From NCBI GenBank assembly GCA_013397455.1, contig VYZB01000076.1, positions 963,522 to 1,027,521 of the forward strand: a stretch of DNA of 64,000 nucleotides, read 5' to 3'. Shown here one piece after another: positions 1-64,000 of the stretch. Numbering within the stretch: the first letter of the stretch is position 1; every line of letters begins with the position of its first letter. Source of the stretch: Crotophaga sulcirostris. Its lineage: Eukaryota; Chordata; Aves; Cuculiformes; Crotophagidae. The notes under the pieces are model-generated. The model was given only the letters and a program-made list of their open reading frames with translations, was not told the DNA's origin and searched no databases. A program made the translations under genes and the position numbers.

Positions 1-165
1 TGGCGGCGGGGATGCGCTGCCCTTGGCACGCACGCACCCGGCTTGGGAGCAAGGCTGCCTCTCGCTGGCGCCCGGCAAAGCTGCGGCTGCATCGCTCTCG
101 CAGCCGGTACCCGCTCAGCAACAGATGCACGCCGGCCACCCCCCCCCCCCAAAGCGGGCACACGC

Positions 166-197
166 TTTATCCCATTTATCCCATTTAGATTTATCCC
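166..197. repeat. TTTATCCC short repeat inside the CpG island
   Basis: Two tandem 9-base units TTTATCCCA (166-174 and 175-183) are followed after a TTTAGA spacer by a third TTTATCCC (190-197). Read on the other strand each unit is GGGATAAA, which contains the GATA core. A cluster of three in an otherwise GC-rich island could be a transcription-factor binding cluster or simple slippage. The repeat is seen directly; the regulatory reading is inference. Confidence 0.5.
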
Positions 198-492
198 GTG
201 CGGCGGCCGGAGCTTGGGGAGGAGTAGGAGGATGTGGGAAGGCTCTGGCAGGGTCTCGCCGGGTCTCCCACCCTCTCCTCCGGGGCGGGGGGGAGGGGGG
301 GGGTGTGCAGCGCGGAGATGCTGCTCGGAAAGAGTTAAATTTGCAGTCCCTGTCCCCGCGGAGCGCCCGGCAGCGCGGCGGGATGGGAGCGAGATGCCCC
401 GCTCTGGAGCGCTGCCCCGGGCAGGCGGGGCTGGGAGAGGGACCCTGCGGTGGGGCTGGGCTGGGCTACATCTTTCCTTTAGCTGGGGGGGG

Positions 493-510
493 GAGAGAGA
501 GAGAGAGAGA
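493..510. repeat. (GA)n microsatellite
   Basis: A run of nine GA units follows a run of G in the CpG island. GA tracts are common near avian promoters, but nothing more can be said of its role. Confidence 0.85.
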
Positions 511-2899
511 GGGAGGCGAGGGCTTTGATAAGTTGGTTGCCACCACCAGCCACCCACAACTGCATTTGGTTTTGGTCACAACTTCAATAAACCGTGTGTT
601 TGCGGAGGGGACGTGCTGCCGGCTCGGCGTGGAGGCTTTCCTGAAGGTGGCACTCGTTTCTCATGGAATGCCGGCTCCCGGCGCTCATTTCCAAGACAAC
701 ATCCCCCCCCCCGGTAAAGCGAGCGACTCCTGACAACCTTCCTGGCTGTCATTTAAGGAAGCCCCTGCCTTCTCCCCTTCGGTTCTTGTGACCCGGGGAG
801 GGGGAGCGAGCCGAGAGCAGCAGTGACAGAGGCTGTGCTGCTGCGTGTTGGTGTCTCCGGCCCCCAGGTTTCTCCACAAGCCTCTCCTTCTAGGCTGGCT
901 GCTTTTCCTTTGGCAGAGGATTTGTCATAGCATTATTATTTTTTTTTTTTTCAGGCGTCTCTGAGTAGAAATGCACAGAGGGCAATATTGCTGAATATCG
1001 AATGTCACATTTAGGAGAGCGCGCGCTGCCGTCGTGTTGTGTCGGGCGAGCAAGGCTGAGATAGCGAAAGGGAACACAGGCAGGATCAGCCCAGAGTAGC
1101 TGTTTGTTTCCTTAAAAACTGAATTGCAGGGAACTCTGCAATCATAATGAAAAGAATTATGGGGGATTTTCTGAATGGCATTACCTGTTTCATAAAGTGT
1201 TAGGAAAAAAATCACAGTTCTCCTAATCCTGTTTTCATTACAGTCTTCTATTTAAATCCTTCCCTCCAATGGAATTGTTACAAAAATAACACTTGCATAG
1301 GAAGCAGAAAAGCCTAGGCAATATCTTCCTTTTTTTTCAAACAGTAACATCATAATCAATAAGGTGCTGCATTTCATTGCAGTCAAAATATTTTGAAGTC
1401 CTCCATACAGATTTTGGGTTCTGAACTAGGTAGTTAGCATTACAGTAGTCAGGAAAAAAAAATGCCCTGTTCTGGAATATCAGTTTCTTAAAAATTGCAT
1501 TTTTACTGCTTCGTACTCTAGGGATGTAAAGAATCAGGGTCATGTTGCCAGCTTGCTGTGCAGCTTTGAATGCTTTTAAGCAATTAATAAATGGATGGTT
1601 ATGGAATGCTAAGTCAGGCGAACATATATATTTGGAGTACGGTTGGATCATTATTGCATGCTTAACAGTGACAAGTAAATAACTTAGTGTTCATGAAGAG
1701 GGCTAGATTGACTGCACCAAACCGGAATAGATTAATGACTGGAATAGCCATTAAATACATAATGGCAGTGCAAACTTTTTCACTGGGTTCAGACATTACC
1801 TTTTTCCTCCAGTGCACTTACGGTAAACAGAAGGGTAGATGGCTCTTCATGTCCACTTGGTCCTCAGCCTATTTTCCAAGGTCGCCAATAAATAGATGTG
1901 CCTGAAAGGCCTGGATCATTATCATTGCATAATCGCAGACCAGGGAGTAGTTCTCCCTCTCAGGGCTTCACAGGTGGTGCTTGTGACATTGTTGGCTCTT
2001 GAAAAGAGAATATGGAGATTTGAACACATGGGATTTTTTAATAGCTCGAGAAATAATTGTAGCATATTTGTAATGCTCAGGAAATGTATGGCAGGGATTC
2101 AGAAACTCATATATTCCCCCTCACGTCTTTCCAGAATCTCACATCATTGCACTCCGATGTTTGTGTTGCAATTTTGCGTAATATTTTTTAAAAAGCTCAG
2201 GAAAAATAATAATGAAAATAAACAAAGTGGTTTTTTTCTTTTTATTATGCATTCAGGTAGTTTTCTGTCAGATTGAACTGAATGTTTTAGGTTCCTTGAT
2301 ATGTCTGATTTTTATAATGAAGCATTATAATGCCTTTACTATCTGATCAGCCCTCTGAAGAACTGCAGTGTGCCAAGTTAGACTGCTGTTCGTCAGCACT
2401 TGAACTTGTGAGGCTTTGAGCGCATCAGCAGCCGCCCTAGTGTTTTTCAAAGCATTTAAACTGAATTAAGCACTTAAGTACAATCCTTAGTCTATGTCTC
2501 AACCATTTGTGATTGTGTGAATTACATCTCTGTTACGGAATAAGACCACAGTTCACAGCAAGTGCATAAAAATGCAGAGGCTTCTGTCTTGAGTGTTTTT
2601 AATGGTTCCATGTGTTTGGAGTGCCATCGCGATCCAGGTTGGTGAACTCTGTTTTGCTAGCCCAGGGACATGTCTGTATTTATTTGGACATTCTTACATA
2701 GACTTATAAACATAGGTTTTATAAACAAAGCTCAGGTGTAGGCATTTGTGGAACTCTGGTTTAAGTTAGTGACTTTAATTTGTGCTGTGCATTTCAATGA
2801 GAGCGGGAGCAAACTCTAGATGAGACCCTTAGACAAAATTTTGTAATCACACAGTTTTAGAAACTAGAAAATTTATGAAGTGATCATCTGTAAAGAGTC

Positions 2900-2968
2900 T
2901 CATTCAAAACCCATTGAAATTAATGGCAGTAATTCACTGATTCCAGTGGCCCTTGGACCAGGTCCTAG
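2900..2968. repeat. Relic of an ancient amniote palindromic repeat
   Basis: The segment reads roughly as 'acccattgaaattaatggca' followed by 'ttccagtggcccttggacca'. This matches the pattern 'cattgaagtcaatgg ... cttggaccaggccc' seen in very old, partly palindromic interspersed repeats of turtles, crocodiles and birds. I recognise the pattern but not the library name. The copy is short and diverged. Confidence 0.4.
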
Positions 2969-5900
2969 TAGCTAAGGGTGCTTGATAGTTTATGGCTTTG
3001 GATCAATAACTGTGATATAATATTTCTTCTTTTTCCCATCCCTGTGATTGTAAATTTAGCTGGTCGAATATGCAAATAAATGTTTTGCAAAATAATGAAA
3101 TAAAAAGCTCTACATATACGAGATGTAGTTCGCAACTTCATGTAAATCAGGAAAGATGATTTCTGGTTAAGCACCCTGACACACATCTGTAACAGGGAAA
3201 AAAGCGGAACAACCCTAAAATAAAGGAATTAAATATTATATTGCACTATTATAATATGCAATATTTTAAATTTCAACAGTATTTAATTTGCATCAGGCAA
3301 AAACTGACTGTGCAGAAACTAGAGGAAGAGGCATAGTGGAAGAAGACAAGGGCTTTAATGGAAGTTGGATATGTGCCCTTCTGCATCTGGATGTCTTTCC
3401 TTGAATATGGCATATATTTTCAGAGTTCTTGTAGGAGCAGTGCTGCAAGTGGTGCATAGACAGACTGAATTTGTTTTGAATCTAAACATGTGTAGTCAGG
3501 AAAGCTGGGTATGCAAGTTAAAATTCTGTCACTTGTTTCTGAAGATCAGAGTGAGTCTTGACAAGCTGAAAAAAACATCTTCCAGAAGTAAGAGGGGTAT
3601 AATATCACAAAGAGGGAAGAATATTCATACTGTGTGGATGAGATGATTTCATTTTCTCTAACTACTACAAATAATTTGTGGTAATCCTGATATAATCTCA
3701 TCTTTGTGTAGTAATACACTCTAATGCCTTTAAATAGCAGTTTGAGCTCTGGAAAATGCACAGGACTGCACAACATCTGAAGGAAAATGTGAACATACTG
3801 ACATTTTATACATATTTACCTACTAGGTATATAAATATTATAAATAGTCCTTCTGGCTTTTTTTCTTTTATTAAAATATTATCTGTTTTTTTCAGTAAAA
3901 TCCTTCTCCCTCAAAGTTTAAGTTGTACAGGCCGTGCACTGTCTATGTCATTTGTACCATTTCTATTCTAAGTTAAAAAAGACCCTCAGCTTCCAAACCT
4001 TCTCCATAAAGTCCAGTCATGAATCGTGTCAACAAAGCCGACTTGTGTCTTGTTTCTGCAGGCTGAAGTAAGAGTCACACTTACTCTTACTAAGGATGGG
4101 GAATATGTTCTAGAAACAGGAGAGCAGGTTTGTGTCAGTGGTGCAAAATAAGGTGTTTATCCAGGGGTGTGGAGCTCAGTGTTCAGTAACACCTGATGGA
4201 CCACAGAGAATGGCGTACAGCTACTGGTTCCTGTCTGACAAACTCTGCCCTAAGAGAATTAAGCAAGCACATCCTCCCCCAGAAAGCGATCACATGATGT
4301 GTAGATTAGGCTTTTTGTTTTAAGAGGCATAGACTCAGGTCACTCCAACAGCAGCTGGATTTGTGTGGGAAAATATGGTGAACTAAAGCCAAGTTCAGGC
4401 TTAGGGGACTGAGCCCCGACATGCTTGTGAGTGCTCTGATTACTAAATTGTCTGAAACCTTATTTTCATTTTTAAAGTAGTACTCAAAATGGGACAGATA
4501 GATATTGTGATGGCCATCTAAGAGAAGCAGTCAACTGAATACATGGGAGACATCAGGGTCTAAAAGAGGGTCCAGTTTACAGCAGACTGAACTGGCAGAC
4601 ATTTTATCTTGTATCGTTTGAGTTTGTCTGGTTTATGTTGCAGTAATGTTGGGTAATTTCTTACCTTTAATATTACCAAGTACTTGTGCTGTCTGATGTA
4701 TGCAGAGCGTGACATTAAAATGCAATACACTATGTGTATGGATGACGATCGCTGTCTACTCCGCTGGCGATGTTCTGCTTGGAAGGGACATATTTCTTTA
4801 AATAGTCAGTGTCCCCTTTGACTTTTGCGTAGTATGGCTCTGTTTGCGACGTAGCCTCTTTTTGCTCTGGAGTTTGGTAAACTTGAAGGGAATAATCTAA
4901 AAAGTTAAGTGTTTATGTTAATTCTATGCTGGCTTCTCCACTGATGCTAAGATGTGGGTGGGGAGAGGAGAGAAATCATGTATTCACTGCACCCACTCCT
5001 GGGTGCAGATCCCAGACCTGCAGAACGTATATTCTCTAAATATCTCTGCAAGGAGATTAAAGCCAATATATCATTTTCTGGCATATGTCTTGAAATTTCA
5101 TGTATAACTTATCCTATGCACACTGCAAAACATACTGTAATGGAATCTTTTGAGTCAGAGGCCAAACACAGTCCATTGGGAGGGGAAAGTTATTTTTTTT
5201 AGTTAAACCAGGAAGGAGTTTCCATTTACACTTGAAGAGAGGGAAGGCCCTATCCTCTGATATGGTTATCAATCAGTGTGAATTATTCAAGTTTGTGGAA
5301 AAGATGGGGTGTAATATCCTGATGATAACTGTGAAGAAAATATTTGCAATAGGAAAAAGAGAGAGGAAGAAGCTGGAAGAGAGAGATTTAATGACGGCAT
5401 TCACATGGAAAACTTGTTAATGTAGTATGTATATTGTTTTAATTAAATACACATAACTATTTGGGATGGCAACATAAAAAACATTGCACGTTAAGGCTAC
5501 AAAACACCATCTCACATTAATGATCTGAGCATGTGATGCATGTGTGTCTCAAGCTTTGTTCTTTGTTTTCAGTTTCATTGTTTTATGGGTGTTTTCACGG
5601 CATATGGTGGAATAACAATGCATTTAAGCAGACTGCAGGAACTGGGAGACAAGTTTTTCATGAAACTCAAGTGGAGTCCATTGCTATCACAGAAAAGCAG
5701 ATATTTTTACTTCGGAAGGGTTGAACCGTTGTGTATGGAGGTCTGGGAGGCTGATCTCAGGGAATCAAATGGTGGAATTTAATGGAAGAAAACTCTCTGT
5801 GATCAATTTTGGCTCAAATAATTTTTGGAGCATCTGGGACTAGCAGAGAGGTGCATTGAGGCCAGTCAGCAGTTGTATGACTCAGTCCTTTGGACATGTG

Positions 5901-6579
5901 TTTTGATACGTAGCAGGTCCATATAGTCCAGGAGCTTTATTTCAGGCTATGGGATTCCAAACTGAGAGGGTACAGTGCACATACATCACAATTTTTTTGG
6001 CTTTATTTTTGTACTAGGAATCCTGGAATTAAGTCAGTGTCAGAGCTTGAAGTTTTTCAGGAGCCAAACGTACTGTTCTCTGATTTGTAGGTCTAGCTGA
6101 GCTAAAGGTGAGATTTGCAGTACTTCTGTGGTCTCCTGGCTCCAGCATTAATGGACCAGTAGCCTGACTCCTGAAACAAACTGGTTCAACCACAGCATGA
6201 CTCTGACTTAAGTGCCCCTAAGAATGGCTGGAATATATTTTCAGTGATTCGGGTGTGTCGCCTTGTCACGTCACTTACACTTGCAGGATGACAGAGTTAT
6301 TTTCCAAATAAGTATTCTCAAACATGGAAAGGAAGGCTAACAAATTAAAGGCAAATATCCACCTTCTCTCTGAAAATAACAGTCACAAAGAGTGTAGAAT
6401 GTAAGGGCTAATTCAGCAGGCCTGTCCAAATTGCTGTTACTGAGGCTCCTGAGAGATGAAGGCCCAGATAATGGACTAATTGCTTTAAAGTGAAAATCAC
6501 GAGTTTGAGGGATAGGATTAAAAAACTCAGGTTTCCTACTATGACCGTGGTACTTCTCCTAAATAATTAATGAGTTTTA

Positions 6580-6800
6580 AGATCAGAGGACCATTAGGAT
6601 TATCCAGCTCTTACAATATAGGCCATATATTTCACTTCGGGATTTCTGCTTGCTCCGCTATGGACTATGAATGTGTGCTTCAGAAAACCCTTCGATCTTG
6701 TCTTCAGGATCCTTTAAAATCCTCCTCCCTGGAAAACTTTTCTCTATGATTTGCTTGAAATCCCTTTAAAAGTCCATTGCTATTTCCAGCTTAAACTCTG
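6580..6800 (-). mobile_element. Ancient CR1/L3-like LINE 3' fragment, antisense
   Basis: The given strand starts with 'gatcagaggaccattagg', then an element like 'ccatatatttcac' and 'tgtcttcagga'. This follows the order of the old amniote CR1 family whose antisense 3' end reads about 'gaccattaggtcatctagtctgacctcctgtat...ggccatagaatttcaccc'. The match is clear for about 150 bases, then fades. It predates the bird radiation and encodes nothing. Confidence 0.65.
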
Positions 6801-8139
6801 CTGACCCTGTAACCGTGGATGCTGTGAGAGCAGCAGCTCTCAGCTTTTGCATGTGCCTCTCTCCCAGCTACAGAGCTGGGAAATCACTGGCTGTGCAGGG
6901 TGCCAAGGCTTTCTGATTTTTTTATGGCTGTCCAGGGAATCCAGCCTTATATGAAAGGCTCTGATAGATTAGATCCTGCTGGAACTGCAAGATTTCCTCC
7001 CTTCTAAAGATTGTCCCAGGCCAGAACTGAAATCCTTGTTGGCTTGCTTCTTGGCAAGCTAGGTCTGCTGGATTCGTGTGCTCCTTCACTGAGTAGCTGC
7101 TTGTGCAGAATGGCTGAACCCCATTTTCTTCTCTACATCTGTCTTATCTGTAAGACTATTTTGCCACATTTGCCTTTAGAGTAGCGCATTCTGTCTGCCT
7201 GCTTTTTTGATAAAAGAGTCGCTACCATATATATATTTTAAAGAATGTATTTGTTCCATCTTTTGTTTCCTTCAAGTAATCATGTATTTTAATTTACCCT
7301 TTACCTATGGTAGCCCTCAGCTTCTGCTGGAGCTTCACTGGACTACAGAATTATGTGAAGATTTATACACACAATAGGTGTCTAAGTAACCATTTAGCAT
7401 CCAAAACCTCCAGAGAGGAGCAGTGAGAGGCCCCTTTTGGGATGTTAATTAACTTCCTTTCCACTGTTTACTGTTCCTTCTTTCACAGGGAATTTAATGT
7501 TTTTCTAGCAAAGAACACAAATCTTTCTTTACAATTTTGACTCTATGTGAAATTACAGTTTTTGACAGATTAACACTCAGTGTGCTACAAAATATAACAT
7601 GTAACATTTTTTCAAGCTTTGTGATTATTAGACGTGCACTCTTGTGTACCTTAGCATCATATAGAGATATTTTAGTATGCACATACAATGTAAAAATATT
7701 TAAACTCTGCATTTCTGTGGGGTCTTTCCTATAATTTTAAAGTTCAGTAAAAGCATCTTGGGTTTCACTTTTCCCTTTCCCCTGTGAATTCAGAGAGCCC
7801 GAAGTATTAATAATTTACAGGAGGCTGACCGAGATAGAAAACCAAGTTTCTTTTTTTCCCCTTCCACTTTCTTCCTTTCTGAAAATTATAAGCAAGACCA
7901 AATTCCATATTGGTGAGAATCTAATCTGGAGGGATATGCTAGTGACAGGAAGACTTTATGCAATGTAGTAAAAGAAATTAAATAGGAATAGCTACCCCTA
8001 TGTAAAGAAAGTGATGCACAAAGTTTTGCATTCTAAGTGTTTAAATGTAGCCAAGCTCCCCGCTGCTCCTTATTTCTTTTTGTGAAGAATGCTAATGGTA
8101 TCAGTTCCAGATTACTTCTTTTAAAAAAAAAAAGTTTCA

Positions 8140-8255
8140 AGTTAGGTGCCTGAACTGAAGATTTGCTTTCCAAAAGCATTGAGTGATTTGCATTTTCTGT
8201 CAACATCAGTGGGAATTGCTGAATGCTCAGCACTTTAGAAAGCCAGCCCACCTAT
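8140..8255. repeat. Relic of an ancient palindromic amniote repeat
   Basis: It contains 'gttaggtgcctgaa' at the left, 'atcagtgggaattgctgaat' in the middle and 'gctcagcacttta' followed by 'agccagcccacct' at the right. These blocks, in this order, match the long-palindrome interspersed repeat common in turtle genomes, with a 'ttaggtgcct' end and a 'cttcagtgggagctgctgggtgctcagcact' core. That element is probably a non-autonomous DNA transposon. I do not know its library name. Confidence 0.5.
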
Positions 8256-8934
8256 GAAAATGCAACTTGCTTCTATGAGGAGGAGACCTAGAATTGCCAG
8301 TTTTAATTAAGAACAAAGGCACTCACAGTTACTTGCTTTAAAGTTTCAAATTGCCTGGTGGAATAAAATGCTGATTTTGTTCAGCCTTTGGGATACAGAT
8401 CCTTTCAGGATTGGTGTCAGTATTATCACAATTAATTTTCCTTCAGAATTAGATTATTGCATCTCAGTGGTCTTCTACTTCAGGTATATGCAAGGTACAG
8501 GTGTTTTTAAAAACCAGTCATTTAAAAAATAGTAATTTTTGTAATTAACATGATATGTTTGACCTTGGCAAAAATAACAGGTTGTACAATATAAACGAAA
8601 TGAGTGACACAGTGGGAGGACTATGTCCCTAGGGCCTTGTTACTCAAGGCAGGTCTATATGGCTGGCACAATTATGTCACTAGTGGGTATCAGGAGGTGT
8701 TATCTCAATGTCAGCAGAAACCTTTAGTGCAGTCACAGCAGCAAGCAGCTCTGATCTAATAAAGATTATTTCATTTAAAGAGGATAGTTTACTGAGGAGT
8801 AGAAAGTGTTTTTTCCTTGACCAATGAGTTAAAAAGTTTGGTATTATTAGAAATCCTTTTTTTCATCCACTATAGAGCAAATTACATATTAAACTGCCTA
8901 AACTAGACAGACTGAGTGCCTTCATTTTTTTCCA

Positions 8935-9080
8935 CCTTTTTATGCATTCCTATGGCTTTCTTCTGAATCTTTTACAGTTTGTCATCTTCATTCTCAAAGT
9001 GCTGCCACTAGAATTTGATCTATTACTTCAGGAATAATCTCACTGATGCTGTATATACTAGTAATTTTATCTCTTTTCTT
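8935..9080 (-). mobile_element. Ancient CR1/L3-like LINE fragment, antisense
   Basis: The blocks 'ttcctatggctttcttctga', 'cagtttgtcatcttcattct' and 'gtgctgccactagaatttga' follow the order seen in antisense old CR1 elements. There the sense strand encodes the C-terminal part of the reverse transcriptase with the 'QFWAP'-type motif. It is too decayed for any frame to be open. Confidence 0.6.
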
Positions 9081-10831
9081 CAAGCCTTCTGTTCAGAATG
9101 GAGGAAATGAATTTGATCTTTGTGCTGCAAGGGAGCAAGGGAAGAAGGAAAGGAAGCAGAGATGAGATTTTCAGGTTACATATAGGGAGTTAGACATTAG
9201 GATTTGCAGTAAAAATAAATTTTATTTGTTTTACAAATACTTCTCACTAGCTACAAGCAAATCTGGTCAGTATTGATAGGGTAGTTGGAAATAGATAGCA
9301 TGGTCATTTGGGTAATGCCGTGGAAAGTGAATAATTTTAGCTGAACATGCAGCTAATTAAAAAGATGGGGCATATTAGAACAGATAATAGAGCGGCTTCA
9401 GTATTGAGACACTTTGTGTAGGTAGAGGCTTGGTCTTGATGTAAGAAAAGAAGTTGCCATCCAAAATAATTCATAATGGTTTGCAATGCATTGCCAAGGT
9501 TTCTTAGGATGTGTGAATGCTCTGTACTCTAAGTACACTGAGCGATTAAGCAGCAAGACCAGAGACACATGGGACAAGAAGGGTGAATGATAACCTACTT
9601 TGGAAAAACTAACATTTGGGGCTGGGATTAGAACATCCTATAAATGTTAATGGGTGTTACTCAAGTGGGAGGAAGTTCTGTGTGGGAGGCGTGAGGTGAC
9701 ATATAGCTTAGATATATAGCCAGCCTTTAACACAGTTAATACAGTCTATAGTCAACCTTTTACATGAACTAATAACTCTTCAAGTGATTTATGGTTCAGA
9801 AATACTGATCAAGGGATTGAAAACTTGATTTAACATGCTATAAAGGCAGAGGATAATGTGGTAAGGAGAACAACACAGAAAATATTTCGCCTTTTGTCTT
9901 TGGGAAGTATTTTCTATAGGCAATACATTTATGTCAGATATTTGAGGAGTGTTTTTCTTTTTTAAGTTTTCAGAGACTGTGCTCCTATGAGGGTGCACAA
10001 TTTCCGCCTTCAGTTTCCCTCTCTGAAAATTACTCAGTTTGTGCGGATCTCACAAAGGAGATGCCAACAGTGAGTCATCTGGTCACTAGCTCTGTCCTAA
10101 AGCGTTCATCTAGCACTTGCAAAAGCTATAGTGATCCTTACCATGCTGAAGAAGTATTATTTACCTTTGATAAAACCTTCCAAAATAGTGGGGAAGGCAG
10201 GGTTTAAAATTAAATGGCCTTCATTTTCTGACACAGAAATCAAGTTTCAAAATTAGTATTGTTTCAACTAATTCTGGAAATTGAGCTTCACGTGTGAGTA
10301 ATGCTTACAAGGTGCAGTGAGTTAATTTATCAGATTAAGGTTTCACAATCGTTATGTTTGGTAGTAAATTTTGAGGGTGTTGAGTAAAGTCACTTGAAAA
10401 ACTCTGCCTTGAAGTGTGTGATGGGGCATAACAACATGCTCTTGTAGATGTTAAGCTTCAAAAGACACTATTCTAAACCTGAAAATTATACCAGTATGAT
10501 CATTCACGTGCATGGCAAACATGGCTATTTTTTTCATCAAAATGAAAACATATGGGCATGTTTTGACACAAGTATTACATTGGATTAATTAGCAATAAAA
10601 ATACTATATAAGAAACAGTTGTGGCTAGATAGTTAAATGTTTCCGTCAGGAAGCAGATTTTAAGAAAGCAAGTAACATGAGACTGCAGTAGTACGTGATC
10701 TGGTTTGTACCTTTGCCAGTCATGGGTTAAATGCAGCAATACTGAGAAGACCCAAAAGCAGCAAAAGGAAAAAAAAAAGGCTCATCTAGGTTGAAGCCAG
10801 TCATGTATCTATTGAATGAGGTGATGCTCTC

Positions 10832-10861
10832 TAAAATGTATGTCCTTAAAATGTATGTCCA
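10832..10861. repeat. 15-base tandem duplication
   Basis: The unit taaaatgtatgtcct is directly followed by taaaatgtatgtcca, two near-identical 15-base copies. A minor replication-slippage product with no further support for function. Confidence 0.8.
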
Positions 10862-13567
10862 TCCATATGGTGCTGAAAATGATTTCATAGCCTCCGATAC
10901 ACCATTGCTTTCTCATCAGTTTAAAGCCATTGATTGGGCAGTAGGGGTTGAATGAAGTGTGATGGCAGATTTGTTTCTTGAACACAGAAGAGGATATTGG
11001 ATATTCAAACCGCATTTTTTGTTACCTAAATATGAGCCAAAGCTATGACTCACGGAGCTCCATGTTCCCTCTTTAGTTGGTGAAAAGATGTAGGCATAGG
11101 AAGAAGAGCAGTTGAGAGCACCTTAGCTGCTGAGATTTGGCAGCATGAATGCCTCCTGCTTTCCTCCTCTCCCTTAGTGTAGTCAATGCTGAAATAATGC
11201 TGTTAAAGAAGGCTGGTCCAAGGACTATTCACCAACAAAATCCTGTTTAAGCCTCTAAGAAAGGTATTAAATGGGATTTAAGCAATATCTTGGCCTACAC
11301 TGGCCCAGGAAGAATCTCATCCTGAGTTTAAAAAGTGTTTAAAAATATATTTTCAATAATCACATTATAGAATGGTAAGACTAAGCAATAGAAAATGCCT
11401 ATTAAGTTATTGTGTTAAATTGTTGCTGTGCGGAACTGTGCTAACAGTGGGCTTTCTACTTAGTGTTGTGCTCAGCTAATGTGCAAAATTTCTCATTCTA
11501 GGGTATTCCCATAATGAATTTTGTCCCTGCTACATTTGATTTGGGCATAGACTTGTACAGGGAGAAAAGCAGTATCTCTTTCTCCACGTGAAGAACTCTG
11601 TACAGTCTTGCTGCTTTCCAGCAATAGACAATGGTCGTGAAGAAAAGCAAGGGTTATGCATCAGGAGTTCCTATTTCACCTCGTGTTTTTGTCCAAGACT
11701 GCATGGAGAGAAATAGTAATTGGTTGAACTATTTTCTTGCCCACCCAGTTGCACAAGTGTGTTGGAAGAAGAGTCGCTGTGGGCAGTTAGTAATAAATTG
11801 AGTGTATCCCTTGCTTGGGGCTGATCAGTGGGCCCAAGGCACACATTTATTGCCTTTTTGTTCAATATTATTTTATATTTTATTTATCTATTTACTTCCA
11901 TCCCCTCATGTCATGTAATATATAGATTGTAATTATAAATTAGAATGTTTATAATTAGACTTTATTTGGAGATTTTCTGTGGAAGCTTTTGAGTTGTACA
12001 TCAGTTTCAAAATAATTTATTGACCCAGAACACTGTGTTTTGAAAATTAAAAAAAACCCTTACTTTCTGTAGCAAACTAATACTTTGTTTTAAAATGTCA
12101 ACTAGTCATGAAATAAATTACCAAGCTCTGAACATATAATTTCAGATTTGGTTTATACCAAATAAAACTTCTGTCCATGAGCCCTTCCGTTTGTTTTTCT
12201 TGCACATTATTGAGTCATGAAAACCTGTGAGGTTTTGGGTTTCCATCCCAGCTTGGCACAGGACGTTTCTTTTGAAATCTTGGATTTGCACAAGATGGCA
12301 AAAGAATTTGGTATTCAGATGCATGTATAATGACACTACACAAAAAATCAGAGCTTTTTTTCTTCTTGGGCAAGCAAGCATGTTCCAGACCAGATGTTCT
12401 TCCACTGCCTGTTCTTGTGTTTGGCTCTTGGATTTCCCTCCTTTGCCTTTGACAGCATTCTAGTGTGTATGGGGGCCTTTTTGTGCATGGGTGGGATGGG
12501 GAGAGCTGGCTGCTTGCATGGAGGGAAGGGATCATCTAGGTAGCTGCTTTTCTGAGAGCAGAGTGCTTTACTGCTGTGAAGGGGGCAGGGAGGATGGTGG
12601 TTGCCTGAATGGTGAGGTAGGCTGCAAGTGCTGGGGAAGAGGTGCAGGTTTTTCTTTGGAGTGGTGGTCCAGTATATATTTCCTTCTTGCCCTGATGAAT
12701 ATGGGATATCCTGGAGAAAAAAAGATTTTTCTCCTGTGTTACTATTTTCTCTGTATTTCTGCATGCACAGCATCTGTTCCATTCCATAGCCTGGTATATT
12801 ACTTGGAAAACTGCAAATAGTGTGATGAAATTACTTAGCTAGCTATGGCAATATGTGAAATGCCTGTCAAAAGCTATGTGACTGTATATAGGAGGAACAG
12901 GTCTGAATTCTGTGTACACTCAGAACTTGCACTGATTTTAAGGGAAACGTGGGGTGTCTGAACAAAGCAGAATCAAGCAGAGGATACATAGCTTTGAACT
13001 GGTGCAGCTTTTACACTAGAGGTGTATAAAATATTATTGATACTCGAGACTGCACATTCTCTGGTGTGTATGAAGCCAATTGAAAATGTGATACGTGCAA
13101 GATAAAACAAACAGAAGCAATCTTCTGACCCAGCACTGTACAGGTTGTTGCAAATACGAATTCAGTGTGCAACCACTTTGATCAATCCCTATAATATCCA
13201 TTTTCAAAAGAATCATACTAGTTTGTTTATTGATTTGTCACCTATGGATGAGTATTTCTGCCACAGAAATGTTTAAAATGACAGATGTTTAAAATTAGAC
13301 TTGGCAGAGCACTTTGCCTAGAGATTATTCTTGTGAAGTATTGATTCACAGCAGTGCTGTGAGCAGGATTACTGTCCAAATTGGAAAAGCCAGCCGAAGA
13401 GAGGTCTTTATCCCTTAATAACAATTAGCTCCTTTCTTAGAGGGAGACAGCTGACTGAAGCAAAAGAAAGCTGCAAAATGTCGGGCAACCAGGGAATCTA
13501 AGGCCTGTTCTTCAGGGATGTGGGCTGCAGGGGAAACGAAGGAAAAAAGAGCAAAGCATAAAGAAAG

Positions 13568-13813
13568 ATGTTTTTCTGGAACTGGAAACTGGACATGCTG
13601 GTGCTGTTTATGTTACTAATAATCAGGTTCTCTGAGGAACTGGATCGCACTCGTCTCTCTCTTCTTGGGCTTTCACCCACCAGCTGCCTGATTGATCAGA
13701 AAAACCTAACGGCGGGCGTGTTGCCTGCTGTCCATTTAGCCTTGAAACACTTACGCAAGCATTCATGGATGCTGAAGAACTATGAACTCCAGGTATCATT
13801 CCATGACACACAG
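13568..13813 (+). CDS. GABA-B receptor subunit 2-like, first coding exon
   Basis: First 82 codons of a class C G-protein-coupled receptor. After the ATG, residues 11-19 are a hydrophobic signal-peptide core (LVLFMLLII), with likely cleavage near residue 22. Residues 30-38 (LSLLGLSPT) are the first beta strand of the Venus-flytrap ligand-binding domain. Residues 46-48 (NLT) form an N-glycosylation sequon. Residues 50-60 (GVLPAVHLALK) open the first helix, and the exon ends at residues 80-82 (DTQ). GABBR2 has PLSIMGL, GVLPAVELAI and LYDTE at the same places and, as far as I recall, the same phase-0 exon boundary. The donor CAG|GTAAAT at 13,814 is near consensus; read-through meets a stop within ten codons. 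Identity to GABBR2, by my hand alignment, is only about 40% over the flytrap part, so I infer a paralogue rather than GABBR2, which is highly conserved between birds and mammals. The product would be a membrane receptor subunit; its ligand and partner are unknown. No downstream exon was found in the window. Confidence 0.75.
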
Positions 13814-16800
13814 GTAAATGGACGTAGGTGTAGAGTTGTGTAATGTTTGAGCCTCCTCTGTGATCACGCTTTTGAAGAGCATGCGACTGAATCCCTTCCT
13901 GGTGAATCCCGCTCTGCTGAAATACAGCAAATGTGGCTTCCTGGGAAAGTTTTGGCTGTTAGGTAGATGCCTGATTGTAACGAGGATCTTACAGTGCAGT
14001 CGTGCCCTGCTGGTGCTAGAAATAGGAATAAAGAGCGTGCGGATTAGGAGGAATGGCAAACTCCTATGGCTCTTCAGGTGTTTCTGAGGTACGCAGCAAG
14101 TGTTCCCCAAATCCGTGGTTTGCTGAGTTGCTTTGTTCCTCTGTACTGTCTTCTGAATCTTGCTCTTTTTGCTTTCTCTGGTGATAGCTGCCTTCTATGT
14201 CTGCTTCTGTGTGAGCAGGAGAGAGCTTTGTGCTGTGCCATCCAGGCAGGGCGTTTGCCTGTGTAAAGCCTTGCTTGCTGGTTCAGGGAAGAGTTAAGGG
14301 CTGATACAAAAGGTTAGGGCTCTGAGGAGCTAGGTAAAAAGAGCATTGAGATGGTATCTGTCAAATGTACTTTCAAATTTGAGAAAAGCTGTGTTCTTTA
14401 CTTTTGATTCTGGGACTGAGGTATCTCTTTATCTTCGGCGCAGAAATTAAATCAAGACAATTAATTTCTGAGGCCCGTCTCTTAAGCTGACCAAATGTGA
14501 CAAAATTAAGAGGAAATACTCACATTTCAGGGTGATCTGGGACTGTAACCTCTGTTCTTAAGGAGATATTCAATGATCTGAACTTCTGTCTCCCATACCG
14601 GAGACATGTTGTGGAGCAGATGCCCTCAGACTCATACACACTTAACATGCATGTGTGCATACAGGCTCCATGTACAGTAGTAAATTGCTTAATATTTTGA
14701 AGTTGCAAAGTACCACATCTGCATATAGTTGCTTATCTATAAACCTTTAAACATAGACTATGCTGTTATGATTAAATTATTAAAATTTGACATTATTACA
14801 CCAATAACAGTTGCACTGCATTATGCAATGGGGAGAAGGTATTATATGTCTTCTTTTGAAGCTCTAGAAAATTATCCAAGGGAGGAATTCTAATGTAATT
14901 TTAATTGTGCATGAGTTCATAAGCACTTGTGTAATTTTTGTAGTGCTTACACATAACAAACATGATCTCCTATGCTATAAAGGTACTTGAGGATAGGTTC
15001 TATGTTTAATGATGTAACACAAATGTGTCAACTGCATATACTCATTACGAAAAGTTCTGTTATGTAAATTTTAATACAATTCACTGTTTTATTTATTTGT
15101 TTATAAGGTCCTACTGGATATGTAATTATAGATATGCAGTCCTGAAAAATGTATGTGTGTCAGTTCATATTGTAAAAAGATGAAGATGTGCAGTAGCATT
15201 TCATTTTAAATAACCGTAAAGCGTAGAGTTTAAGTGGGCAGCAATTAAAACATACTGACATTTGCTGAGATTCAGTGCTTTTAATCCTGTTTCATTTGGT
15301 CTGAGAGGATGTAGGTGGATGTTTATTTGTTAATTGTGTTTGCATAGTTTCCAGTTCAAGCAGCAACTCCAAAATACTTTTCCCCACATAAACATTCAGT
15401 AGATTTGAATTGCAGAACTGCTGTTCAGTTGCACTGACCTCTACAATTTTAACTGAAATATTGAAGTAATCTGTGATTATCTTTTTGAAATAACTCCTGG
15501 CAAAAGACATGTCATGATAACTTGTAAGAGTTTTAACGTGTGGGCATTGAGTTTTCTGCTTTTTCTTCTTGGTTCTGAGAGTAGAGCACATAGTCTCGAG
15601 CTTTAAGTACTGATTACAGAGAAGCTACAGAGGTCCTTGGATTTAATAATTTCTCAGAGACAGTATGGATGTGAGAGAGCTGATTCTGTTTATTACTGTT
15701 ATGAGCCCAAATCTGCCATATGTGACCTTATACAACCTTTCAATTAACTTTATTTTTAAGTAGAAAATACGGCTGCTTCCCTCTTTGAATGTGAGATCAT
15801 TCAGGAGTTGGACAGATAATTGACTTTTTGGCATAGTTAACTAGGAGGGGAGAAAAGATACATCCAAAAATATTTGTGTTGCTTTTGCTGAAATAAGAAA
15901 TGGAAAGAAGTCATGTCACCCGATAAATAATGTTTCACAGGGCTTGAACAGCACTGTATCTTCATTCGTATGCACAGGGGAGCAGGGTTGCACTCTGTCC
16001 TGTGCCCCTGGGGCTTTGAATCCACTTCCTCTGCCTTCCATGAGAGAGCACTGCCCTACTGCATGATAGGGAGTTTTGGGAAGGGTTCTCAGTCTTTTGC
16101 TTTGTTACTGTTTTATTTCAGCTAATTAAGCTGTCACTAGTCCAGAATGTGAATGGTAACTATGAGGCAGCTGTCTGAGTTCTTTGTATTAAATGAAGCT
16201 GTTTCAGCAGGAACCTTTGGGAAAACTTTTTTGAGCGGAGTACTTCATAACCTGGTGACTTTGGCACTGAGCTGAGAACTGAATGCTTTCTTTGACTGAT
16301 TTCTTTCAGGTCTCTTACGGTTTAACATGTGTTTCCTAATTACTATGTTGTCAATTCCTTGGAAGTGGGAAATCCTTGAACACTCATGACGTAGCACTTC
16401 CATGTAAAAATATGCTTAAATATTCACTTAGAATGAAGATCAGGCAAATGAAAATGATCTTCTTGTTTGGTAGATGGCTACTTGTCTCTCAAATGGTATA
16501 TCTATGTCTGCAATGTTTATTCTATTATATTTTCCAGATGGACAGTGTTAGCAGGCCTGATATGTCCCTCTTTTCCAGATACCCCAAGGAAGGGTATCTT
16601 TGAGGGGGGGTCTGATGTGTTTCCTTCCTCTAACTGAAACAGGGCTGAACTTGGATTGTGTGGGGAGTTGGACAAAACATATGGGAAGGCCGAAAAAACA
16701 CAGATTTATGAATCCAACCATGGAGAAGCTTTTTAGTGTAGTAGGGGAAATTATGCCCTTGAGATTTTTACCCATGGGGGTGGGCAACCAGGTATAATTG

Positions 16801-18527
16801 AGCTGTCTGCTTGTCACTGTATTTCTGTCTTTCACCATATGGCTGACATCTGGAGGTTCTCCTTCTGCGCCATCCTCAGGGTGACCAGGCTAGTGGATTC
16901 TTACAGGCTTAGGCAAATCTAAAAATAGGTTCACTGATGGATAAAGAACAATGTTTTGGTTCTTCAAAATTATTTTTCTGTTCTTACCTAGTTTTCTGTG
17001 TGTTAGTAGCCAATACAAGGACTGCAAAACTCGTGCCTTGATTAGCAATGATGTTAACAGGAAATATTCACTTACTGTAACTGGGACATAGCTTGAGCAT
17101 GCAAATAGACTTAACTCTACTGCTGGGATTTTCTGAGTACTGTTGATTTGCACTTAGACTGCTTGTTGACACTTGACTGCGTCTATCCCAATGTGCATCA
17201 TCTCTGACAGGGATGATACAACATGTCCCTTAAAGGCTGGTTGTCTTTTCTGTGGTAATAAACTGGTTCCTTTGTAATGGAGTGACACAATAACATGATA
17301 GCTGTGTGTCAGCTTATTTAAGGCATACCTTTATGTGCTTATTCAAAAAAACCCCAAACAGCAATGGAACAGTCACTGAAAATGACATTGATAAGCAAAT
17401 TATTTCTACAGTGGAAATCTCAAAGCATGCTTGTTTTTTTATCCTACCTAAATAAGAAAAAAACATTCTACTTAAGACTTAAGATGCAGTAAACTGAAGC
17501 ATTGTGCTAAGTTTTCTGGATTGTATGTGCACAGGACATTCTACTTAAAAGCAAGTAAAAGAATAGACATTTTGCAATGGCGTTAACATATAACATCATT
17601 TATTAATTACAGTATTAATTCATAAACACAAAATGTGTTGGTTTTCATATGTGCAACTCATTGCATATGATCTGTAACTCCATCTTGTACATTCACGTCT
17701 TCTGAGATGCTCTATGAAAGGCATAGGAAACAGAAGCATCATGTGATTCATGTTTGGTGAAGGCTTGACCTGTTGGAAACTTTTGTAAATTGGTGTCCTA
17801 GAAAGTTATTAGGAGAACATATGTTTGGTAAGTCAGTTCTTGACATCTAACATTCACATGAGCAAGGTATTGTATTTTGCCTCTTAGAGAATACAGATTC
17901 TCAATATGGTATCGTAGGCATGAAAATTGTGAACCATAGAACACTTGTCAAATGCTAATTTTAGCTTTCCTAAACTGCTGTATCAGTATCCCTATTATTA
18001 GAACTGTCTAACTGAAAACAAGAAGAAAAGGTGTTCTGTTACCTATTTTTTCCCTCTAAAAAAGTCTTTATTGTGATTCCTGGCAATAGCTCTTTGTTTT
18101 ATAAATCATATATTTAAGTAAAAGAATAAGTAGATGAGCCTGACTGAATTCCTTATAACCTATTCTTGTGAACCTCCACCAAAGGTATCCAGTTTCAGTT
18201 TTATTCTAATGTTTCACTTTCCAGTGCAGCAGAGGTTGAGAGAAGTACAAAGGGTATGCAACAATTGCCTTATGTTAACCCTTTTAAAATGTTATTTAAA
18301 CAAATTCTCATATAGCAAAAGAAATGGAGTCATTTCTATCTTTTGGCCCTAAAGGACTCTTTATTCATTGATACAATTCTTGTCTTTTTACTCCATCTTC
18401 TTGATGTTACCCTTCTTTTATTTCAGGCCCTTGAAGTTGCTCGGTATATATGGGTGGTGCATATGCAGACATCTGATGTGAGAAAAATTATTTGGGTTTG
18501 GCATTTTTTTATTTTCCTGTTACTACT
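13814..18527. other. Intron 1 of the receptor-like gene (first part)
   Basis: Starts with the donor GTAAAT. The sequence is AT-rich and holds no recognisable exon or repeat. I looked for the expected next exon of a GABBR2-type gene (a leading Cys, then a block like FGG.CPS.T and W.L.Q before the donor) and did not see it. Open frames here are short and unlike known proteins. Confidence 0.5.
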
Positions 18528-18863
18528 TGTCATGGTTTAGCCCCAGCCCATCTTGATTGGCAGCTGAATGTGAGCAGTAGTGTTCACAATTCCTTCCCCT
18601 CCCAACTAGGGAAAGAGGAAAGGGAAATGTGAGAAAAAGACTGGTGGGTTGGAAACTGAAATTAAAACAGTCTTAATGCAGCAACAATAATAATAAATAA
18701 ATACTGTTAATAAGAAAATAGTAAAATATATACAAATATGGAAAATTACTCCCCCCCAATGACTATGTTGCCACAGATGCTGCAGAGCAGGCTTGGGGGA
18801 AGGTCCTGGGCTGGATTCAATGGCAGGAGGGAGCTGGACTCCAGGGATGCTCGGAGCTGAGAT

Positions 18864-18929
<66 letters not shown>

Positions 18930-19400
18930 AAGACAGACGAGCTGGGATCAGGGGGAAAAAGACAGATGAAGTCTGTATTGGATGTTGACCATTGAAGAAG
19001 AGAGTTTGACCCTCGTGATCCCTCAGTTTTATATTGAGTATGACGCATATGGGATGGAATACTCTGTTGGTCAGTTTTGGGTCACCAGTCTTGTCCACTC
19101 CTCCCTGCAGTGCTCCTTTCATTTACGATGTTCTGCCAGCTTGAGGATGGCCTTGGTTTCTGTAGGAAAAAGCAAGCCAGAGGCAACTGCAGGCTCAAAC
19201 CCTGAGCCCGGAGAGTCTACTCAGGGGCGAACTGCTGGGCTACTGCCAGCCCACCAGAACATCAAAACACTGCTTTTGAGACAAATGGAATTTGAGCAGA
19301 GGAGTTGGTTGGTGGATCAAGTGAGGGTTGACAATCCCAGAGAGGGGCTTGATGCTGTGAAGCTGGAGATGTTTCCAGGCATGTCCAGGACAGAAAGGCT
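18528..19400 (-). mobile_element. Endogenous retrovirus LTR (apparently solo), minus strand
   Basis: The left end (TGTCATGGTTTAGCCCCAGC) and the block 'gtatgacgcatatgggatgg' followed by 'aatactctgttggtcagttt' match a widespread bird LTR family. On the minus strand that family runs from its U3 through 'tgacccaaactggcca', 'ggtattccata', a TATA box and R/U5 to an end in 'aaaccatgaca'. Here the minus-strand TATA region is CAATATAAAACTG (19,024-19,036), and the R/U5 end at 18,528 reads GGGGCTAAACCATGACA. The far boundary near 19.4 kb is uncertain, and I found no target-site duplication. No gag, pol or env remnant is recognisable next to it, so I infer a solo LTR. A long G run interrupts it. Confidence 0.7.
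18865..18928. repeat. 64-base G homopolymer
   Basis: An uninterrupted run of 64 G lies inside the LTR, downstream of the TATA box in the LTR's own orientation (a C run on its sense strand). Related LTRs have a short C or G tract near this place, so this looks like an expansion of it. It may be genuine or an assembly artefact. It also creates meaningless polyproline frames on the minus strand. Confidence 0.95.
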
Positions 19401-22400
19401 CTGCTAAGACTAGGCTACATCTGACCTGGGTTTGGAGGCCTGGACCGGGGATAACTCCCTTCAACTAGTGAGGTGGGATTTCCTGTACCATCAAGGAGTA
19501 GGCACTTCTATGTGGAAAAATTCATCTGACCTATTTTAGGCGACTATTTTAAGATAAAAAGAATTGTATCCTAAAGAAAGCTTATTTCTCTCTGTGAAGT
19601 ATAAAGGGAGCCTCAGCTGACTAGTATAGATGTAGATGTCTCCTATGTGGAAATCTGGATTGCGTCAGCTAAGCCTACCCTAGATGTCTGTGGGAATTTT
19701 AATGTAAAAAGCTGTAGTAACAATGTATTTGCATCACTTCTGGCTTCCAGTGGGATTTCAGCAGGCAGTCCAGAGAACTCACTTCCCACCACCCCCACTT
19801 CATCTTGAGTGGTTACAAAAAAATCCTTCTTTGGTCTCTCATGGCTGTCCAAAAAATCTGGAAACCAGGTCAGCGAAGCTGTATCATGCGCAGGGAACTG
19901 GGGTGGTGGCAGTGCTGTGGTTGGGCATGAAGACTGGGAAGCTGCTCCATCCCCGGCCTGTGGGCACCCAGGCCGCCCCTCACTTGAGCTGATGGAGGGC
20001 TTGCTGTTGCCATGTGGCACCTGGCCGTGGCGTGGGTATGCCTCCCCATTCGTAGCTTATTCATAGAGGAAATTTTGTGACGCTGGTTTATCCTGCTCTC
20101 TGGTTTTGCTTTTAGCTCTTGTGTAAGGAGAAAATTCACGCATAGCACAATTTCTTTCAAAACCGCAAGGGCTGTGAAATCACATTACTAGCACCGAGCC
20201 TTAATTTGAAAAGCCAAAGGAAGGAGAGTTTAGATTGCCTTGACAGTGTTTTTTAAATGACATGCACTTATGTTTTCCTTTCGAAATGGATTTCTATTGA
20301 GATAGTAGAGAGGTTTGAACTATATTGCACATTAAAATTCAAAATAAAAAAAGTCAAAATTTAAATGACTGGTTTTTTATGAGGATTAAACATTTCAGTC
20401 AATACAAAATGGATTATTTTCAAAATTCTCTTTCATGAAGAAATTCAGTGTTTGGGATTTTCTGTTCCTAATATGAAAAACCCTTGCAGAATTCTTCACA
20501 AAATCACTTGCTCCTTTTCTGCATTTCCCTGCTCATGTCTCCTCATGGATGTTTTGCTCATGTGATATCCTACACAGATATATATTTTATAGTCTTTAGT
20601 GTAAAAGTTTCACAAAATGCCTCTTTTCAGATTCTAAAATGAAAGATCCATCAGTGCATTTAAGTACACTTTGTTTAGGGCAACTGTAGTGCAAGTTTTT
20701 ATGCTGATATGTTTTGGTTGAATGAATCCAAGTCTCTGGTGAATACTATTGCTCTTGGAGCAATTTAAATGATTCTGATTTGTGATTTGTGCAGTCAGCC
20801 TCTAAAGAAATACCATTGGTGATGTCTTCATTCTGCTGTCATTCTTGGACACATCTTGCAGTTTTCTTAGCTTTTACTGTAGAACAGTGATAAAGCCATG
20901 CAGGGAGCAGTTTTGCTTTTGAAGGCAAGGAATTTTTTTAAAAAATAATTGTTAAGTTCTTGATCATTTGCAGGTAGGCTAAAGTGTGGCCGCCTCGCAG
21001 ATTGTTCTGAGGTGGTGAATTGCTGGACAACTAATACTGCATCAGGAGACTAAGTAAGATTCGTTGAAGTAAATAAGAGTTGGTCAGATCTCTTGATTGA
21101 TTCGAGTACATCTGGTGAAAGAGTAAACACTGATTTTGCATAAAAATTAAAGTTTATCCCTCCCCCCTTTTTTTAATAGGCAATCTTTTAAAACAAAAAT
21201 GTCTTTCACTTGCCCACACCATCTATCCATGCCAGATACCAACTGATACTAAAATGTTAGAAACATTTTCTTGTTTGACAGAGGCATAGTAAATACTTTA
21301 AACATACAGAAGGAATCTGGGATAAAGAGGGAATGAAGCAGTGTTATCTGAGGCTTTTCATATGCAGTTCTTCTGGTTATTCTCCAAATATTCTGTGTCA
21401 ATCATAGTCAAAGTACTCAGTCATGCTGTCCATTTCCTCCGCCTGTGGCTGCTATCCTCATTTCCCACTGCAGGGGTCTTCTTGCTCACAGTTAGCATAT
21501 GTGTTATCTGGGCTCACATCATTACTGCTCCAGAGCTCCTTTCTCCTGCCCGTGACTGCTGACTCCGAGCGCCCTGTGCCTTCTCATCTGCCCACAGTAA
21601 GCGGGAGAGGCAGGGATCCAAGAGAGAGGAGTCATCAACAGGAGGCTCATGAAATGTTGTGAAGTGGAAGTAGGCGTTTCACAGGATTTTAAAAAGAGAA
21701 GGAACAGGAAAAAGTGTCACCCTAATATCTCATGAGCAATTTCCAAGCACAGGAATCCTTTAGGAGTATATGGCTTGGTACCATCTAAACCACAAGAACT
21801 TTAAAGACCCAAATGTTGTGAACAGAGTGCTGCATTTGAAGAAGTGGGGTTTGACGCCATAGTAAGGGATGTTGGCTTCAGAGGTATTTAGTAACAGGAA
21901 GAAGAGAGAAATGCATTTGTATTCAGATTTTTATTTGGAGTTGGCTTCTTGTTGCTGAGTGGAGCCAGTCTTGCTGCAGAACTTTATGGAGAGTATTTCA
22001 TAGATTGCAAGCAGAAATCAAAAATTTTCTTAAAATGTTATTAAGGAAAACCATGAGGTTTTTTGTGATTTTTCTCAATTTTGTGATTAAATGATGTCCA
22101 GCTAAATATTTGTTCATTTTTACTATGAAGGCAGGTATATTGGATTACATTCACCATTTTGTTCCAATGTTGTTCCAATACCAAGCCAATATTAATGGAA
22201 ATAAGAATTCCTCAATACATAAGAAAACTCACATGGCGATCTGACAGGCAGCTGGAATTGGTTTATAATATTCATGATATCTATTAAATTATTAAAACCT
22301 CACTGATACAAGCAGTCATGTACGTACTTCCCATTACGATGGGAAGAATACTCTTCATCTGATTCCCATTTACCCAAAGGACTGTGTTAGTGAATGTTGA

Positions 22401-25400
22401 CAAGGTAGAGGTGCCTTATAAAGGTCTGATCTTTATGTCTGTGTAGCCAGAAATAACAAACACAGCCAGAACAATGAACTTCAGTGTAAACTTGTCAGTA
22501 AGCAGTAAAATAATTAAGACACTTAACCTGTGGAATGGGTAGAAATGCAATAAAATGAAAAAGTCAGAGGGACATTCATCTTCAGTTTGGTGTGCTAGTA
22601 GCTGTAATCAAAGTGATGGTGTAATACAGGTGTGTTTTTAAGCCAAGAGAAGTGCCAAGCCTTTATTTTTGGGACTAAGATCTATTTATTAAGCAGTTGT
22701 ATGAGGAACTTTCTACATGGGAAAACATGGGATGAGCTGGCAGGAATGTCAGAAAGCCTCTTCTTTGTGGCACAACCTACATAGCAAACAGCAGAAAAAA
22801 ATGGATAACTGTAAAGCAAATGAAAACATATAGACCTTGCATGGGATACTTGCATGTAGATATTGGTGTATCGGTAACAGTTCTACTACAATAACCTTGG
22901 TAATGACGGCCATGGTGGTAGAAGTGTTAGGAGGCTGAGTGTGGTGTGCTTATAACAAGAACTGCTGGTTCTTTGTTTCTAGTTTTGTTGTTACTGCTGT
23001 CTGTCCCAACTTGGTCAAAATCTATGAGTAGATTAATTTGCAAAACACGTAAATCTTGATTACATTGGCTTGAACATCCATGGACCATTTCCTCTATCCA
23101 TCAAGTGATTCTTATGTCAGGTTCATCAGTCTCCCTCAGAACTGTAATTTATCTGTCTGAAATGTATGCAGTTTTTATTCAGTCTTCCAAGGGTGAAGAA
23201 TTTACTGCATATTTTGCAAAGTTGTACCAATAGGCAATTTCACATATAATTTCTAGTTAAACTTTGCTGATTTCATATTTCAATTGTTACATATAATGCC
23301 GTATCTGTTAGATTTAAGGTCATACTGTCATCTTGCTATAGATGATTGTGCATCATGTTCATTTCACCATTTTCTATCATCTGTGATAGACAAAATGCTT
23401 TTATTTTCTTGCTGCAAAGCAGAATTTCCAGGAGTTACATCATTCATTGAATGAGCTTCCTGGAGAGAGAGCTGGAGTATCACCATTCTTCGTTCCCCTA
23501 CTTGACTCCTCCTTCACCCTCATACTGTAGAAGCATGGTTCCCATAGCAATTGGCTCTGCTGTTCCTAGTGATGTGCTGAGGTCCAAAGAACAAGAGGGA
23601 TACAAATCTGATATAAGAAAAGAGCCCTATTTATTTTAAAATTGTATATGAAGGTAAAAGTGTCTTTAGAAGCTTTGACATGTCCTTGAATTGTCAGTGC
23701 ATCTAGAGCACTTACTCTCGCTTCTTGGAATAATGCTGAGATATATGCTGTATAAGGGTTTAAACTGCAGTTGTTAAAGTCTAAATTTTCTTGATAGACA
23801 GAACCGCATTATGACCTTTTGTGCTTGAGAGAAATTTGAAACCCATTTCCCTGATGACAAAAAAAAATCATTAGCCTGAGAAACTGGTATTTTAAGACTT
23901 TACAGTGTTTCACATATCAGTTAAAGATTGCATATATTGCATAACATTGCATATATAAATACGCAATTCTCTCAATAGAACTGATATGGCAAGACATGTT
24001 GCATACTTTGACTTTAAGCTTACTTAAAAAGCCTGTACGTGTAAATGTGTGTAGTACTATAGGAAAAGGTGTGGGACTATGGATAATTCTGAATACAAAA
24101 TCTAAATGATAGTTTTCTTGCACTGTGTGTCATCTCTCCTGTATGAGAGCTCTTATGCTTTATAGAAATTTCTTCACATCACTGGAAGTGAGCTACTTTC
24201 AATAAAATTATCTAATTCTACCTTTCTGAAGATCCCATTACTTTTTATTTAAACAACTACTTTCTAATACACTTGTAGGACATTCTGCCTTGATAGTTAT
24301 TGAGAATTCCTTCATTCTTACTTTTATCTAAATACTGCTAGTTTAGCCTTAGAAAGCTCCTAAATACTTCCTCTCTCTTCCTAATCCCTGATCCATAACC
24401 AGAGTCCATATGTATGGATAGGACCCAGCAAAGCTGAACTAAGCTAGGTGATGGTGGATACAAAGATGATGTCTGATTCATCACACCTATTTTTAGATAT
24501 GTGTGTCTGAGCTGGTCAGCGTTTATAGTCAAGACATTTAGATGTCTGCTTTAGGAATAGATGAATCCTGTCCCAAATGAGGCAGTTTCTTTCCACTGCC
24601 TATAAAACTAGCCTAGAATATTTAGTGTAACTGTCTAGATTTGATCAAATGAATTACGGTGTGTATCTGTGCATATAGGTAGGAATTTGTTGTTTGTACT
24701 GTTCAGACAGGTGAAGATCATGAGCTTGTTGATCAGCTGCTTTGCAAATTTGTGCATTTATAGTTTTCTTACTCTTTCCTATTTGTGAATTGATCTTCTC
24801 TTAATCCAGGGGATACCTTCAAGTCTGTGTGTGTGGCTGTGCAGTGGCTGGATATTACCTAGGTTTTTACAGTTCTACAGTTCTTTTACTGTCAGAATTA
24901 AAAGCACTAATAGTAATACATCCTTGCACCTGAGGGACTGCTACCTCATAGCATCTGCCTGCATTACCTAATATATGTTCTGTTTACTTCCAGTGTAGAT
25001 TTCATGTTTGTCTAATTTTCTGCTTCCAATGCTTCTAGCACTGTGTTCAGCTTTGGTTTTGTTACTGAATATCTTCATTTTGCAGGATGCTTTTGCTAAT
25101 TAATGATTTTGCAGCTTCCAGAATTTAATCTCTTTTGTTGTTTTCTAAACATATTTCTAAACTAAGTTCTTTGCTATCATTTCCTTGTCTTCATTATTAT
25201 CCTCAGTAGCACTGAGTTTAATAGCATCAGCAAGTTTCAAGCAAATTAACCAGTTGTTTATTCCTTTCATATAAAAATTAAAATGTTAAACAGGACTGTT
25301 CTGACACTGCTCTTTTTGCAGTCTAATAATAATCACCTTTTCCAAACTTGCCAATTTTGTTGTTTGTTGTCACTGTGGTACTTCAGCCACAGTTCAGGCC

Positions 25401-27138
25401 ATGCTGTCATACATGTGTAATCATATGTAATTAATTTGGTGAGATAATATAAATGATATGCTAAATTTCAGATATTCTAAGTGAGTTCAAGTTTAGTTTT
25501 CAATTAAAATTCCCACTCAGTGGGCAAATGCATCAGGAAAGCAAAGTGCAATGCATAACAAATTAAATGGAAAATAGGGAATACAATATTATAAACAGAC
25601 ATTAGATAAATCAGGGATACATCTGTACATGAGCTGTACTTTAGTCCTTCATAAATATGAGTACAGGAATAAGAGAAGGGATTCGGAGCTGGATTGTGAG
25701 GCTGGCCAGAGACCTGCGGATGCTTCAGTCAAAAAGGGGCACTTGCACAATTGGGATCTGATCAAATCCCCATGCTACCTGATTTGAAAGAAGAAGCTAA
25801 TCCTAAGTATCACATTCCAGGAGACTTACTCAACTGATCTCCTGTTGCATTTTACTGGGGTTAATTAAATATCCATTGGCCCTGACATCACAAATAGAAC
25901 CCTGTGACTGGTTTCCGGCTTCATTTCTGACTTCACATAGATTCTCGGTATTGCTTGTCTTATTTGAGTGTTAATCAGTCCACCTTTTTATTGACCAATG
26001 CATAATGCACAGGTGAGTCACACCCAGACTGTCTGTGCTGTACCGGTTCCTCTAATTTGATTGAACTGATATATATTATAAAATTGCTGCTTCTCTTATT
26101 ATTTCATGTCAAGGTTGCCCCAGATCATGCTTCCATCTTTTCACTCAGGATTGCCCAAACATGGCTTTTTTAGAGCATAAGGAAATGTGGGAAAGCTCTG
26201 AGTCGTCAAAGTGAAACTGCTGTCTTGGAGAATTTCCATAGCACACAAGAGAAAAACAAGTAGGGGAGAGCTCTGAAGTGAGTGCTGGCAGCAGTGAGGA
26301 AGGTGTTGTGATGAATGGTCAGGAAGCCACTTTAATGCTTTCTTTTAAGAATAGACTTATAGACTCATGTGGTTACAGAGTAAAACTTGAAAAGGCAATA
26401 GGAATGCATTCAGAAATCAAAAGGCAAATAAGCAATAAAAAATGATTATGACTAGGTTCGGTTTCATGATATCTTGGAGCCTGACTCCTGACTATTGAAT
26501 ATCTGTAATGGATAATACTAGAAAAATATGAGAGATTCATGATGTGTAGCAATCAAGTAAGGAACATAGTACCCGTCAGACCTTTTGCAGTGAAACTTGG
26601 ATTCCTTCTTCTCCTGTGCAGAGCAGATGTTTTCTTTATATTGTTCCATTTGACTTTGAAGAAATATACCTTGTTAACAACTTCAGATTTATCTTAATGA
26701 ATGTCATTTATCTATTTGAAACTTTATTTTGAGTTTCTTCTTTCTAATGGTAAGTGATTGAACATATATTTCTTAAAAGGCTTTTTAATTTACCTCTGGT
26801 AGCAGTGTGCCATTCATGTAGGTCTGATTGTGCTAAAGCAGAAATATGAGTTAAAATTGTATGTGTAGCAAAGCAAGTAGTTCATAAACAAAAAAATGAA
26901 GTTGGTCCTATAAGAGTGCTCAAAATTTCTGAAAACAAAAATGCACTGTAATAATTCTTTACACTTAAAGTTTGCTATAGGGAATGGATTTTATGGGTCA
27001 GTAAAAAAACAGAGACAGCTCCTTAAATAGAAAAAAGAAATTATAAATACTCTTGTTCAGTTCTAAAACATGTCACTTAGAACTTATCCCTCTAACTAAA
27101 TATATTCATCCTAAAGACTGAGAAGACTGGGCAGTTAG
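19401..27138. other. Non-coding stretch, probably intronic
   Basis: The first part (about 19.7-20.1 kb) is more GC-rich than its surroundings, with overlapping open frames on both strands, none recognisable; it may be remaining retroviral or other repeat sequence. The rest is AT-rich. A weak old LINE match lies near 25.2 kb and nothing else stands out. Confidence 0.5.
25185..25315 (-). mobile_element. Possible ancient CR1/L3 fragment, antisense
   Basis: The order 'atagcatcagcaagttt', then 'attaaccagttgtttattcc', then 'ttaaacaggactgttctgac' resembles the antisense of the LINE reverse-transcriptase region coding for the ADD-type motif ('tatcatccacaaattt ... gaatagtaccggacccaggactgatcc'). The likeness is distant. 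Confidence 0.35.
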
Positions 27139-28254
27139 AAGTGATGTCCTTCAGAGGTCAACCAGTGCTGGAGCTGATTTTGTGTAATGCCTGTATAATT
27201 GACCTGTATGATGGGATGGAATGCACCCTTAGCAAGTTTGTCGATGACTCCAGATTGGAGGATTGGTTGCTGACTGGAGGCAGGGCTCTACACAGAGGGA
27301 ACTCAGCGAGATGAGGTTGAAAGGAAGCAATCTTGGGCTTACCCTCTTAATTAATTATCAGGATGATGGAGCAGACTGTACCCTCAGCAAATTTGCAGAT
27401 GATACAAAACTGGGAGAAATGGCTGACATACCAGGTGAGTGTGTTAGAGGGATCTTGATAGATTGGAGAAGTAGGCAGACAGGAGCTTTACGAAGTTCAG
27501 CAAAGAGAAGTGCAAAGTCTAATCCCCAGGGAGCAATAACATCAGGCACCAGTAGATGCTGGGGCTGACCAGCTGGAAAGCAGATTTCCAAAAAAAGACC
27601 TCAGGTGTCCTGGTGGACAACAAACTGACCATGAGCCAGCAATATGCTCTTGCATTAAAGAAGGCCAACAACCTCCTGAACTGGCTGCTTTAGGAAGAGG
27701 GTTGTCAACAGGTCTACTCAGCACTGGTTAGGCCACGTCTGGAGTGCCAGTTCTAGGCATCCTGATACAACAGAGATATGGACTTACTGGAGCAAGGCCA
27801 GCCAAAGCCTACAAGGATAATGAGCATTTTTCGTATGAGGAGAGGCTGAGGGAGCTAACGTTATATAGCCTGGAGAAGAGATGAGTCAAGGGAAAACCTA
27901 TAGATGTTTATAAATGTCTGATGGGAAGGTGTAAAGAAGAAACAGCTAGATTCTTCTCATTTGTGCCGATTGAGATGACAAAAGGCATTGGGGGCATTGG
28001 GCATAAACTGAAACAGAAAATTCTATCTGTATATAAGATTTTTTTATTTTTTTTTTAGCTGTGAGAGTGGTTGAACACTTGGAAAAGGCTGCCAGGAGAT
28101 GTTGTATAGTGTCCATCCTTGGACATACTCAAAACACAACTGGACACAGTCCAGGACAATTTGGTTTTATTGTCTCTGCTTTGAGCAGGAGGGGATAGAC
28201 TAGATGATCCCCATAGGTCTCTTTCAGCCTTATCCGTTCTGTGGTTCTGTGATT
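27139..28254 (+). mobile_element. CR1 LINE, 5'-truncated, with repeated RT segment
   Basis: A sense-oriented CR1 covering the C-terminal reverse-transcriptase region and the 3' UTR. The translated block CTLSKFADDTKLGEMAD (around 27,380-27,425) carries the CR1 catalytic FADD motif. Further on come blocks like 'gtcctggtggacaacaaact', 'ccatgagccagcaatatg' and 'gaggagaggctgagggagct', and the copy ends in 'ggttctgtgattg'. Stops and frameshifts are frequent, so it is dead. Oddly, the 'gatggaatgcacccttagca' block at about 27,220 recurs as a related version at about 27,370, so the RT start is present twice in tandem. The tail also has a T-rich expansion near 28,040-28,058. Confidence 0.9.
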
Positions 28255-29328
28255 GTCTAGCAAGATGACCTATGTTGAGCTTGAGTGGGAAGCACTGAAG
28301 GAATTTCAGGAATATCTCAGTATCTGAAGTATTGGCAGACTGATAATTTCCTGGTTTTTTTTCCATGGTGAAGACCAGTATATATGAACTAAGAATGAGA
28401 TTATTAGGTTTACAATTTAATAGGAAACCTGAAAGATAATTGCAAATGCTAAGGGTTGAATATTTCTCTTAACTATGTTAAAGAGCCAAAGTTATGCATA
28501 TTACTCCACTCCCTTTCCACCTTAAAATTTGCAAAGTCTTAGTAACATTAAATAGTAGAGCTTAAAAAACGTCAACACGTAAACAAATGGCAAGACAAGG
28601 GAGAGAATTGCATAGTGAAATGAATACAAGAATAAACATTATACTCTTATAATCCATATATAACTTGAATTCTGTAAGACCAGTAGAAGTTAAAATGGAT
28701 TGTTGTTAATCATTTATGAGCGAACCTGCATTTTGCCAATATTTATTCAAATCTGCATTTTGCCATAAATATTCTGTGAAGTAAATGAGTGAATTGTTCA
28801 CTGCTCCTGCACCCTGTGTTGCAACAGTCATCTGGCAGATAAACAAGTTATCTTAATAACAGGTGGATGAAAAGATCTCCCCAGCAAAGCAAGCAACCTG
28901 AGAAGAGTTCTGTCTTCTGTTAATTCCTCAGCCTGGCAAAGAAGTAATTTTTTGGCAACTTTTACAAGTCACTGAACATTTAAACGTAACTAGAACCAGT
29001 CAGCAGTAGGGTTCATCTATTATATGAAACCTGAATCAAATGTCAATTTATATGTAAGATTAACAGTAGTAGAATCACAGTTATTTATCATGAGGCTCCA
29101 AATGTTTTTTAGGGCAAATTTTTTAAAATATACCAGGAAAAAAAAACTGTCGAAAAATCTTTATTATTTGAAAACAGGGTATTTTATAGAAAAAAAAAAG
29201 AACTTTTCTGGTTATTATGAAAGAGTCTTCAATCTGGAAGTCAGGATTGTTTTAAATCTGAAAGAATGGCATTTCAATATAAAATGAGAACATTATTACA
29301 TATTTATTGTTTCTGGCAGTAATAGCAT

Positions 29329-29367
29329 TAGTAGTAGTAGGAGGAGTAGTTGTAGTAGCGGTAGTAT
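29329..29367. repeat. Imperfect (TAG)n microsatellite
   Basis: A trinucleotide tract of TAG/GAG/TTG units, broken by several substitutions. Confidence 0.75.
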
Positions 29368-32124
29368 GTTCTCACACAACATGTAATCCTGGGGAGAAGC
29401 AGCTGTCAAATTCCCCATCATCCTGAATCATCAGAGGAGTACAGTTAATTTCCTGTGTACAAGGGAGCCCACAATACTGACACATTGGTTTGCAAGCAGT
29501 GGCTTGGGTGAATGCTCTTGTGGGCTTTCTCATAGGTGAAAGAAATCTGCAGTTATACAGTGCTTCGCATACAGCATCGGTGGTGCCATCATCAGGTATA
29601 ATCCGAGGTGGGATCTAACACTTCTTATGTGGGATACTGTAGGATGTGAACTTTGTAATGGGTTTACGCAAATCTGGTAGGAGCCTGTATGGACAGCATT
29701 TAGAGAGTGAAACGGGTGTTTCAATGAAACACAAACCAAACAGAAAATTGCGTAAAGGAATTTCTGCCAGTGTGGTTAGAACCTGGAAGCCTACACAAGT
29801 ATCCTGTCCGGTGAGTGCCTGGTCCAAACCAAAGAGTTTGTGGGAATAGTGGCTACTTTGTTTGTTTACTGTTTACTTAACAGGTGTGGTAACTGACTTT
29901 TGGTGGTATCCTGTAGCTTCAGATTGCTTTTGTGGTAGGACTTCCATAGCTATTGAAGTTAATTGAGTAGTTTTGAGTAATGTATTTTAAGTCCTTCTGA
30001 AAGTCAGAAGCTGGGAGACTCGGGGCCATAATTTGTGAACATTTCTGCTTGAATCTAAAAATGAAAATGCAACCTGTTCTTCCTGTCTAACATCTGCACA
30101 GAAGTTCAGGACATGATCTGTAGATCTTTCCTTGGTGTTAGCTGGAGGATGGTATTAAAATTTTACATGATTTTGATGAATTGGAGAAACAGTCTGGAAA
30201 AAAAAGGTCCAATTCAACACACACTAGAGCAGAGTTCCAGCTTTAGCAATAGATAAAGTTAATAAATACTTTCTTTACTTGTCTTTAGGTTTGTGATGTG
30301 TGTTACTTAATTTGACAGTTTTCCTCAGTTTTAGATAAGAAGGTTAAATATATCTTTGTTCATTATTGCAAAAGGGATATATATTTTAATAAAAAGATGA
30401 TCAGAGAGGGTTTGGGGTTGGGTCTACCAGTACTTTCTCCGCCAATTGTCACATATTTACATCAGCTATGCAGAGAATCCCTAAATTTTAATTAATATAT
30501 TTTTAAATTTATTATATATATAGTCAAGATCTCTTACCTTAAATGCATCAGAGTCTTATAAGATGTTGTCATCTGATAAGAACAAAGACCTATAACAACT
30601 TTCACTTAAATCTAAAGTATGCTTGAGAAATGGTATGAAGGACCTACTATTTTTTCTTTGTTTATCTCGTTGACGGCTCATTTCTGCTGCTTTTTCTCAG
30701 TTCTTCAATGTTGTACAGCTCATTCACTGAAGTTCTGCATTTCTTCCTGTCTTAGCATGCATGAATTCACATATTAACATCTGGTAAATTCTGCCAGATG
30801 TCACTGAAATTGTTTCTTAGCTTCAGTGCTGGAGATATTATCTCAGCTTCAGATACACATGAGGCTTGTGATTGCTGTGCTGTTCTGTCCTGCTGCTTCT
30901 ATATTCTCCACACACAGGGTGTTCTGTGGGGGAGCTGCTAAAGGAAGGGAAATGCCAGGGGTATAAATGTACTTGCTGCATTATACAGAACAAACAGCCC
31001 CATGTTCCCTGTCCTTTTCATTGTCAAACATCTAGGAAGAAGATTAAAACTATGGAAAAGATCTTTCAGACTGTGGAACTTAAAGTATTGACTTTTAAGT
31101 GTGCCAGGAATAGTGAAACATGGAAAACTCTTGGATTTGTTAATTTCTAGATCATTCAAAAAGAATCCACAGTAGGGGGCTATGCTCTTACCTGTTCATA
31201 GGGCAGTCATCATTTCTGCACCTCCTGTTCCTTTCACCTCTGACAGCAACCCCCTTCGTCCTCACTCTGATGATGACTTGACATCCTTCGTTTTCACTGT
31301 ATCTCCTTAATTGTTCCGTCACCTAGTTCTTGTTTTACTTTGCTACATCTTTTCTTTCATGCACACTGCCGTTTCACCTTGCCCTTGTAATTAGCCAAAT
31401 AATTATCTGCAATGTTTAATATTCTGTGCATAAAACTAATATCAGAAAATTAGCTTGCTACTTAAACAGCCCCACTGCCCTGCAATAGCCTGCTGAATCA
31501 GTCAGTGAAAATATTACTGGAAACATTGATTGCTCCACTGTTCCTAAATGAAATACAAATTTACGTACTTTATCTTCTCATGACAATGGTAGTGTTAAAT
31601 TATACTTTTGAGCATACTTAATTTTACTGTAGTTTATTTTGGGTAAGTGGCTTTCACGCATAAATCACATCATTGTTCCTGCAGCCAGCCTCATTGGGAA
31701 GCATAAACTGAATATTGTAAGGTAGAGTTGTAAATATTAGAAGATGTGGCATCACTGAAATTAGGTGTCGAAGAAAACTGTTTTTCTGCAGTAGCAGTCA
31801 GGTAGTAATCTCCTAGTAGAGAGTATTCTGACAATACATTTTCATGCTTAGCACTCAGAAATATGGTTATTCAGATCCTTACAGTTAATCACCTGATAGA
31901 AGTTATGTAGATAGGTAGCCCATTCCCTGTGCAACAAACTTCAAAATGTTACCCTTTTTGCTGTTAAGGATCCAGAGTTAACATTTAGTATAAAAATGCC
32001 AAAGGAAGTGGCTGATCTTTTGATCAAAGGACAAGACAATTTTTGAATTTTTCAGAGCAAGAGGCTGATTCTGGATGATCATGTGTTAGAGTTATACCAG
32101 GGACTTAAAAATTGCCAGTCAGCC

Positions 32125-32150
32125 AAATAAACAAATAAATAAATAAAAAA
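32125..32150. repeat. (AAAT)n microsatellite
   Basis: A run of AAAT/AAAC units grading into an A run. It may be the decayed tail of an older insertion, but no element body is recognisable beside it. Confidence 0.75.
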
Positions 32151-33939
32151 AGTCATTATGAAATCATCTTCAGGCACTTGACTTAGGTTTTATAAAATAT
32201 GAGGTGGAGAAGAGTGATTGTGAAAGGCTTATATGTGCCTTTGCGAAGAGAGGAAAATTGAGAAGGAGCATTTGCGTGTAATATCAACAGAAAGTAGAGT
32301 TACCATAGAGTTAATCCCAGGAGCTACTGCACATATTTTACACAGCAGCAGTTCTGCAAACGAAAGTGGCATATCCTTTCTTATGGTAAGTTTTAATGTC
32401 CCATAGTTTTTTCTCAAGAATTGGAAGCTGTGTCATTGTCGTTTAGAAAGCTGTGTGATCTTTGATTGCTGTAGTAATAAAACATGTAGTCTGGCCTCTC
32501 TGCAGATCTGATAAGGAGAAAAAAAAAGAATGGATACTTTGATGTATGCAGCATGGTGTCAGAAAAGACATAAAATATATATACAACCTTAGACTTTGCA
32601 ACCTCCATTTCTGTCTTCTTGGCAGATTTAGAAGGTATACGATACACTCCCTGATGATATTTTTTCAAGCTCCCTGATTTGTGTATATTTAATAGCTCAC
32701 TAGTATCAGAAGGTTATCAAACCTAATGTTGTACTTATTTTTTTCTGGCCTTTGGAGTCATAAATTGGGGATGGAGGAAGGGGAGAGCAAATGAATCAGT
32801 CTTTCTGCAATCTGAGAGAGCGTTGCCAACTGTCCGTTTGTACCCTAAGGCGAAAATGTTCTGTCACCAGACAGAGCCTAATCTCCGTGGTCTATTGAAC
32901 AAATAGATCCGTCAAGCAGTTTTTCTTTATTTATTGGGAAAGATGCTAAGTATTTCTGCTTTAAATCTGTACTATAAATCTAAATGTTGATTCTGATATG
33001 CCTAGAGTAGGTGTTGTCCATGCAACACATTAGCACAAAGCAGACAACATAGCTTGTCAATCACACTGATATGCATGTTAATCACTACTTTTCTAGATTC
33101 CTTGTTATCCACAAGAAATGCCTTGATGGCATTGGGACCAGCGGCATCAACACCAGTACAACATCCAACTCAACATGCTGTCAAAAACCCTTCTCATCTT
33201 CCTGCAGTTCTTGCTCCAAACACTCCTTCCCCTTCCCCCCACACAACAAGATCCTGATGTGAGATCACAGGACAAGACCAGGCATCTGCGCATCAGGTCA
33301 AGAGGAATGTAGGAGAGGCATCAGGTATGAACATCGCTCCTGCAATAAATCCCCCTTTTTATAACTGACATTTTCATGTGCCACGTTCATCTTAGACAGA
33401 TTATCTGCCATGACTGAACAGTCACAGAATATCTGAACTGTGCCTGAGAGCTGGCCAGCTCCACCAGAAAAGCAGCTCCAGGCTACAGACCTTGCACTTC
33501 ATTACTCCAGGCGGAGACCAAATGCAGCACTTAATGTGATGGTATGGAGGGGGTGTTCCTGTCCCACTGGCATGGAGATGAATGGAGACTGTATTGCTAC
33601 CAGAGACTGATGTGTCACAGTGGGGCACAAGGCACAGTTGCCTTCTGCTCTGCCTCGCAATTGCTTTAAATGTCCTTGTAATCATCCACTCCACAGGACT
33701 CTTTCACTTCTGTTGACTACTACATTTCCTCGCATTCTCCTTCCTCCAAAATAAGCCTTCAGATCCATCTGTAGACTAGTGAAAGAACATCAGCTTCATC
33801 CTTTGGAAAAAAAAAATACAGGAGGTGTCACTTGAATATTTTTCCTTATTTAATCAGATACAGTAATGCAACAGCATTAACCTAGTGAAGCATAATTTAA
33901 TAATAACTTATATTCTGTAGTGGTTTTGATCCAGCTGCC

Positions 33940-34105
33940 TGAAAATACTTTAAAACATTAATACATTAAATTTAACACTGTCCCTCTTGTGAAGTAGGTA
34001 GGCATTATAGCCTTAATTTTACAGATGAGAAAACACAGGCGCAGAGAATTTAAATGCCTTGCCCAAGGTCAAATGAGAGATTCCTGCTAGAATTCAAAAA
34101 ACTGG
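33940..34105 (-). mobile_element. MIR-type SINE, antisense
   Basis: The given strand has 'gaagtaggtaggcattatag', then 'attttacagatgagaaaaca', then 'gccttgcccaaggtcaaatg'. This is the antisense MIR core in the correct order (gaggtaggtactattat..., ttttacagatgaggaaac..., cttgcccaaggtcacac). The copy is about 165 bases and diverged, as expected of an element older than the split of birds and mammals. Confidence 0.75.
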
Positions 34106-37100
34106 GGAGAGGAAGGAACAGTGTGTTTCCATTAGTGATGCAGCAATCTATCCAGCTGCTTGCTTTTTATGGAACAAAATCTGTGCATCAGTGAAAGCTA
34201 CATACATTAACAAATATATTTGTTTATCTTCATAGGTATAACAAGACTGTAGTATAAATGACTTCATAATCAACAACATATTTGGAATTGAGAGAGTGCA
34301 TCAGAGTGAGGAGTAGATCAAAGATGACATTTTAACCAGCAAGTTTCTTCTTTTTTTTTCAGTTTTATATTCAAATCATCTATAGCATTATTATTTTTTT
34401 CTTGTTGATTTCATAATTGTTGTTTTAGAGAAATAAATGCACTAAATAAATAAGTAAATGTGTAACTCTTGTACAAGTTAATACTACCTCTGGAGATGTA
34501 GACAAAAACAGTTCTTGGGCATTCCTGCAGTGGTGTTAAAAGAAAACCAAGCCATTGGGAGGTACAAAGTTGAGACAAAAGCTTAATTGCAGAGGCTGTC
34601 ATGACTTTGGGGGTTTGCCCTGAGAACGAAGAAGGTCTGGAGTGCTGCTTTGCAAGAACAGGGACCTCCGAGACGTGCCTGGGTAGCTCTGGAAATGTTA
34701 GCCAGAGCAGAGGATGTGTAAATCAGTGTTTTCAGAACTTTCCAGAATATGTTTCTGATTAAGCACAACAGTCAAGGGAGAGCCATGTCATGGGTCTTAT
34801 GATTTGTAAGTGCCTAAAGAATGGTTTCACCATGGTATTTAGAAATAGTGCTGGTGGGTCTGTGTAGAGATGTAACTCCTAGGTTTCTGAAGAAGGCTGA
34901 TAACAACATCATCATCAGAGGGTGTGGGCTGACAAGTGACCTGCCCACGTTTTCAAATCATAGCCGAGGCAGATTGTCACACAGCAAGAAGGCAGGACAT
35001 GGACAACAAAATTATGCCAGTCTCATGATAGTAGGTAATTAAAGTTCCTTGTCTCTATCTTGCCTATATCTAATCTTACAGTATCCCTTAGCTCTGTGTC
35101 TTGCAGCATGTTGAGATGGTACCTTTCTGACTATGGCCACTTGGGCAGAAACAAGAATGGGTTTCAAGCCTCTTTATTCCGTAAGCGTAAGTGCTTTACT
35201 TCAGGCAAGTATAGTCTCCATTCAAAGCAGGTCTTAAATAAAGTTTATTTAACTGTAGTGAGGACCGAAACCAAAAATTTTGATTTTTTTTCTGTTTTAG
35301 GTTGATGGGTACAGAAAGTTACAGTAAAAATATGTCTCATATGATCCACAGAGATGAAGTCAGTTTTCCATTTCTTTAGTGCTATGTTCTCCCCTTTGCA
35401 TAGGATAGAGTGTGTATGTGTAGTCTAACTTCTCTTCTCCCTGGGGCCAAACAAGTGACATTCTCCTGAAGAGATTTTCTTTGTGATTCTGGAAAATCGC
35501 TTTCTTCTCTTCAGCTGTTCCGTCTTGTTACATGGACACATATATCCTGGAAACACTTGAAAATTTCTGATTTTCCTCTGCTCCTTCTCCTGTAATCAGT
35601 TGCTGCCAGCCACTTCTATAAGTGTGTATTGGCTTGTTGTCAATTTGCCCAGCTTAATCTATGTAAATACATATAAATGCTTTTATCTCTACTCACTTTC
35701 CCTTCCCACTTAATTTCTTCTGAGTTTCTCTGCATCTGCTCTGATTTTTGCTGCGCGCAGCTCTGTTCCCAAGTTTTGAATAGAAACGTGTACTTATCCT
35801 GTACATCTTCGCTGCTACCTGATACCTGCAAATTCCATATGCCTTTCAAGCAGTGCCTGTTCCGTTCATTTGCCCTGGTAGAGGGGTTTTAGATCTTTTT
35901 TAGGAATCACGATCAAACCCCTTTGTCAAGCAGAGAAGTCCTGCTAGATTGATTTTCCCTTGTTCTCTGTGGAGATGAGGACCACAACAACATCATACTC
36001 AAACAGGAAATATGGTCTGACTACATGTGCAGCAATCACAGTCCTTGCTTCCTATCTGTGAGTAACACACTCCCAGCTCCCCAGGCCAAAAGGCAAAGGC
36101 TCTGTTTCTGTCCAGAAAAGTCCAGGCTGTGGGCTAGCAGAGGTGGGGCAGCTGGAGAGAATGGTGATCCCAAGTTAGGATCTAGGGTAAGTTTCTAGTT
36201 ATTATTTACTCTTCTTTTGCTTAGTTTCCCATCTGTTAGTCTGTCATATGATGCTCCACAAATGTCATTTGTTCACAGTCCTTCTCACTGGTGTTAGTTG
36301 TATAAAAACACCTGAAGCCAGGGCCCCCTTCTCTGAAACCTTCTTCCTTCTCAGCCCCAAATCCCTGGCAGAACGGTAGAAATAGGAGACTTTCCTTCTC
36401 TGTCTGTATAGCTAATGAATACTCTGTCCCAAACAAACCCTATTCAAGGGGCTGCTTTGTGTTGCTGCTCTGAAACTACTTCATATTGTCTTGGACTTAG
36501 AGTGTGTCCTCATGATATTATTGAGGAATGGACAGTGAAAAGCACTGGTTAGAACAAAGCAAAATGAAAACCTGCTGAAGCCAGCAAGAAAGAAAAAAGA
36601 ATTCATCTATGCCTTGACTCTTGCCTCATTGAAAGAGGCAACTGTGTGCTTTCTGCTCAACGTTTATGTTTTATGTAGACTAATGGCATGAGTGTAATTA
36701 ATATATTTTCTGATAGTCAATGATGGAGGAACTGAAGCCTCAAGCTCAAGGTGGGGTTTTTTTGGGGGGGTGTGTGTGAAACTGCAAATTATTTTTTATA
36801 ATCTGATCTGCATAGATTGGCTTAATCTCTATTGATTTTTTTGTACGGATCTACACAATAAAAGACACTTCCTCAGGGACTAACTTTACATCACCTTGTA
36901 TAGTCATACATCTCCATAGAAATGGCTCTTATCAGGGAAAGTGTTATGCAAATGAAAAATAGAGGGATGCCAGACAGCTGCTCAGAAGGTCCGAGTGTGT
37001 CTTTACTCATAATACTGAAGTAATGGGCAGAAATTAGGTATGGCAGGCAGAGACATTTGCTGTATTACTCTCATGAACCTTTTTTGTCATTTATAATGGA

Positions 37101-40100
37101 CTTTTTGGTGTATTGGCTTCTCGCTAATATGGTTATATGTCAGAATATATAATAATAATATGCTGTATACCATATATTGTGGACTATATTGTAGCATTCA
37201 TTATAGAAGAAAAGAATTTTTATATAGAACAATAGTGTCAGAGATGGCTTCAGACCTTAAAGCATCTTTAAGGGACTGATTTAGTGTGTTTTTTCTTTCT
37301 GGATGTATGCGTATATTAAAACAAAGATGGCTCAAAGGTGGTTATGATTCTATTTTTGATCAAAACTAGGTTTCCTTTGATATGCTGTTGTAATGCTGTA
37401 GTTTCAAGCAGGTATAAAAATGTTGTCATTTTAAAGACAGATGTTAGAGAACCAAAATTGGAGTTTATTTTCCACTAAGAGGAAATGCGTACTAATTTCT
37501 CGGTCATTCAGAGATGAACTGATGATGGAAGGAGAGCAGGAAGGACATGGATAATCACTTGGTTATTGGAAAGGACCTATTATGCAGACCAAAAACTCTG
37601 GAATATAGAAGACAAGTCTAACAGTATCAGCAGTGTCCGAAAATGTGTGCTTTGTTATGCCCTTTTAAAAATTAAAAACTTTCCAGGAACACTTAATGTC
37701 TACTCCTGCCCTTGGGGGCAGTAGGGTTCTCCTTTGCAGTTCCCTTGCACAACTTCCTTCAGGTCTTTTTTTGAGACTTAACCTGGATCTTCTGGCACCA
37801 GAAGTATAAGCTCACTGAGTTGCTGTAGGAACAATTACATCAGCAGGTTACAGTGCTGAGCTCTTGCACCAATTCATCTGCCGGCAATGGAAAGCTTGTC
37901 CATTATCTTTCTATTTTAGGATTGTCCAGGATGTCTTTTTTGAGAATGTAGTTTTTGATTTTGATCTGAGAATATTTTCTGAGCAGTTCAATGTGGTTTT
38001 AAAATTGAATTGTTTTCAGTCAAGCCCTTTGCCAAAGGGAAATCTTTTCCCTTTGCTCTCTGCTGTTTTGGGAGCAATTTCAGTGCAAGCAAGGTGTACC
38101 ATGGGCAGAAGTTGTCCTTTCCGCAGAGTGCCGTTTAGTAGATGTTTGCTGGCTGCTGGATGGACTATAGAGATCTAAGTCCAGACATGCAGATGATATG
38201 GAATTAGAGCTGGTTTTCAGTGTTTTTCTCATCCTACTATTTTGGCTTAATGCAACTTTAATGAATGTTTAAGAAAGACAACTTCTTTTATATGTGGAAA
38301 TTATAATAAAACTTAGATTAAAGGTTTTGGAGGAAGATGGAGGAGTGTTTTGGCAGATATTGTAGCATAATGAGACTTCACAGACTGATTATGTCCCATG
38401 CTCTGTTCTCAAGGCACAAATTATTTAACAAAAATAACAATCCTTGCACAGATTTTTTTTTTTAGATTGACCTGTTAATAAAAATTTCATAATATGTTAC
38501 TAGATTCAGGCATAATTTTGTATTTACAGAGGCTGTGAAAATCCATATTTACCTTTTGTTTTCAAGATGGATGATTTAAAATAGAAAGCTAGCGTGTTTG
38601 CTCTGGCAGTAAGAAATGCAAAAAGCCATGTAATGTTTGACAATTAAGAGAGTACTGTCACAAAAGTAAGCAATAATAATTTGAAATGCAATAGGAAATG
38701 TGATGATCCAAGGCATTACCCTCTTCTTGTAGAAAGACCGATGATCCTGAATAGGAAACCATGTAAAAAGAATCTTTGTATGAAGGAATTTGTTCCACAT
38801 AACCATATTTTACTTTTCCCCTGACAAGTTCTTTGAAGATGCCTATTTTAGTGGCTGTTGAAAATCTATTGAAGATCTGGAAGATTATCAGCATTAAGAA
38901 ACTTGCCTCCTCTATACTTTTGCAGGATTGTCAAATACAATCTTAATTTGCCACAGGCATTGTATGTTTATTAAAAGTGACATTTTCCCATTTCCCTCCA
39001 AAGCAGATGGCTCGTATGTGCAATGAAAACTAAGTTAGAGAACGAAGACTCTATTTAATGCCTTAATGCTCCTCAGTTGCAATTTTTCTGAATTTTCTTA
39101 AAGTGAATACCTGAAACAGATTCTTCCAGTTGCTACCTGTGGGGCATAAGTTTTTAATTGAAGCATTTACAACATGAACTGTCCCCATAATTCTTGGGTA
39201 ACTAGTTTTCAGATTAAGCACTTCATCTGTGTGCACATGTGTAGGGATATATGTGAACGTATACATACACATGCTTACAAACTTCCCACATGCTTCACAC
39301 TGGTTTTTGCCCCCAAAAGCCACATTTGCTAACTGTAGAATGGGTTAAGTTTATGTTATAGCCTTTTTCTGTCTTATATTATTAAGTCCAGATGTAATGT
39401 ATATTAAGCTTGATAATTTTATCCTGGACATTGGCTTTACAAATTTAATTTAATACAGATAGGCTTTTTTGAGCCACACTACATAAAGTCTTATGCATGC
39501 ACAAGAGGAATTAGTGAGATTAGAGTCTTGTGAGCACTCTGCAGGGGATTCAACATACAGCAATAATTTGGGTCACAATGTTTTATAAAGTCAATGTTAG
39601 TAAGAATTTTTAGCATGAATTTAAGCTGATGCACCATTCCAACAAGCAAAACTTTTTCGACTTTTGACCCAGTAAGTATCACTGGCAGATCATAAATGTT
39701 TGGTTAACACCCACTTCTGGAAAATCCATTCATCTGTCTGGGAAGAGTTTGCCAAAAGTGCATATAGCCAGATTAGCCTCTTACATGGATGGCTAAGTGT
39801 AAACAAGAGACTTAATGGTAGCCTGTAAGTCATGCATCAGAGCTAAGAGGTTCAAATACAAGACCTTAATGCCTTTGCCTCTTTCCTAACCAATCTCACG
39901 TTGCACGTGCATCAGTTGCGTCTGTCTGAGCAATGTTAGGAGTACTGATAATTAGTTTTTTCTTTGGATATATTCACGTGAATAACCACAAAATTGATCA
40001 GAAAGTTTAATTTCTTTTTAAAACTGTGAGTAGTGCATTAGCTCTTTGCAGAATCAAGAACTCGCTCTTTTGGTTTTCATACATTCATTTTGAATGCTTT

Positions 40101-43100
40101 ATTTGCTTCAAAAGGATTAATCTTAATAGCTTTAAAAATGAAAGCCTAAAACTAGCAGGAATTGTTGGCTTAGGACCTACAACAGGGAATTAGTGGCTTC
40201 CCACTCACCACTAATGAGTGGATTTTTTTTAAGCTCTGTTTATTTATGAACACTGTTGAATACAAATTCTTTTTAAACAAGTTATTTTAGGGAACCTGCT
40301 CTGCTTGACTTATAAAAATATTCAACCACTATATTAACAACATGCCATTTGCCCACATGTCAGCGTAACTTTGCCTCACATTAAAAAAAAAACCAGCATT
40401 GTACTTAAAAAGATATCTAGAGTATTAGTAACTACAGACTTCTGAAAAGCTGCCTCCAAAACTGAATCTTTTCTTAGCATAAGGTACTTTTTGGGCAACC
40501 TGAGATACAAGAACATACTGTCATGCACTGTCATTCTGTATTTGATACACTACACAAAGATTCCAGGAAATTCTTATTTAAGGTGATCAGTAAAGTGATT
40601 TGCTGATATTGAAGACCACATGCCTTATAAATATTTGGCGGGAAAAAAAGATTCAGTTACTTGGGATAGTGTAAGTGTTCCTTTGTAAAAGCTTCATCTA
40701 ATTCACCAGTGTTATTCCTTTTTCCTACTAGCAAAAATAAAAGAACTTTGAACAGAGTAAAATCAGAGTAGTAGTGGAGTGAATCAGATCCTGTATTTTA
40801 ATATATGAGGACAGAAGTAACAATATTTTTGTTTCTTGGCTTTTGGGAATTCACCAGTAACACTTCTGCTATAAGATTTTCTTCCAGATTTCCTATTTGA
40901 ATCCACAATGTGTAAGACAAAACTATTTAGCCAAGCTTAAGAGATTTTTTTTGTTCTTCCACAGTCTCAGGTTTTGTTTTAAAATTTTATTTTTCATCGC
41001 TGTTATGAAATTAAATTTTATTTTTCTCATGATGTTTTCATCTTCTTTATGCTTTTCCCCTCTTCCTTTTTTTTCTGCTTTTATGTTTTTGATCGTGATT
41101 TCTCTTCCACCATTTTCAGTCTTGTGCTGTAACACTGGTGTGTGCTGTTTTTGATGTGCAGCATGCTCTGATGAGCGTTTCTGGGTAGCTCTGGTCAGCG
41201 CAGACACTCCAGGCTAACATAGGAATGAGAGAAGCCACGTTGAGTTGTGGGTGCACTTGGTTAAGCTGAACCCCAAGCAACCAGCCATTTTGCTTGCCTC
41301 TTTTATTGACACGCTTTGGTGATGAGTTGGAATTCTTAAATAAGGGCTTGCCTGCATCTTCTTTTTTTCCATACCTAACAATCCTGAAAAACAAATTACT
41401 TTTCGCTGGGAAGCAGAACTGCACAGCTCTGGCCATCTGCTGCTGCTTAGCAGGGGAGCGATTCTGGTGCTGGAATAGCATACCAGAAAGGTCAACTAGT
41501 TTTAGCTGCTCAAATTACTCGATTGACAGGTTGACCTGTAATTGTCTTCTTCCGCTGTAACAAATTAAAACTCAGTTACACTGGGTAATGATTTGCTCCA
41601 TTATCTGTAAGATAATTTACTGTATTCTCATTCTGTACCAGAATTGCCCATCAGATTAACTTGGGGAAAAAATTACACTGTGATAAAATGTAACATTAAG
41701 TGGATGGTACTTCAGCTCCTGCATCATCCAAGTGAATATCTCATTTTACATTTCTGAAGTGATGCATACAATAAAAACGTGTCCCAGTTGGTGTTTTTGC
41801 TAAAATATCTGTACATATGCACACATGGAAAGCTGATCGTTGTTTGGCAGTGGCAAAGGTGTATCTTCAGAAAATAAGGCTTCACTTCATTACAGAAGGT
41901 CTAGACAGTAATTATGTATGTAACATATTAGTTATGCATTATATATTTACTACATAAACATTTTTTAAAGTTTTAGTTAGTGCATGGTACCAAAAAGTAT
42001 TGAAAGGTGTTGCTGCCTGACAAAGAAGAAAATGCCAAAGTTGTCATTGAAATAATTTAGGTTAAAATTCCAATATCTGAAAAACAAATATAAAGAAATG
42101 TATGGAAAAGGAACTGTTTACACATAAAATACAATTGTGTGAATATCTGCAAATGTAATACCGATGTTTTTTCCTTGTTTATCCCTTGGCCATTTCTATC
42201 TGAACTGCTTGTGCATCAGACTCCATCATTATGTCTGGTGGTTTTAGATCTTTCTGTGATTTCAGCAGTGAAGCACTTTATTGGCAAAATTAAAAAATAA
42301 AAAACAAAAAAACTTGAATTGAGTTGTTTTCTGCATCCATGGTGATGATGCTCGTTAAGGCAGGGAACCCCCATTCCATCGCAACAACTTACCCAGTTCT
42401 GAGACACTGGTTACACACAGAATCTGCTCCATCTCCTAGTACCACTTTTCACCCAGATTTTTGGGCAGACCTGGGCTTCTCATAGAACAGTCAGCTCTCT
42501 CAAGGTTCCTTTTTTGAATCTCAAATGCCATGATGTTGGAAAGAGAAAAAACAGTATAGAAGTTATAAGACAGTGTCCATCAAGTGTGGATTTGGTTTCT
42601 TTCAGATCCTTTCAAATACTGACCTTGCAGGATCTCCCAAGATGAGCAGATTCTTTCCTTCTTCTCCTTCAAAAGACCATTTCTGTGTATATTATTAACT
42701 CTCCTTCAGTTGTACTATGACATGAAGGCCCCTGAATACCCTGGACCCTCATGTAATTCATTGAGGGGTTAAGAAATCTGGGAAGGAAGCAGCCAATTCA
42801 GGAATAGCGGAGGAGATGATAGATTTTAGCCAGAGAGGGTTCTGAAATATATGTTCTTCAACCTTTAGTGCCGGTGGCATGAAGGTTTTTGTTTTATACT
42901 TACGTTGTATACCTTTGTTTCAGGGGATAGCATGGTGGTAATATATGGGAAAATGATGAAACTTTTCCCTGCATGTACTTCTTATTTTTTTCTAGCCTTT
43001 TTTATCAATAGCGAACATATACTGTTTGGATTTATGCTAGTGGGTTGTTTAGTTGTTTTTTAAAAATCTGAATAGCAGATAGATGGCAAAGCCACACTGC

Positions 43101-43390
43101 GACTGGAATGAAATATCATCCGTCTCTCCCCCCCCCACACCTTTAAAAAGAAGAATGAAAATTAAAGCAGCTCAGGGAAGAAAAGGCAAATGAGAACTGG
43201 CTTTAAGTGTGTGAGTAGACCTGCTTATGTAAATCTCTGAATCAATCTTAATAGAAAGTACTACCATTGAAAGCTATAAATATATTTTAATTCTTTCTGA
43301 ATAAGGATCAATGTGAGTGGGTGTATAACTCCAGTTCCAGTTCAGAACACTTTTATTCCATTTTAATTTCAAACAGAGTTATTAAAATTC
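34106..43390. other. Non-coding stretch, probably intronic
   Basis: AT-rich sequence with no recognised exon or repeat. An open segment at 36,085-36,186 sits between a fair acceptor and a GTAAGT donor, but its translation resembles nothing known. Long frames near 37.9 and 41.2 kb are likewise unassigned and probably chance. Confidence 0.5.
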
Positions 43391-43518
43391 CAGGTCAGGT
43401 TGGATGGGGCTATAAGCAACCTGACCTAGTTGAAGATGTCCCTGCTCATTGCAGGGGGGTTGGACTGAATGACCTTTAAAGGTCCCTTCCAACCCAAACT
43501 ATTCTATGATTCTGTGAT
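43391..43518 (+). mobile_element. CR1 LINE 3' end, sense
   Basis: A short CR1 copy made of the very 3' end only: 'gcaggggggttggactgaat', then 'gacctttaaaggtcccttcc', then 'actattctatgattctgtga'. The low divergence and standard 3' terminus show a typical 5'-truncated avian CR1 insertion. Confidence 0.92.
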
Positions 43519-43900
43519 AGTGCTCACATTTCAAAGTACATCTTTAGGGTTGGTCCAAGGTAATGTACATTTATATTTCAAGTGTAGCTACCAGTCAAGC
43601 TCTGTAGCACTTTTTATGGATTTAAGTATTATTCTCTCTGGTCCCTTCCTTCCTTGTTCATTAAATGCAAGTTCCAAACAAAAGTTGAACTGACTACAGC
43701 AAAACAGGTAAACTGGCAGATATGTACAAGAAATACTAAAAAATTTTAAAGTAGAAATATGTTAGGAGACATTTTCACCAGCTTTCTTAACATATTTGTA
43801 ATATATGTTAATTTGCAAATAGGTATTTGTAGTATACTGTTAGGTAGGAGTCTGTTTTAAATTTTGATGGTATGGGCTTTGACCCTTATACCATGTGTAT

Positions 43901-44392
43901 AGAGTCATGAGAACCATAGGCATGTTGGTTAGAAGGCACCTCTGGAGGTCATTTAGTTTAACTTCCTGCTCCAAGTAGCTTTTTGCCGACATTACAGTGG
44001 GTCAGCCATGGCTCAATTACCCAAACCTCAAAAGCCTTCAGGATGGAGACTCCACAGCCTCACCGGGCCAGCTGCCCTGATGTTGCTCTAGTGAAAATGT
44101 TATTCTTGATGTGCACTGAATCTCCTAGGCTGCAGTTGGTACCTATTGCCCACTGTTATGTTATCTTCCAGGACTGCTGTGTTTACAGCACCTTCTTAAG
44201 TGCTGTTATGTTGACACTCAGACTGCTGTCCTGCAAATTAAACAAGCCTAGCTCCCTCAACCTCTCCATGCTGGGCTGTGTGCTCTAGGCTGCTGACCAT
44301 CCTGGTAACTGGACTTTTGCTGGAGATCCAAAGCTAGACAGAGTATTCAAGGTACAGTGCCAAACCAAAGAGAATATTATCTTCCTTCTTAT
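43901..44392 (-). mobile_element. CR1 LINE 3' fragment, antisense
   Basis: The given strand runs 'ggcacctctggaggtcattt', 'gatggagactccacagcctc', 'aacaagcctagctccctcaa' and 'acagagtattcaaggtacag', which is the antisense order of CR1 from its 3' UTR back into the end of the reverse-transcriptase frame. It lies only about 380 bases from the sense CR1 end, so the two form an inverted pair. It is more diverged than its neighbour. Confidence 0.87.
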
Positions 44393-46093
44393 AGTCTAAT
44401 TACATCCAATTACTTTACAAGATAACTGCATCATGTCATAGTGTTTGAGAAATGTTTGAGAAATGTGGTAAGGTATTTTCTAAAATGATGCTCTTCTTAC
44501 AAGTTCCACAGAAAATGTGATATGCTTTCAAGAAGTCTTGCCAGCATAAACAGTACTATGCAAATCTGAGAAATCAATGCATGAGTCTTATTGTAATTGT
44601 AAAAAATCACTTTAAGATGCAAGACCTATTTACCTCAGGCTTAAGATGAAGTTCAGACTTGATTAATTTGCAGAAGAAAGGCAACATGGAAGGTGATTGT
44701 GGGCTAGTTTCATCTTTGGCTTCTAGCCATGGACTCACAAGACGAATATCATACACGTTTCTTGTGTTGCTCTTTGCAGGCAGGACAGCACAGGGGAGAT
44801 CTGTGATACCTCTGTGTGTGCAGAACGCCTTCTGTCTCTTCCGAAAGAGAAGCTGCTAGTCTCCATAAAGATTTTGAGGATGATGTGTGGAATTTGCTTC
44901 ACTGCTACTTTTGAAATCCATTTTTAGTTGTCTAGTTAAATAGTGATATTGTTGAAAAAATGTATTTTTAAAGCAGAGATGATGAATTACTCAAAAAATA
45001 GTAACTGAGGAACCCATCTTAATTCCATACAGTACACATTGTAATTTTCATGGATATTAATGTTGTAGATTAATTTACAATTTTAGTTGCATCCTATCAC
45101 AAACTCCTGTAAGCCATGTGCAAGCTTCTATGTATAACCTGTATTTGAAAATCTGTTCTATAACTCCTTCTAATCTCTTGACTTTCTTTGTAGTCCTTCG
45201 TCCAGTTTGACATTTACAACAGATCTCATTTTAATAAAAAAGTGGAAATGTATTTCCTGTTTTGCTTGCTTTTTCTTTCAATTCAACTTTAAAGGATATT
45301 GGTTTTCTTTAGAAATGTATTCGATGTGAGCAACCAGATCAGAATTGATCTTTAAATGAAATATGACTTGACATAAAGAGGCAATGTCATATATATTTGT
45401 AATTACAAAACAGTTTAGGACTCACTGACCAAAGTACTTAAAGTTCTTTACATTGTGATGACAATCAAGGACCTGAAAAGAGTATTTTTTCATGTGGTCT
45501 CACTTTAATAACCCAAAGGATATTCCCACCCCAGAAATCTTGTTCTCTTGGTACAGAATGTATGATAACCGTGGCAGACTGCCAGTGTGGTAGAAAATCA
45601 AAAGCAATTAGTGTAAAAAAAAAAGTTTAACAGATTGACAGGTGCGTAAGGGTTTGTAAGTGTCCCGTTGGGACAGATTTAAAGGAAGTATTTGAAAGAG
45701 TGTATTTTTGTACATAGACTTTTTTTCTGGAACATAATGTGTAGAAGGATGAAGGTTTTTGTATGGAAGATGACAAATGGGCATAAAAAGCTGCTGTTGT
45801 TGACAGGGAGGAGGTAAGACTTGTTTAATTAACTGTATATGGACTTATTTGGGGAGGTATAAATTGTATTGATGTTAAAAAGGGGGAAGGGAAACCCCTC
45901 TGTTTTATATAGTAAATAAGGTAACATGAGTAGCAATAAGAACAGGAGTTGGCCAAAATCATAAAAAAATAACTAAACAAAAACAGTTTTGATGAATGGA
46001 GGGTAGGAAGAAAAGATTTACTTTAGACTTCCCCTCCTCCCCCCTCCCTGGATTCAGATCAAAAAGTAAAAATTTCAATTTTTTACAGGAAAA

Positions 46094-46137
46094 AATCTTC
46101 CCCCCCGTGCACAGAAAACGTGGTTTTCTGGAAGATT
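46094..46137. repeat. Two-part inverted repeat (stem-loop)
   Basis: The inner stem CAGAAAAC (46,112-46,119) and GTTTTCTG (46,123-46,130) pairs perfectly across a 3-base loop. An outer stem AATCTTC (46,094-46,100) and GAAGATT (46,131-46,137) extends it, with an 11-base C-rich bulge on the left arm only. Seen directly; any function is unknown. Confidence 0.7.
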
Positions 46138-47280
46138 AAAAGGGTTTTTTTTTTTAAATTACAGAAATTTTATTTATCTGACTATGTGACAGAACACTCT
46201 AGTCAATCTGATGTCCTACAAAATTCAATGTGATGTAAAATCTTACATAAGGAGAGAAGTAACTGAATGGCCAAGCAGAATTAAGAGATGCTTTAAGAAG
46301 AAGAGAAGACTGAGTTTAGAGTCAGTAGAAGAGAGTCTACTCAGAAGACTGAGTAGAACAAGCTGTTGGATAAGGAAAGGCTAGAAAGATGAAGAATTAA
46401 GAGTGGGAGAATTTCTGCATAAAGTGGAGAGTTGATAAAGAAAATCAACTATCTCTGTTTCACCGGCAGACTGAAAAAGCAGTATGCAAGAAGGGGACAG
46501 AATAAAACCTGACTGGGAGGCATGACTAATAGCATCTTTCATTTAGAGTGCTGAAGAGGTGTTGTTGGTTTTTTAAAATATTTATTTCCTTCTGTTAATT
46601 GGAAAGACTTGTTTGGGTGGTCTGCCCAGAGGGAGGGAGACAGCAAGAGGCAGGGAGCCTTTGGAGCAGCACGAACATCAAGGAGGCTGTGGGTGGGAGC
46701 AGGGACCACAGCACCAGTGGCAGAAGTGACTGAAAAAAAAGTCCTAGAGACAGAGGAGGCTGGGTACAGTTTGCTGCAGCTCAGAAAGTCACTGAGTTGG
46801 CCAAGAAGTGGGCTGTGAAGCAAGGACCGGCCTATGTTTGCTATTGAGAGAACAATGAAACAGAAGCAGACCCAGATGTTGTCTCTCAACTATCTTGATG
46901 ATTTCCAGTGACTGAAGGCATCTGTGTCAGGTTATTTCTTTCCAGAACATAACTACAATCAATATGTTGTATTAACAGTTCCAGCACTAGTCATGAAAAC
47001 AAAATCATTTAAATATGTAGTCAGAAAATTTTATCTACCATCCCTTTCTCTGCCATATACAATAACTGATGTTTTGAATGCTTGATAATAGATTCTACCT
47101 GGGATGTAGAAGTCCCTGTAGCTTTCAGACTAATCTTCTCTTTCCCCTGCTCTAAAAGACAGACAATGCAGCCCACTTAGATGGATTTGAAAACATCAGT
47201 AAAACAATTAATACAAAAAAGAAAATCTTCATATTCAGAGTACTGATGCTTCCAATGCAATAGCAGCTACTGCTATTTAA

Positions 47281-47328
47281 AATGTTTAACATTTTTAAAC
47301 ATTAAAACCACAAAATCTTTGTGGTTTT
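47281..47328. repeat. Two adjacent perfect hairpins
   Basis: The first hairpin has 9-base arms AATGTTTAA and TTAAACATT (47,281-47,303) with a 5-base loop. The second starts at the next base, with 11-base arms AAAACCACAAA and TTTGTGGTTTT (47,304-47,328) and a 3-base loop, and is followed by a T run. AT-rich DNA makes short hairpins often, but two perfect ones back to back are less usual. Confidence 0.7.
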
Positions 47329-48390
47329 TTTTTTAAATATTGCTGTCACAATTTATTCTTTGAAATCTCCATTTGACAAAAAGCCTTCTTTTTTATGATT
47401 GACTGTTTTTGGTGGCCACTAAAAGTGCCAATTTCTAACTAGCTGCTGGTGAAAACAAGTGATCGAAAAGAGGATGACTGAAAACAGTCAACAGATAATT
47501 TTTCCAGATTACATTTTTTTGGATGAAACAGAATCTTCACAGGAAGCCCGAGATGGGAAGTTCTTTTGAAATAATAGTCATAGTACCAGATTCATAGCTA
47601 ATTTTGAGATAAGGCACAATACCAATGCTTTATCCATCTCCTCAAACGTCCCAGAAGAGTTTGTAATGCTGTAAGTGAGGGTAACACGGCTTTTCAATTT
47701 AAGAGGCTACTCACATCTTTCAGCAAAGACTATTGTTATAGTGGTGCACTTGCAGACTGCATGTTAGCTAATGGACATACTTGCTTCATGCTCTGAAGCA
47801 CTGGCTCTGCAATTGCTCACATGGGGTTAGTCTGGTAAAGTACACAAAGCCCTTTGCTCAGCTCTCCCTCCACCAGGAATGAGAGCACAAGAGGACTGAG
47901 GGGAGAGCGCATCCTGCAACTCTTCCCACTGTAAAACGATGTGGATTAGATGGCAACGCATGGATTTTACAAAATCATTCCCTGCTTCTTCAGTGTTTCT
48001 TCATAGAAAAATATTTTCAGATGCATATTCCGTCACCCTAACTTTGGTCATCTAAAATTTTTCTGTTAATGAGATTCAAAGGGGAAGGGAGGGAAGATTA
48101 TGCCTGAAAGGTTTTAATTATAGTTAGTAGGGTTTTACGGGTTCTTTGAACTCATGGTATATTGTCTCCTTCCAAATGTACCAAAGCCAATTGAAAGCTA
48201 CATTTTTCTTGCAAAGTATCCTGGCCACTGCCTAAGGAAAATTATTGGCCTGAGTGGATCTTTGTGCTGACCCAGTGGCTCAGTTCTTATCAAGTTGCTG
48301 GTGTGAGCAACAGGGGAATATAGTTTACCAAGGCAGATGCGGCTTGTGGGGTTTTTTTTTGTTGCTGTTGTGTTGGTTTGGATTTTGTGG

Positions 48391-48407
48391 TGTGTGTGTG
48401 TGTGTGT
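48391..48407. repeat. (TG)n microsatellite
   Basis: A perfect TG tract of about eight units within a T/G-rich patch. Confidence 0.85.
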
Positions 48408-51400
48408 CCTCCCAATCAAAGCAAGTGCTTATTTGTAAATGTTTATCTTCTAGGATAATGTGATATTTATCTTGTAGGATTGCAAAACAGTATTACGCTG
48501 CCTGTTGTTTTCCTCCTTACAATTTTAGCTTTTTTTTAAGTATATGAATATACATATCATGCAAATTAGTGTTTATAAATCAATGAATAGTAGTATTTGC
48601 ATTACTGCAGATGCAAATTTCGAGGTCAAGTTACAACCATTGTGCACAGTTTTATAAACATCTCTCTTTACCTTGACAAAACTAACTAATTTCTGGAAGC
48701 AGTGACTCTCATGCAAGCCACTCAGCTGATATTTTAGATAACTTGTTGTTTCTTTGTGATGCTATTTGCTATATCCTATGTGGCTAATCTCTGCAAATGC
48801 AATAGGAAAGCAATGTCCGTGTTGGAAACCTTGTTCAGAAGGCCAGTCCTTGTATGCCATCTTTGTAACTGTGCTTGTGCAGTGTCTGGATTAAACAGCA
48901 ATTCCCTTACTAGCAGAAGCAAACATGAAGTGTATGTTACATGGAAAATGAATTCAACTCGCATAAGCTTTTTAGTCCTTGGAGTGGAGCTGTGAAACAA
49001 AGAAGAAAAGTAATTGTACAAATAAAGATCTGGACATCAATTTCAGAATTAAGAGATTAAAATCTGCCAGAATGCAGGGAGGCAGAAGAATGAGTGGTGT
49101 AATAGTCCGATATCTGTACTAGAGGCATATCCAGAACTATGACTTTAATAATGATGAATGTATGCTGTATATAGAAAAATTTATGACCTGATGCTGTAAT
49201 GTAGGTTGTCCTTTATAAAAAAACTGGATACATTAGGCAAAGGCTTGAAGTTATTCGCTTGAAAATATAATTTGGAGATCAACCCTGCAGAAATATTACA
49301 ACAATGGTGTCTTTGAAAGAAGAAATCAAACCAAATTGATAGCCTAAGGGAAGAAGCTTTAAAATAAGATTGTACATTCTTCAGATGGAATCAACAGTGT
49401 AATAACTTTTAGAAGAACACAAGTAAATTCATAGCTACTGATTCACTGATTTTTCACTTCATATTAAATTATTCCTAAATAAAAATTGTTAAAAAGCTAG
49501 CAGTCATATGGACAAGAGACTTAGTGTTACATGCTTCTCTTTAGAAAGCTTTAAAGGGACAATTTACAAAGCATTTTTTTTTTTACCTTCTTGATGTCTT
49601 TTGGCTGATACACCTAGCTTTGAAGGACATTTTGCAGTTTTTCCTAGTGCCATAGTGGTGCCAGTGACATTAGTTTAGTTGTGTGAGGCCTCAGGGGGGT
49701 TAGATAGAAACACAGATGACAATCAGGAAATTTTTGATTGTAACCTGATAGCATAATGAACAACAGAATGTGTCAAGTGTTATTAATGGGCATCAGTCTT
49801 CTTGTCAGAAGCTTGAACGTATCTAATGCTTTTTGCAGCACAGCTTCTACCATGACAAGGCAGAAAAAACTATAAGGACTGCCAAAACCCTGGGCTTTGG
49901 GTTTGTTTGTTTTGTTTTTTTTTTTTCTTCCTCCAGATGGAGAGGGATAGGTAAGTGGGAGCATAGCAGAATAACAAAGCCTGTAGAAAGAATTAGTAGA
50001 CTGGAGAAAAACACCAGCAGAAGGCAAAGGCAGCCTTCCAGTACAGCTCATGTCACACCGTATATGGCCTATCTTGTTTATAGCAAAGGAAGGTTTGAAG
50101 CCAGCAGCAGCTGAAAATGTGATTGCAAGCATTGAGCCAGTGGCAGCAAATCAAATATTACTATGCAGAGATAGCCAGGTTCTTGGGTCTTCCAGTATTC
50201 TTCCTGACCAAGAACACAACTAGTGTCTGTAAAGCGGTAAAACGTGAAGGGCACAAGGAGATGCACAAGCAAGACTCATTTCTAGCAACAAAGAACAAGT
50301 GACAGATTCAAATGTACAGGTGACTGGTTCAGCAGCTACCCAGCAATATGGGTTGAGACAAGGTCACCAAAGTAAGGCAATAAAAGCATTCCAGACAACT
50401 TGCCAAGAGATACGCAGCCTGAAAACTGTTTAAAAAAGCAACAAAGTAAAATCCTACAAAGTGCTGAATAAAGAAAACTGTAAACCTTTTATTTATAAGT
50501 GAAAAAAATTCATTGTATTCAAGTAAAAGCAATGTGAAAAATAATAAACATGTCCTTTATGAAAGCAATTAATGTAAAGGACAACAGCCTACTAGAATAA
50601 AATAATGCTTTGCTGTTCACTAGTCTGAATGTTTCATGCAACTGTTATTTACAGAATTTTGTTCTATCTAACTAGGAATAAAAAGGGAATTGATAAAGAG
50701 ATTGGAAATAGAAATGGCAAAGACAATGCAACGTCACGTAGTTTTATAAGTTTAAAATAACTACTTAAACTGAAAATAATTCCTCTGAAAATTTTACTTT
50801 CAGCATATTTCCAGAAGTGAGCCCAATTTTACTACTGTAATTCCGTATTGTAAGTGGCCAGAGGCACTGGCCAGCACTTCATGACAGAGACAAGAGATTG
50901 ATAGCCGAGACCTACAGTGAGTAGCAGCAAGGTTACACATAAAGGAAATGCAAGTCATATACCTCTACAACCATAATTCTGAAGGAATAAACCCTAAACT
51001 GTTGTCCTTAGGGAGCAATTTGAATTATTCCTATGACCTGGTTGTGAGGGTAGTTTACTTACTAAAAGACTTGAGCCTTGGCAAAAATGATGCAAGTAAA
51101 ATAAAAATCGAAGCATGGAAGTATCTTGAAGGCAATCACAAAATGAAGAACATCACTCCGAATAATATCATGGGTGAATTATAAAGTGGTCTAAAATCCT
51201 CTACAGACTTTACATTCAACTAGTATTTTTTTTTCTCCTTGTAGGGAGAGAACAGCACAGGAGCTCCCCAGCGAGCAGCTATCTAGAAAGACTAACTTGT
51301 CACTGCTGTGTCTTGAACATGAGCTTTTGTGGCTTTTGAATTCTTGAAGCTCACAAATTTCAGGTGGCCCAGGTGCAGTTTTTGTGTTGCAACAAAGCAA

Positions 51401-52050
51401 TGCACCTAGGAGCTGGCATAGATCCTGCTGGGTATGGTGGATCCTGGATGCTGCAGGCAAGATGACAAAAGGGGTATCCAGGCTGCTGCCCCATGGCCCA
51501 CCCTAGTTCAAACCACTACTACCTTACAGTGAAATGGGAAGTTGTTCATAGGCAGGAAATATGAATTACTTTCAAGATCCTGAATTAACTCTTTGCAACC
51601 TGCTTCCTCAGTGGAATGAAGGGTTGAGCCAGCCAAAGTCTCTGCAATGCTGATGCCCATGAAGCAGCTGGGCTGGCTCCTCCAGGTACTTCTCTACCCC
51701 TTAGCCAGGGCTGCTTCAGAGGGAAGACATTTGTAGAGCTTTCCCTCTTGTCAAGCTCTATATTAACTGAATTCAACCTGAGTTTGTAAATAGTTTACTC
51801 TTTTCTTTAAAAATAAAATTAAAAAAAAACCTCCACAAAACAAACAGCTATCTTGCCTAGCCTTAGTCACAGCTGAACAGCTGTGAAGAAGCGTTTTTGC
51901 TAATGTAATGCCAGTCATGGCAGAGAAACACAGCTTTTCACAGGTGGCTCTCATTTTCTGGGTTGCTGACTTGAGACCTCAGTGTTTGATTTGCAGAAGC
52001 ACTGAGTACTTGCAGCTGCAGCTCAAGTTAATAGTAGCTGGGCTTTGAAC

Positions 52051-52128
52051 ATGGAGGAGTATCGTGAAACAAGTCTTCTGGAAAAAAGCAGTTTTCAGCA
52101 CTTTCAGACTGAGCACCCAAAATTAGTA
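52051..52128 (+). CDS. Possible first coding exon of an unknown gene
   Basis: An ATG with a favourable context (A at -3, G at +4) opens 26 codons that end exactly at a strong donor, GTA|GTAAGT. The peptide begins MEEYRETSLLEKSSF and is hydrophilic. The frame is also open upstream to 52,006, just after possible acceptors. I do not recognise the peptide, and a frame of this length with a donor arises by chance fairly often. Low confidence. Confidence 0.18.
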
Positions 52129-54984
52129 GTAAGTATGTGGGATTGTGGGTTTTTTTTTAAAAAAGTTTTCTTTTTGGGCCTTGTTTTAATGTTAAAGTTG
52201 ATATAATTTATTCTTGGTGTAGGTATATTTTGAGAACAAATTTATTGAAGGCTATAAAGCATGTAGATGTATTAATGATTATAGAGGAATCATGGAAGAA
52301 ATAAATTGCTTTTGATATGAACTCATGTTGAGATCACAGAAAGAGAATTCATGGAAGTGGAATACAGTACAGCTATGTAATGAATCAAGTAGGGCAAATT
52401 GTATTGTTTCCTCTTCCCAATGTCTTGTTCTCAGAATACCATGAAATGGTTTAAATGCCTACTGGAAACTGGAAAGTCAGGCACAATCTCTTCATGTTGT
52501 GTAGCTCACTTCACTTGCATTACTGCTACTTTATTGTGATGCAAATGAGAAGGAAAAGGTTTTGGAGGAATGAAGTCCTCCACCCAAGTGAAGTAAGTGC
52601 ACACAAAATATTATAAGCAATTAGTTCTCATGCAAAGGGCCTGCAGTAGTGCCAGGTGACCATCACAGTCAGACCCTTAGCTTCAAGAATTGTTGGTAGC
52701 ACATAGATAACAGTACTATCTATATAAGTATATAAAACATGGCATAATTATCCCTAGTTTCTCATATTTTTGCCTTATTACTAGGGTAGTGTAGTGACAG
52801 AGATACATCACACTGATGTGGCGATCAAATTATGTCACCTCTTGTGACAGAAGGAGAAGCAAATTGTGTGCCTGAACTGCTGGGTTTCTTTTATTTGTTA
52901 AAGTATTAGAGGGTTAGGGATGATTTGGCAAAGGATAAGGAGTCCTTAAAGTTTTGCACTTAATTCTTTTGCATAGTTGTGGCTCCTGTAAGAAATGCTA
53001 TAGCTGATTCTGATTGATATTCATGTATCTAATTGCAGTCAGCCTGTTTATGATTGTTTGTGCTTAGCACTTTATGACAGTTTTGCATTGCAGTTAGTTT
53101 AGAAGTTGGAAGGTGGGTTTTGATGAATTTGCTTGTACTGATTTAAGATATCCCCTGGTTGTTGGAAATTACCATTTTCATTACAGTCAGAAGAATGAGC
53201 TAAGTATCTGTGGTTCAGCCTTTCAGTTTTTTAACCCATATTACACTGAATTGCTGATGAGCATGGGTTTCTAGTAAGAAGCCAGATTGTCAACAGGAAG
53301 AGATAAAGTGCAGACTCATGTCTTAGTCTCTCAGCTCTTCGCTAAGGGCTAGAGCAACCATGTTTTGTGCTCATACTAGTATCCAAGTGTCAGGCTCCAG
53401 TGCTAACTTTTAAAGCTCTTGCCTGCTTTCCCTTGCTTGCTTTTAAAGTTTTATTACTGCTGTGTTATCAGCCTGCAGATTGATGTAGTGACATTTTTAT
53501 CTCCATACAATATCAATACAGAAGTCATTGTGGGTTTAGTGCTCCCTACTGAACCTGATGCCTGATAAAATATGATGTCTAGAGAATGCTTTCTAAAGCT
53601 GAATAATTTTTCATACTACTGACTAAACAATTAATATATTGAACATCAGCAGGATTTTGCAAGCTAAGAAGTCAAGCTCAAGGTTATCTAGAACATAACA
53701 GATAAAAAAAAACCCACATGAAAGCTCATATAGATACCTTTAAACCAGTGAAGAAAACTATTTCCAGCATTGGCAATATGTCCCTGAAAAGACAATCAGC
53801 TTTTTCAATTAGCAGCAAACTTAGTATACTTTAGCAGTTTTCTGCAGAGGCTATTGTTAACCCTGGATAACCATTCTGAGTCCTCCTGTCACTCAGTGTT
53901 TCAAAAACACAATTTTGTTTCCCTGGATTTCACCTTTGAAATGATTCCAAGCATCACCCCATGCAGCAGGATGACAATACCTGAAAACTGGGACAGCACA
54001 GTCACAAGAAAGATTACATGCTTTCAGTAAAGTGCAACTGAAGGAGACTTTCTAACTCCTAGTAATAATGCTACCTCAGACGGGAGAATGAATTCTGCCA
54101 GCTTTTCTTATTGCTTTGCTAAGCTACGTTCTCTGAAATGAGTCACCATCAATTCATCTGGTTTGACCCACTTCAAATTAATGTAGAGGTTCATCTGCCC
54201 TAATCTGAACGGAAGCTGCATGCTCCCTGGTAGCTATGATGGTTGTCGAAAGGAAGCTACATACAGTGATTAACAAAAATATTGTATTACACCTACTGCC
54301 TTGCTCAGAAATGTGTATAATATTATGTCAGCTTTATGTCAGCTTTTTAAAATGCTGGCTTTTTAAATCTAAATAATCCTTTCTGCCCTTCTTCCTGTAA
54401 AATTTCTTCAAATCCTGGCTGCTCTCACTCCTCTTGTTTCTGCTTTTTGTTGATGTTTGTCCCTGAGAGAGTTTTGTACTGGTCAAATCTGTCAAGGTTT
54501 GAATGTCAGTAACTGGTAAATGAGCCTCGTGGCTCTCACTGGGTTTCCTGGGCTGGCCTTTGCTGAAAGCCCTTACTGGGGTCTTGTAGTGTTGCATCAG
54601 TGTTTCTCTACATCTACCTGCAATGCTGTTGGGAAGCAGCTGGGATTCAGCGAAGGAAGCTTTCTAATACCCTGTCACATCTTTGCAGATCTTGAATATT
54701 TTCCTTCACCTTTCTGTTACTGTTGGGTTCATAAGCTAATCTGTGGTGGGCTATACATTGTGGATGGTGAAACAAAGTGCAGTACAGTACTGCTGCCTGC
54801 TCCTTTGGTTGGTGAATCTTAGTTCTGCAATTCATTTTCTCTTATCCCAGTTTACCTGGGTAATAATTTCTTGAAAGCTCTTTGTGCTTTGCCATTAAAC
54901 TGGCTGTGGCATGGGAAAAATGTGAGATGTTCAAGTTATGCTGGTGATATAAACTCTGCAAATCCTTGACAGGCAAATTGGAGA

Positions 54985-55575
54985 GGAGAGAGCTGGAAGG
55001 GACTTTGATAGGCTGTGTTTTCCATATACCTGTCCAAATATAAATGGATCTACAGTAACTGTCACTTCTCCTAAGTGTTTGTCTAACCTATTCTTAAAAA
55101 CCTGCTATGATGGAGGTTCAGATCCTCTTCTAGTCACATATTTTGGCTTTTAGTGTTAGGTGCAGGAAAGTTTTTTCTCTTAAATCTGTGATGCAAGTCC
55201 ATTCTTTTCTGCCAGTAGACATGAAAGAGAAAATGATACCTGGACCCCTTTAATTGACCATGCTTGTAATTGAAGACTCTAATAAATGGTTTCCAGTTTT
55301 CACTTTCCAGGATGGCCTGTCACAACTCCTTTAATCTTTCCGCACAGGCTATACGTTTTTAGTCTTCTCTTTTGGTCCCATTGTTTGCCCTACAGCCAAC
55401 TGGGTATTCCTTTAGGTTTAGCAGCCACAGCTGGACATGCTGATAAAGACCTTGGTAGTGCCACACAGAGCAAAGGGTCTGTTTTCCTATGGACAGTACT
55501 GTTCCTTGTATGTTGCAGTATGGTGCTTGCTTTTTTTAAGTATGCAATTCATCATCAGCTGAAAAGAGATCAGCA
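54985..55575 (-). mobile_element. Ancient CR1 LINE fragment, antisense
   Basis: The given strand carries 'gagctggaagggactttgat', 'gtgtttgtctaacctattct', 'taaaaacctgctatgatgga' and, further on, 'atggtgcttgcttttttt'. These are the antisense blocks of the old amniote CR1 in the right order, with a less clear middle. The 121-codon frame at 55,286-55,651 lies mostly within this relic and is not a gene. Confidence 0.7.
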
Positions 55576-57234
55576 CCTGGCCCCTGCTCCCTCTCTCCTC
55601 TTTTTTTTTCTTTCCTGGCTTAGTAATCTATCCTACATGTGTAAAATCTAATTTTTGCATTTCCTCTTACTGAGTTAAAATAGAGGCACAGGATTATAAT
55701 GGGAGCCCTTAAAGGTTAGCCAAACTAAGCTGTTCAGTTAGGAGGACTACTTTTTAATTTTCCACTGCATAAAACAAACAAAAAAGTGCTAATTTTCAGT
55801 CAGTTGGATATTGGTTGTGTTAGGCTTATATCTTATTTCTAACCTATTAAGGATGAAGTGTCAGAAGTTCAACTCAAAATATATTTGGCTGGAGTTAATA
55901 ATTCAGATGAGGACTTAGGAAGGCTCTACTGTCAGATGGTTTCACGGTGAAACAAGTGGCATTCATAGACCCATGTCTGTACAAGTGCAAGTGGATTTTG
56001 ATGTATTTGCTGTAATAAGGCAGGGAATAGACTTTTCGTTTTTTCCTGGCTCTTCCTAAAACCCAGTCATGTCCTTCCAAGTGAGATGATGTATCTGTTC
56101 ATCTACTATTTAAAACAGTGTGTGTATGTTGGCTGTATTACAACGTACCAGAAGTTCTCTGTTATACTCTCACAGGCCAAATCTTCTGTGACTTTATTTC
56201 AATTTGAAACTTGCTAACAGAGTTCTGCCTCTGGGTCCATGTGTACTGTCAGTTTCCCAGCTGAGTGGCATTTGGGATATGGTACTAAAGAAAGAAGTCA
56301 TCCGCAAATTCTGCTTTTAGCTTGTCAGCACTCAGATCTTCACAATAAGTATCTTTAGTTTGAACTAGCAATTTATGGAATACTTCAGAAGACAGTTTGA
56401 TAACCTGTCTTTCAAAGTAATGTATCTTTTATTTCATTGTTTAATAATGTTTTTCTTTTATAGAGTGTGCATCTGTATATGTGAGGTGGTATGGTCCAAA
56501 ATAACATTACTCCTTTCTCACCAGTTTGGATTGGTTTTGTGTAGAAGATGAACCATAAGATCAGCTATTAGCTTCCATTTACTGAACATCATCTTTAATC
56601 CCATTGAGCCACCACACAAAGACAGACAGAGGCCTTGCAAGTTTTTTATATCTATGACTTTCTTTAGTGATTTTATTGGTGATGATTGTAATGTGCTAAG
56701 TAAGGTTCTTAAATTGCTTGCAGTTAAGATGCAAAACTTCCTAGTATTCCTAGTAAACTCATTACTTCTTATGCATAAAATCAATTTTTCTCTACGTTTG
56801 TGGGATATTTTGCTGCACCAACAATTTTTTGTTAGCCTCAGCATTAATAAAGTAATTTGTTAACTACTTCTGCAAAGAAAACCTCTGTGCAATATCTCCA
56901 TCCTTCCAGATTTCCATATCCTCTAGAAAATAATTCCTGCATTTAACTGATCATATTGAAACAGACTTTTTGTTATCACTTGCATCCTTGACTTACCTAG
57001 TACAGGTGAGGTTATCTGAAACCCTGAGCCAGGGCAAAGGAGACTAAAACAAAATGTACGAAGCACTTGGCTAGGAATGGGAGAAACCTGGCAATGGCTT
57101 AGGAGTTCTCACCTAATCCGCCTTAGTAAACTCTACACTCACATTTCAGGTAGAAGAATACATGTGAATCTGTAAAGGTTTTAGAAAGTCTCATCATTAC
57201 CGGCTATGGAATCAGAGCCTTAAGGAGAAAGTCC
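55576..57234. other. Non-coding stretch
   Basis: AT-rich sequence; I see no recognisable exon, repeat or signal. A 108-codon minus-strand frame at 56,518-56,844 resembles no known protein. Confidence 0.5.
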
Positions 57235-57395
57235 AACCTTGCTGATAACAGATTTTAAGGTGGGGAAGTAGAAGCACTGGCAACTGGGCAACTTGTGTAA
57301 AATCATCCAGTAACTCAAGAGTAGAGCTAGGATTTAAAATCTTGGTCTTGAGTGTGACAATTTAGCTCTTAAATCATGCTGTGGTGCAATGAGGT
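57235..57395 (-). mobile_element. MIR-type SINE, antisense, diverged
   Basis: The order 'ggcaacttgtgtaaaatcat', 'agtagagctaggatttaaaa' and 'agctcttaaatcatgctgtg' follows the antisense MIR pattern (acttgcccaaggtcac, agagctgggattcaaac, gctcttaaccactatgct). It includes the part nearest the tRNA-derived head. More diverged than the copy at 34.0 kb. Confidence 0.6.
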
Positions 57396-57726
57396 ACTTG
57401 GAAAACAAACTAGCACTGATTCTGAAACAATACCAGCTAATGGATGTGATGGAAAAATGTTTTCGTAGCTAGTCAGTGTATTGCCCAGAATGAACTATAT
57501 GTGGAAAGCTGCAAAGACAAAAAAGAGTGTTTAGGGGCATCTTGCAGATGGTAATTTATATAAGGCTAAATTAAGCCTATGCAGTAATCTGTGGGTAGAA
57601 TGGCGTTGTATATTTCTCCAAAAGCTCCATAAGAGTACATGATTTACTCTCATTTCCAGTGGTGACTTCTCAGTTTCTAATGTCTGTATTTCAGAGACAA
57701 GTTACTGTCTTTCCAGTCCTGTGGTC

Positions 57727-57989
57727 TCAGTATGACTTGCTGTCTGATGGGTTAGCAAGCAGAACCTGCACACTCTCCTTGCTGTAGCGGGAGTCTCTCA
57801 CCAGTATCTCACTCTGCTCCTTTATACAAGCTGAGGCTGAGACTGTGCATGAGATTTTACTCCTGGGTTGCACATGTTCAGGACAGACGTGATCCAGCCT
57901 GTAAAGTCCATGTAGAAGAGTCTGGTACCACTGTGTGAAGTCTAGCAGCTGGCTTGGTACCCTACAAACACAAGACATACATCTTCCTC
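57727..57989 (-). CDS. Possible terminal exon of an unknown protein
   Basis: On the minus strand an acceptor with a good pyrimidine tract (ttccctttctcag) ends at 57,990. The frame is then open for about 87 codons to a TGA at 57,727. The segment is more GC-rich than its surroundings and the other frame after the acceptor is closed. The peptide has Cys-rich parts (CMSCVC near its start; two more Cys after LDHVC) and ends in PSDSKSY. A second acceptor lies at 57,962-57,964. The frame also continues upstream to an ATG at 58,095. I do not recognise the protein, and I see no AATAAA close downstream. It may be a nested gene, an antisense gene or chance. Confidence 0.25.
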
Positions 57990-60900
57990 CTGAGAAAGGG
58001 AAATAGATTTTGGAATGCAATATGATGAAAGTCAGGAAAAATGCATACATTTTTGTTCTCAAAAGCCGAAAACTTCCCTTAGTTAGACCTAACATGACGT
58101 GTAATCAGTGATATTTATAGATAGAAACATGATACAAATGGAAATTTAGACCAGGAAACATAAAGTGCTGAACAGTCTTTTTTTCTGCCATCGTAATCTC
58201 CTGTCTAACCTTTTAATTTAACGTTTGTTTAATAATTGGATTAAACAGAGTAAAGAAAATTTTTGCTTAATGGAAATAAGTGGAAGCAATGAAGTGAAAC
58301 ATTTAAAAATAGCTCAGACAAAAAGCTTTAAATTACATTGTGAAGGATGGCAGAAAAAAGACAAAACAAACTAACATAGACTTGCCTCATGCTTGTTTGT
58401 GTACATGTGATAGAAGGCTTCTTTTATTTCTCTGCAAGATCTCTATATTTCTGCAAGAATATATATCAAACTAAGAATATGCACTGACTGGGGATTAATC
58501 ATAATTTTTCAAGGTCTTTTAGTCCTGCAATTCTAAACTAGGTTAGGTATGTTCTAGAGTATTATTTCACTGTTTTAAATTTATCTATTTAAACATTCCT
58601 TTTGATTATAAAATCAAGTGAATATAAAATTTATTCAAATTCAGTATTCTGTTATAAACTAGAATTTAAAAAGTATGGGAATTGGATGAGATAGATTTGG
58701 GGTTTTTTTTAATTTTTAATTTGTTTAAATGGCAACGGATTTCTTGTGGGAGATAAAAAGCAAGTGTCTTTCCAGCACATGTAGCTTTCAGATAGCATTA
58801 AGATATGTTTTCCTTCTAGTAGCTGGACTGCAGACGTAGTAAATTTTTGTATGATCCAATGAAGGCAAGTTGCAAAAGTGAAGAGGCTTAAGCTTTATGG
58901 CATAAGAGATGTAGCCTGAATGCCAACTTGATAAATTAATCCAAATTCTTAGACTAGGTAGAAACGCGTAGGATAAAAGACTTGTTTATACACTTTTGCT
59001 CTTTCTCTTGATACATAGATGGAAGAAATGCAACATGCAGGGTAATGACAAATAACTGTTTTCTTCTCAGCCTTGTTTTTATGTGGATTGTAGTCAGTAA
59101 GGAAGCCTCAGGTAGTTCCTGTCCTCTGTAGAAGGCCTACAATTGCCTCAATGCTGCTGGCAACCCAAAGCAGCTGAGTATCATCACATCTGGTCTCGAA
59201 CAGGAGAAGGCGATAAACTACATACAATTAATCTGATAATATATTTGTATTGTGTTTATTTTTATTTACAGTGATGTAAATGATAAGATTCAGTGAAAGA
59301 TGTTTTCCTTGCTGCTGCATAAAGCCAAATAGCCTCCAAAAGGGAAGGCAAGAATTCAGACCTTAACTGCAGCAAGGAGTTGCTTAGTAACCAGTCCAGT
59401 GCAGGCGATAAAATTTAGTCTAGCTGCAGGTATTTCTTTACTACACTATCTCCTACGTCAGGCAAGAATAGGAGTGTTGAAGTGAAGGATGAAATTCCTA
59501 TATAATGGTTCAAAGGAGAGCTAGGCCATAGGAGCTTGCAGGTGGCATAAGGGAAGGCTATATGCCCTGTGATCTGAAGTTTTGATTAATGCTACCTTAG
59601 GAGGGATGAGTAACTCAACAGAAAGTATTACAAAAGAATATGAAAGAATCCTAAAAAAGATATTCCTTCAGACTTTGCTATCTCTGTTGAAAGTTATGAA
59701 TAAACGTTTGCATTGTAGCATCAGCTTATGTTCAATTTGATTTCAGACATCTATAAACGGAAGGCATCTTTTTAAGATGTCTCTTTTGTTATTTGATATG
59801 CAGCAATGGACTGACTTGGATTTAAGTGTAACTTTATAATTATTCCAAATAGACTATATATATGTGTATATATATACACACACCAAATTTACAAAGCAAA
59901 CCTTTTTGCTTCTAAACAATTTACATTTGTCAGATGCGTGAGATCCAAGTATAGAAATATACACATACTGCTCTGTATTCAGGATTTTGGAAAATCTGAC
60001 TGCTTCTATTGCTCTGTCTTCTGATTTTTTTTAATCTAAATGTTTTGAAGAATCAGTTCCGAGCATGCTCTTTTACTTCATTTTTACATAATTGGAGCAT
60101 ACTTAGAGTTATTTAGAGATTTGAGTCCTTTAAAATAAGTTGTTAAGCAACTCTAAAGCCTACATCCTCAAAATTTCAGGAAAGAACTAGACATGTGAAT
60201 CACTTTGACATTTTTGAAAATATTGCTTCAGTCCTCTCTTTCATCTTGCAATTTTAAAGGATTAAAGGCTTGACTGTCCTTTTAAGTCACAAGCCTGCGT
60301 TATCACTGAAAGTAATGGCACTGTATTTCAAGATGCATTGAGCTATCTATCCTTAGGAGACTTCTGAAAGCGTGCTTGTAAACTGGGCAAATGTAAAGAT
60401 CATCCTGAGAATCAGGAGGCCTGTGGAGACGTGGGCAGCTCCACGAGTGCTGGTTTAGGGATCTACACTGTAATTAAAAAGCCATTTTTATTTTTTTGTT
60501 TTTCAACTGATTGTTGCAACTGTTTCAACAGATCCTGCTCTGGAGTGTAGCAGTAGATAAACAGAGAAACTCGAACTCCTCAGGCGAAAATGGAAGGGAG
60601 GAGATAGGCTGGGGGCTTGCTTGGTCTGAGGTACCACAATAAATACACTCCAATAAACAGAAAAACTGTTGGCTGGCTAAAAGTGCTCATTTTTGCTATC
60701 AGAATAAGGTGTTAACAAATATACGTTTATCTTGGGTGAAAAAAAGCACTCAAATATAACTTGATTTTTTTTTTCTTCCACAGAGATGTTTAGCCTATGT
60801 ACTCAAGTGCCAAAGCAGTATTAATATTTACTTATCTCTCACTAGATCCTAGTGTTGTGTGTAATGTTACTGAAACATTCTTTCTGATCCTTACCCTTTA

Positions 60901-61085
60901 CTTTCCCAGAATTGTGTGGTGTTGAGGGATGTCTTTTGTATCCAAAACCATCTTCAGTTACAAAATGAAGCAACAGTTTGCTAAATGAAAGTATTCATCC
61001 ATCCATTTCATTGGCAACAGCTCTTCTCAAGCACCCTTCTGCAAGGCTTTCCAGTGCAGTATGTCTCACTTACCGTAAACATCAT
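57990..61085. other. Non-coding stretch
   Basis: AT-rich sequence with one TA/TG/CA microsatellite. No upstream exon for the minus-strand candidate at 57.7 kb could be recognised here. Confidence 0.5.
59855..59883. repeat. Mixed (TA)/(TG)/(CA) microsatellite
   Basis: Alternating TA, TG and CA dinucleotides form a nearly self-complementary tract that can fold on itself. Confidence 0.8.
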
Positions 61086-61604
61086 CTTACCTGGACTTGC
61101 TCACCTTGAGTACTGTGTACAGTTCTGGGCCCCTCAGTTTGAGAAAGATGTCAAGACACTGGAATGTGTCCAGAGATGGTGAAGGGTTTGGAGCACAAGC
61201 CCTACGAGGAGCGACTGAGAGAGCTGGGGTTGTTTAGCCTGAAAAAGAGGAGGCTCAGGGGTGACCTTATTGCTCTCTACAACTGCCTAAAAGGAGGTCA
61301 TAGTCAGGCAGGGGTTGGTCTCTTCTCTCAGGTGACCAGTGACAGAACTAGAGGACTTGGACTCAAGCTTCATCAGGGAAAGTTTAGGCTTGATATTAGG
61401 AAAAAGTTCTTCACTGAAAGGGTAGTTAGCCATTCGAATGCGCTGCCCAGTGTTGTGGTGGAGTCGCCGTCCCTGGAGGTGTTTAAGAGGAGATTGGATG
61501 AGGCACTGAGTGCCATGGTTTAGATGATGAGTTGGTGTTAGTGTTGTGTTATAGGTTGGACTCGATGATCTCAGAGGTCCTTTCCAACCTTGTGATACTG
61601 TGAT
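61086..61604 (+). mobile_element. CR1 LINE, 5'-truncated, relatively well kept
   Basis: A sense CR1 with the last part of the reverse-transcriptase frame and the full 3' UTR. It opens with a translated [14 protein letters not shown], a typical CR1 motif. After a short deletion near 61,175 shifts the frame, it continues from 61,164 for 120 codons ([20 protein letters not shown], then SDRTRG and [17 protein letters not shown]) to its stop at 61,523. The 3' end reads 'ggttggactcgatgatctca' then 'ccttgtgatactgtga'. Divergence is lower than in the other long copy, so it is a younger insertion. It lacks most of ORF2 and cannot move by itself. Confidence 0.93.
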
Positions 61605-64000
61605 TTGCAGTGTCTTCGAATTTTAGTTGCCTGGTTTACTTCTTTCTTAATAATAATTCCCGAGATATTCCTTCCTTCTGCCCGTCTTTCTTCTTTTCAC
61701 TGGCCTCTGTGCTCATCCCATCCTGCTCTACTTGCTTGTTCTTTACCCCTCACCAAAATTCCGAAACGTAGAATCAGTTCTCCCATACACCATTTCTCCA
61801 CAGCCAGCCTGCTGGATATAGCTTTGACTTACAGTAAAACAGATTTGGAGAGAAAGCATTTAACAGCCTTGATTTAGTCTATTTCCTAAAGTATTTTTGT
61901 AAAACAAATAATTCCTCCTCTCTACAGTGGTACAGAAGTTTTATTGAAGAGTGGGAAATTTTTATACTTCAAATGACAGGTAGAATTTCAAATAACAAAC
62001 TAAATCTCATCGTAAGTGCTTCAGTTTCAAATCTTCCTATTGCTTCTGCTGCACTGAGGGAGCTGTAAGCTTGTCTGTTGTCTGCCACAGCTCTCCCTAC
62101 AATGCATAAGGGAACCCTGAAAAGCTCTGTATTAGTTCCTACCCACGCAGAGGAGTGTGCCAAACAAACAGATTAAGAGGAATTGAAGATGTCTCAGCAT
62201 AGTATGAAAGAATGGACAAATTTGGACACAGATGTTGAACAGTAAGCAGTGTGTTCTGATGTGCATTTCTACTTCTGTGTACGCAACTTCAAGGGCTGAA
62301 ATGAATCAGTTATATGATCTTATAGGTTTGGTAGCAGAATTAAGAAAGCAGCCAGGGATTTCCTCAGACGCTATATGGCACGAGGCGTGCATCACCCAGT
62401 GATCATTTATCCATCTCCATGAAGAAATGCAACTGGCTTGTATTTCTTATGAAAACAGTTGCTGATAATGTTAGAGAATCTCTCATATCTCTAAATTATT
62501 TGAATAGGTACTTAGGAATTTTGCTTGATTTTTTTTTTTCTCCTTCCTTATACTTCTGTGTGCAACATGCAGCCATTAGATTTCATTAGCTGGTAAATTG
62601 GTCTCTAAAAAGAAATCTTTTCTCCCTTGTGGACACTTACAAATTGTGACAAAATGCCTATTGAATTCACCTTTGATATGATTAAATGCAAGGAGATCTT
62701 TGAACTTATCAGGCATGACCACCTACTGTGGCCCATATAGGCAACATTCATTAATAAATTTATAGATTGGATTAGTGAGGATGATCACTAATTATGTACA
62801 CACAAAAAAAAAGATTATAAATATTGCTGCTTCAAGCTACTATGGAGTAGCCTGGAAAAACCCAAATAATCAAAAATGTGGGATAGATAACATTGCAGGA
62901 GGGCTGATCATCTTACAGTTTTTGTTTTGGAAGTCTGTTTGCAGGAAAGACTATAACATCTTATGGAGACTCTTGATTTTTCTTCCTGATCTCTGCTCAG
63001 CCTCACACTGACTACAACCTTCAGGTCTTGCTGCTATTTTCCTACTGTTACCCTTTTTCGAATGGTACATTCTTATGAGGCTGCCACTGATAAATTCTTT
63101 GTCTGAATGAAAATGCTGCTCCGTGGTATTAGCTCTTTAATTTTCCTTTGTTTGCCTCCATTTATTTAAACAAAAGGATATGGAACTAGCAAATCTTAAC
63201 AGAAAGGTTGCAAACCATGTATTTTAATATTTTTTTTTCCCAATCTTTTTTCTTGTATCCATAGCTTGTATTGACTTTTCTTGAAGGTAGATAGTTCTGG
63301 CTGTCAACTGATTTCAGGCTATCTTAGTGATTTGAAAGTCTAATAAATTTTAAAGTTTAAAAAAATCAGTTCTGTTTTGAAGTTAGGCTCTGAAATCAAC
63401 TAAAAGTGATTTACTTATGTTCTTAATAGAGAGTGTTGAGATACAACACCTAATTGTATTCAAGTTTTGTGTACAATATTAGTGGGATATTTGGTATAAA
63501 AATTGGGTATAATAAGGATGGATGTAGCAACTCAAATAAGGATTTGGGGATCACTTGATGGCTGAACAAACATCTATGATTCTTGATTGTAAGAGAACAT
63601 CAAGCAGCAGTAGGAAAGTTTATAGCTATTCTTAATTGAACATTAAGACCTTTACTCCAAGGGTATACTCTGTGTTTTATCCATTCAGCAAAAAACTGGA
63701 AAGGATTCAAAGTAAAAAAAAAAAAAATAAATCAATGACAATGATGCAGCATGTGGGAAAATAACCTTAATATGAGAGAAAAAGAATGTCTATTTATTTT
63801 ATTAAAGAGTTGCTTAAGAAGTGACCTGATCACAGCCTGGGGCAGGATTGTGTTGGAGACTATTATGCAGGGTAGAATTGGCTGTAAGTAAGTAGGAAAG
63901 AAAGTCCTGCTGTCCAAAATGCCAGCTGCCCCCTCTGTGACTTTCTTTTAACTTATAGACAGGTCTCGATTTGGTGGGAAGCTCCCAATTTTAACAAAAT
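61605..64000. other. Non-coding stretch
   Basis: AT-rich sequence with no recognised exon or element. Short frames near 61.6 and 62.1 kb resemble nothing known. A 14-base A run lies at 63,714-63,727. Confidence 0.5.

Follow-up and report, generated by a model that had tools for sequence, protein, structure and literature searches.

Positions 13568–13813 very probably serve the ordinary GABBR2 gene as an alternative first coding exon, located in its first intron. We call it exon 1b. GABBR2 encodes a subunit of the GABA-B receptors, which mediate slow inhibition in the brain, and sequence comparison suggests that a single GABBR2 gene is probably able to give rise to two forms of the subunit. 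Positions given without a contig name refer to the window, the whole stretch of 64,000 nucleotides that we analysed (C1237:963522-1027521). The features described lie on its forward strand unless stated otherwise. The assembly we searched, that of Crotophaga sulcirostris, contains 1.058 Gb in 1548 contigs.

Exon 1b has 82 codons. Its frame is open from the start codon at 13568 to a phase-0 donor and ends in HDTQ. An in-frame stop codon (TAA, 13559–13561) precedes the ATG by six bases. Hence translation of exon 1b most likely begins at 13568, and 13568–13813 reads as a first coding exon. The N-terminus resembles a signal peptide with a hydrophobic core, LVLFMLLII (13568–13633, the end of the segment being approximate and set by eye); residues 2–22 form a helix in the model of the owl protein described below. 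The splice donor gtaaat (13814–13819) follows CACAG, and its partner acceptor lies outside the window, before C1237:1069041. A weak candidate for a promoter element of exon 1b is TATAAAA at 13025–13031, one of three TATA-like words within 2 kb 5' of the ATG.

The encoded peptide is of the GABA-B2 type and at the same time clearly different from the usual exon 1. The best PDB match of the 82 residues is human GABA-B2 (4f11, E 0.0018), which aligns with residues 29–82. In the flytrap part, exon 1b is 38% identical to exon 1 of human GABBR2 (20/53 columns) and 44% identical to the usual exon 1 of a parrot (24/54). Searched alone against Pfam, the 82 residues gave no match. The first-pass annotation of this DNA had described an exon with a signal peptide, a first strand and helix of the flytrap, a DTQ end and a phase-0 donor, a short N-terminus without the proline-rich stretch of GABBR2, and an identity of about 40% to GABBR2. 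All of this holds, and so does its view of a divergent GABA-B2-type exon 1, distinct from the usual one and encoding a distinct form of the protein.

No other convincing GABBR2 exon was found in the window with tblastn and the human GABBR2 sequence; the best 40 matches were otherwise of low complexity or weak. A long simple repeat that encodes proline, on the reverse strand (18780–18950), accounts for false matches to the proline-rich N-terminus of GABBR2. Judged by their translations, open frames at 61143–61523 and 27248–27568 resemble pieces of avian CR1-type LINEs.

The remainder of the gene lies downstream of the window. A scan of 224 kb around the window found the ordinary GABBR2 exon 2 (46 codons) on the same strand; 43 of 47 aligned residues agree with those of human GABBR2. 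The acceptor of exon 2 is also in phase 0, at a distance of 91,706 bases downstream of the exon 1b donor. Joining the two exons gives a continuous frame that reads ...SFHDTQ followed directly by CDNAKGLKAFYD... (junction HDTQ/CDNAKG). We then have the whole gene from a search of the assembly with the GABBR2 protein of the owl Otus sunia, which itself begins with the 1b N-terminus. This search returned 35 matches, 18 of them on C1237, on the same strand and in order. These 18 matches extend from 977089 (exon 1b) to 1431066 (last exon), about 454 kb, and jointly cover residues 1–872. The remaining 17 lie elsewhere in the assembly, at 23–38% identity, and none of the 35 matches points to a second GABBR2-like locus with flytrap and seven-helix exons of its own. 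A search for the 7tm_3 domain placed four of its 21 matches on C1237, one of them above the cut-off, in agreement with a GABBR2 body at this location.

The same N-terminus occurs in proteins of other species. Searching with residues 1–82 identified two proteins among 56 candidates, both GABBR2 proteins of 872 residues: one from the owl (90% identity) and one from the sparrow Zonotrichia albicollis (85%). Such recurrence in two bird GABBR2 proteins puts the exon far beyond chance. A search with the body of the owl protein yielded 264 GABBR2-like proteins. We read the N-termini of the 120 that were listed, and four of them carry the 1b N-terminus: the owl, the sparrow, and isoform X2 of both Anolis carolinensis and A. 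sagrei ordinatus. All four have an ordinary GABBR2 body. Among the same 120 listed proteins no mammalian row has the 1b N-terminus, in a database where clustering at 90% can hide isoforms. A search with the Anolis N-terminus returned three proteins from 39 candidates, namely the two Anolis proteins and the owl. The searches are not exhaustive: the query with residues 1–82 missed Anolis, the Anolis query missed the sparrow, and the 90% clustering conceals isoforms. As far as the entries show, the sequences in the database were predicted from genomes, possibly by one and the same method.

The usual exon 1 is carried by proteins of a parrot (a cluster of 458 members), a cowbird, a wagtail and the zebra finch. 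Beyond exon 1 the two kinds of protein are nearly identical. The bodies of the A. sagrei ordinatus 1b protein (P0024) and the usual A. sagrei protein (P0025), two separate records, are identical at 833 of 834 residues. For sparrow 1b and the usual cowbird protein the figure is 788 of 790 residues, and for owl 1b and the usual parrot protein 786 of 790 aligned residues. In the anole proteins, both first exons stand on one gene body within one species, in two separate records.

Some entries also differ within the seven-helix domain. Six bird or lizard GABBR2 entries of 872–894 residues (P0002, P0003, P0007, P0008, P0009 and P0018) lack the segment IIKDQKL...NME after KMKKK. The segment is part of the seven-helix domain, and it is missing either because an exon is skipped or because the predictions are faulty. 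The C. sulcirostris contig has a 7tm_3 match at C1237:1296127-1296300, where an exon with IIKDQKL...NME would be.

Could exon 1b be the only first exon of GABBR2 that this bird has, the usual exon 1 being lost? With human and parrot exon 1 as queries, neither the window nor the 224 kb around it yielded the usual exon 1; the best match was exon 1b itself. Nor was it found in the entire assembly with the parrot query, where the best match (E 0.358) was again exon 1b. The owl and sparrow entries, moreover, show 1b alone. But the parrot cluster with its 458 members and the cowbird, wagtail and zebra finch proteins retain the usual exon, and the assembly has an N run in a CpG island just upstream. 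This run of 1,529 N (C1237:961993-963521) may be either a gap in the assembly or sequence that was withheld. It ends exactly at the window start, inside the only CpG island that our test detected in the 224 kb. The island that it cuts, with its right half at 1–750, is where the usual, GC-rich exon 1 probably lies. The usual exon 1 thus likely sits in the N run, about 13.6–15 kb upstream of 1b. We consider a loss of the usual exon very unlikely, and we infer that C. sulcirostris itself uses both first exons.

It is just as improbable that exon 1b is a relic, an old duplicate of exon 1 that transcripts no longer include and whose frame stays open by chance. Start, frame and donor are all intact. 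In the flytrap part, exon 1b of this bird is 93% identical to that of the owl, 91% to that of the sparrow and 73–75% to those of the anoles (40–41/55), which would not be expected over the divergence of birds and lizards without selection. The usual exon 1 shows a similar degree of conservation, with 79% identity between parrot and anole (42/53), near the bird–anole figure for 1b. Among birds, owl and sparrow 1b share 49 of 55 residues in the flytrap part; parrot and zebra finch share 44 of 53 in the usual exon 1. This conservation of 1b between birds and lizards, as measured on protein sequences, points to selection on the encoded protein.

The first-pass annotation had proposed a third, separate gene for a GABA-B-type subunit. 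The divergence from the usual exon 1 (38–44% identity) would favour this reading, but it can be dismissed almost entirely: the one complete GABBR2 locus found in the 1.06-Gb assembly is collinear with exon 1b and starts with it, the other 17 of the 35 matches lie elsewhere at 23–38% identity, and the fused proteins, from four database clusters, all continue into the body of ordinary GABBR2. The ligand or dimer partner of unknown identity that had been proposed along with the third gene is not needed for an exon that is part of ordinary GABBR2. A paper on the sea lamprey (PMC5143684) states that mammals, birds and amphibians have a single gene for each GABA-B subunit, which fits the fall of the third-subunit reading.

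What would an alternative first exon change in the receptor? We modelled the owl 1b form from an alignment of 27 rows. The exon 1b segment is predicted to fold as the start of the GABA-B2 flytrap. Mapped from the owl model to this bird, the first strand of the upper lobe spans residues 28–36 (13649–13675), the first helix residues 47–64 (13706–13759) and the second strand residues 72–80 (13781–13807). A predicted N-glycosylation sequon, NLT, occupies residues 46–48 (13703–13711), seven residues N-terminal of the PAV motif. The model of the usual parrot form has the same strand–helix–strand elements. The best PDB matches of the owl model are human GABA-B receptor structures, with a TM score of 0.93 at 2.4 A to the GABA-B2 flytrap chain 4mqe_B, a score that rests mostly on the flytrap body common to both forms. 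Confidence in the exon part is lower for 1b: over residues 31–80 the block pLDDT values are 67, 50, 84, 78 and 79, compared to 86, 56, 85, 88 and 85 over residues 51–100 of the usual form. The mean pLDDT of the whole model is only 59.5 for 1b and 62.8 for the usual form, and we therefore claim nothing beyond the flytrap fold.

For the alternative first exon we propose the following sequence of events. Transcription would begin close to exon 1b and not at a presumed promoter, associated with the CpG island, at the beginning of the window or slightly upstream. The usual exon 1 would be left out, and a phase-0 splice would connect HDTQ to exon 2. Such a transcript would encode a GABA-B2 subunit in which the signal peptide and, in the upper lobe, the first strand, first helix and second strand all come from exon 1b. 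The subunit would gain the NLT sequon, where glycosylation is predicted, before the first helix. The rest of the flytrap, the seven helices and the coiled coil would be unaltered, so that pairing with GABBR1 and G-protein coupling should persist. The swap would probably serve a different expression of the subunit or different surface or flytrap properties, by analogy with the starts of GABBR1a and 1b.

How old is exon 1b? To place it we compared exon-1 sequences of vertebrate GABBR2 proteins and of the GABBR2-like proteins of teleosts (teleost-b). The exon-1 tree has about 60 columns and hand-picked rows, 49 proteins plus the window. Of these proteins, 48 come from a set of 91 in which the part ahead of exon 2 has 50 residues or more; the coelacanth protein (P0037) has only 46. 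The other 43 proteins were left out because they were near-duplicates, had incomplete or unusual N-termini, or to limit the number of rows; they include teleost-b P0106, P0108–P0111, P0113, P0114 and P0119. In this tree the teleost GABBR2-like proteins (P0099, P0105, P0112, P0115–P0117, P0120 and P0121) stand beside bird and lizard 1b, and not with the exon 1 of their sister gene, teleost GABBR2, with a support of 98/96. With outgroups added, 1b and the teleost GABBR2-like proteins are grouped at 95/93. The tree from exon 2 onward places the teleost GABBR2-like proteins with teleost GABBR2 and the bowfin (99, quick method).

Two further characters, both picked after the sequences were seen, unite the same rows. 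An N-x-T sequon seven residues before PAV is present in 13 of 13 exon 1b and teleost-b rows, compared to 0 of 37 others. All 13 also have 30 residues between PAV and the exon end. In the other 37 rows this spacing is 29 or 28 in the 32 jawed-vertebrate rows and 29 or 30 in the five jawless rows. AU tests on the approximately 60 columns reject neither a grouping of all ray-finned rows (p 0.125) nor one of all amniote rows (p 0.065). When one group at a time is left out, teleost-b moves beside the echidna and 1b moves beside the hagfish rows, both on long branches and neither with its expected relatives.

Judging from these sequences, there is about an even chance that exon 1 was duplicated before the split of ray-finned and lobe-finned fishes. 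The two copies would then have been alternative first exons in the ancestor, as they would still be in birds and lizards, and each of the teleost duplicate genes would have kept one: GABBR2 the usual exon and the GABBR2-like gene 1b. On this view, having two extracellular forms of GABA-B2 would be an ancient, selected trait with distinct expression or flytrap behaviour, one that has so far been overlooked and may be missing from mammals.

Among the papers listed by our literature searches, judged by title or abstract, none describes an alternative first exon of GABBR2 in birds or reptiles. Section 101 of a pharmacology guide names extracellular isoforms for GABBR1 (1a and 1b) and none for GABBR2 (PMC13242166). 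A conserved alternative extracellular start on GABBR2, the signalling subunit, would give birds and lizards an extra receptor type. If mammals are without 1b, work on rodents and humans would miss that receptor type. Exon 1b is also a possible explanation for the origin of the N-terminus of the teleost GABBR2-like proteins.

The closest system for comparison is the usual exon 1 of GABBR2. It shares with 1b the gene, the strand, the downstream exons, the strand–helix–strand layout and the phase-0 junction after DT[EQ]. Exon 1b differs from it by an identity of only 38–44% in the flytrap part, another signal peptide, the missing proline-rich stretch and the extra NLT sequon. From PAV to its end it also has one residue more than the usual rows of amniotes, and there is no CpG island at exon 1b. 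The teleost GABBR2-like proteins resemble 1b in their N[LIV]T sequon and the 30-residue spacing (8/8 rows) but are encoded by a separate gene, with no usual exon 1 in the entries read. More distant is the GABA-B2 chain of PDB 9jqx, titled DGABAB, which we take to be from Drosophila. It matches exon 1b with an E value of 0.0027 and shares the LANY.L...DTQ end and its length, but is otherwise a distant protein of invertebrate type. Finally, according to the pharmacology guide, the extracellular sequences of GABAB1a and 1b differ through alternative transcription starts, and an N-terminal sushi domain is named for GABBR1a (PMC13242166). Differing extracellular ends from alternative transcription starts are what we propose for the 1b and usual forms of GABBR2 as well. 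In GABBR1, however, the difference is the sushi domain of 1a, whereas in GABBR2 1b the start of the flytrap itself would be swapped.
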